Source: an uncultured Pseudomonadales bacterium (GTDB lineage: Bacteria > Pseudomonadota > Gammaproteobacteria > Pseudomonadales > Porticoccaceae). Taken from it: a stretch of 64,000 nt of DNA. The DNA lies in the NCBI GenBank assembly GCA_943788875.1, contig CALSSA010000004.1:240379-304378 (forward strand). The letters run 5' to 3'. The notes beneath the pieces were generated by a model, which saw only the letters and a list, made by a program, of their open reading frames with translations, was not told the origin of the DNA and did no database searches. Shown in pieces: positions 1-64,000 of the stretch (positions within the stretch are counted from its first letter, which is position 1; every line of letters starts with the position of its first letter). The position numbers and the translations under genes are program-made.

Positions 1-10
1 TAATAGCCCA

Positions 11-1141
11 GTGTTAGAGCTCCAGGTGTTTGGCCATAACATTCAGCTGCCAGATGTAGATTTACAAACACCGGCTCCTTTGGCGGAAGCGAAGCCGATT
101 CAGTCGTCCGGTGGCGATATGCTGGCTGCCTGGATCGCCAGCAATGGTGCAGCCAATAATTCTCAGGCTGCGGGCACAGTGCAGCAGCCTCTGGATCTAC
201 TGGCACAGCAGAAACAGATGGCCAGTCAGGGTTTAAAACCGGTGCTGGCGGACACAGGAAAATTAGCGGCAGCAAAGTTGCAACCTCAGGGAGCGACTAC
301 TGACGGAGCCATTGCACAGAGTGCAAAACAGCTGGCCGAAGCATTAAGGCAGGCCGGTGCTGAAAGTTTGAAAAAACAGACAATGACTCAGAGTCACAGT
401 CAGCCAGTGATTAAAGCTGAAATGACTAAAGCTGACGTGACAATGACTGGATTGATGCCAGAAATTGCTGGCAAGCTGCTATTTAAGGCTCAGGAGACAA
501 AAAGCCAAGCTGAAAATCTGCTGGGCCTGAATAAATCGGCCCAATCTGCGCCAGCAGTAAAACTGGAAGCCATTAACTTGGCAGTACCTGCGGTTTCAGC
601 GGCACCAGTTAGTTTTGGGGAGTCGGCATTTTTGGCCAGTCAGCACAGCTCTGCGGAGATCCTGAACAAGCCAGTGCCAGAGAGCTTGCCAGAGGACGCA
701 ATGCAACAGGCACTGCGCAAGCAGGATGAGCAGATGGAGATGTCCAGGCGTTTAACTGAGGCTCTGGGGCAGCGTTTAACGGCACAGATAACCAGAGGTG
801 CATGGCGGGTTGAAATGGACCTTCACCCTAAATCCCTGGGTAGAATTGAGATACAATTGGAAATGAAAAATGGCGAGATTGAAGCCAATTTTCATGCGGC
901 CAACGGTGTGACAAGGGAGCTGTTAGCAGAGAGTATGCCAAGATTGCGCAGTGCGCTTGAAGAACATGGCATGGAAACTGCTTATATAGATTTAGAGATG
1001 GCAAATCAGGGTAAATCTGACGGAAATTCGACAGCCCGGCAACTGCTTGGTGATGTCGCTGAAACCTCAGCTGCTACTGAGCCTGAGGCTAAGCAAATTA
1101 GCAAGCAACCATCCGCAGATGGATTGGATGTTCTTGTATAG
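11..1141 (+). CDS. fliK: Flagellar hook-length control protein FliK
   Basis: C-terminal Flg_hook-like segment (WRVEMDLHPKSLGRIEIQLEMKNGEIEANFHAANGVTRELL); directly upstream of fliL. Confidence 0.85.
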   Translation: MLELQVFGHNIQLPDVDLQTPAPLAEAKPIQSSGGDMLAAWIASNGAANNSQAAGTVQQPLDLLAQQKQMASQGLKPVLADTGKLAAAKLQPQGATTDGAIAQSAKQLAEALRQAGAESLKKQTMTQSHSQPVIKAEMTKADVTMTGLMPEIAGKLLFKAQETKSQAENLLGLNKSAQSAPAVKLEAINLAVPAVSAAPVSFGESAFLASQHSSAEILNKPVPESLPEDAMQQALRKQDEQMEMSRRLTEALGQRLTAQITRGAWRVEMDLHPKSLGRIEIQLEMKNGEIEANFHAANGVTRELLAESMPRLRSALEEHGMETAYIDLEMANQGKSDGNSTARQLLGDVAETSAATEPEAKQISKQPSADGLDVLV

Positions 1142-1186
1142 AAGGTTATATACAACATAAAAAAGCTGGAATTAGAGGAATAGATC

Positions 1187-1771
1187 ATGAGTGAAGAAAT
1201 TTTAGAAGACGAAGAGAAGGCAAAAAGCCCTATCCTTAAGATTATTCTTATCGTCTTTGGTGTTTTGTTTGTTGTCGCCATCACCATAGGTGCAACCTTA
1301 TTTGCCAGTGGATTCTTTGATGCCGATAAAAATGATGATGCTGAAGCAGCAGTAGCTGCTCTTGAAGCAGCGGCAGAAGCTGAGGCAGAAGCGGCGGCAG
1401 AAGCAGCGGCAGGACCCAGTAAGGTTCAGCTGGACAGCCCTGAGTTGTCAAAATTCCAGCAATCGTATTACCAGCTGGAAAAAGAACTCACCACCAACAT
1501 CAGCAATTCAAGAAAAGTCATGCAGGCCTCTGTCGCCATCATGACTCATTACGACGAGCGGGTTGTGGAAAATGTTGAAAAGCATGCTTTCCCACTGCGC
1601 AACGTGATGCTAATTGTTATGTCGCAACAGACAGAGTCCGATATCGCAGATCCGGAGTTCAGATTAAATCTGGCAGATGAGCTTAAACTGGTGATGAATG
1701 CCAAGCTTGAAGAGCTAGAGGACTTTGGTGGTATCGAAGACGTTTATTTAACTGAGTTTGTAGTTCAGTAA
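1187..1771 (+). CDS. fliL: Flagellar basal body-associated protein FliL
   Basis: N-terminal TM, Ala/Glu-rich linker, FliL-like C-terminus; fliK-fliL-fliM order. Confidence 0.9.
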   Translation: MSEEILEDEEKAKSPILKIILIVFGVLFVVAITIGATLFASGFFDADKNDDAEAAVAALEAAAEAEAEAAAEAAAGPSKVQLDSPELSKFQQSYYQLEKELTTNISNSRKVMQASVAIMTHYDERVVENVEKHAFPLRNVMLIVMSQQTESDIADPEFRLNLADELKLVMNAKLEELEDFGGIEDVYLTEFVVQ

Positions 1772-1816
1772 CTCGCCGATCAGGCAGAGTTAACTACTGA
1801 CATTTGTGAGGGCCAG

Positions 1817-2809
1817 ATGGCTGAGACAACCAATTTATTATCGCCGGAAGAGCTGGATGCGTTAGCCGCAGGCCTTGAGGATGGTTCTATTGAATCTGAT
1901 ACAGGGCTCAACACTGGCGCTCGCGCAGTCAAACATGATCTGACCAATGAAGATTCTTCACTGGGTGTGAATGTTGGCGCCGTAGATATGATTAATGAGC
2001 GCTTTGTGCGGCAGTTTCGCCTGGGGCTTTTGGAAGTATTACGTACCACGCCAAAAGTAAACATGGCCAATGTTGAAATCATGAAGTTTGGTGATTATCT
2101 CAAAGATCTGACGCCGCCATTGGCGGTGAATACGATTCGCTTAAATCCGCTGCGGGGCTACTCCATGGTAGTGATTGAACCCTCAGTAATCTTTGCCTCA
2201 CTGGATAACTTCTTTGGTGGCTTTGGCCGTGGCATTGACAGTCTGCCTCCGGGGCGATTGTTTACGCCCACTGAGTCCAGCATTATCAAGATTATGATGG
2301 ATGTCTTGTTTGGCTCTTTGCAGGAAGCTTGGGCGCCGATCCTTGGTCTGAAATGTGAGCATGTAGGATCAGAAATTAATCCCCAATTTGCGCAGATAGC
2401 CGATGAAAATGATTTAGTGGTTGTCAGTCGATTTGCTTCAGAGTTAGGCGACCAAGCCTCTGGTAATATCGATATAGTCTATCCCTACAGCTCTCTTAAA
2501 CCTATTCGTGATCTACTTCGTGGTCGGGTACAAACTGGCGATGGCAATGATGCTTCAGATAAAGTGTGGAGCAGTGAGTTGCAGTCGGCAGCTATGGACG
2601 CAGAACTTGAGATTAAAGTCACACTGTCTGATATTGAGACCACGATAAAGCAATTTGAAGAACTGCGTGAAGACGACATTATTTATCTCAACAAAGCAGA
2701 CTATGCCCGGATACATATCAGTGATATACCGGTTTTTGATGCCGATATTGGCAGCAATGGATCTAATATGGCAGCGCAGATAGTTAAATCTTTGGCGCCG
2801 CACAAATAA
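1817..2809 (+). CDS. fliM: Flagellar motor switch protein FliM
   Basis: LLSPEELDAL N-terminal motif and FliM core (PLRGYSMVVIEPSVIFASLDNFFGG). Confidence 0.96.
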   Translation: MAETTNLLSPEELDALAAGLEDGSIESDTGLNTGARAVKHDLTNEDSSLGVNVGAVDMINERFVRQFRLGLLEVLRTTPKVNMANVEIMKFGDYLKDLTPPLAVNTIRLNPLRGYSMVVIEPSVIFASLDNFFGGFGRGIDSLPPGRLFTPTESSIIKIMMDVLFGSLQEAWAPILGLKCEHVGSEINPQFAQIADENDLVVVSRFASELGDQASGNIDIVYPYSSLKPIRDLLRGRVQTGDGNDASDKVWSSELQSAAMDAELEIKVTLSDIETTIKQFEELREDDIIYLNKADYARIHISDIPVFDADIGSNGSNMAAQIVKSLAPHK

Positions 2810-2841
2810 GTAAATGATATTAAAAGAGTGAGTAAGAAAGT

Positions 2842-3168
2842 ATGGCAGATACAGATACAGAAACAGTTGTTGACCAGCCTGAAGTGCCGGCAGATGACGC
2901 GTTAAAAAACAAAATTAATTCTGACGTTCTACAGAATATTCCAGTAACAATTTCTGTTGAAGTAGGTCGCGCATCATTGAAAATTCGTGATTTAATGCGT
3001 CTTACGCAGGGCAGTGTTGTTGAACTTGATCGTCTGGCAGGTGAACCTCTGGATCTTCTAGTAAATAATACACTTGTGGCACAGGGTGAGGTTGTTTTGG
3101 TCAATGAGCGCTATGGTGTTCGACTGACCAGTGTTATACCTACAGCGGATCGCGTTAAAAACCTTTAA
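2842..3168 (+). CDS. fliN: Flagellar motor switch protein FliN
   Basis: SpoA domain (VTISVEVGRASLKIRDLMRLTQGSVVELDRLAGEPLDLLVNN). Confidence 0.96.
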   Translation: MADTDTETVVDQPEVPADDALKNKINSDVLQNIPVTISVEVGRASLKIRDLMRLTQGSVVELDRLAGEPLDLLVNNTLVAQGEVVLVNERYGVRLTSVIPTADRVKNL

Positions 3169-3180
3169 GCCGGGATAAAC

Positions 3181-3549
3181 ATGTTAGCTGAATACGGTTG
3201 GGCTGAATGGCTATCAATGATAGCTTCTTTTGTACTGGTAATAGGATTGCTGGTCGCAACATTATTTGCGCTGAAGAAAATTAATCCCGCTATCAGCGGT
3301 TCTTCTAGAGCGCGCATGCGAATCCTGGAGGTTAAAAATCTTGGTGCCAGGCAGAAACTCTTGCTGGTCAGTGTCAATGGTGAACAAATTCTGGTAGGTT
3401 TATCGCCTCAGGGAATGTCGAGGTTAGGTGGCTGGCAGCCTGATGAACAGTCGGAGATTGAAGAACAGCTGCAAAGTGCGCCCGCAGAAGAAAAAATAAA
3501 CAGCTTTAAACAATTATTCAAACAAACGGTGAAGAGACAAAAGGACTAA
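3181..3549 (+). CDS. fliO: Flagellar export protein FliO
   Basis: Single TM plus FliO-like domain (KNLGARQKLLLVSVNGEQILVGLSPQG); fliN-fliO-fliP order. Confidence 0.88.
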   Translation: MLAEYGWAEWLSMIASFVLVIGLLVATLFALKKINPAISGSSRARMRILEVKNLGARQKLLLVSVNGEQILVGLSPQGMSRLGGWQPDEQSEIEEQLQSAPAEEKINSFKQLFKQTVKRQKD

Positions 3550-3552
3550 ATT

Positions 3553-4329
3553 TTGGCTCGATGTTTTATCAGTAAAATGCTCCCTGCTATCAAGACATTG
3601 ATGCTGGGCTTTTTGATCTTCGCGTTTAATACACCGGCATTTGCAGAGGCCGGACTGCCCATCGTAAATATGGTTGAAAACGACGCCGGGGGCACTGAAT
3701 ATAGTCTGACATTGCAGCTTATTGCGTTGATGACGCTGCTGACATTGTTGCCCAGCCTGCTTCTGATGATGACCTCCTTCGTACGTATTATTATTGTTCT
3801 GTCCTTGCTACGTCAGGCACTGGGTACAGCACAGACTCCACCTAATCAGGTGCTCTTGGGTTTAGCCCTGTTTCTAACATTATTTATTATGGCCCCGGTT
3901 CTGAGTAGTGTTTATGACGATGCCATCACGCCTTATTTCGAGGAAAAAATTAGCTTTGATGCTGCTCTGGTAGCAGCTGAGACGCCGATGAGAAACTTTA
4001 TGCTCAATCAAACCCGGGAGACAGACATTGCGATGTTTGCCGAGATAGCTGGCAATGATGAGATCGAGACCCCGGCAGATGTGCCATTTTCCACATTGGT
4101 TCCCGCCTTTATCACCTCTGAACTCAAAAGCGCCTTTGCCATTGGTTTCTTGATTTATATTCCATTTGTGGTGATCGATTTAGTGGTCGCCAGTGTTCTG
4201 ATGTCTATGGGTATGATGATGTTGTCACCGATGATGATATCCATGCCATTTAAATTAATGCTATTTGTTCTGGTCGATGGCTGGACCCTGATCATGGGGT
4301 CGCTGGCGGCAAGTTTTGTGACCGCCTAG
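3553..4329 (+). CDS. fliP: Flagellar export protein FliP (TTG start)
   Basis: FliP core (LLMMTSFVRIIIVLSLLRQALGTAQTPPNQVLLGLALFLT). Confidence 0.96.
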   Translation: MARCFISKMLPAIKTLMLGFLIFAFNTPAFAEAGLPIVNMVENDAGGTEYSLTLQLIALMTLLTLLPSLLLMMTSFVRIIIVLSLLRQALGTAQTPPNQVLLGLALFLTLFIMAPVLSSVYDDAITPYFEEKISFDAALVAAETPMRNFMLNQTRETDIAMFAEIAGNDEIETPADVPFSTLVPAFITSELKSAFAIGFLIYIPFVVIDLVVASVLMSMGMMMLSPMMISMPFKLMLFVLVDGWTLIMGSLAASFVTA

Positions 4330-4338
4330 GAGAATATT

Positions 4339-4608
4339 ATGGATGCAGCACAGGTAATTGATTTGGGGCGCGAGTCCCTGTGGATCGCAGTTAAAGTAGC
4401 AGCACCGCTACTGGGTGTGGCTCTGGCTATTGGTCTGCTGGTCGGTATTTTGCAGGCTGCGACCTCTATTCAGGAAATGACCCTTAGTTTTATACCCAAG
4501 TTGGCATTGATGGTGTTGGCCCTAGTCATCTTTGGTGGCTGGCAGATTGCTGTAATGGTGGACTTTTTCCAGCGCATCTTTGAGCGCATTCCCACGCTGT
4601 TTATTTAA
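4339..4608 (+). CDS. fliQ: Flagellar export protein FliQ
   Basis: 89 aa, two TM, LQAATSIQEMTLSFIPKL. Confidence 0.96.
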   Translation: MDAAQVIDLGRESLWIAVKVAAPLLGVALAIGLLVGILQAATSIQEMTLSFIPKLALMVLALVIFGGWQIAVMVDFFQRIFERIPTLFI

Positions 4609-5378
4609 TGGACCTGTTGGTCGCTGAAGTAGTAGAGCGGTTTTACATGCTGCTCTGGCCGATGATACGCATATCGGCATTTCTCCTCAGCGCTCCGCTT
4701 TTTTCTATTCGCTCTGTCACTGTGCGCATTCGCGTCCTGTTAGCCGTAGTACTGACCTGGATGGTTTATCCATTGACCAGCTGGCCCGAGCTGGATCCCT
4801 TTTCCGCGGTTGGTATTAAAGAAGTTTTTAATCAGGTATTTATCGGCGTGATGATGGGTCTCATACTGCAGGTGGTGAATGCTGCGCTGGTGGTTGGTGG
4901 TCAGGCGATCTCTGCATCAATGGGCCTCGGCATGGCCAACATGGTCGATCCCAATATGGGTAATGTACCAGTGATTTCCCAGTTCCTTATTATCTGCTCG
5001 ACTCTGCTTTTTCTCGGCCTTGGCGGCCATGTGCTGGTGATTACCATGCTGCTGGAGAGTTTCAAATTGTTGCCTATAGGTGAAATGATTGGCGGTGAGG
5101 AGTTGCTCAAATTGGTGGTGCAATGGAGCAGTATGATATTTTTGGGTGCCGTCCTACTGGCTATGCCGATTCTGGTGTCGCTGCTGTTTATCAACCTGGG
5201 TCTGGGCGTGATTACCAGAGCGGCACCGGCGCTGAATATCTTTGCGGTTGGCTTTCCGGCCATGATTCTGGCGGGTATTATTCTTCTGGCTATGTCTATG
5301 AATAGCATAGGGTTTCGTATTCAGTGGCTCTGGCGTCAAGGGTTTGAGACGCTGAGTCAGGCACTGGGGCTAAGTTAA
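4608..5378 (+). CDS. fliR: Flagellar export protein FliR
   Basis: Multi-TM FliR family; overlaps fliQ and flhB starts. Confidence 0.95.
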   Translation: MDLLVAEVVERFYMLLWPMIRISAFLLSAPLFSIRSVTVRIRVLLAVVLTWMVYPLTSWPELDPFSAVGIKEVFNQVFIGVMMGLILQVVNAALVVGGQAISASMGLGMANMVDPNMGNVPVISQFLIICSTLLFLGLGGHVLVITMLLESFKLLPIGEMIGGEELLKLVVQWSSMIFLGAVLLAMPILVSLLFINLGLGVITRAAPALNIFAVGFPAMILAGIILLAMSMNSIGFRIQWLWRQGFETLSQALGLS

Positions 5379-6526
5379 TGTCTGATCAGGATACCAGCGA
5401 AGAACGCAGCGAAGAACCCACCGCCAAACGGCTGGAAAAGGCTCAGGAGGACGGGCAGGTTGCGCGATCCCAGGAGTTGGGGGTGGCTGCCATGATGATT
5501 GGTATTGCCTGCTTTATGTATCTTTTTGGCGGCTTCCTGCTGACCAAACTCAGTGAGGTCTTTGTCTCTGGCTTTGTGTTTGATCGCAAAGCGGTGTTCT
5601 CCGACAATCTGTTGCCAGCGACTTTTGGCTCCCAGGCTCTGGACAGCCTTTTGGTGATGGTGCCTATTTTTGCTCTTGCGGTGGTCATTGCGCTGGGCGC
5701 CGCCGGCGCACTGGGCGGCTTTATATTCTCCCTGAAGGCCCTGGCCCCCAAGGCCAGCAAGATAAATCCCCTGGCGGGGTTTAAAAGAATGTTTGGCATG
5801 AAGGCGGTGGTGGATCTGACCAAGGCACTGACCAAATTTACCCTAGTGGGAGGCGTATTATTTCTGGTGGTAAGCCAGAGCTTTGATCGCTTTATCGCTC
5901 TTGGTTTTATGGATGTGGGTCCGGCCATGGCTGAAGCAGGGAAAATCATTGCCGGGGGTACTGTGCTGGTGACTCTGACATTGATTATTGCCGCTGCTAT
6001 TGACGTGCCCTACCAGATCTATGAATTTAACAAAAAAATGAAGATGACCAAGCAAGAGGTCAAGGACGAGTTTAAAGACACTGAAGGGCGGCCAGAGGTA
6101 AAGGCGCAAATCAGGCGCAAGCAGCGGGAAATGGCCATGGGCCAGATGATGGAAGCCGTGGCCGATGCGGATGTTATTATTGTTAACCCGGAGCATTTTG
6201 CGGTGGCGCTAAGTTATGATCCATCCAGTGACGGCGCACCGGTTCTGGTGGCCAAAGGTGTTGATTTTATCGCTCAGGGTATCCGTGAAAAAGCCGCAGA
6301 GACTGGCGTACCATTGTTTCAATCACCCACATTGGCCAGAGCGCTTTATTTTACGACAGATATTAACCAAAGCGTGCCCGAATCTTTATACTATGCTGTG
6401 GCTCAGGTGATTGCCTATGTGTTTAGCCTGAATTCTGTGGGTAGAGGTGGTGGGCCAGCAGAAAAGCCACAACCCGAAGTGCCCGCTGGCATGAGATACA
6501 ATACAGATGGCACTTTGGCTGATTAA
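5378..6526 (+). CDS. flhB: Flagellar export protein FlhB (cleavage motif NPEH)
   Basis: FlhB architecture, IIVNPEHFAVALSYD autocleavage region. Confidence 0.96.
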   Translation: MSDQDTSEERSEEPTAKRLEKAQEDGQVARSQELGVAAMMIGIACFMYLFGGFLLTKLSEVFVSGFVFDRKAVFSDNLLPATFGSQALDSLLVMVPIFALAVVIALGAAGALGGFIFSLKALAPKASKINPLAGFKRMFGMKAVVDLTKALTKFTLVGGVLFLVVSQSFDRFIALGFMDVGPAMAEAGKIIAGGTVLVTLTLIIAAAIDVPYQIYEFNKKMKMTKQEVKDEFKDTEGRPEVKAQIRRKQREMAMGQMMEAVADADVIIVNPEHFAVALSYDPSSDGAPVLVAKGVDFIAQGIREKAAETGVPLFQSPTLARALYFTTDINQSVPESLYYAVAQVIAYVFSLNSVGRGGGPAEKPQPEVPAGMRYNTDGTLAD

Positions 6527-6567
6527 CATGTTATTAATTAGCAGGTTATTAATAAGGGGTAGGGAGT

Positions 6568-8004
6568 ATGAGAGGCAACCAACAAGAGCCAACCTTTGAG
6601 TTTCAGGACTGGTTTGACGGCGGTGATATTTTTTATCGCTCCAAAGATAAGCAGCGTTTCCAGCTGGCCTTAAATGCCATGATTGACGATGACCTGGGTC
6701 TGGCGGTAATAGGCACCAACGAAACTGTGCTCGATCATTACTGCCGCATGCTGGTGGCACGCCTGCGGGATATGAATATCTTTCAGGTGGAAGTTTTCCT
6801 GCCGACCAACACAGACAGCCTGCTAAAGCGTTTTAACGAAATGCTGGCGACCATGACAATGGAACAAGCCCGACAACCGGCAGACCCATCCGCGCCGGTT
6901 AAGTTGTTGGTGGTCAATGATGCCAAGTCGGTCAATGAAGAGCAGTGGGCACTGTTGGTTCGACTGCTGTCTGATTTCCCCGGGGTCAATGTGCGTCTGG
7001 TGCTGTTTCTCGATAAAACTGGCTGGCCTAACTATGAAAAGCCACTGACCTTGTTTGGCCGCAAACTATATCGCTGGGTGGTAGATACACCGACTCTGGA
7101 TGAAGCCAGCCAGCTAATGAAAGCGGCAGTGGAACATGGTTTTGAACGCGAGACAGAAACACTGCTGATGCATACCGGGCTAGGTGCAGCGATTCGCGGC
7201 GGCTATGCTGAGGAAGATCCTGACGAGTTTATGCCACCATTGCCCGAGACTGATGAGAGCGACTATCTGGGTGAAGACTATTTGGAAGCTAACCCATTTC
7301 CACTTCAGCCCGTTGAGTTTTTGGATGACGATGTCGCTGATGATGAGCATGAACAACCCCGCAAAGGCAGTGGCAAGAACTGGTCTTTGATTATTGCCTT
7401 TTTGCTCAGTCTGGGAATTACCTGGATGCTTGTGTCACAGCTGGATTCAGATGATGCAGACACGGGTGAGCCTGAGCCAGTATCTAACTTAAACAACAAA
7501 GCTCAATCGGCAGGCAAACCGTCTGAATCAGTATTGTCGGATAAACCTTCGCCTGCAACGGTCAGCCAGTCTGAGCAGGCGATCGCGTTAGTAGAAGCTT
7601 TGAGGCAAGAACAGCAGCAGGCAGAGGCAGTTGAGCTGCAACCTGTTGTTGAGGAGGTACCACTGGCACCAGTAGAGGTGGCTCCAGTAATTAAACCTAG
7701 ACAGTTAACGGCTCAGCAAAAGGCTCTTGCGGTGGTGCAAAAGGCTCGTGGAACGGACTTTTTTGTTCAGCATATTGTACTTTCTGAGGAAATACAGGCA
7801 GATCTTTACAGGCAGCGTTATTCTGGACTGGGTGCAGCATTGGTGTTACCGATCGAGACACCCACTTCTGTGGCCTATGCGGTTATCTCTGGACCTTTCA
7901 CATCTCGTGAGCGAGCTGAAAAATTTGCTAAAGGCACGGGCCGACCTGCCGATTATTGGATAAGAGGAGCGTTGCAACTAGAGGCCGCTCTGGATAGTAA
8001 CTAG
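6568..8004 (+). CDS. Degenerate AAA-like domain + TM + C-terminal SPOR-like domain protein (DamX/ExeA-like architecture)
   Basis: N-terminal ATPase-like fold without a Walker A lysine (LAVIGTNETVLDHY), TM (WSLIIAFLLSLGITWMLVSQL), SPOR-like tail (FFVQHIVLSEEIQADLYRQRYSGLGAALVLPIET...YAVISGPFTSRERAEKFAKG). Confidence 0.65.
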   Translation: MRGNQQEPTFEFQDWFDGGDIFYRSKDKQRFQLALNAMIDDDLGLAVIGTNETVLDHYCRMLVARLRDMNIFQVEVFLPTNTDSLLKRFNEMLATMTMEQARQPADPSAPVKLLVVNDAKSVNEEQWALLVRLLSDFPGVNVRLVLFLDKTGWPNYEKPLTLFGRKLYRWVVDTPTLDEASQLMKAAVEHGFERETETLLMHTGLGAAIRGGYAEEDPDEFMPPLPETDESDYLGEDYLEANPFPLQPVEFLDDDVADDEHEQPRKGSGKNWSLIIAFLLSLGITWMLVSQLDSDDADTGEPEPVSNLNNKAQSAGKPSESVLSDKPSPATVSQSEQAIALVEALRQEQQQAEAVELQPVVEEVPLAPVEVAPVIKPRQLTAQQKALAVVQKARGTDFFVQHIVLSEEIQADLYRQRYSGLGAALVLPIETPTSVAYAVISGPFTSRERAEKFAKGTGRPADYWIRGALQLEAALDSN

Positions 8005-8028
8005 CCAGTTCTGCTAATAGGGTGCACT

Positions 8029-8400
8029 ATGAACGGTTCAGATGACGAATTATTCAAAACCGAAGGCCCCATTACCAGCGTTAAGGTAGAGGTAGGCGAG
8101 GATGGCGATTCCATCCCTATTCAGGCTGCATCAGACGCCGTTGCATCCGAACCCTCTTTAGCAGAGCTTCCGGATATCTTTTCTACTGATGGCAGCCCTG
8201 AATTGACCGCGGCTCTGTCCGATTTGGGGCTGATTGCCGGTAGTGGCGAAGGCGCCTCCAATGATGACAGTCGACGCTTTGACAAATTACTTGAGCAAAG
8301 GATCGCTAAAGTAAGAAGCGCGACTGCCGATATTTCTCAACAACTAACATTAATTTCTCCGCCACAGCAAGCTGAGGCAGATACCCCGGAACAACTATGA
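8029..8400 (+). CDS. Uncharacterised acidic 123-aa protein
   Basis: ORF between two co-oriented genes; stop overlaps the next start (ATGA). Confidence 0.6.
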   Translation: MNGSDDELFKTEGPITSVKVEVGEDGDSIPIQAASDAVASEPSLAELPDIFSTDGSPELTAALSDLGLIAGSGEGASNDDSRRFDKLLEQRIAKVRSATADISQQLTLISPPQQAEADTPEQL

Positions 8401-9374
8401 GTAATCCTGAAGACGAACAGAACAATGTAGACGAGGCACAGGCCGCTGGAGCAGAGGAAGTGGTCTCTGAGGAAACGTCTGAGATAGAGCAGATTCAAGA
8501 CAACGCCGAGGATGAAGCCGTCTCGGCCGCAGACCAAGAGCGTTTTGCCCATTTGCTAAAAAATGCCAAGGATATTTCTGGCCGGCTGGAGGTTCTGGTG
8601 CCGGGGGTGTTGGATACCGCCGACGCCACTAACAGTGCAGCAGATGTCAGCCGACGTGCATCTTCGGCACTGGAAAATGGTCTCGACCATCTGCAAAAGC
8701 GGGTCAATGAATTGGTGGAAGCCAGCGCCAAGAGTGCGACTCTGTCTGGGAAAATTCTGCTGGGCTCGGTATCAGCACTGTTGGTCGCCATTGGGTTGTT
8801 TGTATTTATGTCGTTCCAGTTATCCGATCGAGTGGCTCAGGTCGATGGCATGATGGTGGCGATTAGCAAGCGGGTCGTGCAGATGAATGCGGGTCTGACT
8901 AACTTCGAGAAAATGAATTATTCAATCAATCAGCTGGCGATCAAACAGGCTCAATTTGCCAGCAACCAAAAGCTGTTAGTGCAGGCTGTGACCAATGCCG
9001 AGGCGGCTACTAAGAATCTCAATGTTGAGGTGCCAGATGCGGCAGCCAAAAGTGTTGGCATAGAGACCAATAAACTTGCCGTGCAGGTTAACAGTTTGAA
9101 ATCGACGCTAGCCAAGCAAGGCAGTCAACTGGATAAAGTCGCGAGCTCTGTTGTGGCTCTGGGCTCCCAGTTAAAGTCATTCGAAGGACAGGTAGACAAT
9201 GTGTCAAAGCTCAATGCAGACGTCGAAGCATTGATCACATTGGAGCGCGATAAATATATTGATCTGCTGCGCCGCCAGGTAGAGATTGAAGAGTCAAGGC
9301 TTCCGGTAGAAGAGGAGTTAGAGGAAGAGGTTGACGATTCTATTGTGGTCTATCCCTATGTCAGTGCGCGCTAG
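8397..9374 (+). CDS. Uncharacterised single-TM protein with long coiled-coil-like C-terminal region
   Basis: TM ILLGSVSALLVAIGLFVFMSF followed by a long helical Q/K/L/A-rich region; ATGA coupling to the upstream ORF. Confidence 0.7.
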   Translation: MSNPEDEQNNVDEAQAAGAEEVVSEETSEIEQIQDNAEDEAVSAADQERFAHLLKNAKDISGRLEVLVPGVLDTADATNSAADVSRRASSALENGLDHLQKRVNELVEASAKSATLSGKILLGSVSALLVAIGLFVFMSFQLSDRVAQVDGMMVAISKRVVQMNAGLTNFEKMNYSINQLAIKQAQFASNQKLLVQAVTNAEAATKNLNVEVPDAAAKSVGIETNKLAVQVNSLKSTLAKQGSQLDKVASSVVALGSQLKSFEGQVDNVSKLNADVEALITLERDKYIDLLRRQVEIEESRLPVEEELEEEVDDSIVVYPYVSAR

Positions 9375-9400
9375 GGTCACAGCTGCCTAGTAGCTATGAT

Positions 9401-10033
9401 TTAAAACAATAGTTCTTCATCATCGCTGCCGCCGGTGTCGTCTTCTAACGCTGGAGCTTCAGGCTCTTCTTCCGCTTGAGGCAACATGACTATGGAGAGG
9501 GGCTGTTTAAGGGTCAAGTCGGCACGAGAAAAAAGTAAATCTGCACATTCATCTAAAGAGTTAGCCAGTCTCGGGATTTCTTCTCCACTTGCTGTAGCCG
9601 ACTCAAATGCTACATTATAAATAGTGGAAACATGCTGAGGTGGCAGCCAGGATTCCACAGAGCCGCGCAACGTAGTGATGACTGAAGTCGGTTTGGGTTT
9701 TTTGACAGTACCAGACTGACCATCGGCAGTACCCATGGCAAAAATACTTTCAATGTGCTTTCTTAACACCCGCTCGTAGCGAGGTTTGAGAGCCACTAGA
9801 TCATTGTTATTAAAACCCTCTGGTGCCTTGCCACACATGGCATCCCAGAGACCTTTGCTATTCAATCCCAAAAAACTACTATCAGCATTACTGTCAGCGG
9901 CTTTTTCATCGGAGTTACTATTGCTAGATGAGGCGATCTTTTCCAGGCGATTGACTCTATCAATCAGGTAGATGATTAATATTACAGCGGCGGCAGTGCC
10001 AAGAAGCACAGCCAAAAGAAGTGCTGTTATCAT
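9401..10033 (-). CDS. Uncharacterised membrane-anchored protein
   Basis: N-terminal TM (ITALLLAVLLGTAAAVILIIYLI), acidic tail; co-oriented downstream of fliA. Confidence 0.6.
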   Translation of the reverse strand: MITALLLAVLLGTAAAVILIIYLIDRVNRLEKIASSSNSNSDEKAADSNADSSFLGLNSKGLWDAMCGKAPEGFNNNDLVALKPRYERVLRKHIESIFAMGTADGQSGTVKKPKPTSVITTLRGSVESWLPPQHVSTIYNVAFESATASGEEIPRLANSLDECADLLFSRADLTLKQPLSIVMLPQAEEEPEAPALEDDTGGSDDEELLF

Positions 10034-10048
10034 CGTTTTCCTCCTGAT

Positions 10049-10585
10049 TTATTCGTTATTGTCATTACTGTCCTGCTCTATATCCTCATCCGGTTCTTGC
10101 GCTGATTCTGACTCATTTTCACTACGTAAAAATTGTAATGCTGTAATCGGTTGATCCAAGCCTATATCAAAAGCAACCCTGTCTGCGACCTGCTGAACCA
10201 TGGTAATAGCTTTATTTATGTCAATTTGCATGGTTTGGTACATGCAGCCGAGTGAGAAGACTTCATCCGAGAATTCTTCTGGTATATAAGTATAAATCAC
10301 GCCATTGATTGTCTTAGCCGTCTGAAATGGGTTAGCTTTTGGAGGCGCCGGGCGCTCTTTGCCCTGAGCAGCTGCAACATTACACTGGTCTTGAAATGCA
10401 ACGGTCTTTTTTGCCGCCTCAATGAAAACCTTATCAATATGGGAGCGGCAGCGAATGCCAATGCGAACTTTAAAGGACCTTGTGGCGCGAGAGTCATCGT
10501 TCGACTCCGCCGCTTTTATATAGTCATTTTTGGCACTTACCATCGCTGTTTTGGCGGCCTTATTTTTAAAGATTGATAAAACCAT
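10049..10585 (-). CDS. Uncharacterised 178-aa soluble protein
   Basis: ORF tightly spaced after fliA, acidic C-terminus. Confidence 0.6.
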   Translation of the reverse strand: MVLSIFKNKAAKTAMVSAKNDYIKAAESNDDSRATRSFKVRIGIRCRSHIDKVFIEAAKKTVAFQDQCNVAAAQGKERPAPPKANPFQTAKTINGVIYTYIPEEFSDEVFSLGCMYQTMQIDINKAITMVQQVADRVAFDIGLDQPITALQFLRSENESESAQEPDEDIEQDSNDNNE

Positions 10586-10588
10586 GAT

Positions 10589-11308
10589 TTAATCCCCATC
10601 CACATTAAGATGGTGCCTTAACTTTTTCACGCTACTGGAAAGAATCTGACTCACTCTAGATTCACTGACATCGAGTACGGCACCAATTTCTTTTAGGTTC
10701 ATCTCTTCGACATAATAGAGAGAGATCACCGTGCGCTCGCGCTCTGGCAATGTCTCAATCGAATCAACCAACGAGGCCATAAACTGCTCTTCGGCAATCT
10801 GGGCTTCCGGCTCATTGATCTCGCTGGCAGGCATATCTACTGTATCTGGCAGCTGTGACTCCAGTGAAACCGTCTGAAATCTATGGGCATGAGTGCGTTC
10901 TTTTTGGAAGCTCTCGATATCTTTACCCATAAACTCTGCCAGCTCCGACTGAGATGGCTCACGGCCAAGCTCTCCGGTCAGTGCAGCAGTGGCTTCATTG
11001 TGGTCGCGAATATTAACAATGGCGGAGCGGGGCAGATAGGAGAGTTTGCGCACCTGATCCAGAATAGCACCGCGAATACGATTTTTAGCAAAGACCTCAA
11101 AGTCGACACCTTTGGAGGCGTCGAAGGAGTTGTTGGCCTCAAACAGACCGATCATGCCGACCTGAATCAGTTCGTCTAATTCCATAAAGTTGGGCAGTCT
11201 GGTTTTCAGGTGCAAAGCAACACGCTTTACCAGTCCCACATGGGCCAGTAGCGCGTCGCTGCTAGTATCAGCGTTCTGAATATCTTCATAAATCTTCAGA
11301 TCGGCCAT
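10589..11308 (-). CDS. fliA: Flagellar sigma factor FliA (sigma28)
   Basis: Sigma-70 family regions 2-4; MELDELIQVGMIGLFEA; ISLYYVEEMNLKEIGAVLDVSESRVSQI. Confidence 0.95.
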   Translation of the reverse strand: MADLKIYEDIQNADTSSDALLAHVGLVKRVALHLKTRLPNFMELDELIQVGMIGLFEANNSFDASKGVDFEVFAKNRIRGAILDQVRKLSYLPRSAIVNIRDHNEATAALTGELGREPSQSELAEFMGKDIESFQKERTHAHRFQTVSLESQLPDTVDMPASEINEPEAQIAEEQFMASLVDSIETLPERERTVISLYYVEEMNLKEIGAVLDVSESRVSQILSSSVKKLRHHLNVDGD

Positions 11309-11317
11309 AATAGTTGC

Positions 11318-12145
11318 TTACCCGGTCCTTGTTTGATGCGTAGCCAAGCGTTCGATAAAGAACTGTAGCCCGCCGCTCATAGAAACATTTTTATCCAAGT
11401 TGGTAACCACTTTCCCCAGCGCCCGGAAGTCTCTACTGGCTATACTGGACGGGGCAAAAGTGACCAATGGCTGAGAGGATTTAATCGCCCGTAAAACCAT
11501 TTCATCTTGGGTTATGGAATGGAGGTAGTCGACTCTGCTGCCTAGGAAGTTTTGAATGACTGAGTTGATGCTGCCATACAAGCGCTCGCCTTCATCCTGC
11601 GAAAATACCCCGTTAGGAATCAGACCGATATTATCAAGCTGATAATCCTGAATCATTACCTTGATGGTGCCATAGGCGTCGGCAATCGAAGAGGGTTCAT
11701 TTTTTAGCACGATAAAGCGGTGCTGGCAGGCGCGCAAAAATGTCATCACGGTGTCTGATAGTCCAGCGGCAAGATCGACAATAAAGTAATCCAGATCTTC
11801 TTCGATATCTGAGAAAGCCTGAATAATCCCAGCCGTTTCTGCCTGACTGAGGCTAGCCATATGCTGTATGCCACTGGCGCCTGGCACCAGCTTTACGCCC
11901 ATAGGGCCTTCAATGATAATCTCATTGACTGTTTTTTCGCCGGACAGCACATGGCTAAAGTTATACGGGGTGCGACAGCCCATGGCCAGCTGTGCATTAG
12001 CCAGACCGAGGTCGGCATCAAACACCATAACTTTTTTGCCCATTGAGGCAAGCATAACAGCCAGATTGACCGAAACGGTAGTTTTGCCGACGCCGCCTTT
12101 ACCGCTGGCGATACCGATTATTTGAGTGGTTGTGCTATTAGACAT
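11318..12145 (-). CDS. flhG: MinD-like ATPase FlhG/FleN
   Basis: IASGKGGVGKTTVSVNLA, DADLGLAN, IVDLAAGLSDTVMTF; next to flhF and fliA. Confidence 0.92.
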   Translation of the reverse strand: MSNSTTTQIIGIASGKGGVGKTTVSVNLAVMLASMGKKVMVFDADLGLANAQLAMGCRTPYNFSHVLSGEKTVNEIIIEGPMGVKLVPGASGIQHMASLSQAETAGIIQAFSDIEEDLDYFIVDLAAGLSDTVMTFLRACQHRFIVLKNEPSSIADAYGTIKVMIQDYQLDNIGLIPNGVFSQDEGERLYGSINSVIQNFLGSRVDYLHSITQDEMVLRAIKSSQPLVTFAPSSIASRDFRALGKVVTNLDKNVSMSGGLQFFIERLATHQTRTG

Positions 12146-12365
12146 TCTTTAACCTTTTAGTCACCATTTTTCTGGCAAACGTATTTTTATATGCACGCGA
12201 CTCGATACTGTTGGCTGGCATAAATGCCAAGCCATTGTCCGCAGAGATTAAACCCAAGGGAAAACCAAAAACAGGTAAAACTTCTACGAGCTTCCCTGCG
12301 CGGCTAACGGTAGTTGATGATTTTATTGCTATTCTCATTTTCGTTGATCGCCCAATGGTAGTCAA
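12138..12365 (-). CDS. Small basic protein of unknown function between flhF and flhG
   Basis: Overlaps flhF stop and flhG start; likely start is the internal MRIAIK. Confidence 0.45.
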   Translation of the reverse strand: MTTIGRSTKMRIAIKSSTTVSRAGKLVEVLPVFGFPLGLISADNGLAFMPANSIESRAYKNTFARKMVTKRLKNV

Positions 12366-13657
12366 ACAAAACTAATCGGCAAATGGGCCAGCGCGTGCTG
12401 CGCCAGAGCATGTCCGGTTATTGTTGTTGCCGGGTCGATAATACTTGGCTCCGCGGCAGCCACAGAGACAGGTGTGTCCCGATTGAGTAAGGTATTGATC
12501 AGTGCCCAGGGGTAGACGCCAGTTTCAAGGCGCGACAGCATCACAGATGACCATTCAATGCCCTCAGGACGAATATAGCGTTTAACAGAAGCTTCGGAGG
12601 CATCCGCCGCAACCACTAAATGTGGCTGAGCATCTGGCAGCAACGTTAAAAGGCTGCTGCTGTGGGTTTCTACATCTTCCCCGGGGGTATCTATGATAAT
12701 CAATTTGCGCGAGTCCAGTTCTTGCAGCAGTTGCTCGAGCATCTCCGGACTATTGGCGCGGAAAGTCTCGACTCCTGCCTGAGAACCCACCAGTTGCGAT
12801 TGATTCCAGGCGCCGAAGCGACTGTCATTGAAGCTTATAATAGCAACCTGATGCTCTCCATAATTAAGCGCGGCCTGTTTGGCTAATCTGCCCGCCATCA
12901 AGGTTTTACCTGAACCAGAGCTACCGGCAATCACATGAACGCCTTGCATATTGTCCAGCAGATTGATGCTGTTAACACCGCTGCCCAATACTTCAGCAAT
13001 AGCGGCTAAGGCCTTTGTCATATCTACATTCTGATTAATAATATCGGTGACCAGTGCGCGTAGGCCAATAGGCATACCGGTTTCATTAAAGGCTTCTACC
13101 AGAGGGCGCATTTCATCGGCAACAGAATGGGTGCCACTCCAGGCGTCCAGCTGCTGCGCTAATTTGAATTCATTGCGCATAGCGGCGAGTTCTTGTTTGA
13201 CCAGATCGACTATCTCCCTGGCTTTCAGGTTCTCTCGATCCTCAGCAATACGATTATTCTCAGTACTCTGCTCTAGCAGAGTTTGTCGATTTAGTTCTTC
13301 TCTAAATACTGGATTGGAGTTGTCGGTAAAGCCCTCGATAATCTCAGCAGCAAGGTCGATTGGCAAGGAACTCTCTGCCTGACCTGCATCGGTACTTTTA
13401 AAAATCTGCGATTCCATAACATCGTCAAAACTCGGCATATTACCCAGCGCAACCCGTGGTTGCGGTTCTTCAAGGCGCGGAGCCTGGAGCTCATCCAGAG
13501 CTGCAGTGGCCTGAGAGGCGAGATCAATGGCGACAATAATTTCAGTCTGGTTGTTAGCCTTTTTATTCGACACCACCAGGGCGTCGGCACCATAGAGTTG
13601 TACAACTTTATCCATAGCGCTGCGGCTGTCCGCGGCTAAAACTCTCTGTAGTTCCAT
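12362..13657 (-). CDS. flhF: Divergent SRP-type GTPase FlhF
   Basis: FlhF position and N-terminus (MELQRVLAADSRSAMDKVVQLYGADALVVSNKK), P-loop GSSGSGKT. Confidence 0.9.
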   Translation of the reverse strand: MELQRVLAADSRSAMDKVVQLYGADALVVSNKKANNQTEIIVAIDLASQATAALDELQAPRLEEPQPRVALGNMPSFDDVMESQIFKSTDAGQAESSLPIDLAAEIIEGFTDNSNPVFREELNRQTLLEQSTENNRIAEDRENLKAREIVDLVKQELAAMRNEFKLAQQLDAWSGTHSVADEMRPLVEAFNETGMPIGLRALVTDIINQNVDMTKALAAIAEVLGSGVNSINLLDNMQGVHVIAGSSGSGKTLMAGRLAKQAALNYGEHQVAIISFNDSRFGAWNQSQLVGSQAGVETFRANSPEMLEQLLQELDSRKLIIIDTPGEDVETHSSSLLTLLPDAQPHLVVAADASEASVKRYIRPEGIEWSSVMLSRLETGVYPWALINTLLNRDTPVSVAAAEPSIIDPATTITGHALAQHALAHLPISFV

Positions 13658-13674
13658 TTTCTTATTACCTCAGA

Positions 13675-15783
13675 TTAATTGCTGTTATCAACCGCGACTG
13701 TTGCGACTACTTTTACCGCCTGATCATCAGGAATTTCGCTGTATGACAGCACGGTTAGATCGCTAAGGCGGTGTTTAATAATTTTTGCTAACCAGGGACG
13801 AATGCCCGGAGACACTACCAGCACAGCTGGATGGCCCTGGTTTTCAACTTCTTGGGTGTTTTCTGCAAGGGCTTTAAACAGGCTCTCTGCCAGTTTGGGT
13901 TCTATTACCAGACCCTGATTGCTGCTGCTCTGCTGTAGCACGTTGTGCAGCATTTGCTCCAGAGAGGGGTCCAGCGTGATAACTGGCAGGCTGTCTGCCA
14001 CATCAATCAGGCTCTGCACAATCATGCGGCCAAGTCTAGGGCGGACTGCGGCGGTGAGTTCATCCGCATCCTGAGTACGACCACTCTCTGTCGATAGCAC
14101 TTCAATAATAGTGCGCATATCGCGAACCGAAACCGATTCGTCGAGAATATTCTGTAACACCTTGGTAATAGTGGCGAGAGGCAACTTACCTGGTACCAGA
14201 TCTTCCACTAATTTGGGCGATCTTCCAGCGACTTTATCCAGCAGTTGTTGAGTTTCGTCATGACTTAACAGTTCGGCTGCATTGTCCCGCAACAGAGTGT
14301 TGAGATGGGTAGCAATAGCGGTGGCGGCATCCACCACGGTATAGCCCAATGTGCGAGCATAATCTCGCTGAGAAGGCTCAATCCAGATAGCATCCAGACC
14401 AAAGGCGGGTTCTTTTGTGGGTATACCTTCAACGGTGCCATGAACATGACCGGGATTAATCGCCATCTCGCGGCCTACTTTAATCTCGCCTTTACCCCGC
14501 ACAACACCATTCATCACAATATGATAGATATCCGGGGCTAGATCCAAATTGTCGCGGATGCGAATTGGCTGTACTAAAAAGCCTAGCTCTGCTGACAGCT
14601 TTTTACGCACGCCTTTAACTCGGGGCAGTAATTGACCACCGGTTTCCGGGTTAACCAAAGGGATCAGTCCATAGCCTATATCCAGGCCAACCAGATCCAC
14701 TTGATCTACATCGTCCCAGTTCAATTCTTCTTTATTAGCTTTTTCCGCAGCAGTCTGACGCAGATTGTCAGCATCGTTTTGCTCGGAAATCTTATTGGCA
14801 CCTTTAGAGAGCATTAACCCGAGCCCCATCACAGCAAGTGCCAGAGTCAGAAATACCATGTGAGGCATGCCGGGCACCAGACCGAGCAATAAAAGAATAC
14901 CACCGGAGACAAACATAGCCATGGGATTATTAAGCTGCGACTTGGCCTGTTCGGTCATGGATTCAGAGGTGGTTACGCGGGTCACAATAATTGCTGTGGA
15001 CAGTGACAGCAGTAATGATGGAATCTGCGCTACAAGGCCGTCACCAATGGTCAGCAGCACATAGATACGACCGGCTTCGGAGAAGCTTAAATCGTGCTGC
15101 GAAAGGCCAATAGCCAAACCACCGATAATATTGATTAACAGAATAAGCAGGCCAGCAATAGCGTCACCACGCACAAATTTAGATGCACCGTCCATAGAAC
15201 CGAAAAAGTCTGACTCTTGGGAAATCTCTTCCCGTCTTGCTTTGGCTGTAGCCTGGTCGATCACGCCAGCATTTAAATCGGCATCAATGGCCATCTGTTT
15301 GCCGGGCATGGCATCTAGGGTAAAACGTGCGATAACCTCCGACACGCGGCCAGCACCTTTGGTTACAACAATAAAGTTAATGATCATAAGGATGGCAAAG
15401 ATAATAAAACCAACCAGATAGTTACCGCCGATAACAAATTCACCAAAGGCTTCAATAACCTTGCCGGCAGCGTCCGGGCCCTCGTGGCCCTTGACCAGCA
15501 CCAGTCTGGTAGATGCAACATTGAGGCCCAGTCTAAGCATGGTGGCCATCAGCAAAATGGCGGGGAACGAACTGAAGTCCAGAGGTTTGGCGCTATTGAT
15601 GGCGATCATAATAATGATCAGGCCAATCACAATGTTAAAGGTGAACAGGAAATCCAATAAAAATGCGGGCAGGGGCAGCACCAGCATCGAAATAATTAGC
15701 AGCACCAGGAAGGGAATGCCCAGTCCAGACAGTTCGATTTTTGACAGGTCCTGTCGTAGGTTTGACAGTGTTGCAATAGCCAT
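13675..15783 (-). CDS. flhA: Flagellar export gate FlhA
   Basis: 702 aa, FHIPEP family (LVKGHEGPDAAGKVIEAFGEFVIGGNYLVGFIIFAILMIINFIVVTKGAGRVSEVIARFTLDAMPGKQMAIDADLNAG). Confidence 0.97.
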   Translation of the reverse strand: MAIATLSNLRQDLSKIELSGLGIPFLVLLIISMLVLPLPAFLLDFLFTFNIVIGLIIIMIAINSAKPLDFSSFPAILLMATMLRLGLNVASTRLVLVKGHEGPDAAGKVIEAFGEFVIGGNYLVGFIIFAILMIINFIVVTKGAGRVSEVIARFTLDAMPGKQMAIDADLNAGVIDQATAKARREEISQESDFFGSMDGASKFVRGDAIAGLLILLINIIGGLAIGLSQHDLSFSEAGRIYVLLTIGDGLVAQIPSLLLSLSTAIIVTRVTTSESMTEQAKSQLNNPMAMFVSGGILLLLGLVPGMPHMVFLTLALAVMGLGLMLSKGANKISEQNDADNLRQTAAEKANKEELNWDDVDQVDLVGLDIGYGLIPLVNPETGGQLLPRVKGVRKKLSAELGFLVQPIRIRDNLDLAPDIYHIVMNGVVRGKGEIKVGREMAINPGHVHGTVEGIPTKEPAFGLDAIWIEPSQRDYARTLGYTVVDAATAIATHLNTLLRDNAAELLSHDETQQLLDKVAGRSPKLVEDLVPGKLPLATITKVLQNILDESVSVRDMRTIIEVLSTESGRTQDADELTAAVRPRLGRMIVQSLIDVADSLPVITLDPSLEQMLHNVLQQSSSNQGLVIEPKLAESLFKALAENTQEVENQGHPAVLVVSPGIRPWLAKIIKHRLSDLTVLSYSEIPDDQAVKVVATVAVDNSN

Positions 15784-15867
15784 CTAATAAAAACCCTATT
15801 AAAAACAGTTGGTTAAAAAATTCTGTATTGACGAAGCACATTGAATTTCGCCCTTTAAGGGTTAATG

Positions 15868-15884
15868 AGCAAAAACTGTGCCAG
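15868..15884 (-). promoter_or_regulatory. Putative sigma54 promoter for flhA
   Basis: Minus strand CTGGCACAGTTTTTGCT; GG-N10-GC; about 85 bp upstream of flhA. Confidence 0.75.
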
Positions 15885-15894
15885 ACATGCCTGT

Positions 15895-15910
15895 TGGCTA
15901 TTAAATTGCT
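15895..15910 (+). promoter_or_regulatory. Putative sigma54 promoter for flgP-flgT-like genes
   Basis: TTGGCTATTAAATTGCT; GG-N10-GC; divergent from the flhA sigma54 site. Confidence 0.6.
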
Positions 15911-15955
15911 GCTGGACTGGCTCGGCGTGACGTTGGTTTTTAACAGTATTGGCCC

Positions 15956-15982
15956 TAAAGCCTGGGCCATATGTGCCGATAT
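15956..15982 (+). promoter_or_regulatory. Putative sigma28 promoter for flgP-flgT-like genes
   Basis: TAAAGCCT-N11-GCCGATAT; close to TAAAGTTT-N11-GCCGATAA. Confidence 0.75.
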
Positions 15983-16036
15983 TAAAGACAGGAACCTAAG
16001 TCAATCAACTCTCTGATAAAAACGGTAGGAAGTGCA

Positions 16037-16537
16037 ATGACAACTATTTTTTCACCGCAACTGAGCAATGGGCTCAGCAAGGCTAAAGGGTTTATCTCTA
16101 TCTGCCTGTTAGCACTGCTGGCCAGCGGCTGCGCCACAACATCTGATCAGTACTCGGATGCCATGGTTGATAACATGATTAACAAGCAAGAGAATATTAT
16201 GGCGACCGGCTATGCGGTTATCAGCGTTCAGCCCCATGACAACCCCGCTCAGCAGCGCCTACTGTCCATTCGCGCGTCCAAGCTGGATGCCTATAGATCA
16301 TTGATGGAACAGGTCTATGGTCAGTATCTGGATGCCAACACCACCGTGGCCGAAATGATTGTTGAGAGTGATGCATTTAAGGCGCGGGTACAGGGCGTTA
16401 TCTATGGCGCACAACTTGAGAGTATCTCTCCGGTTGGCGACGATACCTACGAAACCACATTGACTCTTGATCGAGATATCGTTGATGACCTGCGTGTGCT
16501 TTACCTCGAGCAGATGTCTTCTGGTAAAGGCGCCTAG
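16037..16537 (+). CDS. LPP20-family lipoprotein, FlgP-like
   Basis: Lipobox LLALLASGC; precedes flgT-like gene. Confidence 0.75.
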   Translation: MTTIFSPQLSNGLSKAKGFISICLLALLASGCATTSDQYSDAMVDNMINKQENIMATGYAVISVQPHDNPAQQRLLSIRASKLDAYRSLMEQVYGQYLDANTTVAEMIVESDAFKARVQGVIYGAQLESISPVGDDTYETTLTLDRDIVDDLRVLYLEQMSSGKGA

Positions 16538-16543
16538 CTCAGA

Positions 16544-17740
16544 ATGTTGATTAAGAGCTTACAGCTAGCGCGGCTATGCTTGACGCTTGTTCTGCTAGTG
16601 GTTGCGCCTTTAACAATGGCTGCGCCCCTAGCTGCGGCTGATAGCCAAACGGCTGCGGCCAAGCTAGAGGCGGTCAAGCAGTCGCTGATTGATCTGGCGC
16701 TTGGCACAGAGGTCAAACTCGACAGTGCTGCCTATCTGGATAGCAATGGTGCGCTGCATGAAGCCTCGGTGATGTCGACCAATACCAAGGTGCGCGGCAT
16801 TCGCGTGCTGTCATACTTGCAGGAAGCTGGAATAACCACAGCCAGAGTTGATGCCAGCATGCTGTCTGATGCGAGCTGCCCCGGATTCCGTCCAGGCATA
16901 CGCCGGGAAGCTACAGTGCGTCTGGTACTTGATCCTGCCAATGTCAGCCCCAACCGACCGGTGGGCGACCATTATTACAATGAATTATTGGCTCTCTCCG
17001 AGCAGACGCTACTGGCGTCGCTAGCTGGATCCAGGGACTGGTCGGTAAAGTCAGAGATTCATTATGCCAGTGCCTATCAGGCTTTTGTGCAGGGCAGTAG
17101 TGCAGACAACGTACCTTACAGATTTGATATTGTGCTGCGTGATCGCAATCCCGCCGATGAACTGACCAGCAGCAAACAGCGAGTCCTGTACCACGGCGCA
17201 CGGGCCAGTCGCGAAGCATTTAACTGGGTGGCTAAAAAGCTGCCCACAGCAGATAAGTATGGGCCCTGGCCAGCCCGATCTCTGGCCTATGAATTGATGC
17301 TTGTCGATCGTGCAACAGAGCAGCCACTGTGGAGCCAGACTCTGCCCTTGGAGTACCCCAGAGTAGAGCGCGGTTACAGCAAGGATCCATTGCCGATTAA
17401 ATTCAAGCGCCAGGTGCAGGCAGTGACAGACCGCTTTATCAGTCAGGTAACAGAGCAGATGGACTGTTATGCACAGGCCTACCAATTGACGCCAATCAGT
17501 GGTGATGATAAGCATATGGCCATGAATGCTGGCTTTGTGGCTGGCATTAAAGTGGGCGATCAGTTTTTATTATCCGATGATGCCAATATTATGGATCGTG
17601 CAGTGAACCCTGCGGGACTGGACAATCTGTCTCTGGCGCAGGTGGTTTCGGTCAGCGCCCACAGTGCATCATTGAGACAGTTAGCCGGCCCAAAGCGGGC
17701 CCAGGCAGATTTACGCAACCTGATTGCCGTGCATCTTTAA
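16544..17740 (+). CDS. Flagella assembly protein T-like (FlgT)
   Basis: Signal peptide, C-terminal segment (FVAGIKVGDQFLLSDD...); order after LPP20 lipoprotein. Confidence 0.65.
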   Translation: MLIKSLQLARLCLTLVLLVVAPLTMAAPLAAADSQTAAAKLEAVKQSLIDLALGTEVKLDSAAYLDSNGALHEASVMSTNTKVRGIRVLSYLQEAGITTARVDASMLSDASCPGFRPGIRREATVRLVLDPANVSPNRPVGDHYYNELLALSEQTLLASLAGSRDWSVKSEIHYASAYQAFVQGSSADNVPYRFDIVLRDRNPADELTSSKQRVLYHGARASREAFNWVAKKLPTADKYGPWPARSLAYELMLVDRATEQPLWSQTLPLEYPRVERGYSKDPLPIKFKRQVQAVTDRFISQVTEQMDCYAQAYQLTPISGDDKHMAMNAGFVAGIKVGDQFLLSDDANIMDRAVNPAGLDNLSLAQVVSVSAHSASLRQLAGPKRAQADLRNLIAVHL

Positions 17741-17757
17741 ATGCAGCAATTTAAGAT

Positions 17758-18297
17758 ATGGCGATGACAGAGGAAAGAACAATGCAAGGTTCAAACGACA
17801 AACTTATCAGTGGTATGGACAGAATTCGCAGGGCCTGTCTGGTGGCGTTGATCTCTATTATTGCCACTGCTTTACTGGCAACTGTTGCCGCTGGCACCGC
17901 CAATGCAGAGAATGGTTTTACCAATACTGCAGCGTCGCAAAAGGCGCTGGCGCGACTGGTTAAAGATATCGACTTGCTGCGTCCGGCGCTGGAGGCCAAG
18001 TCTGAAGTGTCATCAGATGGTTATTATATGATTCGCCGTGGCGAGACTCTCGACGGCATTATTGCCAGTGCTCTGCCGGGGGTGCCCCTGCGCAAAAATA
18101 TTTTGCGTCAGGCGATAGTGCTGGCCAATCCCCATGCATTTAAGCGCAGAAACCCCAACTGGATGTACGCGGGCAAGCGCATTAAGTTGCCCGACAGCGG
18201 CGATATTCACAGGGTCATTTTTACCCAGTCCAGCGACAAAATGGACAAGGCTAAAAGTGCCCGTGAAGAGCGCAAGACCTGGGTGCATTATCCTTAG
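17758..18297 (+). CDS. Short FimV N-terminal/LysM-like periplasmic protein
   Basis: TM/signal, then YYMIRRGETLDGIIASALPGVPLRKNILRQAIVLANPHAFKRRNPNWMYAGKRIKLP. Confidence 0.6.
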   Translation: MAMTEERTMQGSNDKLISGMDRIRRACLVALISIIATALLATVAAGTANAENGFTNTAASQKALARLVKDIDLLRPALEAKSEVSSDGYYMIRRGETLDGIIASALPGVPLRKNILRQAIVLANPHAFKRRNPNWMYAGKRIKLPDSGDIHRVIFTQSSDKMDKAKSAREERKTWVHYP

Positions 18298-18323
18298 GGT
18301 GCTGTTAAGGGAAAGGTGACCAT

Positions 18324-19385
18324 TTGCTGGGTCCAGAGCAGCTAAATTTTGTCTCCAAGCCTAATCCGATTTTTTTGGAGGGCTTGGTTGCGATTCGAGT
18401 TTCTGAGCAGATGGCTAAAGATCTGGGCCTGAAAGATAACCAGGTGATTCGGGGTGTCATTGAAAACCGCGGCGACCTGCTTAAGTTAATTCTCAATAAC
18501 CGCGAGATTGATTGGCCGGGCAGCAAGCGATTCAAGCCTGGTGACAGAATCGATTTTCGGGTCGAAGGTTCAGTCTATGGGCGCTCATTAAAACCAATTG
18601 CCAGTGCCCAGACATCCCCAACCTCCCCATCATTGGCTCCATCAGCCCGGCTGTTGAGTCTGATCTATCGCCCGGATCAGCCCATGATTACAGCACAATT
18701 ATTACAGCCGGCATCCCTCAGCGGACTGCTGACACAGCTTGCTGCCAGTGATCATACACAGCAGTTGAGCCAGCTTATGCAGAGCATGGGGCGGTTGTCT
18801 CCGGAAATGATTAAAAACGCCCTGGTGCATTCTGGACTGTTTGGCGAGTTTTTACTCAGCGGTCAAAGTCATACTGGGCCGGATTTAAAACAATGGCTCC
18901 GAGGTCTTTTGCGCTTTGCATTGGCACAGTCCCAGACTCAGGCGGCAGTGGAACTTGAGGCTGTCATCGATAATCTTGAAAGTCGCCAGCTGGATAGTTT
19001 GCAGGCACAGCTAAACCGAGAGCTGTCCTATAGTTTTACCCTGCCATTTGTCGATGCCAATCCTGTTGAGGTGCAGTTTGAGCGGGGCCCCTATGACCCT
19101 GAGCAGGGGGAGGCAGACTGGGTTATCAACCTGCACACTGAGTCTCAGGAGTTGGGTGAGCTGTGGCTTAAGACGACCCTGAGGCCAGATAACAGTCTGG
19201 AGATGATTATGTGGGCTGAGCGCGCTGCTGTGGCACAGCTGGCCCGGACGGCCACCTCTGAGCTGGAATATGAGCTGCAAAGTTTTGGTTTGCAGCTCAA
19301 GAAAATCACCGTACTAAACGCTATCAGGCCGGGCCTTGACCCTGCTCTCAGCAGCCCTGGCCATGTAGTGGATGTGCGCACATGA
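18324..19385 (+). CDS. Second FliK-like (Flg_hook domain) protein, TTG start
   Basis: C-terminal LWLKTTLRPDNSLEMIMWAERAAVAQLARTATSELEYELQSFGLQLKKITV; followed by FhlB-like ORF. Confidence 0.6.
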   Translation: MLGPEQLNFVSKPNPIFLEGLVAIRVSEQMAKDLGLKDNQVIRGVIENRGDLLKLILNNREIDWPGSKRFKPGDRIDFRVEGSVYGRSLKPIASAQTSPTSPSLAPSARLLSLIYRPDQPMITAQLLQPASLSGLLTQLAASDHTQQLSQLMQSMGRLSPEMIKNALVHSGLFGEFLLSGQSHTGPDLKQWLRGLLRFALAQSQTQAAVELEAVIDNLESRQLDSLQAQLNRELSYSFTLPFVDANPVEVQFERGPYDPEQGEADWVINLHTESQELGELWLKTTLRPDNSLEMIMWAERAAVAQLARTATSELEYELQSFGLQLKKITVLNAIRPGLDPALSSPGHVVDVRT

Positions 19386-19663
19386 GTTACAAGCCGAGCA
19401 AGAAAGCCGTAGCTTTGGAATATGGCAAAAACCCGACACCATTATTGACCGCGAAAGGTGAAGATGGGGTGGCCGAGGCTATTATTGCTGAAGCGCGCAA
19501 ACAGGGGGTGCATATTGCCGAGGATCCACAGCTGGTGGCATTGCTCAGTCAGCTGGAACTCAACCAAGAAATTCCCGAAAATCTGTATACGGCGGTAGCA
19601 GTAATTTTATCCTGGGTGTATTGGCTAAAAGGTATGGACCCTAGGGATAACCCCGGGGAATAG
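19382..19663 (+). CDS. FhlB-like protein (FlhB C-terminal cytoplasmic domain homolog)
   Basis: KAVALEYGKNPTPLLTAKGEDGVAEAIIAEARKQGVHIAEDPQLVALLSQLELNQEIPENLYTAVAVILSWVY. Confidence 0.85.
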   Translation: MSYKPSKKAVALEYGKNPTPLLTAKGEDGVAEAIIAEARKQGVHIAEDPQLVALLSQLELNQEIPENLYTAVAVILSWVYWLKGMDPRDNPGE

Positions 19664-19668
19664 AAGGT

Positions 19669-20100
19669 TCAGGCGTCGCCCATGGACTGGCGACTGCGAT
19701 TGGAGCGTAACTTACCCAGTCGGTCATAGACTTCCACTGTACTTTGGGGGTCAGGCGACTGAATAGTCTGTAGGGCGCCGCGTATGGTCTCTAGCTTGCG
19801 GGTAATCAGCACTTCATTGCGGCGATGTAAATCTTTGCATTCGGCGACTAGAGCCATGACCTCATCCCACCGGGCCAAAGTGTTGGCGGTGGTCTGCGGA
19901 TCCTCGCTGTAGGTTTTGACCCGCTCAAGTAGCTCCTGATCACCCAAAAAGGTGAGGATTTCGAGCTTTTGAGTTTGCAATGTTTCGAAGTTACTGAGAT
20001 CTTTCTGTTTAAGAGCTTCGAACTCACTTTCAAGCACAGCCTTGAGTGCCTGAGCCTTGTGTAGCACCTGGGAGAAGTATTCTGATTCCGAATTTTCCAT
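19669..20100 (-). CDS. flgN: Flagellar chaperone FlgN
   Basis: Helical FlgN-like protein adjacent to flgM. Confidence 0.8.
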   Translation of the reverse strand: MENSESEYFSQVLHKAQALKAVLESEFEALKQKDLSNFETLQTQKLEILTFLGDQELLERVKTYSEDPQTTANTLARWDEVMALVAECKDLHRRNEVLITRKLETIRGALQTIQSPDPQSTVEVYDRLGKLRSNRSRQSMGDA

Positions 20101-20165
20101 AGCGCTAAGATACTTTTATTGAGGCTAATAAGATAGCACTGGTTACTAAATAACCAGCCCTAATA

Positions 20166-20477
20166 TTATTTCCCGCCAATCATTTTCTCAAGTGATACAA
20201 AGCTTTCGGCAATGCGTTTGGCATCCAGAGGATAGTTGCCTTCTTCGATTGCCTGCTTAATGCGCGCTACTTTTTCGGCATCAAAATCAGCTTCGGAAAG
20301 GGCCAGCTCTGCCGCTTCACTCAGGATTACTTCGTCTTGCTGGGGCTTGGCTGCAACTTTGTCTACAGCACTGGCATCAGTCTGCTTGTTTTTTACCTGG
20401 TCTGCATTCGGGTTTAACTGAACCGAAGCTCTACCAAGTTGTGAAATTGGATCTGTCATATCTTTTACCTCAAGCAA
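20166..20477 (-). CDS. flgM: Anti-sigma28 factor FlgM
   Basis: C-terminal VARIKQAIEEGNYPLDAKRIAESFVSLEKMI. Confidence 0.93.
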   Translation of the reverse strand: MLEVKDMTDPISQLGRASVQLNPNADQVKNKQTDASAVDKVAAKPQQDEVILSEAAELALSEADFDAEKVARIKQAIEEGNYPLDAKRIAESFVSLEKMIGGK

Positions 20478-20507
20478 TATGCTTACAAATTACTCTGTCT
20501 TCTCAGT

Positions 20508-20534
20508 ATATCGGCAGCATTAGAATTTTCTATA
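20508..20534 (-). promoter_or_regulatory. Possible sigma28 promoter of flgM
   Basis: Minus strand TATA-N15-GCCGATAT; -10 good, -35 weak. Confidence 0.45.
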
Positions 20535-20583
20535 GGGCAAAGTTGTATTATTTTTAATTTAATTTCAGACTGGCGTGAAAGCC

Positions 20584-21672
20584 TTACAGTCCGCGGGCCT
20601 GACCTGGGCCTGTGACTAATGCGCGCACAGTCTCAGCAGACTCAGGGTTCAGTAATGTTATCTGTTGATCCATTTTACCACTTTCCATGGCTGTCATGGT
20701 AACGCTGATTGTTAACAGGCCAGTGCCTACACTGAGCATCACATTATCGCCCTTATTGATCATGGCGGCAGGTCTTAGATCAGACAGGCGCAGCAGTTGG
20801 TTGGTTCTTATGCTGCGTATTGCCTCCATCTGCACAATGTCTTTTCTGCTCAGCAGGGCATCCTCCGGCAGATTACCGTAATACTCCTTCAATATAGTGT
20901 TATCCGCGTTGAGCTTTTGTCCCCGGCTGAGATTGCTGGTGGTCATAATGACCATATTCTTAACATTGAAATCCCGTCGCGACAGAATATGGTCGGCGCT
21001 GAGGTCTCGGGCTGCCACAGCCTGTTCCAACAGTCGACCAGGAAAGCGCTGGCTGGGATTAGTCGATCTCAGACCGCGGCTGATTTGGCTGACAGCATTG
21101 CTGCTAATACTCTCTCCTACAAGCACATCCCTGTTTAGGCGAAACACCTGCGTACTCTCCATCAGGTGCCGTTTGGCTACCACTTCTCCAGCTTTCACCG
21201 CCGTTGTCAGCAGATAACCCTCGCCACTGTTGGCTAAATTTTCAAGATTTTTCATTGGCGTTCTGGCTGGCTGTTGCACCACTGTCTTCTCTATATCCTG
21301 TGGTCGCAGTGGTTGATTGGGCTGCATGTCTCGGCGATAAACAAAACCTTGAATCAGCGGCTGAATTTTTACCCGGATAAAGGCTTTCCAATCAATGTCT
21401 GGGCACTGGGCCAGGATTGTCTGGTTGCTGTTGGCATAGGGAAAACTAATGCTGTAGGCGCTGTCGCAGGCCGGTACTTTTAGACGCCGATCCAGGGCAA
21501 CAATCTGCACCTGACTCACTGACAGCTGTTCCTGCTCTGCGACCCAGACCTGGGCGCGATCAATCAGCTGCTGCTTATTAATATCGATCTGGGCATTGCC
21601 TGGGACAGCGCTTTGAGCGCTGACGGCAAAGCCTAAAAACAGCATGCATATTGTGGTTGTTAGCTTGGTCAT
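20584..21672 (-). CDS. flgA: P-ring assembly chaperone FlgA (start re-assigned to MTKLTTTICMLF; ORF track starts at 21768)
   Basis: Signal peptide after MTKL; SAF/FlgA C-terminal domain (NKGDNVMLSVGTGLLTISVTMTAMESG). Confidence 0.88.
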   Translation of the reverse strand: MTKLTTTICMLFLGFAVSAQSAVPGNAQIDINKQQLIDRAQVWVAEQEQLSVSQVQIVALDRRLKVPACDSAYSISFPYANSNQTILAQCPDIDWKAFIRVKIQPLIQGFVYRRDMQPNQPLRPQDIEKTVVQQPARTPMKNLENLANSGEGYLLTTAVKAGEVVAKRHLMESTQVFRLNRDVLVGESISSNAVSQISRGLRSTNPSQRFPGRLLEQAVAARDLSADHILSRRDFNVKNMVIMTTSNLSRGQKLNADNTILKEYYGNLPEDALLSRKDIVQMEAIRSIRTNQLLRLSDLRPAAMINKGDNVMLSVGTGLLTISVTMTAMESGKMDQQITLLNPESAETVRALVTGPGQARGL

Positions 21673-21731
21673 GGAGCGAGTATGGGCCACAAGATCAGCT
21701 GACGCAATACCGACAGAGCGGCAATAAACAG

Positions 21732-21759
21732 CGGCAAAAAGCTGCCACAAAAGCGGCAA
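21732..21759 (-). promoter_or_regulatory. Tripartite flagellar motif, copy B
   Basis: Minus strand TTGCCG-CTTTTG-TGGCA-GC-TTTTTGCCG in the flgA/flgB intergenic region. Confidence 0.6.
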
Positions 21760-21845
21760 ACTATTCAAATCTAAAATAGAAAAACAACCTTAACTACATG
21801 ATTTAAAACGATATTGTAATTTAAATGCGGCATTGTCGGGTGACT

Positions 21846-21861
21846 TGGCATCTGTTTTGCA
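21846..21861 (+). promoter_or_regulatory. Putative sigma54 promoter of flgB operon
   Basis: TTGGCATCTGTTTTGCA; GG-N10-GC. Confidence 0.8.
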
Positions 21862-21937
21862 TTACCTAGGTTGGAGATAAATGTTTTCCGACAGGTAAGC
21901 AATCGACAGACAGGAAAAAAACTTTAATAGGTTTGAT

Positions 21938-22318
21938 ATGAATATTTTAGATACAGCTTTTGGCATTCACGAACGGGCACTGGATTTGCGTGCTCAGCGC
22001 ATGGAATTGATTGCGCAGAATATTGCCAATGTGGATACGCCACATTTTAAAGCCCGAGATCTCGATTTCAAAGCGGTGCTCAATGAGACCCAGGGCTCCC
22101 TGAGCACTACTCAGAGCGGCCATATCAAATCAGCAGCTGCTCAGGGCCAGGGTGATTTGGTTTACAGCATCCCATTCAGCACGTCGCTCGATGGCAATAC
22201 AGTTGAACTCAGTGTTGAGCAGGCCAAGTACGGTAAAGCTGCGGCCCAGTATCAGGCGACTTTACGATTTATTGAGGGCGATATCAGCGCGGTGCGCAAA
22301 GCCCTTAGAGGAGATTAA
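21938..22318 (+). CDS. flgB: Flagellar rod protein FlgB
   Basis: ALDLRAQRMELIAQNIANVDTPHFKARDLDF. Confidence 0.96.
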   Translation: MNILDTAFGIHERALDLRAQRMELIAQNIANVDTPHFKARDLDFKAVLNETQGSLSTTQSGHIKSAAAQGQGDLVYSIPFSTSLDGNTVELSVEQAKYGKAAAQYQATLRFIEGDISAVRKALRGD

Positions 22319-22324
22319 TAGGCT

Positions 22325-22750
22325 ATGTCATTTAATAATATTTTTGGAATAGCAGGCTCGGCTCTCAATGCCCAGATGGTGCGCATGAACTCTACCGCAT
22401 CGAATATGGCAAATGCCGGCACTTTGGCTTCCAGCCCGGATGAGGCTTACAAAGCCAAGCGTCCTGTATTTGAGGCTCTCCTCAATCAAGAGATGACTAC
22501 TCAGGGTGCGCAATATGTTGGCGGCGTCCGGGTTAGCGGCATGGCTGATGACAGCACTCCCAACCGAAGAATTCTTGATCCGGGCAATCCCAAAGCCGAC
22601 AAAGACGGCTTTGTTTATGAATCCAATGTTAACGAAGTAACGGAAATGGTTGAGATGATGAGTTCCGCCAGAAGCTATCAGAACAATGTTGAAGTTGTTA
22701 ATACGGCGCGTGAGTTAATGATGCGCACTCTTGATATCACCAAAGCGTAG
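22325..22750 (+). CDS. flgC: Flagellar rod protein FlgC
   Basis: FlgC family; NEVTEMVEMMSSARSYQNNVEVVNTARELMMRTL. Confidence 0.96.
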   Translation: MSFNNIFGIAGSALNAQMVRMNSTASNMANAGTLASSPDEAYKAKRPVFEALLNQEMTTQGAQYVGGVRVSGMADDSTPNRRILDPGNPKADKDGFVYESNVNEVTEMVEMMSSARSYQNNVEVVNTARELMMRTLDITKA

Positions 22751-22761
22751 GGACAATTTAC

Positions 22762-23448
22762 ATGGTAGCCAATATAACGAGTAGTTCGTTTTTAACCACT
22801 GACCAATATGCGGATCAGCAGATTGAAGCGCTTTCTGGTGAGGATGAGTTGGGCCGCGATGCGTTTTTGACATTGCTAACCACTCAGCTAACCAACCAGA
22901 ATCCATTGGACCCCATGGACAACGAAGCTTTTGTTGCCCAGCTGGCTCAGTTCTCTTCGGTTGAAGGTATTAAAGGTATGCAGGCTTCTCTGGAAGATAT
23001 GGTCACTGGTATGCGCCAGGATCAGATGCTGACAGGGGCCAATCTGGTAGGCAAGAAAGTGGCTGTTGAAGGTGGTTACTTTGATGGTGGCAATGGTGCT
23101 ATGTCTCAGGGATCTATCGACCTGCCCAATGGTGCTGAGTCGGTGATCTTTAGTGTCTATGATCCGGCTTCCGGAGATTTGGTTTTCCGTGAAACTCAGG
23201 GCGCACAGCTTCCTGGGCGTCTGGACCTGAATTGGAACGGCTACAACCGCGAAGGCGAGCTGGCGGCTAATGGTAGCTATGTGATGAATGCCAGCATTGT
23301 GCGCAACGGCAAACTCGAAGCTGCACCTGTTACCACTATGGCTCAGGTCAAGAGCGTGAGCTGGGATCCCGAAGCACAGGAATTATCTCTCGAAGTTGGT
23401 GATGGCGATTTTGTCACTCTCGCTGAAGTCGAGAGAATTGGAATTTAA
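22762..23448 (+). CDS. flgD: Hook cap FlgD
   Basis: LGRDAFLTLLTTQLTNQNPLDPMDNEAFVAQLAQFSSVEG. Confidence 0.96.
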   Translation: MVANITSSSFLTTDQYADQQIEALSGEDELGRDAFLTLLTTQLTNQNPLDPMDNEAFVAQLAQFSSVEGIKGMQASLEDMVTGMRQDQMLTGANLVGKKVAVEGGYFDGGNGAMSQGSIDLPNGAESVIFSVYDPASGDLVFRETQGAQLPGRLDLNWNGYNREGELAANGSYVMNASIVRNGKLEAAPVTTMAQVKSVSWDPEAQELSLEVGDGDFVTLAEVERIGI

Positions 23449-23483
23449 ATAAAGAATTTATAAGGTAATAAGGAGAATAACGA

Positions 23484-26321
23484 ATGTCATTTTATACCTC
23501 ACTTACAGGTCTTAACGCAGCGACAACAGAGCTATCTGTAACCTCAAACAACATTGCTAACTCCGGTACCTCGGGCTTTAAACGCTCCGATGCTGACTTT
23601 GGGGATATTTTTGCAACCTCTCCACTACAGAAAGCGTCCAGTGTTATTGGTCGTGGTGTATCTCTGAAAGAGGTGAGCCAGGAGTTCAGTCAGGGCAACA
23701 TTGAGTTCTCTGCAAACTCTCTGGATTTGGCAATTACCGGTGATGGTTTCTTCCCGCTTGAATCTCCAGACGGCACTAAAATCTACACCCGTAATGGTGC
23801 CTTTATGCTGAATGAGCAAAATCAGATGGTGAACAGTGCCGGTCAGGCTCTGCAGGCACTGCCGGTGGATTCGACCAACAAGGCCGACTTTGGTGAGCCA
23901 ATGAGTGCTCTGGCCATTCCTCGAGCCACTGTTTCTGAGTTCTTGCCCACGACTGAAGTTGAGTTAGGTTTAAACTTGCCATCGGACGCAGCACCTATTA
24001 CTGAGGCGTTTAATCCTGGCAAGCCTGAAACCTATAACAAGACCACATCCTTAACAGTTTACGGGACCTCCGGCTCTAGCCACCTGGCAACGATTTATTA
24101 TGCAAAGACAGCGGAAGCCACTGCTGATGTGCCATTCAACAAATGGCAGACCTATGTTTACATTGATGATCAGGCGGTTGACTCTGCATTGATCCAGGCG
24201 TCGGATACTGCTGGCGACCAATACTTTGTAAACAAGTACGGTGAAGTTAAAACCCAGTCCGAGCTTTTGGAATTACAGAAAACAAGTGCCGAGAGTGAGA
24301 AGTATCTGGTAACTTTGGGTACTCTCTATAAAAAGTACTCGTTCGATAATCTTTCAACGCCAACAGATTCCCAGCCAGCAAGCGTTAATTTTGCAGTAGC
24401 AGAAGACTCTGCTTACATTGATGATCTCAATCTTACCAACAACAGTGACGGTATTGATTTTACCGATATTGCGATGTCTAGAGCCGAGCTGTCGAATATG
24501 TTTAGCCTGAGTATTGATGACTCTCCATCTATAAATATAGGTTTGGAGCACCTCGCGGGCTCATCACAAAAGTTATCGGGCTCAGAGATTGCCTTTGAAC
24601 TTACTAATGTCATTAATGATCGATTTGGTGATGGTAAGGCATTCGATTTTACAGCCGCAGGGTCACATAACTTTAAATTCACCAGAATTACCAGTGGTGG
24701 CGCAGAATCTTCCACCACCCTTGATATTCCGACTATTTTGAATGCTTATAGTGCTGCTGATTTTGCTGATAATCAGGTTTCCGCAGAACCACTGGCCTAT
24801 GCTATGGATGCAGCGCTAAAAGCAGACGGTTTTACGGATATTTCCGTGTCCTACGATGCAGCGAGCCAGGGCTTTAGATTTTTGCAGGATAACGGTGGCA
24901 CAGACTCCCTATACCTGAGTTCAGGAGCTGACGGGATGGCTACTAATGCTGTGTTTGGTTTACCGCCACAGACAGCAGAGGCTGACGGCACCATTATATC
25001 CCACGGCATATTGCTACCTGCCCTTGATACCGACGCTTCAGATGTTTTACTAAAAAATGTGCGCCCCAATGGCACATCATTTACCGCGGCGACTAATCAG
25101 CGTTACGGTATTTCAGTGAGCTATACAGAGGGTAAATTTATTGTTGCCTCTGGTACTACTGGTGATGAATCTAGCCTGGCGATTACCAATGTTTCCGATA
25201 TGTCTCAAACCCTTTTGGGTATGGAAGCGGATGGTCATTTAGTAGAGGCGGAAACCTCACAGATTAATAATCTGCCTGCGGTTCGTGGTCAGCTGTCATC
25301 TCCTGCTGTTGTAACCGGCAATCAGATGGGTGTTGATCCTCGTAAATCATTTTTGGTTAACACTGACAATCAGAATGTGACTGTGATTGTTGATGGGATC
25401 TCTGCGCAGATCCAGTTATCTGAAGGTCAGTATTCGATAGGTACATTTACCGAGCATCTGCAGTCGAAAATCAATTTGATGGCTGATGCCCTGGGCCGAA
25501 GTGTCTCTGGTGTCTCTGTTGGTTTTGATGAAGCCGCAGAATCCATTGTCATTACTGGCGCTACATCTTCCGACAGTTCATTTATTCAGGTGGCTGGTCA
25601 CGCTGACTGGGGCCTTGAAGATATTGCCGCTGGTTTTGGTAAAACATCATCTTATATTGAGTTAGTTCCAGACACCTCTGGCACCAGTGAAGTCTATGTT
25701 ACTCAGGACAACGCAGGTAACTGGATTGAGACTACAGATAAAGCAGATTTTGATGATGAAGATATTCCTTACTGGACTCCCATCTTCCTGGACAAGGGCG
25801 AGCTGACATTTGATACCAGTGGTACTTTGGTATCACCAATTGGCGGAGCTAAGTTGGAGAGTGACAACATTACTGGTGGCTCAATCAATCTGGCATACAA
25901 CAACAGTACCCAGTTTAACAGCCCATTTGCGGTCTTGAGTCAGGCACAGAACGGTGCTCCGGAAGGGGACTTGGTCGGTGTAAATATCGGCGATGACGGT
26001 CTGGTGGTTGCCAGTTACTCCAATGGTTCGCAGAAGTCTCTGGGTAAAATTATTCTGGCTAACTTCGCCACTCCTAAAGGTCTGCGTCAGGTAGGTGATA
26101 CCAGCTACTCGGCAACCTCCGGTTCTGGTGATCCAACATTGGGTGAACCAGGTGCTGCAGGTTTCGGAACCATTCGAGCTGGTGCGCGGGAGCGCTCCAA
26201 CGTGGATCTGACTGCTGAACTGGTTGATCTGATTACCGCCCAGCGAAACTTCCAGGCTAACGCCAAAGCAATTGAGACAAGCTCCTCGCTAACTCAAACT
26301 ATTATTAATATCCGCGGTTAA
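23484..26321 (+). CDS. flgE: Flagellar hook protein FlgE, unusually large (945 aa)
   Basis: Canonical N-terminus (MSFYTSLTGLNAATTELSVTSNNIANSGTSGFKRSDADFGDIF) and C-terminus (ERSNVDLTAELVDLITAQRNFQANAKAIETSSSLTQTIINIRG). Confidence 0.94.
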   Translation: MSFYTSLTGLNAATTELSVTSNNIANSGTSGFKRSDADFGDIFATSPLQKASSVIGRGVSLKEVSQEFSQGNIEFSANSLDLAITGDGFFPLESPDGTKIYTRNGAFMLNEQNQMVNSAGQALQALPVDSTNKADFGEPMSALAIPRATVSEFLPTTEVELGLNLPSDAAPITEAFNPGKPETYNKTTSLTVYGTSGSSHLATIYYAKTAEATADVPFNKWQTYVYIDDQAVDSALIQASDTAGDQYFVNKYGEVKTQSELLELQKTSAESEKYLVTLGTLYKKYSFDNLSTPTDSQPASVNFAVAEDSAYIDDLNLTNNSDGIDFTDIAMSRAELSNMFSLSIDDSPSINIGLEHLAGSSQKLSGSEIAFELTNVINDRFGDGKAFDFTAAGSHNFKFTRITSGGAESSTTLDIPTILNAYSAADFADNQVSAEPLAYAMDAALKADGFTDISVSYDAASQGFRFLQDNGGTDSLYLSSGADGMATNAVFGLPPQTAEADGTIISHGILLPALDTDASDVLLKNVRPNGTSFTAATNQRYGISVSYTEGKFIVASGTTGDESSLAITNVSDMSQTLLGMEADGHLVEAETSQINNLPAVRGQLSSPAVVTGNQMGVDPRKSFLVNTDNQNVTVIVDGISAQIQLSEGQYSIGTFTEHLQSKINLMADALGRSVSGVSVGFDEAAESIVITGATSSDSSFIQVAGHADWGLEDIAAGFGKTSSYIELVPDTSGTSEVYVTQDNAGNWIETTDKADFDDEDIPYWTPIFLDKGELTFDTSGTLVSPIGGAKLESDNITGGSINLAYNNSTQFNSPFAVLSQAQNGAPEGDLVGVNIGDDGLVVASYSNGSQKSLGKIILANFATPKGLRQVGDTSYSATSGSGDPTLGEPGAAGFGTIRAGARERSNVDLTAELVDLITAQRNFQANAKAIETSSSLTQTIINIRG

Positions 26322-26348
26322 TAAACAGGATTACAACAGAGAACTGAT

Positions 26349-27112
26349 ATGGACAGATTAGCATTTACAGCTCTTGCCGCAGTGCAGGGTAATGCGAAAG
26401 TTAGAGCGCAGGTTACCAATGCTCTGGCCAATGTCTCGACAGTTGGCTTTAAAGAGAGCCTCCAGGTGGCAGTGGATACGGTGAAAATTGATGGCGCTGG
26501 TTATGACACGCGCTTTCAACCAACGGTGCATACCAGGGATGTGATTAATTTGAAGCCAGGGTGCTGTGGCCATGACTGGCAACCCTATGGATGTGTGCTA
26601 TGAATGACCAGACTGTTCTGGGTGTTCAGGCCAACAATGGTGAAATTGGCTTTACCCGCCGCGGTGATCTGCGCGTTTCGGCTACCGGTGTGATTGAAAA
26701 TGCTGCCGGCCAGCTGGTGCTGGGTGAGGCTGGACCTCTAACAGTGCCTCCCGGTCAGTTAGTGACTATCAGCCCGGACGGAACTATGTTTGCCTCATCA
26801 CCTACTGAGCCGGAAGCTCCGGCAGTATTGATTGGCAAGCTGATGTTGCGAGATGCCAGTGAGACCAATTTGATCAGACGTGAGGATGGTTTGTTTGAAC
26901 CTCTGGAGCTTGAATTCAGAGGCACAGACTTTCCCTCAGGCCCCAAAGCAGCGTCAATTCAGAGCGGCGTTCTAGAGGGAAGTAATGTGAACCCTGTTGA
27001 AGCCATGATCAAGATGATGGATTTCAGTCGCTCTTTTGAAGCACAGATAAAAATGATTAAAGAAGCTCGGTCTATCGATGAAACCGGGTCAACCATGATG
27101 AGAATTCCTTAG
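26349..27112 (+). pseudogene. flgF: Rod protein FlgF, interrupted by two apparent +1 insertions
   Basis: Two ORFs (26349-26603, 26591-27112); removing T near 26562 and T near 26596 restores LKPGAVAMTGNPMDVAMNDQ. Confidence 0.85.
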
Positions 27113-27153
27113 GCCCCCCGGCTTTAAGTGAATAACATTTGAGGATATAGATA

Positions 27154-27939
27154 ATGGATGCATCACTTTGGATTGCCAAGACTGGATTAACCGCGCAGCA
27201 AACACGCATGCAGGTTATTTCCAACAACCTGGCTAACGTCAACACCACAGGTTTTAAGAAAGACCGTGCGGTTTTTGAAGATCTGCTGTATCAGAATATT
27301 GTCCCCGCTGGCGGACAGGCTGATGCGCAGACAGAGACCCCCACAGGTCTGATGCTGGGTACAGGTACCAGAGTGCTGGCGACGGAAAAAATGCATGCCC
27401 AGGGTAATATTATTACCACTGAGAATGCGCTGGATGTGGCTGTGACCGGTGAGGGCTTTCTGTCTGTGCAGCAGGCCGATGGCTCTATTGCCTATACCAG
27501 AGATGGTTCTCTAAAACTGTCATCGGAAGGTCAGTTAGTGACTGCCGGTGGAGAGCCAATTATCCCGGCGATCAATATCCCCCAGAATACCGCCAGCATT
27601 ACCATTGGACGTGATGGCACAGTCACTGCCGAGCTTGCCAATAGCGGTGGCGCTGTTCAGGTAGGTCAGCTGCAGCTGTCGAGATTTGTTAATAACGCAG
27701 GTCTGCAGCCCATAGGTCGCAATCTGATGTTGCCGAGCAATGCCAGTGGCGATGCCATTATCAGCATCCCTGGTGAAAACGGTGCTGGCATGTTGATGCA
27801 GGGTTCTCTTGAGGCCTCCAATGTCAATGTGGTGGAAGAGATGGTCAATATGATCGAAACCCAGCGCGCCTACGAGGTGAACTCTAAGGCCATTTCCGCG
27901 GCTGACGGCATGTTGCGCTTCTTGAACAATAACCTGTAG
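27154..27939 (+). CDS. flgG: Distal rod protein FlgG
   Basis: LWIAKTGLTAQQTRMQVISNNLANVNTTGFKKDRAVFEDLLYQ. Confidence 0.97.
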   Translation: MDASLWIAKTGLTAQQTRMQVISNNLANVNTTGFKKDRAVFEDLLYQNIVPAGGQADAQTETPTGLMLGTGTRVLATEKMHAQGNIITTENALDVAVTGEGFLSVQQADGSIAYTRDGSLKLSSEGQLVTAGGEPIIPAINIPQNTASITIGRDGTVTAELANSGGAVQVGQLQLSRFVNNAGLQPIGRNLMLPSNASGDAIISIPGENGAGMLMQGSLEASNVNVVEEMVNMIETQRAYEVNSKAISAADGMLRFLNNNL

Positions 27940-27948
27940 GACAAGCTG

Positions 27949-28647
27949 ATGAACCTGATTCGTTTAGTAAAGATTGTTTTCCTGAGTAGTGTTTTAAGTG
28001 CCTGTGCGGCCCAGCCAGTGATGATGCCAACGGCAGAGTTTTCGCCGGTGCAGCCGATTCCGGCAAAAGCGCCAGTGCAGCCAACCGGTTCCATTTTTGC
28101 CAATGGGCGGGATCTGTTTGGTGATTTGCGCAGTTATCAGGCGGCCGATATTCAAGTGGGCGATCTAATTACGGTACTGCTCAATGAAACCACTCAGGCG
28201 TCGCGCACCTCTGGTCTTAGCACCAGCCGTGAAACTGAAAATGATGTTATTGGTGCCAACCAGATAAATTCCATTGTCGATAATTTGGGCGTTGGTACTA
28301 CCTTTATGACCAATGCAAAGACTGATGGCTCAGCTATTACCAGTGAGGGTACGGGAACTGCTGGACAGATGGCTTCATTGACTGGGTCCATTTCCGCTAT
28401 GGTCGTAGAAGTACTGGCAAACGGCAATTTAATCATTGTTGGTGAGAAACAGCTGGCGCTGACAGAAGGTACAGAATTTATTCAGGTTAAGGGCATTATC
28501 CGCCCGGCGGATATTCAGCCAGACAATACTATTTTATCTCAGCGAATTGCCCATGCGCAGATTTCGTACCGCGGTACAGGTCAGTTAGCGAGAGCATCCA
28601 ACACATCCTGGGGCACTGGTTTGCTCTACAAATTCTGGCCGTTTTAA
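27949..28647 (+). CDS. flgH: L-ring lipoprotein FlgH
   Basis: Lipobox LSACAAQP; GNLIIVGEKQLALTEGTEFIQVKGIIRPADI. Confidence 0.96.
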   Translation: MNLIRLVKIVFLSSVLSACAAQPVMMPTAEFSPVQPIPAKAPVQPTGSIFANGRDLFGDLRSYQAADIQVGDLITVLLNETTQASRTSGLSTSRETENDVIGANQINSIVDNLGVGTTFMTNAKTDGSAITSEGTGTAGQMASLTGSISAMVVEVLANGNLIIVGEKQLALTEGTEFIQVKGIIRPADIQPDNTILSQRIAHAQISYRGTGQLARASNTSWGTGLLYKFWPF

Positions 28648-28668
28648 GCGGTTTCAGGGGATAGGAAC

Positions 28669-29823
28669 ATGATTAAAATTAAAGCATTTATTGTACTGAT
28701 TGCACTGCTGGTCTCTGGGGCTACCAGTGCGGACAGAATCAAAGACCTTGCTGATGTCGCCGGCGTGCGCTCAAACAAGCTGATTGGTTTTGGTTTGGTG
28801 GTGGGCCTGCAGGGCTCTGGTGATGGCAAAGATTTGCCGATTACAGCCCAGGCATTAAAAACCATGCTTTCAGGTTTGGGAGTCAGTGTTGATGGACCGG
28901 TGAGTGATTTTGATCTTGGTGATCAGATGGCCGATCTGGCGGCGCAGAATGCCAAGAAAGAAATGAAAGTCGAAAATGTAGCCGCGGTTATGGTGACCGC
29001 AGAGCTGCCACCATTTGCCAAACCAGGTCAGCGTATTGATATCAATGTCTCTGCCATTGGTGTGGCCGAGTCTCTGCGCGGCGGTAGCTTGATTATGACC
29101 CAGCTGCGTGGTGTTGATGGACAGACCTATGCCCTGGCTCAGGGAGCCATGACAGTTACTGGTATCAATACAGATGCCGCTGGCAGCAGTATTCAGATCG
29201 GTGTGCCCACATCTGGTCGCATTCCCAATGGCGCCACGGTCGAGCGCATGGTCGAAACGCCCTTTGATACTGCCGACCATATAGTACTCAATGTTCGGGA
29301 CAATGATTTCTCAACTTCAAATGCCATTGCCGAGGCGATTAATCTGGCCTTTGGCGCTGGTGTTGCCCGCGCCCTCGATGGTGTTTCGGTTGCGGTCAGT
29401 GCGCCTGCAGACAGCTCCCAGCGCGTCACCTTTATGAGCATGATCGAGAATCTCGATGTCACTCCAGGAGAGCCACCGGCCCGGGTTGTGATTAATTCAA
29501 GAACTGGCACGGCGGTGATTAACCGCAGTGTAAAAGTGACGGCGGTTGCCGTCACCCATGGCACTATTTCTGTGAGTATTTCGGCGACCAATGAAGTCAG
29601 CCAGCCCGACCCCTTTAGTCAAGGCGTGACCGCAGAGGTACAGAATGCCGACATCATGGTCGTTGAACCCAAAAACCCTATGTTTCTTTTCCAGCCTGGT
29701 GTGGATCTGCGAGAGATCGTTGATGCCGTCAATCAGGTTGGAGCCTCACCCTCATCGTTGATCGCGATTCTGGAAGCTTTAAAAAGCTCCGGCAGTCTGC
29801 GCGCTGAGCTGGTGGTGATCTAA
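28669..29823 (+). CDS. flgI: P-ring protein FlgI
   Basis: RIKDLADVAGVRSNKLIGFGLVVGLQGSGDG. Confidence 0.97.
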   Translation: MIKIKAFIVLIALLVSGATSADRIKDLADVAGVRSNKLIGFGLVVGLQGSGDGKDLPITAQALKTMLSGLGVSVDGPVSDFDLGDQMADLAAQNAKKEMKVENVAAVMVTAELPPFAKPGQRIDINVSAIGVAESLRGGSLIMTQLRGVDGQTYALAQGAMTVTGINTDAAGSSIQIGVPTSGRIPNGATVERMVETPFDTADHIVLNVRDNDFSTSNAIAEAINLAFGAGVARALDGVSVAVSAPADSSQRVTFMSMIENLDVTPGEPPARVVINSRTGTAVINRSVKVTAVAVTHGTISVSISATNEVSQPDPFSQGVTAEVQNADIMVVEPKNPMFLFQPGVDLREIVDAVNQVGASPSSLIAILEALKSSGSLRAELVVI

Positions 29824-30267
29824 ATGTCAGACCTTAACCTGTCAGCTAAAAGTTATCTTGATTTCGCCGGTCTCGGCGAGCTGCGCTCGCGCGCCAAGAC
29901 TAATGATCAAAGTGCTGCGCAGGAAGTGGGTCGTCAGTTTGAAGCTATGTTTGTACAGATGGTGTTTAAGTCTGTGCGCGAAGCCAATGTGCCCTTAAAG
30001 AGTGATCTGATGGGATCCTCCAGTGTGGACACTTTTGAGCAGATGTACCATCAGGAACTATCTCAGGTTATGGCCCAGAAAGGGGTTTTTGGTCTCGGTG
30101 ACTGGCTGTCGGAACAGGTACAGAAGCAAACCAATACAACCAAGGCGATGGATGCTTATCAGCAGCTTTATGGGCAGACGTCCAGCCCGGCAATGGCTCT
30201 TGACCCTGCCGCCGAGAAGCGCTCTTTTTCCTTGCACGATAAGCCAGCCATAGGGATTGAATTATGA
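29824..30267 (+). CDS. flgJ: FlgJ rod-binding domain only, no muramidase domain
   Basis: Rod-cap FlgJ_N motif (EVGRQFEAMFVQMVFKSVREANV), 147 aa. Confidence 0.88.
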   Translation: MSDLNLSAKSYLDFAGLGELRSRAKTNDQSAAQEVGRQFEAMFVQMVFKSVREANVPLKSDLMGSSSVDTFEQMYHQELSQVMAQKGVFGLGDWLSEQVQKQTNTTKAMDAYQQLYGQTSSPAMALDPAAEKRSFSLHDKPAIGIEL

Positions 30268-33266
30268 GTGATATTTTATCCATTGGTGCTGGTGCTACGC
30301 AGCTGTATCGACAGTCGCTGGCCACGGTCAGTAACAATATTGCCAACCTCAATACTGAGGGTTATTCCCGTCAGGTGGCGAGCTCTGCCGAGGGCATGCC
30401 GAGCCAGCAGGGTACAGTGTTTATTGGCACGGGCGCGCGCCTTCAGGGTATTAGTCGCGCCTATGACGAGTTTATTGAAAGTGGTCTGCGCAATAGCAGC
30501 AGTGACCTTTCGACCCAGGAGCCCCTGATTCAGTACGCCAATCGAATTGTCGATATTATGGGTTCTCAGGCTTCTGGATTATCGACAGCTCTGGATCAGT
30601 TTTTTGCTACGGCCAGTGACCTTAGTGCCGACCCGGCATCCACTATTCAGCGCCAGCTTTTTGTCCGCGACGCTGATATTCTGGCCTCTCGATTCCGCGA
30701 GATATCCGGGCATCTGGGCGCTGTGGAGCAGGAGGCTCGTTCGAATATTGAGCTTCAGGTAAGTACGCTTAATTCTTTGTCGGCACAGCTGGTAGCGGTT
30801 AATTCCCAGCTGAGCGGAAAAATCACAATTGATAAACAGCCAGCGGGCCTGCTTGATCAGCGCGATCAGATTCTTCGGGATATGGCTGATATCAGCAAAA
30901 TCCATGTCACTGAAGCCACCAGTGGTGAAGTGGCGGTGCGTCTGGGCAGCAGCTCCGGCTCTCTGATTGTGGATGGCAAGCAATCTGTAGATCTGGGTGC
31001 CAGATTTGATGGCAATGATCCGGGCCGCGTCGATATAGTGGTAGACCCCTACGGTGATACCCGGGCAGCCAGTACTGTGAGCAGCGGTATTTTGGGCGGC
31101 TTGATTAATTTCCGTAGTCAGACCCTGGGTCCGGCTATGGATAGTTTTGATTACCTCGCCCAGACATTAGTGGCAGAGGTTAATGAGATTCACAGTGCCG
31201 GTCTTGACCTTCGTGGTCAGCGCGGCACCGATCTATTCCAGATTGATTCGGTGTTTGATATCAGCTCTCCCACCGTGAATGCTGATATTGATATCGAGAT
31301 TGAAGTGGTAGACCCCCAGGCCTTTAAATTCTCACCGTTCCAGATTCGCTGGATGTCTGAGGATAGCGTCTGGCGCATTGAGGATGGCAAAACAGGCGCA
31401 GTGACCTTTGCCCAGCCCGATGCCAATGGCTTTACCCATGCGGGTCTACAGCTAAATTCAACCGGCAGACTCAACGATGGTGATACTTTTTATGTAGAGC
31501 CTCGCCAGCGTCCAGCGGCGGGCTTTAGATTGATCCAAACTGATCCCGAGGCGATTGCTGCTGCTGAGCGACTGCGCGTCACGGCCAGTGAAGCCAATAT
31601 CAGTGAATCCAAAGTCTCTCTCAGCTATGGCCAGGAAACAGCTTTTCAGGGCTTTGAGCAGGGCACAGATATCCTTAGTCTAGGCAATAACTCAAGTACC
31701 GCCGCAGGTATTGAGGTTACTGCCAGCAATCTGGCACCAGCCTTTGTGATTCCCAGTGGCGCTGACAATGTTTCCCTGATGATGGAAGTTCCCCAGGACA
31801 GTGGTCTGCGTATGCAGGTTATGACCAGCGAGGGCGTCCATATTATGGGCCACAGCATGGACACAGCGACCCAAGATGCTCTGATGTCCGGGGACAGTGG
31901 ATTTAACAGCAGTAGCAGTTACAGCAGCACCTATCTAAATGCCACAGGCACAGATGCCTATCAGGATTTAGATATGACCTATGGCTTTTTAGCCAACCGC
32001 GTTGAGCGACAGGACTGGATACCCAGTACTGACGGCAATGGCATGCAAGAGCAGACGACTATTATTAACGCCAAGGTCGAGACGGCGCCTGTGCGGCTGC
32101 AGGAAAATACTTCGGGCATCAGTGTCGATCTTATTGCTGCAGACAGTCTGGTGCTAAACGGTTATTCACTTAGCGCCCTGAGTCTGGCCAGTGGTGACGA
32201 GAGCTCGGCAGCGACTATGGCGGCTTGGCTCAACAGTGCCAGTGCTGACACCGGAGTCACTGCAGTAGCAAGCAATATTATTACTGTTGCTGAAGAGGAT
32301 ATTGATCTTCTGCAGCAGGTGAGAATCAACAATGTATTGATTGGCGGTGGTGCTTTCCCCGCCAGTATTGATGACCTGTCAGCTGCGATTAATGCAGAGT
32401 CAGCCAGTACTAATGTATCGGCCTATGTCAGCCGTGATGGCGGCCTGATTTTGGCCAATACTGTTGGCCATGAGGGCGAGAGTATTACTCTGGGTAATCC
32501 AGATGGTTCATCAGCGACCAATGCTCTGGGACAGTCCAACCAGACCTATGCCGGTATTCTGGCACTAGAGAGCACGGATAAAGTTCGCTTTACCTTTGGT
32601 GCCAACGGCGTACCAGCCGACCTTGCGGTACTGGGTCTGCGCACTGGTATTTATTTGGACGGTGCAGCCAATGAAGATCTGGCTGTATTTGTCACTGGAA
32701 CGGGCAGCGCCAATATTGCGGCCGGTTTTAATAAACCCCAGCCGGCAGATTCCAACCAGAGCGAATCACCGTTCAGTGTTGATTTTATATCGGCGACGGA
32801 ATATCGCATTACAGACACAGCCACTAGCACGGTTATGGCAACCAGAGACTATGCTGCTGGTGATGCCATTAACTACCAAAGCCTGACGCTGTCTTTTGAT
32901 AGCGAACCTAAAACCGGCGATCGTTTTGTTGTCGATGGCAATCAGGGTGGTGTCGGTGACAATGGCAATATGCTGTTAATGGTGGCATTGCAGGACAAGC
33001 CCGTTCTTGAAGGTGGCCGCACCATTGGTGATGGCTATATTGATTTGGTGAGTACTGTGGGCAACAAGGCGACCCTAGGCAAAATTTCTCAGGAGGCACT
33101 GCAAGTGGTGTATGACCAGGCAGTTGAATCCAGAGATCAGGTATCTGGTGTGAGTCTGGATCAGGAAGCTGCAGATTTGATTCGCTTGCAGCAGGCTTAT
33201 CAGGCGTCGGCACAGATAATTCAGATGTCATCAAAGATTTTTGATTCCATATTAGGCATTCGTTAA
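30264..33266 (+). CDS. flgK: Hook-filament junction protein FlgK, unusually large (1000 aa)
   Basis: N-terminus SNNIANLNTEGYSRQ; C-terminus GVSLDQEAADLIRLQQAYQASAQIIQMSSKIFDSILGIR. Confidence 0.93.
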   Translation: MSDILSIGAGATQLYRQSLATVSNNIANLNTEGYSRQVASSAEGMPSQQGTVFIGTGARLQGISRAYDEFIESGLRNSSSDLSTQEPLIQYANRIVDIMGSQASGLSTALDQFFATASDLSADPASTIQRQLFVRDADILASRFREISGHLGAVEQEARSNIELQVSTLNSLSAQLVAVNSQLSGKITIDKQPAGLLDQRDQILRDMADISKIHVTEATSGEVAVRLGSSSGSLIVDGKQSVDLGARFDGNDPGRVDIVVDPYGDTRAASTVSSGILGGLINFRSQTLGPAMDSFDYLAQTLVAEVNEIHSAGLDLRGQRGTDLFQIDSVFDISSPTVNADIDIEIEVVDPQAFKFSPFQIRWMSEDSVWRIEDGKTGAVTFAQPDANGFTHAGLQLNSTGRLNDGDTFYVEPRQRPAAGFRLIQTDPEAIAAAERLRVTASEANISESKVSLSYGQETAFQGFEQGTDILSLGNNSSTAAGIEVTASNLAPAFVIPSGADNVSLMMEVPQDSGLRMQVMTSEGVHIMGHSMDTATQDALMSGDSGFNSSSSYSSTYLNATGTDAYQDLDMTYGFLANRVERQDWIPSTDGNGMQEQTTIINAKVETAPVRLQENTSGISVDLIAADSLVLNGYSLSALSLASGDESSAATMAAWLNSASADTGVTAVASNIITVAEEDIDLLQQVRINNVLIGGGAFPASIDDLSAAINAESASTNVSAYVSRDGGLILANTVGHEGESITLGNPDGSSATNALGQSNQTYAGILALESTDKVRFTFGANGVPADLAVLGLRTGIYLDGAANEDLAVFVTGTGSANIAAGFNKPQPADSNQSESPFSVDFISATEYRITDTATSTVMATRDYAAGDAINYQSLTLSFDSEPKTGDRFVVDGNQGGVGDNGNMLLMVALQDKPVLEGGRTIGDGYIDLVSTVGNKATLGKISQEALQVVYDQAVESRDQVSGVSLDQEAADLIRLQQAYQASAQIIQMSSKIFDSILGIR

Positions 33267-33277
33267 GGCGTTTACTC

Positions 33278-34200
33278 ATGAAGATTTCAACCGGACAGAT
33301 ATTTGATCGAGCTGTGACTCAAATGAGCACCCAGCAGAGCAAAGTTGCAGAAATGCAGGCTCAGCTTGCCTCCGGCAAACAGATTCTGCAGACCAGTGAT
33401 GACCCGGATAAAGCGGGACTCATCCAGCGCCTGAATACCGCCTACAATCGCCAGGAAACTTATGAGAGTAGCCTGGATAGTATTGAGGATCGCCTTGGTG
33501 CAGAGGAATCAGCCTTGACGGCGACAGATAATATTCTCCAGCGCATCCGCGAACTTGCAGTGCGGGCCAGCTCCGACACGCTGTCTGCTCCAGATCGTGA
33601 GATTTTGTCCATAGAAGTGTCGACCCTGAAAGAAGGTTTACTGGCTCTGGCCAATACCACAGATGTGCAGGGCAACTATGTGTTTGCCGGCTCTGCTGTG
33701 CGCACCGTTCCATTTGCCGCCGATGAGTCGGGCAATATGCTCTATCAGGGCGATGATAATTACGTGGCTGTCGATGTCTCTGAGCAGCGACGCTTGAATA
33801 TGAACCGGCCAGGCAATGAGGTATTTGCCAGCCTTGTTCGCCAGGAAAGCGATGGCAGTGCCCAGAGGGTAGGTTTCTTCGCTGTTATTGAAGACTTCAG
33901 TACGGCACTAAAAAATAATGACACTGGCAATATCCAGCGCAGTCTTGCTGAGGTCGACAAGCTGTCGCTACGGTTTCTTTATCTCTGGCTGATGTGGGTA
34001 GTCGCTTGAGTGTGGCTGACTCCCAAAGAGATATATTGGCCGACGCCAAGCTAAGGTACAAAGCACTGCTGTCCAACACTGAAGATCTGGACTATGCCAG
34101 CGCGGTGACCCAGCTGTCCGCGGAGCTTTTGTCTCTGGAGGCGGCACAGAGCAGTTTTGCCAAAATTTCCCAGTTGAGTCTGTTCAACTATATTCGTTAA
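33278..34200 (+). pseudogene. flgL: Hook-filament junction protein FlgL, interrupted by apparent 1-nt deletion
   Basis: ORFs 33278-34009 and 33994-34200; restoring one nt near 33964-33967 gives KLSATVSLSLADVGSRLSVADSQRD. Confidence 0.82.
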
Positions 34201-34214
34201 CCAGGGGTTGATCG

Positions 34215-35634
34215 ATGGCTGATGCCAGTAGTGTTTCTTCGCAGGTACTAACCACCTTGGGTGTGGGCTCGGGTTTGGATGTTTTCAAACTGGCCCAAGG
34301 ACTTGACCGATGTGGAAAAAGTGCCCAAGCAAGAGGCCATCCAAAATAGTATTGATGCCACTGAGGCGTCAATCTCGGGTTATGGTTTGGTCAGCTATCA
34401 GGTCGATTTATTACAACAGGCCTTTGAAAATCTCAATGACTCCGATGAGCTTGCCACAAGCACGGGAACATCGTCTGATACCAGTGCGATTAGCCTAACC
34501 TCTATTGATGGCTCGGCAGAGACCGGTGCTTACGATATTACTGTCACTAGATTGGCGCAAGAACAGCGTATGATCTCTGATGAGTACGCCAGTACAACGG
34601 CGAGCTTAAATGCGAGCTCATTTGATATTTCTATTACGGTAGGCAATGCCTCAACCACGACCACGGCGGTGACAGTGTCGACGCCGACACCGGCCGGAGT
34701 TGTCTCCGCAATTAATGCCGCAAACACAGGGGTCACCGCATCATTAGTAGATACTGGGATCAATGGCAGTAACTACCGCATTATCCTCTCCGGCGATACC
34801 GGCACTGAGGGCGCCTTCACTGTGACTTCATCGCCAGACCTCGGTTTTGGTGACAGCGGCAATACCTTGCAGGCGGCGCAAGATGCAGCCATCAACTTTG
34901 ATGGTCTTACCGTGACCCGCGCCAGCAATGAAATTAATGATGTGATTGAAGGCGCGACGTTTTTATTGACTGAGGCCACTAGCTCAGCCGTACGTTTAAA
35001 TATTACCAGTGATAAAAGCACCTTAAAAACCAACCTGCAAACTGTGATCACAACTTATAATGATCTCAATACAATGTTCGGTGAGCTGACTGCCGCGGGA
35101 TCAGAGGCAGAATTGGGAGGTGCACTGGCTGACGACACCTCTTTAGTGCGCTATCTTAGAACTCAAATTCGTTCTGCGCTGTTTGCCGATTCATCGACCA
35201 CCTCTGGCGATATCAATGCCTTGCGTGACCTGGGTATAAGTATTGATAGGACTGGCGATCTTACCTTTGATGAAACCACCTATGATAGCGTTATTGCCTC
35301 TAGCTACGATGATGTGGTGATGATGCTATCCGCCAATACCAGCAATCAAAGTCTCTATGGCACGGCCGACAGGGGCTTGGCTCAGGATATTGCTACTACG
35401 CTTGAGGGCTTTAGCGAGAGCACCGGCGTATTGACCACCAGAACATCTAGCGCCGAGGAGGAGTTGGACGATTTTAAAGAGGAGCTAGTGAAGCTTGAGG
35501 CGAGGATGGAAAATGTGTATCAGCGCTACCTCACCCAATTTACCGCGATGGAGACGTTGATGGCGAGCATGAATACCACCAAAGATTATCTCGAAGGTCA
35601 GCTAGAGCAGTTGTCAAAAGCCTATGATAACTAA
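34215..35634 (+). pseudogene. fliD: Filament cap FliD, interrupted by apparent 1-nt insertion near the N-terminus
   Basis: ATG at 34215 reads MADASSVSSQVLTTLGVGSGLDVFKLAQ; removing one G near 34299 continues DLTDVEKVPKQEAIQNSI into ORF 34261-35634. Confidence 0.82.
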
Positions 35635-35662
35635 GTTAGAAGCTAATTTTTTACAGGCAAAA

Positions 35663-35690
35663 AAAACCCGATAAGTGACTATCGGGTTTT
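35663..35690. terminator. Rho-independent terminator between convergent fliD and flagellin 1
   Basis: AAAACCCGATAAGTGACTATCGGGTTTT. Confidence 0.85.
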
Positions 35691-35725
35691 GATGAGCTAA
35701 CCCAGCTCAGGGGTGTTACAGGTGT

Positions 35726-36555
35726 TTATTTCAGCAGTGCTAATACAGTCTGTGCCTGCTGGTTAGCCTGTGCCAACATGGCAGTACCCGCTTGCGCGAT
35801 AATTTGGGTTTTCGCTAAGGCAGTACTTTCCGCGGCATAATCAGCATCCTGAATTCGGCTAAGGAGCGCTTGAGTATTCATTGATACATTGCTCAGGTTG
35901 TCAACAGTGTGCTCGAGCCTGTTAATTGCCGCACCATAGGTAGCTCGCTGAGTGTTCAATGCTACGATCGCGACATCAACATCGAGAATTGCAGCAGCGG
36001 CGTTGGTCGATGCTCCGTAACGTCTCCAGTTAGACCCAAGTCGCCATCGTCTGTTAGGGTCACCAAAGTCAACAGTCCATCGTCTGGGCGGTATCGCCGA
36101 TCTGATATGTTACTGTACCGCTAGATCCGGCAGAGCCGGCCATTAAATTGCAGTTCCATTCCACTCGGTGTTGGCGCCAACTCGGCCAACTTCAGTCATC
36201 AGCTGCTGGTATTCGAGATCCAACTGCGCCTCTGTCTGCGTCGGTTACTGTGCCGTTTGACAGCCTGCACACCTAACTCGCGCATGCGCTGAAGCATATC
36301 ACCGATTTCAATTGAAGCGCCGTCGGCAGTTTGAATCATTGAAATAGCATCGTTGGCATTTTTAACTGCCATGTTTAAGCCTTTCACCTGCGCAGTCATA
36401 GTGTTTGACATTGCCATACCTGCGGCATCATCCGCTGCGGAATTGATGCGCAGGCCAGTGGATAATCTCTCCAAAGCCTGGGTAGAGGCGCGTTCGTTTT
36501 GAGCCATTGCATTTGCCGTTAAAGTTGCGGCAACGTTTGTGTTAATAACAGCCAT
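35726..36555 (-). pseudogene. Flagellin copy 1, multiple frameshifts
   Basis: N-terminal ORF 36199-36555 and C-terminal ORF 35726-35959 match flagellin 2 ends; several small length differences in the middle. Confidence 0.85.
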
Positions 36556-36633
36556 CTTTAAATTCCTCTTATTTGATTAACATTTATGATTAACGTTGCC
36601 AGAAATTGCTTGCTGGATTCCACGTTAACTATA

Positions 36634-36660
36634 TTATCGGCAGCATTTCTAGAGACTTTA
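36634..36660 (-). promoter_or_regulatory. Sigma28 promoter of flagellin 1
   Basis: Minus strand TAAAGTCT-N11-GCCGATAA. Confidence 0.88.
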
Positions 36661-36677
36661 GAAAAAGCGGCAATCTT

Positions 36678-36704
36678 TTGCCGGATTTTGGCAAATTTTT
36701 GCCG
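36678..36704 (+). promoter_or_regulatory. Tripartite flagellar motif, copy A
   Basis: TTGCCG-GATTT-TGGCA-AA-TTTTTGCCG followed by ATAT. Confidence 0.6.
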
Positions 36705-36783
36705 ATATGGCAGATACATGTTGTGCTAATACCCAGAGAATATGGAATTTATAATGGCTTTTCCCCTAGGCCAAGACATAAAA

Positions 36784-36807
36784 AAACCCGGCACTTAGGC
36801 CGGGTTT
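36784..36807 (-). terminator. Terminator of flagellin 2
   Basis: AAACCCGGCACTTAGGCCGGGTTT hairpin just past the stop at 36845. Confidence 0.8.
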
Positions 36808-36844
36808 GATCGTTCATGGGATGTTCCGGTGCGGAATAGCCCCT

Positions 36845-37672
36845 TTACTTGAGCAGTGCTAAAACACTCTGCGCTTGCTGATTTGCCTGCGCTAGCATTG
36901 CTGTGCCTGCTTGGGCCACAATTTGAGTTCGAGCGAGCTCTGTGCTCTCGGCAGCATAATCAGCATCCTGAATCCGGCTAAGAGCGGCCTGGGTGTTCAT
37001 TGATACATTGCTCAGGTTATCAACAGTGTGCTCGAGCCTGTTAATTGCGGCACCATAGGTAGCGCGCTGAGTGTTCAATGCTACGATCGCGATATCAAGC
37101 TTGGTAATTGCAGCGGTAGCTCCGGCAGCGGTTGCAATGGTATCAGTAGTTGCTAGAGCCAAGTCGCCAGTGGCTTGTAGGTCACCAAAGTCAACAGTCA
37201 TGGTCTGAGCGGTATCGCCAATCTGATATGTTACTGTACCGCTAGATCCGGCAGAATCGTCTATTAACGCAGTACCATTCCACTCTGTCTGGGCGCCAAC
37301 TCGGGTAATTTCAGTCGACAGCTGGGAATATTCGAGATTCAACTGCGTTCTGTCTGCGTCCGTTAGCGTGCCGTTATTAGACTGCACCGCTAACTCGCGC
37401 ATGCGCTGAAGCATATCACCGATTTCAATTGAAGCGCCGTCGGCAGTTTGAATCATTGAAATAGCATCGTTGGCATTTTTAACTGCCATGTTTAAGCCTT
37501 TGACCTGTGCGGTCATAGTATTTGACATCGCCATACCCGCGGCATCATCCGCTGCGGAATTGATTTTTAGTCCCGTGGATAGCCTCTCCATCGCCTGAGT
37601 GGCGGCGCGATCGTTTCTTGAAAGAGCATTTGCCGTTAAAGTTGCGGCAACATTTGTATTGATAACAGCCAT
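36845..37672 (-). CDS. Flagellin copy 2 (275 aa)
   Basis: Canonical flagellin N- and C-terminal domains. Confidence 0.97.
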   Translation of the reverse strand: MAVINTNVAATLTANALSRNDRAATQAMERLSTGLKINSAADDAAGMAMSNTMTAQVKGLNMAVKNANDAISMIQTADGASIEIGDMLQRMRELAVQSNNGTLTDADRTQLNLEYSQLSTEITRVGAQTEWNGTALIDDSAGSSGTVTYQIGDTAQTMTVDFGDLQATGDLALATTDTIATAAGATAAITKLDIAIVALNTQRATYGAAINRLEHTVDNLSNVSMNTQAALSRIQDADYAAESTELARTQIVAQAGTAMLAQANQQAQSVLALLK

Positions 37673-37744
37673 TTTAATTTCCTCACCTGTAAATTTAGTC
37701 TTAAGTTAAACAAATCCACTGTTCTTGATCTGCCTATGGTTTAT

Positions 37745-37771
37745 TTATCGACACAGATCAGGAAAACTTAA
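37745..37771 (-). promoter_or_regulatory. Sigma28 promoter of flagellin 2
   Basis: Minus strand TTAAGTTT-N11-GTCGATAA. Confidence 0.8.
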
Positions 37772-37829
37772 GTTTTTTATTAAGAAATGGCAGAAGGGAG
37801 GGACGGCTTTTAATGGGAGTATTAAAAAA

Positions 37830-37859
37830 CAAAGAACCCCTGGCTGAAGGGGTTCTTTG
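37830..37859 (-). terminator. Terminator of flagellin 3
   Basis: AAAGAACCCCTGGCTGAAGGGGTTCTTT hairpin. Confidence 0.85.
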
Positions 37860-37921
37860 TGGCATGCATAACTTAGCGATGGGCTAGTAACTTGTAACCC
37901 AAGGCGATTATTTTCTGGTCA

Positions 37922-39100
37922 TTAGCCTTTTAAGAGCGCTAAAACAGATTGGTTCTGTTGGTTAGCCTGCGTAAGCATGGCTGTGCCTGCCTGCTGAATT
38001 ATCTGCGTGCGAGCTAGCTCTGTTGTTTCTGCAGCATAATCGGCGTCTTCAATACGACTGCGTGATGCAGCAGCGTTTTGAGACACATTAGTCAGGTTGT
38101 CAATTGCGTACTCAAGCCGATTCATAGCCGCACCAAAGGTGGCGCGCTGGGCGTTGATACCATTGATGGCAGTATCTAGAGAGGCAATTGCCGCGTTGGC
38201 ACCTGCATCTGTATCAATTGCGATTGCCGAGATATCGGTGCCATACACGCCTGACAGGGCCGTGACGCCAGCAGTAGTTTCAGCTACCGTTTGTGCGGAG
38301 CCATTTTCGCTAATGGTCGGTGGGACGGTGACCACTTCTGCATTATCGTAGGTCAGGGTCAAGCTGGTTGTTCCGTCGGACGCGGTCAGACGACTCAGAG
38401 AGCCATCGGCTTCAATCGCTGCGGCAAGCCCGGCGACGGTAGTTAATGCCCCTACAGTAGTAGCATCTAACGTTATAGTATTCTGACCATCGCTGATCAC
38501 AAAGTCGCCGGCTAAAGCGGCTACTCCGGCGTCATCAATAGTGAAGTCGTAAACTGCTGGAACACCTGCTACATCAGTAGTAGACGCATTCAGATTCCAG
38601 TCGCCAAAGGCAACGCTCATGGTCTGCAGTGAATTACCGCCAACCTGGAATACTGCTGTGCCGTTGCTAGAGGTGCCTGCTGTGCCACTGAGCACATTCT
38701 CACCGTTCCACTGGGTCTGGTTAGCAACACGTTCGATCTCGGTTCGCAACTGGACAAATTCTAAATTCAAGCTGCTCTGGTCAGTGGACGTCACTGTGCC
38801 ATTGGAAGCCTGAACAGCCAGCTCACGCATGCGCTGCATCATATTGCCAATCTCGATGGACGCGCCATCCGCAGTTTGCACCATGCTGATCGCATCATTA
38901 GCATTTTGTGCTGCTTGATCAAGACCTCTGATCTGAGCAGTCATTCTTGAAGATACAGCCAGTCCAGCAGCGTCATCTTTGGCAGAGTTAATGCTCTTAC
39001 CTGTAGATAAACGCTCCATGGTCGCAGCCATATCGCGGTCATTTCTCGCTAGCGCATTCGTTGTCATAGTCGCAGCGATATTGGTATTAATAACAGCCAT
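37922..39100 (-). CDS. Flagellin copy 3, longer central domain (start MAVINTNIAAT; ORF track starts at 39121)
   Basis: Canonical flagellin ends with about 120 extra central residues relative to copy 2. Confidence 0.95.
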   Translation of the reverse strand: MAVINTNIAATMTTNALARNDRDMAATMERLSTGKSINSAKDDAAGLAVSSRMTAQIRGLDQAAQNANDAISMVQTADGASIEIGNMMQRMRELAVQASNGTVTSTDQSSLNLEFVQLRTEIERVANQTQWNGENVLSGTAGTSSNGTAVFQVGGNSLQTMSVAFGDWNLNASTTDVAGVPAVYDFTIDDAGVAALAGDFVISDGQNTITLDATTVGALTTVAGLAAAIEADGSLSRLTASDGTTSLTLTYDNAEVVTVPPTISENGSAQTVAETTAGVTALSGVYGTDISAIAIDTDAGANAAIASLDTAINGINAQRATFGAAMNRLEYAIDNLTNVSQNAAASRSRIEDADYAAETTELARTQIIQQAGTAMLTQANQQNQSVLALLKG

Positions 39101-39297
39101 TTTAAATTCCTCATTGTTCATTCAAGTTATGCTCCTGAGCCCAATTGGCTGCAGGATGTTTTTTAAACCGATTAACCGCGAGTTACGCGCAGTTGCCTGT
39201 CCATAGGCGTCGATCTAAAAAGCCTTACTTCAAATCCACTCTGGTGAACAAAAATCCCAGGGGCTAACGCCCAAAAGATCAGTCACCAGCTAAGAAG

Positions 39298-39315
39298 TTG
39301 CAAAACTGATGCCAA
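39298..39315 (-). promoter_or_regulatory. Putative sigma54 promoter of flagellin 3
   Basis: Minus strand TTGGCATCAGTTTTGCAA; GG-N10-GC; nearly identical to the flgB promoter. Confidence 0.78.
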
Positions 39316-39398
39316 CTAAGGAAGAAATGTTAAAAATTTAAATAAAAGGTATTAATATCAATAAGTTAAAAATTTTTCGTGCAGAAGCTTTGCCGCGA

Positions 39399-39426
39399 TT
39401 GCCGAGCAAGTGGCATGTTTTTGCCG
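39399..39426 (+). promoter_or_regulatory. Tripartite flagellar motif, copy C
   Basis: TTGCCG-AGCAAG-TGGCA-TG-TTTTTGCCG followed by ATAT. Confidence 0.6.
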
Positions 39427-39515
39427 ATATTTTTTGCCACTCTGTCGGAAATCCGGCAGATGGTGAGGAAGGAAGGTTAAATGTTTAACCTGAGTGAAGG
39501 TTAGCTGAGCCCGGT

Positions 39516-39928
39516 CTAAAATTTGTCGTCAAACAGGACACCTTTTAAAGATTCGATTTGTTTTGCAATACGCAATATGGCGTCGCCAGGCACTTTGCGA
39601 ATGATCTCGCCAGTATTGGTATCCGTTACCTGAACAACAAAGCGGTTAGAAGTATCGTCGATTGAGAAGTGTAAACTGGTAGGCACCTGCTTAACCGTTG
39701 CATTAAGTTCCTCGATAGCATCATCCAATTGCTTAATTGTTTCGTTTATTTGCTGAATCGACTCACCTTTGCGTGCAGCAGCGGCACGGCCAACGTCTTC
39801 AGCACTGATGCTCGGTTCAGGCTTCACGGGTGTTATGTTTGGAGCATTCCCAGCTTTGGCGTCTGCGCCGCTGAGGGTTGTGGCGTTACTTGAGCGCCGA
39901 CGTTAATACTAATTTCATTGCCTGACAT
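39516..39928 (-). pseudogene. flaG: FlaG, probable 1-nt deletion in the N-terminal part
   Basis: ORF 39516-39827 is FlaG-like; upstream ATG at 39928 gives MSGNEISINVGAQVTPQPSAAQTPK then shifts frame; the alternative is a GTG start at 39827. Confidence 0.6.
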
Positions 39929-40155
39929 TGGTTTCACCATTTTATAGTGCGGCCTGTTTGTCTGCCGCTAATCTTGCGCTCATTATGCCCTGTCGCGCTT
40001 AAAATTGGTTCCTGTCATAGCTATCGACAGCTCAGTGCGAAGCTTTAGCAATTAAACTGAAATTATTTGCTTGTCCTGATCCTTAACTTGGCTATCTAGG
40101 CCTTCTATGTGGCGTTATACTCCTCCCTTTGTAATCTCCTGACCATTGTTCCGCT

Positions 40156-40698
40156 ATGATAATAAACGTTATTAAACAGATTGACCGATTTACCGAGGCC
40201 ACAGGTCGCGCGCTGTCCTGGCTGACTCTGGTAATGGTTGGGTTGGTGGTTGCGGTGGTGATCGGGCGATATTTTGTTGGTCTGGGCTCTATTGCGCTGC
40301 AGGAGTCTGTGACTTATCTGCATGCTCTGGTTTTTATGCTGGGTCTGGCTTTTACCTTGAAACGTGGTGGTCATGTGCGGGTGGATATTTTCTATCGCAG
40401 CTACTCACCGCGGATTAAAGCGCTGGTGGATTTGCTGGGTGGGCTGATTTTTCTGCTGCCTTTTTGTCTGCTGATCTTTTTCAGCAGCTGGGACTATGTG
40501 CTGGCAAGCTGGGCTGCGGGAGAGGGTTCTTCCGAAAATAATGGCATTGCAGCAGTTTATCTACTCAAAACGTTGATGTTAATTATGCCTCTGACATTGC
40601 TGTTACAGGGCATCGCCGAGATATTAAAAGCGCTTTTAATACTGAGAACAGGCCCAGAGGCAACAGATCAGGATAAGGGAGCTAAGGCAGTTTTATAA
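40156..40698 (+). CDS. TRAP transporter small permease (DctQ-like)
   Basis: 4-TM DctQ family; overlaps the large permease. Confidence 0.88.
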   Translation: MIINVIKQIDRFTEATGRALSWLTLVMVGLVVAVVIGRYFVGLGSIALQESVTYLHALVFMLGLAFTLKRGGHVRVDIFYRSYSPRIKALVDLLGGLIFLLPFCLLIFFSSWDYVLASWAAGEGSSENNGIAAVYLLKTLMLIMPLTLLLQGIAEILKALLILRTGPEATDQDKGAKAVL

Positions 40699-42062
40699 TG
40701 GCTGAATATATCCCCTTTCTGATGTTTGTCTGTGTCTGTTTGGTATTGATGGCGGGGTATCCCGTGGCCTTTTCCCTCGCCGGTACCGCACTGTTGTTTG
40801 CTCTTGTAGGGACTCTAAGCGGTCATTTTGATATGGCTTTCCTGCAGGCCGTGCCTAATCGACTGTTTGGCACCATGGACAACACTACCCTGATTGCCGT
40901 GCCGCTATTTGTGTTGATGGGTGTGATGTTGGAAAAGTCGCGCCTGTCTGAAGACTTGCTGGAGAGCATGGCCGATCTGCTGGGTGGTTTTCGCAGCGGT
41001 CTGGGCATCTCTGTAGTGGTGGTCGGTGCGCTGCTCGCTGCCAGCACGGGAATAGTTGGCGCCACAGTGGTGACCATGGGGCTAATGTCACTGCCAACTA
41101 TGCTTAAGCGCGGTTACAGTCCGGCTCAGGCCACCGGGGTTATTGCTGCCACTGGTACTTTGGGTCAGATTATTCCCCCCTCAATTGCACTGGTACTGCT
41201 GGGAGATACACTCTCTAGTGCCTATCAGCAGGCGCAGTTAAATATGGGTATTTTTACCCCTAAAACGGTTTCCATTGGTGACCTCTTTGTCGGCGCTATT
41301 ATCCCCGGCCTGATGTTGGTGCTGATGTACTGCCTGTATATGATTTTATTTGCGCGGCCTGAGCCCCAGGAACCCCAAAATATTGAGACGGCAGATAACC
41401 GGTTATCGCGGGCCATGCGTAATCTTTTGCCGCCAATAAGTTTAATTATTGCTGTATTGGGTTCGATTCTCTCTGGTGCTGCGACACCAACTGAAGCTGC
41501 GGGGGTCGGTGCCTTTGGTGCCACAGTGTTGGCGGCGCTCAAAGGGCAGTTAACCATTTCGCGCCTGAGGGAAGTGGTGCAAAGCACCACAGAAGTGACC
41601 TCTATGGTGTTCTTGATATTGATTGGTGCCGCAGTGTTTTCTCTGGTGTTCCGGGGCTTTGGTGGCGAAGAGTTGGTCGAGCAATTCTTTGCCGGATTAC
41701 CTGGTGGCATTGTGGCGGCGACATTGCTGGTTATGTTGGTGATTTTTTTGCTCGGCTTTATTCTCGACTTTATTGAGATAACTTTTGTTGTGGTGCCTAT
41801 TGTGGCTCCGGTACTGCTAGCCATGGGCCTTGATCCGGTGTGGCTGGGGGTGATGATAGCGATTAATTTGCAGACATCATTTTTGACTCCACCCTTTGGC
41901 TTTGCCCTGTTCTATCTGCGCGGAGTGGCTCCGGATACGGTTGAGACATCGGATATGTACTATGGCGTAGCACCATTTATATGCTTGCAGGTGCTGCTGA
42001 TGTTGATGCTGTCCCAGTGGCCACAGCTGGCAACCTGGCTGCCAAGCTTGATTTACAATTAA
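40698..42062 (+). CDS. TRAP transporter large permease (DctM-like)
   Basis: DctM family (GTLGQIIPPSIALVLLGD; PTEAAGVGAFGA). Confidence 0.94.
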   Translation: MAEYIPFLMFVCVCLVLMAGYPVAFSLAGTALLFALVGTLSGHFDMAFLQAVPNRLFGTMDNTTLIAVPLFVLMGVMLEKSRLSEDLLESMADLLGGFRSGLGISVVVVGALLAASTGIVGATVVTMGLMSLPTMLKRGYSPAQATGVIAATGTLGQIIPPSIALVLLGDTLSSAYQQAQLNMGIFTPKTVSIGDLFVGAIIPGLMLVLMYCLYMILFARPEPQEPQNIETADNRLSRAMRNLLPPISLIIAVLGSILSGAATPTEAAGVGAFGATVLAALKGQLTISRLREVVQSTTEVTSMVFLILIGAAVFSLVFRGFGGEELVEQFFAGLPGGIVAATLLVMLVIFLLGFILDFIEITFVVVPIVAPVLLAMGLDPVWLGVMIAINLQTSFLTPPFGFALFYLRGVAPDTVETSDMYYGVAPFICLQVLLMLMLSQWPQLATWLPSLIYN

Positions 42063-42087
42063 GATTTACCACCGCGATATAAAACTA

Positions 42088-42501
42088 ATGGAAGAGATAC
42101 AGGCGATGAATAATATTAATGAATCCCCCAAGCCCATCGGCAAACTGATTTCCCAGACTATTGCCATGCCCAGAGAGACCAATGCCAACGGTGATATTTT
42201 TGGCGGCTGGCTGCTCAGTCAAATGGATTTGGCTGGTGCTATTCTGGCTGGAAGAATTGCCCAGGGTCGCGTCGCGACTGTGGCTATAAGTAGTATGTCA
42301 TTTCTTAACCCGGTGCCAGTCGGCGCTGTGGTGGGCTGTTATGCCAACACCACTTCTGTGGGTACCAGTTCAATTACAATCTCTATTGAAGCTTGGATTA
42401 GTGACGATCACCTAACAGATTTGTGCAAAGTCACTGAGGGTGAGTTTGTGTTTGTTGCAATTGATGAAAGTGGTAATACCAGAACGGTACCCAGCAACTA
42501 A
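42088..42501 (+). CDS. Acyl-CoA thioesterase, YciA-like hotdog
   Basis: TIAMPRETNANGDIFGGWLLSQMDLAGAILAGR. Confidence 0.88.
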   Translation: MEEIQAMNNINESPKPIGKLISQTIAMPRETNANGDIFGGWLLSQMDLAGAILAGRIAQGRVATVAISSMSFLNPVPVGAVVGCYANTTSVGTSSITISIEAWISDDHLTDLCKVTEGEFVFVAIDESGNTRTVPSN

Positions 42502-42510
42502 GCGCCGAAT

Positions 42511-43470
42511 CTATAACTTCAGAGCAGCAAAAATTTGCCGACGCAGAGGTTCGATTTCATTGACCATATGATGGTTTGCATCGGCAATGATCTGTACCTT
42601 GAGACCAGAGAGTTTGCTCTTAAACTGCTCAAGATTGTATTGCCAGTTGAGGGTTTTATCGCCAGAGCCCTGTATCAAATTAATCTCTCTGTCCGTGCCT
42701 GAAAATTTTTTAAATTCCCCAATCCAGTTGCTGAGTGCAGCAACCCATGCCATGGGTACAGTTCGCGGCTGGAAATAGTCTCGCTGCTGCACAAAATCCA
42801 GAAACTCCTGATCAAAAGAGCTGGGGCGAAACACTCGTTTCGACGATTGGAGAAAGTTTTTTGTGAGTAAGAATAAACAGCGCTTGATAGCCCAGCTTTG
42901 AGGTTCCAACAGCGGCGCCAGCAAGTTTAACTTGCTAAACGGATAGTTGTTTCCAGCGCCCTGTTGCATCAAATGTTTTAGCAAAATAGCACCTCCCATA
43001 CTTTGCCCAATTGCTTGCAGCGGGCCATCAAACATTGTCTGACTTACTCTGATAACGGCATTAAGTGCGCTGACATAGTCTGCGTAGTCTAGAATAAAAC
43101 CAGGTTGACCGGCTGAGAGGCCGTGTCCGGGCAGATCAAAACAGATGACATTGAGTCGGCAGTTGAGAAGGTGCTCAATAAGATGATTAAACAGCCCCGT
43201 ATGGTCCATATAGCCATGGACAACAATCACTGAGCCGACGGCGTTTTGTGGTGTCCAGCTCATGATTACAACCGGTTGTTGCTGCACATTAATTGTGCCC
43301 GCACGGAGCTTAAGTTCTCCGAGGGGAATAGGCAGCTGATAATAGTTGAGGTATTGCAGCAGTTGAGTATTCGACTGGTCGACCAGAGACATTTCAGCGC
43401 AAAAAGAGGGCAGATTTTTCTGCAGTGCTGCGATCGAAGCTCGGTCGAAAGTGTCTGGCGACTGTCCCAT
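42511..43470 (-). CDS. Alpha/beta hydrolase (lysophospholipase-like)
   Basis: VIVVHGYMDHTGLF; DLPGHGLSAG; AIGQSMGGAI. Confidence 0.85.
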   Translation of the reverse strand: MGQSPDTFDRASIAALQKNLPSFCAEMSLVDQSNTQLLQYLNYYQLPIPLGELKLRAGTINVQQQPVVIMSWTPQNAVGSVIVVHGYMDHTGLFNHLIEHLLNCRLNVICFDLPGHGLSAGQPGFILDYADYVSALNAVIRVSQTMFDGPLQAIGQSMGGAILLKHLMQQGAGNNYPFSKLNLLAPLLEPQSWAIKRCLFLLTKNFLQSSKRVFRPSSFDQEFLDFVQQRDYFQPRTVPMAWVAALSNWIGEFKKFSGTDREINLIQGSGDKTLNWQYNLEQFKSKLSGLKVQIIADANHHMVNEIEPLRRQIFAALKL

Positions 43471-43558
43471 AGACTATTCCAAAAATTAAACTAGGGTTTA
43501 GGCCTGATTTCTGAACCGTGATTTCGGATCATTGCCCCCTTGAGAGTATCTTGTCAGA

Positions 43559-44104
43559 TTGCCAATGAATTACAAGAATAAAGATGTTGTCGATAAATTA
43601 GTCAAAGAGCACAGCTCAGCGCTAGTGCGCTTTTTAACTCGTCGTATGAAAAGCCGTGAAGATGCTGAGGATATTGCTCAGGCAGCTTATTTGCGGCTTT
43701 ATACCCTTGACGATCTGAATCGGCTGTCTAATGCCAAGGCCTTTCTTTTTCAGGTGGCGGCAAATATGTCTATTGACCAGCTGCGCCGCGAAGTTCTGCA
43801 TAAAAATTATCTCGACAAAGAAATATCCAAGGTGCCAAAGGACCTAAGTGCTATGGCCACCATGACACCTGAAGCCATCTCATTGGAGCGAGAGATCGAG
43901 GCCAAAGAGACATTACATTTAATTCATTCTAGGCTAGAAGATCTGCCACAAAATGCGCGTCAGGCCTTTATTCTGAGTCGCAATAAAGGCTGGACCTACA
44001 ACCAAATTGCCACTCAGTTGGGGGTGTCGGTGAGCAGTGTTGAAAAATATATTCTCTCGGTGCTCAAGGAGCTTCGAGAGCTTGTGGCGGATGTCGAATC
44101 ATGA
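43559..44104 (+). CDS. ECF sigma factor, FecI-like
   Basis: Sigma70 r2/r4; followed by FecR and TonB receptor with STN. Confidence 0.88.
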   Translation: MPMNYKNKDVVDKLVKEHSSALVRFLTRRMKSREDAEDIAQAAYLRLYTLDDLNRLSNAKAFLFQVAANMSIDQLRREVLHKNYLDKEISKVPKDLSAMATMTPEAISLEREIEAKETLHLIHSRLEDLPQNARQAFILSRNKGWTYNQIATQLGVSVSSVEKYILSVLKELRELVADVES

Positions 44105-44212
44105 TCATTGCTGAAGCATAAACTAAGCATTGGGGACTTTGCTGTCTTAATCGTCTAACAGGGAATAAACATAACCACAGGGGGAGATGCGCTTGCGGGT
44201 GCTGAGGAAAAA

Positions 44213-45241
44213 ATGAAACTAAAAGGGAATAATTCAACAGGGAAAGTGAGCAATCAGAAGGCTAGCGATCAGGCTTTAGGCTGGGTTGTGCGTCTTCGTT
44301 CCGACACCGTGCAAGACCGAGATAGGGAGAGTTTTGCTGAATGGCTAACTCATTCAGATGACAATCAGCAGGCCTGGGAGCAGGCGCTCGATCTATGGGA
44401 GACTGCCGGCGTGCTGTCTTATCTGCCCAGTCAGGATCTACTGGCCAGTTCAGAGAGTTTTGCCGAACAGCTCAATAATAGCGGCGGCTTTTTGCGCAAA
44501 TGGTCCAAAGGGTTTTGGCGCGCCCTGACCGGAGTATCTACCTCACTCGTTATTGCAGCAGCCGTATTTCTAATGTTTGAAGATAATGGCCGCAGTTACT
44601 ATTCTGCAGTGGGCGAATACCAACAGATCGCATTAGCCGATGGCTCGATGATCGAACTCAACACAGACAGTGCTGTAAATGTCTCCCTAGAACAGTCAGT
44701 GCGTAAAATAGAGCTGTTAAAAGGTGAGGCGTTTTTCACCGTGGCGTCTGACAAGCAGCGACCATTTGTTGTTCAGGTAGGCGCTGCCACTGTTCAAGCA
44801 CTGGGGACGGCATTTAATATTTATCGTTCGCAGGACGATCAGGTTGCAGTTGCAGTCACCGAGGGTGTGGTAAGAGTCTCTGAATCCAAAGGTTCTGCTG
44901 TGGCGGCGGCGCAGTCAAAATTGCTAGTGGCCAATCAGGCACTTATAGTCACTGCTGCGGCCGGCATTGCTGATGCAATCCTTAACACGGATCGGGCTAC
45001 AGCCTGGCGTCAGCAGCAAATTATTTTTGATGATGCCTCCGTGACGCAGGCCGTGGCGAGTCTTAATCGGTATCGGCAGAACAAGATTGTGGTTGCAGAC
45101 CAGAGTCAGTCAAACCGTCGCATATCAGGTATCTTTTCAACAGCTGAGCATCAGCAAACCTTATTTGCTGTAGCCGAGGCGTTTGATTTAGAGGTTTCCC
45201 AACAAGCCGATCATTGGCTGTTGTCTCGACCCAATCCATAG
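44213..45241 (+). CDS. FecR-like anti-sigma/signal transducer
   Basis: FecR core (YQQIALADGSMIELNTDSAVNVSLEQSVRKIELLKGEAFFTV). Confidence 0.9.
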   Translation: MKLKGNNSTGKVSNQKASDQALGWVVRLRSDTVQDRDRESFAEWLTHSDDNQQAWEQALDLWETAGVLSYLPSQDLLASSESFAEQLNNSGGFLRKWSKGFWRALTGVSTSLVIAAAVFLMFEDNGRSYYSAVGEYQQIALADGSMIELNTDSAVNVSLEQSVRKIELLKGEAFFTVASDKQRPFVVQVGAATVQALGTAFNIYRSQDDQVAVAVTEGVVRVSESKGSAVAAAQSKLLVANQALIVTAAAGIADAILNTDRATAWRQQQIIFDDASVTQAVASLNRYRQNKIVVADQSQSNRRISGIFSTAEHQQTLFAVAEAFDLEVSQQADHWLLSRPNP

Positions 45242-45291
45242 GGTTTAATGGTCCCACAGCATCTGTGAGCTGCCTGTGCAGCCGAGTGTTT

Positions 45292-48200
45292 ATGGACCCA
45301 GGAATCAATCCTGCTGAACAAGTGAATGTTTATCGCCAGATTACTTCAATCTGGCGTTCGTTATTTTTTGTCTTTTTTTATACCAGTCTTTCCATTGGCC
45401 CTTTACTGGTTAGCCCGGCCCAGGCCATTGTCACAGATACTAGCGAGATTAGTTTGCCCGAGGGGCAGTTGCATCAGGCTTTAATTGAACTGGGCAAACA
45501 AACTCAGGTGTCGATTATCTTTCCTTCGCAGCTGCCAGACGCAGCCAGTCCGAATATCTATGGGCAGTACAGCCCGCTGCAGGCTTTAGAGCAATTAATT
45601 GAAGGGCTTGAACTTGAATACCGTATTACCGGGCCAGATACTATTTTGGTATTACCTCGCTGCTATGCAGCCAGAGCTTGCCCATCAATGCAGGATGACT
45701 TGCAGTTCTCCATGCAGCAGTATTCGATTATGGAAGAGCTTGTGATTCGCGGCAAACCTCTGACAGGCTCGCGTTTTAAGCAGTTAAATACAGTTGGCTT
45801 TAGCCCAGTCGAAATTATCACCGGTTCAGAAATCCGTCTGACTGGTGCTCAGACCATGGCTGAATTAATGAGGTTTACACCGCAAGTGGTCGGCAACTCC
45901 ACCAGCACAGCGGTGAGCAATGGCGGCAATGGCACAGCCAGTGCCACATTGCGTGGTTTGCCAGCCACCAACACATTGGTGTTGGTCAATGGGCAGCGTG
46001 TCGCCAAAAATGCTCTTGATGGAAGTTCTGTGGACCTCAATAGTATTCCTTTGGCTGCAGTGGACCGCATAGAAATACTAAAAGGCAGCGGGTCATCTAT
46101 CTATGGCTCAGATGCCATTGCCGGAGTGATTAATGTCATTCTCAAGAAACGTTTTAAGGGCTCTTTGGTGAATGCCTTTTATGGTATTTCCGATGCCGGT
46201 GACAGTGAAACAGTGCGCTATGATTTTGTCGCTGGCCTGATGCTGGAAAAGGTTGATCTGGTGTTTACAGCTTCTCATTATTCACAAAAAGGGATATTCA
46301 GCCGCGATCGAGCTATCTCTGCCAGTGCCAATGGCCGTGGCCTTGGAGGTATTGATCGACGCTCCAGTGCCACCCCCAATGCGCGATTGAGGCTAGGGAA
46401 TGATTATCTGGTTTTGGCAACAGATAATCTTAGTGGCTCTTCGACATCAGATTTTCGTCAGGCCACTGAGGCAGACCTTTTTGATTATGCCGCCTTTACT
46501 TCATCACTGGCTCCGGCTGAGCGAGATTCCTTTCATTTGGCGGCAGAGCTAAAGGACCTAGGCTCTGTTGATGCTGCTTTTGAGTTGACCTATGTGGATA
46601 GTAATTCATTGATCACCCTGGCCCCGGTATCAGTGTTGACGGCATTTGCCGCGACTCCGCTCCGTGTTTCCGCTGATAATTCCTATAACCCGTTTGGGCA
46701 GACTATTGATGACGCAAGAATACGCTTGCTGGGACTGGGCCCGCGGTTGCAGAGCAATCAGTCTAAAACAGCTAGAGTTCAGGGCCGCATACTGGGTAAT
46801 ATTGAGGAGGGTGAATGGCAGCTCAGTGTTAACTGGAGCCAGACCAAAGCTCGTGAGCAGTGGCAGAATCTGCTTAATTTGCAGCACTTGGCCGAGGGAC
46901 TGGGGGCCGCAGAAGACTGCCAGAATGACTGCGTGCCGATTAATATTTTTGCACCTACTCGACCTCAGGAACAGCTTGAACATCTGCGCACTGGCGCTTT
47001 AAATCAGGGTCACACAGAACTGTTATCGGTCAATTTAGATCTTTCTCAGCTGCTGGACATTTTGCCTGCGGGCAATGCTGAATTTGCCTCCGGTATTGAA
47101 TTTCGCCGGGAGCAATTGCATATAATCTCAGACCAACGGCTTTCCGGGCAGTTGCTTGTTGGTGCTAATTCCAGTGACAGTACAGGTAGTCGCAATACGG
47201 CAGAAATGTATCTTGAGTCTCTAATTCCTCTGGCCAGGGATATTCCCTGGGTATACAGTCTTGAAGCCAATGTTTCCTTTCGCTTGACCTACTCAAATGA
47301 TTTTACTGTGCGAGCCAATCCAAAACTGGCGCTGCGTTACAGGCCTACAAAAGAACTAATGCTGCGCACTAATCTATCTACAGGCTTCCGGGCGCCCAGT
47401 CTATATGAGCTGCAACAGGTCCAGAGCAGCACTCAGGTAGCACTCTATGATCCCTGCTCCAGCGCTGAAAATGTTGCTGACTTAACGGGCTGTGCTGTCG
47501 CTACGGATCCCCTGCGAAGTCAATACAATGTGATTGGCGGAGGCAATGTTTTGCTGCGGCCAGAAACTTCCAAGCATATTTCTTTGGGTCTGTTATATAA
47601 GCCTGCGGGTCTTGAAAACTTTACCTTTGGCGTAGATATTTTTGCCATTAATGTGGATCAGGTTATCGGCGCCAATGCCCAATTTATAGTCAATCAGAAT
47701 GCCTCGAATGGTCTATTTTCTGACCAGCTTGTGCGTAGTGGCGATGGCGAACTAATCTCGGTTATGGCCAGTAACCACAATATAGGATCGCGCCAGATTC
47801 GGGGTGCTGATATGGATCTATCCTGGCGTATATTTATTGCTAGCTGGGGTACCCTGGGAGTCAATATGGGTGGAGCTTATATTGATTCACACAGGTTTAA
47901 AATCGACCCAGCTATGGAGGCCATAGAACTGGCTGGTACCTTTGTCGACAAGGCCGCTCAGGGCAGTGGGTCAATTCCCAGATGGAAATCAAGACTCAAT
48001 CTATTCTGGCAGTTTGGCCGCTGGGAGTTTTCTCTGGCGTCAATGCATGTGTCGAGCCTGACCGAATTTATAGTCTCAGAGGATCGATTTAGGGATTCCG
48101 GTGCATGGTCGAGAGAGGATGTGCAGGTGAGCTATCATTTCAACTCTGGAGAGTCGCTGATCACCTTGGGAGTTGAAAATATTCTCGATCAGATGCCACC

Positions 48201-48294
48201 GTTTCTGGGATCAGCATTTAATGATAATTTTGATGCCAGAACCCATGACTCAACCGGTAGATTTATCTACGCTAGATTGAGCCACAGTCTTTAG
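45292..48294 (+). CDS. TonB-dependent receptor with N-terminal STN domain (start re-assigned downstream of 45214)
   Basis: Signal peptide, STN (LPEGQLHQALIELGKQTQVSIIFPSQL), plug (LVLVNGQRVAKNALDGSSVDLNSIPLAAVDRIEILKGSGSSIYGSDAIAGVINVILKK), beta-barrel. Confidence 0.93.
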   Translation: MDPGINPAEQVNVYRQITSIWRSLFFVFFYTSLSIGPLLVSPAQAIVTDTSEISLPEGQLHQALIELGKQTQVSIIFPSQLPDAASPNIYGQYSPLQALEQLIEGLELEYRITGPDTILVLPRCYAARACPSMQDDLQFSMQQYSIMEELVIRGKPLTGSRFKQLNTVGFSPVEIITGSEIRLTGAQTMAELMRFTPQVVGNSTSTAVSNGGNGTASATLRGLPATNTLVLVNGQRVAKNALDGSSVDLNSIPLAAVDRIEILKGSGSSIYGSDAIAGVINVILKKRFKGSLVNAFYGISDAGDSETVRYDFVAGLMLEKVDLVFTASHYSQKGIFSRDRAISASANGRGLGGIDRRSSATPNARLRLGNDYLVLATDNLSGSSTSDFRQATEADLFDYAAFTSSLAPAERDSFHLAAELKDLGSVDAAFELTYVDSNSLITLAPVSVLTAFAATPLRVSADNSYNPFGQTIDDARIRLLGLGPRLQSNQSKTARVQGRILGNIEEGEWQLSVNWSQTKAREQWQNLLNLQHLAEGLGAAEDCQNDCVPINIFAPTRPQEQLEHLRTGALNQGHTELLSVNLDLSQLLDILPAGNAEFASGIEFRREQLHIISDQRLSGQLLVGANSSDSTGSRNTAEMYLESLIPLARDIPWVYSLEANVSFRLTYSNDFTVRANPKLALRYRPTKELMLRTNLSTGFRAPSLYELQQVQSSTQVALYDPCSSAENVADLTGCAVATDPLRSQYNVIGGGNVLLRPETSKHISLGLLYKPAGLENFTFGVDIFAINVDQVIGANAQFIVNQNASNGLFSDQLVRSGDGELISVMASNHNIGSRQIRGADMDLSWRIFIASWGTLGVNMGGAYIDSHRFKIDPAMEAIELAGTFVDKAAQGSGSIPRWKSRLNLFWQFGRWEFSLASMHVSSLTEFIVSEDRFRDSGAWSREDVQVSYHFNSGESLITLGVENILDQMPPFLGSAFNDNFDARTHDSTGRFIYARLSHSL

Positions 48295-48299
48295 GCTGG

Positions 48300-48707
48300 T
48301 TATTCGTCTGTGGAGAGTGAGATATCGTATACACCAGCTTCACGGGCCTGATCAGATATCTGGGCAAACAGTTCAGTTTTAGACTTGGGGTGTGCGCTGA
48401 TAACCACTTTAGCTTCTGGTTTTTCAGCATGCATTCTCTCGACATTAGCTCGCACAGAGCGAATATCAATGCGACGGCCTTCGAGCATCAGTTCGTTGCT
48501 CTCAGAGATGCGGAAGACAATGTTGGTGTTCTCGGAATCCGGTGGTGGCTGATCAGATGTTGGTGGTCGGTTGACCCCAAGTCCTGATTCATTAACAAAG
48601 GATGCGGTTACGATGAAGAATATCAGCATGATAAACACGACGTCCAGCATAGGTGTCATATCGATCTGGGAGTCGTCTTCTTCTTTACGTCTTTTACCTA
48701 GGGCCAT
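48300..48707 (-). CDS. ExbD/TolR-family protein
   Basis: QIDMTPMLDVVFIMLIFFIVTASFV. Confidence 0.92.
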   Translation of the reverse strand: MALGKRRKEEDDSQIDMTPMLDVVFIMLIFFIVTASFVNESGLGVNRPPTSDQPPPDSENTNIVFRISESNELMLEGRRIDIRSVRANVERMHAEKPEAKVVISAHPKSKTELFAQISDQAREAGVYDISLSTDE

Positions 48708-48886
48708 TTTCTACCGTACCTTTAACCGCAGTTTCTCTGAGCAGCGCATTTTACTGATTTTTATAAAAAATGCTAGTAAAGGCCCAACCATTGCATAACC
48801 TGATTTATACTATTCTGCCTCATTCAAGGGCTCTGCATCATCAATGTTTGAGTCCTTATGAAAAAATGTCGTTTTTAGGATAGTCA

Positions 48887-49693
48887 ATGCCGGAATTGCC
48901 AGAAGTAGAGACGACCCTCCGCGGCGTTGAGCCTTGGATTACCAATCAAATTATTACTCAGTTGACGGTCCGACAGGGTTCTTTGCGTTGGCCGGTCACG
49001 CCAGGATTGGCCGAAATTGCTCGGGGTCAGAAAGTCTGCGCGCTGCACAGACGAGCCAAATATTTGATTATGCAGCTTGAGCGGGGCTCTATGCTTGTCC
49101 ATTTGGGTATGAGCGGCAGCCTGCGTCTGGTGGAGCCAGGCACTGAATGGCGCAAACATGACCACATAGAGATGCAGGTGAGCAATGGATCAGTGCTGCG
49201 CTACCATGATCCGCGACGCTTTGGCTGTTGGCTTTGGTCAGACTCTGAACACAGTCAGTTGGCCAGGCTCGGACCTGAACCGTTGTCTGCAGATTTTGGT
49301 GGTGACAGACTTTATCAGCTGTCACGCAAGCGCAAAATAGCTATTAAGCCGTTTATTATGGATAACAACACAGTCGTGGGCGTGGGCAATATCTACGCAT
49401 CTGAAGCTCTTTATCGCAGCGGAATCAGACCGGATCGCGCGGCGGGGAATGTTGCTAAAAAACGCTATATGGACCTGAGCGGCCATATAAAAGAAGTTCT
49501 AACGGCTGCAATTGAACAGGGCGGTACTACATTGCGGGATTTTGTTAACGGCAATGGCGAGCCGGGATATTTTCAGCAGACATTGGCGGTTTATGGCCGA
49601 GGAGGGCAGCCCTGTACTCTCTGTGAAACTCTGTTAAAAGAAATCAAACTGGGTCAGCGCAGCTCGGTTTTTTGCCCGAGCTGCCAGCGATAA
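48887..49693 (+). CDS. mutM: Formamidopyrimidine-DNA glycosylase
   Basis: MPELPEVETTLRG; zinc finger C-terminus. Confidence 0.97.
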   Translation: MPELPEVETTLRGVEPWITNQIITQLTVRQGSLRWPVTPGLAEIARGQKVCALHRRAKYLIMQLERGSMLVHLGMSGSLRLVEPGTEWRKHDHIEMQVSNGSVLRYHDPRRFGCWLWSDSEHSQLARLGPEPLSADFGGDRLYQLSRKRKIAIKPFIMDNNTVVGVGNIYASEALYRSGIRPDRAAGNVAKKRYMDLSGHIKEVLTAAIEQGGTTLRDFVNGNGEPGYFQQTLAVYGRGGQPCTLCETLLKEIKLGQRSSVFCPSCQR

Positions 49694-49700
49694 AAACGCC

Positions 49701-50201
<501 letters not shown>

Positions 50202-50226
50202 TCAAAGGGTCAGCATAGTACTGAAA

Positions 50227-50823
50227 TTAAGCGCTAGGCTCAATCTGAGAATACAGGCAGTATTTTACGCCGCCAGAAATTTTTTCCCTCAGCTGTTGCC
50301 AATTGGCTGGGCAGTCAAACAGGTTGTTTGCAACAGGAAACTCACAGTAAATCATGGCACCCTCTGCCAGCCAGTTATTTCTCTCAAGAAGAGCGCAGGC
50401 TGAGTTCTGCTGCTCGCCATCAAAAGGTGGGTCGACAAAGACAATATCATAGGCCTGCTGATTAGAGTTGTGTTGCAGATATTGCATAGCATCAGCCTCT
50501 ACGATGCTTAGGTGGTCGGCGCCGAGCTGAAGTTTGTTATCTTGCAGCTGAGTGACTGTAGCCCTGTGAAGTTCGAGGGCGGTACAGCTAGCAGCGCCCC
50601 GAGATATAGCTTCCAAACCCAGAGCGCCGGAGCCTGCAAACAGGTCTAGACATTGAGCGCCGGGAACATAGGGCGCGAGCCAGTTAAATAGGGTTTCGCG
50701 GATGCGATCACCAGTGGGTCGCAATCCGGGTGCCGCCGCAAAACTGATTTGCCGGCTGCGCCATTGGCCGCCGATAATTCGTAGCTTTTGCATGCCGTTG
50801 GCAGGATTTTTTTTGCTGGGCAA
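50227..50823 (-). CDS. rsmD: 16S rRNA m2G966 methyltransferase
   Basis: IIGGQWRSRQI, RPTGDRIRETLFNWL, FVDPPF. Confidence 0.95.
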   Translation of the reverse strand: MPSKKNPANGMQKLRIIGGQWRSRQISFAAAPGLRPTGDRIRETLFNWLAPYVPGAQCLDLFAGSGALGLEAISRGAASCTALELHRATVTQLQDNKLQLGADHLSIVEADAMQYLQHNSNQQAYDIVFVDPPFDGEQQNSACALLERNNWLAEGAMIYCEFPVANNLFDCPANWQQLREKISGGVKYCLYSQIEPSA

Positions 50824-50915
50824 CTGAACGCTCCGAGGTTGCGAGTTTTACGCACTTTTTCTGGGGTAAATGGTAGGATACACTAGATTTTAATAACCGT
50901 TATATAAGAACCTCA

Positions 50916-52007
50916 ATGGATTCTCCAGCATCTGATAACTCAACCGTCAAAGCAAAAAAGAAATCATTTTTTGATCGCTTTAAGCCTGACGTCGCAAATA
51001 CAGTCGTCAGCCCGGCTCCTGAGGCTGTGACTGCGGTCGCTGAAGCGACAGAACAGCCAGCCGAGCGCCCAGTGGCCAAAACCGGGTTTATGCAGCGCAT
51101 GCGCAACGCGCTGTCGCGCACCGGTGAGGGCTTCGGCAGTATTTTTCTCGGCGGTAAAGCGATTGATGATGATTTACTGGAAGAACTTGAAACCATGCTG
51201 TTGATGGCGGATGTTGGCATTGAGGTCACTGCCAATATATTGGCCGAGTTAACTGAGAGGCTGAGCAGAAAAGCGCTCAAGGATAGCTCTGCACTGCAAG
51301 AGGCGCTGCAGGAAATACTGACCGCCAAGCTGCAACCCTGTCAGCTGCCATTGGAAATATCTGATTCCCAGCAGCCCTATGTTATTTTAGTGATCGGTGT
51401 AAATGGCGTGGGTAAGACCACCACCATTGGTAAAATTGCCAGCCGTCTGCAGCAGCAGGGTAAGTCGGTGATGCTGGCGGCGGGAGATACTTTCCGCGCC
51501 GCAGCAGTGGAGCAGTTGCAGGTCTGGGGTGAGCGCAACAATATTCCAGTTATTGCTCAGCACACAGGTGCAGATAGTGCCTCAGTTATTTTTGATGGCA
51601 TTCAGGCGGCAAAATCCCGCGGTGCAGATGTGATTATTGCCGACACTGCAGGCCGTCTGCACAATAAAGGCAATTTGATGGCAGAGCTAGAAAAGGTCAA
51701 GCGAGTTGCCGGCAAGATTGACGAGACAGCTCCCCATGAGGTGCTGTTGGTTTTGGATGCAGGGACAGGCCAAAATGCAGTGGCTCAGATGGCAGAGTTT
51801 ACTCAGGCGATTGGGGTGACCGGTATTGCCCTGACTAAATTAGACGGTACGGCAAAAGGCGGCATCATATTTGCGCTGGCAGACAAGTTTTCTGTGCCGA
51901 TACGTTTTATCGGTGTGGGGGAGGCTCAGGAAGATCTGCAACCCTTTGTGGCCAGTGAATTTGTTGAGGCTCTGTTGACTACAGAACTCCGTGAGCAAGC
52001 GATATGA
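50916..52007 (+). CDS. ftsY: Signal recognition particle receptor FtsY
   Basis: [36 protein letters not shown]. Confidence 0.97.
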
Positions 52008-52681
52008 TTTGTTTTGACAATCTAAGCAAGCGCTACCCTGGTGGTTTTGAAGCTCTTAAAAATGTCAGCTTTGAAATGGCTGCCGGGGAAATGGCATTTT
52101 TGACCGGGCACTCGGGCGCAGGCAAGAGTACATTACTGAAAATGTTGATGCTTATGGAGCGGCCCACATCGGGCAATCTATTGATCAACGGCAAAAACCT
52201 TAATCGCTTACCGGATTCACAGATACCTATCTACCGCCGTCAGGTTGGTGTGGTGTTCCAAAATCATCAGCTGCTGCTGGATCGCACCGTATTCGACAAT
52301 GTTGCTCTGCCGCTGCAGGTGTCCGGCTATCCAGCCAATGAAATTGGCCGCCGAGTGCGCGCTGCACTGGATGGTGTTGGTCTCCTGGACAAAGAGCAGC
52401 AGAAACCCGTCGCTCTGTCTGGAGGTGAGCAACAGAGAGTGGGCATAGCTCGCGCCGTGGTGCACAAGCCACGGATTCTATTGGCCGATGAGCCAACGGG
52501 AAATCTGGATCCGGAACTATCTGGCGAAATTATGGCGCTGTTTCGACGGTTTCAAAATGTTGGGGTCACGGTATTGATCGCCACCCATGATGTTAATTTA
52601 ATCGATCGTATGCAGCTGCGAATTATGCGTCTCGAAGGCGGCAATATGATTGATGATGGAGCTGATTATGGCCGCTACTGA
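52004..52681 (+). CDS. ftsE: Cell division ATP-binding protein FtsE
   Basis: ABC ATPase motifs; ftsY-ftsE-ftsX order. Confidence 0.97.
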
Positions 52682-53660
52682 TCGTCCCCGCGAAGCGGTC
52701 CAGCGCGGCGCTAGCGGGCAGAAAATAAAGCTTGCGGATCGCTGGCGCGGTTACAAATCTCATCATCGGGATACTATTCGCATCAGCCTGCTGAAGATGA
52801 TGCGAGAGCCAGTGCAAACAGTGATGACGGTTGCTGTTATTGCGATTGCGCTGGCACTGCCCGCAGCTCTTTACCTCACTGTAGAAAACATCCAGCGGAT
52901 GGGAAGCAACTTTGAATCATCTGCACAGATTACTATTTATGTGCACAAAGAGGCCAAAGCTGAGACCATAGAAAAGCTGCAGGATAAGTTGGAGACACTG
53001 CCCACCGTGGCGTCTGTCACCTACATTTCCGCCAAGCAGGCACTGTTGGAGTTCAAGGCACTATCAGGGTTCGGCTCGGCGCTGCGCTACCTTGAGGGCA
53101 ATCCGCTGCCAGCTGTGTTTTTGGTGCAGCCAATAGTGTTAGAACCCATCGATCTCGCGCAAACTAAAGATCTGGTCGCCGCCATTACGGAATTGCCAGG
53201 CGTTGACGATGTGCAGATTGATATGCAGTGGCTGCAGCGTCTGCATAGCCTTACCGAAGTGGGGCATAAAGTGGCTTTGGCTCTGGGTGCAACTCTTGGT
53301 CTGGGGGTGCTGCTGGTGATAGGTAATACAATTCGGCTGGCTATCCAAAGCCGCCGGGATGAAATTATTATAGTGAAACTTGTCGGTGGTACCAATGCCT
53401 ATGTGCGTAGGCCATTTCTTTACAATGGTGTATTACTGGGTCTTTTCGGTGCACTCACCGCGTCTATTATGCTCTACGCAAGCGTGTGGTGGATCAGCAG
53501 TTCGATAGCGGACTTAGCTGATCTGTACCAAAGTCAGTACCGACTGGCAGGGCTGGGGTTCTTACGTTTTCTGATGCTGATGGGTCTGGGAGGTCTTTTT
53601 GGTTTGGTCGGTGCTTGGATGGCCGTGAGCAAGCACTTGAAGGACATAGAACCAAAATAG
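52650..53660 (+). CDS. ftsX: Cell division protein FtsX
   Basis: 4-TM FtsX; true start possibly the ATG at about 52668. Confidence 0.94.
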   Translation: MMMELIMAATDRPREAVQRGASGQKIKLADRWRGYKSHHRDTIRISLLKMMREPVQTVMTVAVIAIALALPAALYLTVENIQRMGSNFESSAQITIYVHKEAKAETIEKLQDKLETLPTVASVTYISAKQALLEFKALSGFGSALRYLEGNPLPAVFLVQPIVLEPIDLAQTKDLVAAITELPGVDDVQIDMQWLQRLHSLTEVGHKVALALGATLGLGVLLVIGNTIRLAIQSRRDEIIIVKLVGGTNAYVRRPFLYNGVLLGLFGALTASIMLYASVWWISSSIADLADLYQSQYRLAGLGFLRFLMLMGLGGLFGLVGAWMAVSKHLKDIEPK

Positions 53661-53774
53661 TGTTTTAGCTGTATAAATAACGTTATAGCCCCCGAATTTA
53701 TTGAACTTTTAGGGGCTAGGAACCACTAAACTTTTAATGTTAAACTTGTCGACCATCTTTCGAAAGAGACTGCA

Positions 53775-54629
53775 ATGAACAAAGCCCTTCAAACAATGGA
53801 GTGGATGACCCCAGGCGCCAATCTGAATGCATATATTCAGGGCACAGCGACTGTTCCTATCCTCACCATCGAAGAAGAGAGATCACTGGGAGAAGCGCTG
53901 TATTACGAGGAAGATCTCGATGCAGCACGGCGCCTGGTTATGTCCCATCTGCGGTTTGTTGTGCATATTGCGCGCTCTTACAATGGCTATGGCCTGCCAT
54001 TGGCTGATCTTATTCAAGAAGGTAATGTAGGTCTGATGAAGGCCGTACGTCGCTTTAATCCCGAAAAAGGTGTGCGGGTTGTATCCTTTGCTGTGCATTG
54101 GATCAAAGCAGAGATTCACGAATTTATTCTGCGCAACTGGCGCATCGTGAAAATCGCTACCACCAAATCTCAGCGGAAATTATTTTTTAATCTGCGCAGC
54201 GCCAAGAAGCAACTGCAATGGCTGACAGCAGATGAAGCCAAAGCCGTGGCTGAAGATCTGGGTGTCGAAATTAAAGATGTAATGGAGATGGAGATGCGCC
54301 TCACGGCACGTGACTCCGCTTTTGATGCACCTGCAGATGAAGATGATGACAACATATCCTATGCGCCTGTGTTTTTCCTTGAAGACAAAGGGGCGGATCC
54401 AGCACAGCTGGCTGAGAACGAAGATTACGAAGGTGACAACAATCTGCGGTTGGCTGAAGCAGTAAAAACCCTGGACGAGCGCAGCCAGAGTATTCTGCAA
54501 CGCAGATGGTTGGACGATAAAAAGGCTACATTGCACCAGCTAGCCGATGAGTTTGGCGTCTCTGCTGAACGTATTCGCCAGTTAGAAAAAAATGCCATGA
54601 AGAAAGTACGTGTGGCGATGGAAGCCTGA
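53775..54629 (+). CDS. rpoH: Heat-shock sigma factor RpoH
   Basis: Sigma32 regions including [30 protein letters not shown]. Confidence 0.96.
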
Positions 54630-54646
54630 CCAACAAAAAAATTGCT

Positions 54647-54695
54647 AAGCCGCACTGGATCGGAATTTTTTACTCTTTCCTCTGCGGCTTTTTTA
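54647..54695 (+). terminator. Possible terminator after rpoH
   Basis: AAGCCGCA ... TGCGGCTTTTTTATT stem with a long loop. Confidence 0.45.
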
Positions 54696-54717
54696 TTGCT
54701 CGCGATATTAGGGTGCT

Positions 54718-55095
54718 ATGAATAAAACACAGTGGATCAAAATCATTGCCCTCAGCGGTATGCTCTGCGTCGCATTGGGGGCTTTTGCAGCCCATGGCTT
54801 GGAACAGAGCCTATCAGCTAAGTCCCTGTCCACCATGCGCACTGCAGTTCTCTATCAGTTTCTGCACACATTAGCATTGTTAGGCATAATTGCCCTTCCA
54901 GAAAAGCTGTTAAACGAGCATTTACAAAACCGCGCTGCACAATTTTTATTGGCCGGTATTCTGCTGTTCTCTGGTTCTCTCTACCTGCTGGTGTTTACTG
55001 GCATTAGTGCTGTTGGCATGATTACCCCGATCGGTGGCTTAGCGTTGATTGCTGGCTGGCTACTATTATTTAGTGCCGCAAGAAGATCTCAGTAA
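54718..55095 (+). CDS. DUF423-family membrane protein
   Basis: Small 4-TM protein, GAFAAHGLE motif. Confidence 0.85.
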   Translation: MNKTQWIKIIALSGMLCVALGAFAAHGLEQSLSAKSLSTMRTAVLYQFLHTLALLGIIALPEKLLNEHLQNRAAQFLLAGILLFSGSLYLLVFTGISAVGMITPIGGLALIAGWLLLFSAARRSQ

Positions 55096-55791
55096 ATGGA
55101 TATAAGACCAGAATATCGCAAGAAATCAATTCGCAGCTATGTGGTGCGCGCTGGTCGGATGACTGATGCTCAGCGCAATGCTTTTGCCACAGGCTGGCCA
55201 CAATATGGTTTAAAGCTGGCCGATGGCGCCATAGACACAGATACAGTCTTTGGCCGCAGTGGCAGCAAAGTATTGGAAATTGGCTTTGGTATGGGCGACT
55301 CTCTGCTACAAATGGCGGCAGCAGATCCCAGCACCGATTTTATAGGCATAGAGGTCCATCCCCCTGGTGTTGGTACATTGATTAATGGGGCCCAGGCTCA
55401 GGGAATTGAAAATCTGCGGGTCTATCTGGCCGATGCTAATGATGTGTTGGATGAATGTTTTGCGTCTCAGAGTATTGATCGCCTGCAGCTTTATTTCCCC
55501 GATCCCTGGCATAAGAAAAAACACAATAAGCGACGTATAGTGCAGCCACAGTTTGTGCAGCAGGTACGAGAAAAGCTGCGCCCTGGTGGCATTCTGCATA
55601 TGGCTACCGATTGGCAGCCTTATGCCGAGCAGATGCTGGAGACATTAGATGAGGCTGAGGGCTTTATAAATACTGCGGGCTCGGGGCATTATGCTCCTAG
55701 ACCAGATTACCGTCCCATCACCAAGTTTGAGAAGCGTGGCGAGCGCCTGGGCCACGGTGTATGGGACCTTATCTATCAAAAAACTGATTAA
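55096..55791 (+). CDS. trmB: tRNA (guanine-N7)-methyltransferase
   Basis: [33 protein letters not shown]. Confidence 0.96.
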
Positions 55792-55854
55792 CCAAATGCT
55801 ACAATCACCTACAATACAAACCGACACCTCAACTCGTCAATAATAGGATTAACC

Positions 55855-56583
55855 ATGAAATGTTTTAGACTTCTTTCATTGACTGCGCTACTGGCTTTGG
55901 CTGGCTGTGATCAGATGAATAACCAGCCTCAGGAGGCAAACTTGCAAACTCAAGACCAGAAAATTAGTTACTTATTGGGCATGGATAATGGAAAGAATAT
56001 CCAGTCTATCGGCATGGAAATTGATACAGCTGCATTCCAGCAGGGCTTTCAGGATGGCTTAACTGATGCCGAGCCACAGTTGTCAGAAGAGCAGATTGCC
56101 GAGGCGATCGCTGCCTTTGAAACTCAGATGACCGCCAAACGTGAAGAGATGCAGCAAGAGCAACAGCAAGAAGTCTCAGTACAGGCCGAGAGCAATCTTG
56201 CCGCTGGCACTGCATTCCTAGCGGAAAATGGCACTAAAGAGGATGTGGTTACCACTGCTTCTGGATTGCAGTATAAAGTACTGGTTGAGGGTGCTGGCGC
56301 AGTTCCAACTGCAGAGAGTACAGTTGAAGTACATTATGCTGGACGCCTGTTGGACGGCACAGAGTTTGATAGCTCGGTTAAGCGCGGTGTTCCGGCGCAG
56401 TTTGGTGTGACCCAGGTTATTGCTGGCTGGACTGAAGCATTGCAGTTGATGCCGGAGGGTTCAAAATGGGAGCTCTACATCCCAGCAGATCTGGCCTATG
56501 GCCCAGGCGGAACGGGCCCAATCGGCCCTAACGCAGCATTGATCTTTGAGGTTGAGCTACTGCAGGCCAATGTAGGTTCTTAA
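55855..56583 (+). CDS. FKBP-type peptidyl-prolyl isomerase lipoprotein
   Basis: Lipobox LALAGC; FKBP core VHYAGRLLDGTEFDSSVKRG. Confidence 0.93.
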   Translation: MKCFRLLSLTALLALAGCDQMNNQPQEANLQTQDQKISYLLGMDNGKNIQSIGMEIDTAAFQQGFQDGLTDAEPQLSEEQIAEAIAAFETQMTAKREEMQQEQQQEVSVQAESNLAAGTAFLAENGTKEDVVTTASGLQYKVLVEGAGAVPTAESTVEVHYAGRLLDGTEFDSSVKRGVPAQFGVTQVIAGWTEALQLMPEGSKWELYIPADLAYGPGGTGPIGPNAALIFEVELLQANVGS

Positions 56584-56595
56584 TATTGATGCATA

Positions 56596-56627
56596 ACAAA
56601 AAGCCCCGATTAATCGGGGCTTTTTGT
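56596..56627. terminator. Perfect palindromic bidirectional terminator
   Basis: ACAAAAAGCCCCGATTAATCGGGGCTTTTTGT. Confidence 0.92.
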
Positions 56628-56649
56628 GTCTGAATTTCAGGCTGCGGAT

Positions 56650-57141
56650 TTAGACAGAGCCGGCCTGAGATTCCTGTAGCAATGCAGGAACATGGGCATT
56701 ATGTAAAACCTCAATCATTTTGTCTTCGGACTCAAAACGCTGGGCCAGTATCTCACCAATGTTAGACAGATCAGTCGACAGTGACTCTAGGTCATCGGTC
56801 TCCAGATATTTATCATTGAAATCCAGAATAGCTTCAGTTGATGGCTGAATGGCCTCAACTAGCTCCGCGCCCTGCTTGAGCCCCTCCTTGTCGCTGAATG
56901 CCTTGCCTTCACTGGCAAGTTGCTCAAACACCTCAAAGTGACCGACCGAGACGTAGTCCACCATTAATTCGCAAAAATTTTGTAACTTGCTGCCATGACT
57001 CGCATTGGCACCATCAAAATTCTGAATTTCACTCAGATCACAATATTTGACCAATAGATCACGGCGTTCTTCCAGCCAGCGATCAATGACATCACTGACC
57101 CCGCCCCAATATTGCTGCAATGTTTGGCAGTCTTCTAACAT
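56650..57141 (-). CDS. Rsd/AlgQ family anti-sigma70 regulator
   Basis: MLEDCQTLQQYWGGVSDVIDRWLEERRDLL; VDYVSVGHFEVFEQL. Confidence 0.85.
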   Translation of the reverse strand: MLEDCQTLQQYWGGVSDVIDRWLEERRDLLVKYCDLSEIQNFDGANASHGSKLQNFCELMVDYVSVGHFEVFEQLASEGKAFSDKEGLKQGAELVEAIQPSTEAILDFNDKYLETDDLESLSTDLSNIGEILAQRFESEDKMIEVLHNAHVPALLQESQAGSV

Positions 57142-57212
57142 AACATCCCCTGTGGTTCATTCCCCTTGGAAAAAACAGTTTACATCCTTTTTTAACGGAT
57201 ATTAACTATTAT

Positions 57213-57929
57213 TCAATGAATAAAAAATGGCAGTACAAGAGGCAGAAAAATTGCAGTCCAAATACCATTGAGGCCCATGCCCAAAGTGGCAAATGCGCCA
57301 CAGCGGCTGCTTTGCTCGAAAGCTTTGGCAGTACCAATAGCATGTGCGGAGATGCCCAGAATCAATCCCTGCCAGCGTTCATCACTGACGGAATAATAAT
57401 TAAAAACCTTGTTGGCCACTAAAATCCCGACGATACCAGTCAATAAAACCACCATTACCACCAACGTTACCAGCCCACCGATTTGCTCGGTGATGCCAAC
57501 GGCAATAGGTGTGGTCACAGATTTAGCCGCCAGTGACAGTAGCACCAGTGGCTCAACGGCAAAAAGGTTGGCCATGGCCAGAGCGCAGACAGTGGCAAAA
57601 AAACCTCCAACTAGCACAGTGGTGACCACTGCAATCAGCAGCGGCGGCAACTGCCGCATCTGTCTCGCTAGAGGGACTGCCAAGGCAACGGTGGTAGGGC
57701 CCAAAAGCCAATTTAAAATACCATTGCCAGCATAATAGTTGGCGAAATCCATATTGATAATATACAGCAACCCAGCGACCAGAGGAGTTCCCACTAACAG
57801 TGGGTGCAATAAGGCGTTACCGCCACTGCGTCTGTACACCTGTAAACCAGTGGCAAAGCCGGCTATTGAAAGGACAATAACCCATGAGCTGGTGCTGATT
57901 TGCTGCCAGGCTTCAATTAACCAGTTCAT
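57213..57929 (-). CDS. LrgB/CidB-family membrane protein
   Basis: LAAKSVTTPIAVGITEQIGG; GISAHAIGTAKAFE. Confidence 0.92.
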   Translation of the reverse strand: MNWLIEAWQQISTSSWVIVLSIAGFATGLQVYRRSGGNALLHPLLVGTPLVAGLLYIINMDFANYYAGNGILNWLLGPTTVALAVPLARQMRQLPPLLIAVVTTVLVGGFFATVCALAMANLFAVEPLVLLSLAAKSVTTPIAVGITEQIGGLVTLVVMVVLLTGIVGILVANKVFNYYSVSDERWQGLILGISAHAIGTAKAFEQSSRCGAFATLGMGLNGIWTAIFLPLVLPFFIH

Positions 57930-58381
57930 TATTCTGGCCCTTCCTCTGGCCCTTGCGGGAGCAGCCTGATCAGCAGGACCATCAAAATAATAGCAGCAAT
58001 GGTACTGAGCACAATAGTTACCAGTAACGACGGGAATTGCCGGTAGATTTCAGCGCCGAGAAAAAATGCCCCGACAGAGGGGGGAATAAACATAAGCGAC
58101 AGGTTTTGAATCAATAAGTCGCTGGCTCTGTCGAGAACAGTCAATAGTTGAGGGCACAGCGTCAAAACAACCAGCAGTATTAGCATGCCTAGCAATGGTC
58201 CTGGCAGGCTGATGAGCAGTTGGTCTGCCATTAATTGGCCCAGCCACTGAAAGCCAGTGAAGACTACCAGTGCTCCCAGCAGTTTTAGGATTTGCGCAAA
58301 AATTGCACGACTCCCAGTGACGCAAAGCCGATAAAGCTGACCATCACCCAGCCCGGCATGCTCAGCCCCAGCAATTGCCAC
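57929..58381 (-). CDS. LrgA/CidA-family membrane protein (start uncertain, overlaps dsbB)
   Basis: LLISLPGPLLGMLILLVVL; NLSLMFIPPSVGAF. Confidence 0.88.
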   Translation of the reverse strand: MAIAGAEHAGLGDGQLYRLCVTGSRAIFAQILKLLGALVVFTGFQWLGQLMADQLLISLPGPLLGMLILLVVLTLCPQLLTVLDRASDLLIQNLSLMFIPPSVGAFFLGAEIYRQFPSLLVTIVLSTIAAIILMVLLIRLLPQGPEEGPE

Positions 58382-58788
58382 TGCACCTCTGCGCAGTTGC
58401 CATCGCCTCTCAACAACATGCCAATGGCCTCGGACATTGAAAAGCTATCAAAAAGATATTCAACCGGAATACCGCAGGCCGGCACCTGATCTTCTGGCAG
58501 GCTCTGCAACCACAGTTGTTTGCCGGAAAAGTATCCGCCGAATATGGCGGTGGCAATGGACAGGCCAGCATAGATGCGCTGTCCTGATCGATCAGGATTA
58601 TGCAGTGCCGCTATAGCGCAAATAACGCCAATGCCAATCACAAAGGCGCGCTGGGTCATGCACAGATAACAGGGCTCAAGGCCCAGAATGTTCTCGAAGT
58701 ACGCAATCGCAATAATAATAAGTGCGACGCTGGCCAGTGCCTGGGTTAGGTTCAGGGTGCGGTAGCTGGGTAATGTCACTGGGTACAT
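58285..58788 (-). CDS. dsbB: Disulfide bond formation protein DsbB
   Basis: LGLEPCYLCMTQRAFV; four TM. Confidence 0.94.
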   Translation of the reverse strand: MYPVTLPSYRTLNLTQALASVALIIIAIAYFENILGLEPCYLCMTQRAFVIGIGVICAIAALHNPDRSGQRIYAGLSIATAIFGGYFSGKQLWLQSLPEDQVPACGIPVEYLFDSFSMSEAIGMLLRGDGNCAEVQWQLLGLSMPGWVMVSFIGFASLGVVQFLRKS

Positions 58789-58809
58789 CTCCTTAAAAAA
58801 TAATATTGC

Positions 58810-59403
58810 CTAGTGTAATTCAAATCCCGACAGACTGCGTTGTACAAAGCTCTGTAGTCGAGGGTAGAGTTGATGAAACTCCAAAGCTATGGCACTTTTA
58901 GACTGATCAATAATGGGCAGCGCGTCCTGCAGCGCCACCGGGCGCCGGAAGCGTTCGCCAATGCGCTGTAAAATCATTGGCAGATGTTCAGCTTGAGCAT
59001 AGCTCTGCAGCCAGCCAATCTGTGGTGCGCGCTGCAAAAACAACTGAGCCCCGGCAGGCAGGTTGCCACTGTGTTGCCCCAGGGTTAAGTAGAAATCCTG
59101 ACAAAAACTCTCTAGAGGCTGCTGGTAATATCTGTGCCATTCAGCGGCTAGTAAATGGTCGTAATAGACATCAGCGACAATGCCGGCATAACGCCGCATC
59201 GGGCTGCTAAAGCGCTGCAAAAAAGCCTTTATCTCAGGCTGCTGATCGACATGGGCGTCGAGTTTGCGGTGGGCAACTATACCCGCCTCGATGGCCGGCG
59301 AAAACTGGCCGACCAATGGCCCGCGGACAAAATCACCGAGCAACCCGCCCACCTGAAATTCAGGGTTATCACCGGCAAGGGCAATATGGGCGAGATAGTT
59401 CAT
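58810..59403 (-). CDS. acpH: ACP phosphodiesterase
   Basis: MNYLAHIALAG...LLGDFVRGPL...HRKLDAHVDQQPEI. Confidence 0.9.
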   Translation of the reverse strand: MNYLAHIALAGDNPEFQVGGLLGDFVRGPLVGQFSPAIEAGIVAHRKLDAHVDQQPEIKAFLQRFSSPMRRYAGIVADVYYDHLLAAEWHRYYQQPLESFCQDFYLTLGQHSGNLPAGAQLFLQRAPQIGWLQSYAQAEHLPMILQRIGERFRRPVALQDALPIIDQSKSAIALEFHQLYPRLQSFVQRSLSGFELH

Positions 59404-59416
59404 ATTGCAAAGGCGG

Positions 59417-60976
59417 CTAGTAAGCCGCTAAAAATTCGTCGAATGAGAGGCTGTCGCTGGCTTCTATTGCAGCCTGTTGCTGTTTGGACTCAGTTGCCAG
59501 ATCGGCATATCTGGCCATGGTTTCAGCGCTGGGCGCCTGAGCACAGAAATGGTCGCGCTGCTCACAGGCCTTGCGCATGGCCATGGCGAAATAAGTCTCA
59601 TTATTTTCGCTCATCTCGCGCAGTAGAGTAGCTGCTGGCGTGGCCTGCTGGTCTTCCAGCCGCTGCTGCATAGTCATCAGAGCCTGGATGTAGTCACTGC
59701 TCTGGTGAGCCTCATCAAGCCTTTTGGCAACTGGCTGCATGGCAGCAATAAGTGAATGACCCCATTCAGGCAGAGTGACTTCTTCTGCGCCATTTAGCAG
59801 TAGGGTTTCAGGGTTGCGGCCATGGTAGACAGTCCGTCGAATATTTTCAGGGATGCGCAGATATTCCTGATTATTAGTGTCGGCGCTATCCTGCAACAGA
59901 CAGAACAGCAAAAAGGTATCCAGAAACCGCATGGTAGTAGCATCTATACCGCCAGGCACCAGCGGGTTCAAATCCACACAGCGAACCTCTATATATTCCA
60001 CACCGCGACTTTCGAGTGCATGCAATGGTGTCTCTCCAGAGTCTGCGGTGCGTTTTGGCCGAATAGAGCTATAGAATTCATTTTCTATCTGCAGAAGTGC
60101 CGTATTGAGCTGTTTATAGTTACCCTGCTCGTCTTTGAGACCAATCTGATCATAGGCAGGATAGGGCTTCTCAAGAGCCGCGCGCAATGTGGTCACATAT
60201 TGCTGCAGATTGTTATAGCAGACCACGAGCGAACTCTGTGCGTCAGACTGATAACCCAAATCCCCCATACGCAGGGATGTTGCATAGGGGGTATAGAGGC
60301 TGTGGCTGTCTTTATTGACCTGCTCTAGCTGGTGCTCGCGACCACGAACAAAGCTTTTGCACACCGCTGGCGCAGCGCCTAGCAGATATAGCAGCAGCCA
60401 GGAATAGCGGCGGAAATTACGAATGGTGGCGAAATAGCCCTGAGTTTTGTAGTCCTGCAGCGACTGTTCGTCGCCACTGGCCACCTGTAACTCCAGCCAT
60501 AGTTCATCAGGGACAGAAAAGTTGTAGTGGATACCTGCAATGGTCTGCATTAGTCGGCCGTAGCGATGGCCGAGGCCGACGCGGTAGACCTGCTTCATTT
60601 TGCCGATATTAGAAGTGCCGTACTTGCCCACAGGGATACTGCTATCATCGCCGAGTTGGCAGGGCATGCTGCTGACCCACAGCAGTTCATTATCAAGATG
60701 CTGGTAGGTAAAGCGATGTATCTCATCTAGCTCTTCGAGCACCTCATCAATTGAGGTCGAGGGTGAGGTAATAAACTCAAGTAAAGCTTCTGAGTAGTCA
60801 GTGGTGATAGAGGGATGAGTCAGTGCTGACCCGAGTTCCTGAGGATGAGCTGACGTCGCCAAATGCCCCGACTGACTTACCCTGAGACTCTCCTTCTCAA
60901 TGCCTCTGATAATACCTGTCAGCATAGGTGCCTTAGCAGCCCCAGCGATAAGCGCAAGTTTGCTGTGTAGTGTCAA
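59417..60976 (-). CDS. gshA: Glutamate-cysteine ligase
   Basis: GIEKESLRV...TDYSEALLEFITSP; VEYIEVRCVDLNP. Confidence 0.96.
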   Translation of the reverse strand: MTLHSKLALIAGAAKAPMLTGIIRGIEKESLRVSQSGHLATSAHPQELGSALTHPSITTDYSEALLEFITSPSTSIDEVLEELDEIHRFTYQHLDNELLWVSSMPCQLGDDSSIPVGKYGTSNIGKMKQVYRVGLGHRYGRLMQTIAGIHYNFSVPDELWLELQVASGDEQSLQDYKTQGYFATIRNFRRYSWLLLYLLGAAPAVCKSFVRGREHQLEQVNKDSHSLYTPYATSLRMGDLGYQSDAQSSLVVCYNNLQQYVTTLRAALEKPYPAYDQIGLKDEQGNYKQLNTALLQIENEFYSSIRPKRTADSGETPLHALESRGVEYIEVRCVDLNPLVPGGIDATTMRFLDTFLLFCLLQDSADTNNQEYLRIPENIRRTVYHGRNPETLLLNGAEEVTLPEWGHSLIAAMQPVAKRLDEAHQSSDYIQALMTMQQRLEDQQATPAATLLREMSENNETYFAMAMRKACEQRDHFCAQAPSAETMARYADLATESKQQQAAIEASDSLSFDEFLAAY

Positions 60977-60986
60977 AAACGGATGC

Positions 60987-61256
60987 TCAGGCTGCGTTGG
61001 ACTGACTAGAATTTGAGTCGTCTGAATTGCGGGCCTGCTGGCCTACGGTCAGCACAGGACGACCTTTGCTGTCGGCCTCACATTCAACAATCGCTGCTCG
61101 CAGACTAATATCTTTGGCGTTTAATTCGATAAGCTGGTTGATTGCGATATCGCGGTGAGGGGTCTGAAAAACAGCATTGCGATCCGCCTCAGAACTCCAT
61201 TCCAAATCCTTGTTAAGAGTGCGTTGATCCTGCGTCTGTAATATAAAAATTTTCAT
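60987..61256 (-). CDS. Hypothetical protein (start at MKIFILQ; ORF track starts at 61469)
   Basis: ORF; upstream part overlaps the divergent DJ-1 gene so a shorter start is preferred. Confidence 0.5.
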   Translation of the reverse strand: MKIFILQTQDQRTLNKDLEWSSEADRNAVFQTPHRDIAINQLIELNAKDISLRAAIVECEADSKGRPVLTVGQQARNSDDSNSSQSNAA

Positions 61257-61331
61257 TCCAATCCCGTGACAGCTCCGTTGAATTGCGGCACAGTGTAACC
61301 TATACATACGACTGATAAAAAGAGAAATCAC

Positions 61332-61907
61332 ATGGCAAAAACAGCTCTTATACCTATTGCGGATGGCAGTGAAGAAATTGAAGCAGTCACCATTATTGAT
61401 GTACTGCGTAGAGCGGGACTTGAAGTCACAGTGGCTAGTGTTGGCGCCACACAAATAGTGGGTGCCCATGGCATTAGCATCACTACTGACTGCAGCATTG
61501 ACAGTTGCGTCAACTCACCCTGGGACCTGGTTGCAGTGCCAGGAGGAATTCCCGGAGCAGAGCATCTGGCCGAGAGCGGAGGACTGGATACAATATTGCG
61601 TACACAGGCAGCAGAGGGAAAATTGTATGCTGCCATCTGCGCCTCACCGGCTCTGGTTCTGGGTAGCAAAGGGCTATTGAAGGACAAGACTGTCACCGGA
61701 CACCCGATGTTTCAGCAGAATTTACAAGCCAAAGAACTCAATGCAGAATCCCGAGTTGTGGTGGACGGCAACTGTATTACCAGTCAGGGGCCGGGTACCT
61801 CATTAGATTTTGCTCTGGAACTAGTAGAGCAGCTCTGCGGCCTAGTCAAGCGTGAGGAAGTAAGCGCACCAATGGTGCTGACCACATCAGCCACGGCCTA
61901 CTATTGA
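61332..61907 (+). CDS. DJ-1/PfpI family protein, YajL-like
   Basis: PIADGSEEIEAVTIIDVLRRAG; nucleophile context AAICASPALVL. Confidence 0.92.
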   Translation: MAKTALIPIADGSEEIEAVTIIDVLRRAGLEVTVASVGATQIVGAHGISITTDCSIDSCVNSPWDLVAVPGGIPGAEHLAESGGLDTILRTQAAEGKLYAAICASPALVLGSKGLLKDKTVTGHPMFQQNLQAKELNAESRVVVDGNCITSQGPGTSLDFALELVEQLCGLVKREEVSAPMVLTTSATAYY

Positions 61908-63277
61908 GTAGAGTCTGGGCCGGCTCTCCTTGAAATCCAGACCACAAAACGCTGGACAAATATTGGATCGCGAATAAATACCGTGGCAAAAAACAGTCCA
62001 TTCATCAGTGCCACAGCTAGGAAGAACTGCGGAATAGTCCAGCCCAGCACACTGAGAAACAGCATGCCAAGAACGGCCCCGGTCACCATAAACAAAGCAT
62101 TAATAATATTGTTGATCGAGATCACCCTGGCTCTGGTATCACCCTGAGTTCGCTGTTGAATCATTGAATACAGCGGCACAATCAGCAGCCCGCCAAACAT
62201 CCCGATAAACATTAGATCCAGCATCACATGAAAGCCGCCGGTTAAGCTTGCAAAATCACCTGGTAAAACAGCGGTGACAAGGGGGTTAGCCGCTTGATAG
62301 CTGGCAGTGGTAAAGAACAGATCTATAGCAAACACCGACAGACCCAGAGCACCCACTGGCACTAGACCAGGCTCCACCTCGCCCTTGGAAACCCGGTGAC
62401 ACAACAGCGAACCAATGGCAACGCCGACAATAAATGCTGCCAGCAGAATAGAAATTAATGTTGCATGCCCATTGAGCACAGTGATCGCATAGTTAGGAAC
62501 CTGAGTCAGAAAGCTACCGCCAAATAACCAGAACCATGAAATCGAAATAATGCAGAAGAACACTGTTGGGTTTTGCCGTGCCAGACGAAAATTTCGTGCC
62601 GTCTCACTCAGCGGATTGAGATTAAATGTACCTTGCTGCGCTGCGGCGGTACTTGGTGCCTCAGGGATTTTCTTGCTGCTCAGCCAGCCGACAATCGCTA
62701 CCAGAATAGTCAGAGCCCCCACATAGATTGGCCCCTGCTCGGCAGTCACTAACCAGCCACCAATAAGAGTGCCCAACAAAATAGAGACAAAAGTACCCAT
62801 GCCTGTTTGAGCATTGCCCGCCAGCAGCTCATTGCTATCCAGGTGCTGAGGGATAATGGAGTACTTAATTGGCCCAAAGAATGCCGACTGGACCCCAAGA
62901 AAAAATAAAATGCCCAGCATCAATGGAATATCACCCAGCCATAATGCATAGCAGCCCGCCACCATCAAAATAATTTCCGCCATTTTGATACGTCTAATCA
63001 GCAGCGCCTTATCATAGCGATCCGCCAGTTGCCCAGCAGTGGTAGAAAATAAGAAAAAGGGCAGAATAAAAAGCCCAGCGGCAAGATTGGTAACAAAGTT
63101 GGTATTGCTTTCAGACCCTGCAACAGCAGTACTCACTACAATCACCAGAAGAGCATTCTTAAATAAATTATCGTTAAGAGCACCGAGAAACTGGGTAATA
63201 AAAAAAGGTAAGAATCGCCTCTGGGAAAAAAGATGAAACTGACCTGTTCTGATGGGGGTATCCTGAGGCTGGTTCAT
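61901..63277 (-). CDS. MFS transporter, LplT-like
   Basis: RFLPFFITQFLGALNDNLFKNALLVIVV; 12-TM. Confidence 0.85.
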   Translation of the reverse strand: MNQPQDTPIRTGQFHLFSQRRFLPFFITQFLGALNDNLFKNALLVIVVSTAVAGSESNTNFVTNLAAGLFILPFFLFSTTAGQLADRYDKALLIRRIKMAEIILMVAGCYALWLGDIPLMLGILFFLGVQSAFFGPIKYSIIPQHLDSNELLAGNAQTGMGTFVSILLGTLIGGWLVTAEQGPIYVGALTILVAIVGWLSSKKIPEAPSTAAAQQGTFNLNPLSETARNFRLARQNPTVFFCIISISWFWLFGGSFLTQVPNYAITVLNGHATLISILLAAFIVGVAIGSLLCHRVSKGEVEPGLVPVGALGLSVFAIDLFFTTASYQAANPLVTAVLPGDFASLTGGFHVMLDLMFIGMFGGLLIVPLYSMIQQRTQGDTRARVISINNIINALFMVTGAVLGMLFLSVLGWTIPQFFLAVALMNGLFFATVFIRDPIFVQRFVVWISRRAGPDSTQ

Positions 63278-63336
63278 AAAAACTCCAGTTTAATTTTTAT
63301 TATTTTATTTACCAATCATAACAGTAGTAAGGCGGT

Positions 63337-63846
63337 TTAGTCGGAGTTTAAGTGACGGCCCATCACCGTAGTTTTGCGACTCCCGAAATCCCGACGCTCA
63401 AGATCCTCAAAGGTGCGCAGTTCGACAAAGCCGGCCTTGCGCATCATGCCCGCGGAAGCCAAATTTTCCTCATGTCGATCAACCAATGCCATGACCGCAT
63501 CGAGTGACTCTACAAGTGCAAAAGTCTGGCGGAGCAGTTCAGAACCAATACCGTGCCCCGCATAATCCCGATGTACGGTAACCTCGGAAATATAGACCGC
63601 AGGATGAGATTGGGTATATTGATGATATTTCTTTGGTAGGGCATTGGGGTAAAAGAAGATACATAGACCGACAACCCTGCTTTTATCGCAGGCTAATAGC
63701 ACTTCACCACCGCCCTGACCAACAGTAGTGAAACTTTCCATCACGCCATCAATTGGCAGATGATTCCAAGGATTGGCGCCATGGTCGAGCAGGAAGTCTA
63801 TGAGACTAGCATGCTCTTCTGAGAGCGCACTACGATAATTAATCAT
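63337..63846 (-). CDS. GNAT-family N-acetyltransferase
   Basis: VYISEVTVHRDYAGHGIGSELLRQTFALVESL. Confidence 0.88.
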   Translation of the reverse strand: MINYRSALSEEHASLIDFLLDHGANPWNHLPIDGVMESFTTVGQGGGEVLLACDKSRVVGLCIFFYPNALPKKYHQYTQSHPAVYISEVTVHRDYAGHGIGSELLRQTFALVESLDAVMALVDRHEENLASAGMMRKAGFVELRTFEDLERRDFGSRKTTVMGRHLNSD

Positions 63847-64000
63847 TCAAAATGCCATGATTGAGACGTTAGTAGGTGGGGAAGCCTCCGCAGTATTGCT
63901 TGCTGAGTTACACCATTTTATCAACTATATTGGCGCGAAACTCTTTTCCGCAGGCGTCCCCTAATTGGTTACAGTTTATTGTCTTTATGTCGATTGTTAT

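Follow-up and report, generated by a model that had tools for sequence, protein, structure and literature searches.

The arrayed motif found upstream of flgB and of two flagellin genes in this SAR92-clade genome is very probably the upstream activator site (enhancer) of a FleR/FlrC-type protein for the middle (class III) flagellar genes, as judged from sequence comparison. The window, the whole stretch of 64,000 nucleotides that was analysed, carries a flagellar cluster extending from fliK to the flagellins and flaG, and genes for FleQ-like and FleR-like enhancer-binding proteins lie just to its left, beside fliE. An FlrC/FleR enhancer had been proposed by a sequence-only reading of the window, and the proposal gains support from the rarity of the motif, its conservation at orthologous promoters, its absence from flhA, the helical phasing of its position and its co-occurrence with the FleR DNA-binding domain, from which we infer binding by FleR.

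Architecture of the motif and its promoters

The literal pattern TTGCCG-N5/6-TGGCA-N2-TTTTTGCCG matches the window only at 36678-36704 (plus strand), 39399-39426 (plus strand) and 21732-21759 (minus strand), which are exactly the three positions first proposed. In gene orientation it reads CGGCA-N6-TGCCA-N5/6-CGGCA, that is, a palindrome followed by a third arm, the core being the 16-bp palindrome YGGCA-N6-TGCCR. The earlier description of an antisense orientation therefore holds for the third arm and not for the core, which is an inverted repeat. Likewise, the third arm of the "tripartite" motif is present, but this arm, together with a fourth, is an elaboration of the two-arm palindrome within the lineage and not the motif core. 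The gene-oriented form CGGCA-N5-7-TGCCA-N4-7-CGGCAA has three matches in the 2,481,422-bp genome, all at the flgB, flagellin 1 and flagellin 3 loci, and a reversed control pattern has none in the same genome. A looser three-arm form has four matches in the window, where 200 dinucleotide shuffles average 0.005. With three (strict) to five (loose) copies per genome, nearly all of them flagellar, the three-arm motif is rare and lies far from background frequency. The bare palindrome occurs 32 times in the genome, about 26 times elsewhere than at these sites and mostly within genes where checked, a count too high for it to be specific unless position or extra arms are added.

At flgB, the first gene of the rod/hook operon (21938-22318, plus strand), the core palindrome CGGCAAAAAGCTGCCA (arms 1 and 2; 21732-21747, plus strand) is located 113 bp upstream of the sigma54 core TTGGCATCTGTTTTGCA (21845-21861, plus strand), which is present in all 30 flgB loci of the genus. 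The third arm, CGGCA (21754-21758, plus strand), is 22 bp or about two helical turns from arm 1, on the same face, while a fourth arm, CGGCA (arm 0; 21719-21723, plus strand), is found 13 bp upstream of arm 1 and recurs in most genomes of the genus. Flagellin 3, the primary, sigma54-driven flagellin (37922-39121, minus strand), is preceded by a similar arrangement on the minus strand: the palindrome CGGCAAAAACATGCCA (39411-39426) lies 111 bp from the sigma54 core TTGGCATCAGTTTTGCA (39299-39315), with a third arm CGGCA at 39400-39404 and an arm 0, TGGCA, at 39435-39439, 13 bp upstream of arm 1. Both sigma54 cores are real and differ at one position, and the gaps of 87 and 84 bp originally given between motif edge and core are right within 1-2 bp: we measure 85 bp (flgB) and 83 bp (flagellin 3) to the first T of the core, and 87 and 85 bp to its GG.

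The third copy is at another kind of promoter. No sigma54 core is present upstream of flagellin 1, which has instead a perfect sigma28 (FliA) box, TAAA-N15-GCCGATAA (TAAAGTCTCTAGAAATGCTGCCGATAA; 36634-36660, minus strand; 12/12 consensus positions), so two kinds of promoter had been merged. The first palindrome, CGGCAAAAATTTGCCA (36689-36704, minus strand), starts 44 bp upstream of the start of the sigma28 box, and a second, tandem palindrome, CGGCAAAAGATTGCCG (36668-36683, minus strand), comes 21 bp later, starting 23 bp upstream of the box. Three minor flagellins in two relatives (two in G020 and one in G026) also have the first palindrome at exactly 44 bp, and in one of the three the second palindrome has a changed base. 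Minor flagellins of relatives with a sigma28 box and a palindrome 44 bp upstream are found at L163:8537, L163:9676 and L164:4043. The flagellin 1 gene itself (35729-36555) looks frame-broken, its N-terminal part forming one 118-residue ORF in frame with the start and its C-terminal match lying in another frame; it could be a pseudogene or the product of an assembly error. The flagellin 1 copy and the similar sites at sigma28 promoters in relatives are unexplained by a simple sigma54-enhancer model.

Conservation and promoter choice within the genus

Among 50 genomes of the SAR92/HTCC2207 genus, FlgB was found in 29, and 30 flgB loci were compared. The three-arm motif precedes flgB at 25 of these loci by exact pattern and at 27 when one or two changed bases are allowed; the five exact-pattern misses comprise two loci off by one or two bases, two more divergent ones and one (G007) without the motif. 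At the 27 palindrome-anchored loci the distance to the sigma54 core is 113 bp (23 loci), 112 bp (2) or 114 bp (2), and at the primary flagellins of the genus, all 12 of which carry the palindrome with at most one mismatch, it is usually 109-113 bp. The motif is therefore conserved at orthologous promoters. Across 27 genomes the arms of the flgB site are near-invariant while the spacers vary, the information content being 1.81 bits per column in the arms versus 0.90 in other columns and 1.11 in the spacers. A YGGCAA arm 13 bp upstream of arm 1 is found in most genomes of the genus, as well as at flagellin 3. In the flgA-flgB gap, directly upstream of arm 0, a block GGTGACGCAATACCGACA (21698-21715) is almost unchanged in the 27 genomes; it is probably noncoding, since stops break the flgA frame there in several genomes, and is possibly the flgA promoter or the site of another regulator.

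Which promoters carry the site was judged from a census of every strict sigma54 core in flagellar clusters of the genus, about 745 kb of DNA. An exact palindrome is located 98-114 bp upstream of the core at 12 of 13 flgB and 11 of 12 primary flagellin promoters, the remaining two having one mismatch, as against none of the 36 cores of flhA, fliK and fleR in that range (Fisher p=8e-15, a value in which independence is overstated, the genomes being related). By gene, no palindrome is found upstream of the flhA (0/9) or fliK (0/14) cores in these clusters, nor in the 98-114-bp range at the fleR cores (0/13). The class III targets, flgB and flagellin, thus carry the palindrome at 23 of 25 promoters versus 0 of 9 for the class II gene flhA, a sigma54 promoter not expected to use FleR; in the window, the flhA core CTGGCACAGTTTTTGCT (15868-15884, minus strand), without palindrome, serves as the negative comparison. 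The same 745 kb contain 50 exact palindromes, only a handful of them away from flgB, flagellin, fliK and fleR.

Those at fliK and fleR occupy other positions. In 11 of 14 genomes fliK has an exact palindrome downstream of its sigma54 core, at a distance of about 218-254 bp, an arrangement that resembles a downstream FlrC site; at L130:18110, to the left of the window, it lies in the 5' end of fliK, the distance being about 218 bp in most genomes. This palindrome overlies the peptide [ST]G[NK]xxP, which is kept in 14 of 14 genomes, even those with a broken palindrome, and it may therefore reflect coding constraint. In 5 of 13 fleR promoters an exact palindrome precedes the sigma54 core by 134-135 bp. 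Autoregulation of FleR through this site is possible, its conservation being too low to claim it; FleR autoregulation has been reported in P. aeruginosa (PMC8335546).

Promoter choice also bears on a rival assignment of the site, to FleQ (the master regulator of class II flagellar genes) or to some other enhancer-binding protein. FleQ likewise acts on flagellar sigma54 promoters, its gene adjoins fleR, and its DNA-binding domain is also of the Fis type. However, flhA, which is under FleQ control in Pseudomonas, has a sigma54 core and no palindrome in nine of nine genomes, and the GTCAAT-type FleQ box is unlike the palindrome. The palindrome instead marks class III targets of FleR/FlrC, and its presence goes together with that of the FleR DNA-binding domain (see below), which makes assignment to FleQ or another such protein unlikely. 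The flhA operon has been studied in P. putida (PMC6424431).

The palindrome across the class and the FleR regulator

The motif had been assigned to "this lineage", yet its dyad core is class-wide and hence not lineage-specific. Regions upstream of flgB were collected from 84 Pseudomonadales loci, 69 Gammaproteobacteria loci (nearly all one per family) and 14 Burkholderiales loci picked for carrying a close FleR relative. CGGCAA-N4-TTGCCG occurs within two mismatches at 56/84 and 40/69 loci of the first two sets and at 14/14 of the selected Burkholderiales, 12 of them perfect; these loci are not independent counts, since the genomes share ancestry. With at most one mismatch, a spacer of 4 is found at 27 Pseudomonadales loci, where any other spacer gives 0-3. 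Permuted palindromes match 2 loci on average and 13 at most. In the class set, a spacer of 3 scores 11 versus 22 for a spacer of 4, so a minority may use the shorter one. Within one mismatch, 40 of 68 flgB upstream regions carry the palindrome versus 0 of 136 neighbouring control windows. The flanking RG/CY bases, although unused for selection, extend the symmetry and give the class-wide form RGCGGCAA-N4-TTGCCGCY. A good box is missing at about 30% of the Pseudomonadales flgB loci, including 17 with a FleR hit. The strict tripartite pattern was also tried as a cross-family unit and returned scattered matches in other families; the palindrome alone is the right unit.

The distance from palindrome start to sigma54 core is not continuous and clusters at 65-68, 76-81, 86-91, 96-103, 106-111 and 121-123 bp; SAR92 falls at 113 bp, and the modes at about 67, 78, 89, 100 and 111 bp are one DNA turn apart. 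A period of about 10.75 bp persists without the dominant 76-81 class (R=0.56 over 45 loci, 0/20,000 permutations as high). Shared ancestry inflates this significance, but the number of separate distance modes points to selection for insertions and deletions of whole turns.

Such positional locking also bears on whether the arms form an RNA hairpin or a transcription terminator rather than a protein site. Inverted repeats can fold, and the tandem copy at flagellin 1 does so slightly more stably than its shuffled versions (z=-2.4), but the flgB and flagellin 3 copies fold ordinarily (z about -0.9), the flgB copy lies between divergent genes, and a terminator would not need to be held in helical steps from a sigma54 core, all of which makes this reading very improbable. 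Equally improbable is that the three copies derive from duplication of one promoter region and persist through descent rather than function, for although the flagellin genes are duplicated here and the sigma54 cores are near-identical, the spacers and flanks have diverged and the arms have not across 27 genomes, and the same palindrome precedes flgB in unrelated families; this refutes duplication for the flgB site, while it is possible for the flagellin 1 copy alone.

The protein that would read the palindrome as an enhancer is encoded at G000:C4:232249-233709. This FleR-like gene product comprises an AAA+ domain with a GSFTGA loop (GAFTGA-type) and an HTH_8 (Fis-type helix-turn-helix) domain; its best match of solved structure is V. 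cholerae FlrC, and its closest named relatives are from Porticoccaceae MAGs and SAR92-clade isolates, including HTCC2207 and H921. Its recognition region, LGISPRTLRYKL, hardly varies among SAR92, other Pseudomonadales and Burkholderiales, and it differs from that of NtrC of the same genome. Among the 84 Pseudomonadales loci, the box precedes flgB at 55 of 72 with a FleR DNA-binding-domain hit versus 1 of 12 without (p=1e-5). FleR has been reported at the flgBCDE promoters of P. aeruginosa (PMC8335546), and class III genes driven by FlrC have been published (PMC8335546, PMC6504787, PMC7064773).

The N-terminal domain of FleR in SAR92 and its Burkholderiales relatives is devoid of the acidic pocket, the phospho-acceptor and the lysine, the phospho-acceptor aspartate and conserved lysine being absent from all aligned SAR92 FleR sequences with a full N-terminus. 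It is nonetheless predicted to adopt a receiver fold (mean pLDDT 85), with receiver domains as its top PDB matches. No fleS is found between fleQ and fleR, a gap of about 230 bp without any gene at this locus, nor next to fleR in the related Burkholderiales, whereas the fleQ-fleS-fleR order is kept in the same-family genome G167 and in most other sampled members of the Pseudomonadales. In the FleR tree the pseudo-receiver forms fall on one side; the canonical group is supported at 98/96 and the pseudo-receiver grouping weakly, at 87/53. The SAR92 FleQ is short, a 399-residue open frame that starts at the AAA+ domain and is devoid of an N-terminal domain (L130:8820-11713, left of the window), and the layout of short FleQ, pseudo-receiver FleR and no fleS is also seen in relatives and in the order members G074 and G150. 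SAR92 FleR and FlgB are closer to those of Burkholderiales and of family f17 than to those of G167 (L231-L280), a likeness that hints at horizontal transfer of the flagellar system. Two adjacent MotB/OmpA-type genes are located upstream of fleQ (L130:1714-4224).

Known systems and a proposed mechanism

FleR/FlrC regulators have been studied for decades, and the element described here is itself of a known kind. Like FleS/FleR of P. aeruginosa and FlrB/FlrC of V. cholerae, SAR92 has an AAA+ sigma54 activator encoded beside flagellar genes, with the rod/hook operon and a sigma54-driven flagellin as targets. In contrast to FleS/FleR, the SAR92 FleR possesses neither a phospho-acceptor nor a neighbouring FleS. 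NtrC-type upstream enhancers, such as that of glnA, are palindromic and helical-face dependent, and they too lie ahead of a sigma54 promoter and are read by a dimer with a Fis-type helix-turn-helix; the NtrC recognition helix, LGWGRNTLTRKL, differs from that of FleR, as does the NtrC site from the palindrome. V. cholerae FlrC sites are typically located downstream of the transcription start (PMC6504787), whereas the SAR92 sites are upstream, at 113 bp. Similar to SAR92 FleR, FlbD of Caulobacter crescentus is a sigma54 activator with a divergent receiver and no known cognate kinase, and defined ftr elements are its sites at flagellar promoters (PMC3096577, PMC3930126). In NCBIfam, SAR92 FleR matches FlbD best, though far below the cut-off (327 versus 750 bits). 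Caulobacter FlbD is under the control of FliX; the scan of SAR92 flagellar-cluster proteins reported no FliX domain.

If the site is the FleR enhancer, a FleR dimer would most likely read the 16-bp palindrome through its Fis-type helix-turn-helix. Palindrome-bound FleR would then oligomerise, contact sigma54-RNA polymerase through a DNA loop and use ATP to open the promoter, and a distance fixed in one-turn steps would hold site and core promoter in a constant facial alignment. Assembly of a second dimer, or of the oligomer, is probably aided by the extra half-sites of SAR92, which lie 22 bp downstream and 13 bp upstream of arm 1. Since the phospho-acceptor aspartate and a neighbouring FleS kinase are both missing, SAR92 FleR is probably switched by its assembly state or by a partner protein and not by phosphorylation. 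A bolder and doubtful extension is that the kinase-free FleR branch of SAR92 and freshwater Burkholderiales reads the class-wide enhancer without phosphorylation, and in some genomes also binds the palindromes that precede sigma28 flagellin promoters by exactly 44 bp, and mostly also by 23 bp; one sigma54 activator would then also control, probably restrain and possibly help, sigma28 transcription of minor flagellins.

As far as we could check, the class-wide consensus, the helical phasing, the multi-arm form of SAR92 and the tandem copies at sigma28 flagellin promoters are new. A published FleR/FlrC consensus site was not found in the literature searched, and the bare palindrome may already be recorded in the FlrC footprinting work or as the ftr consensus; the main text of the HT-SELEX atlas (PMC8041468) does not mention FleR.

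A helix-phased, class-wide palindrome would allow class III flagellar regulons to be predicted, with no experiment needed, in thousands of genomes. The pseudo-receiver branch, in turn, poses the question of how expression of rod and hook genes is timed to follow assembly of the flagellar base in bacteria that have lost both FleS and the site of phosphorylation, and since the SAR92 clade has named isolates with the system (HTCC2207, H921), the answer may be within reach.
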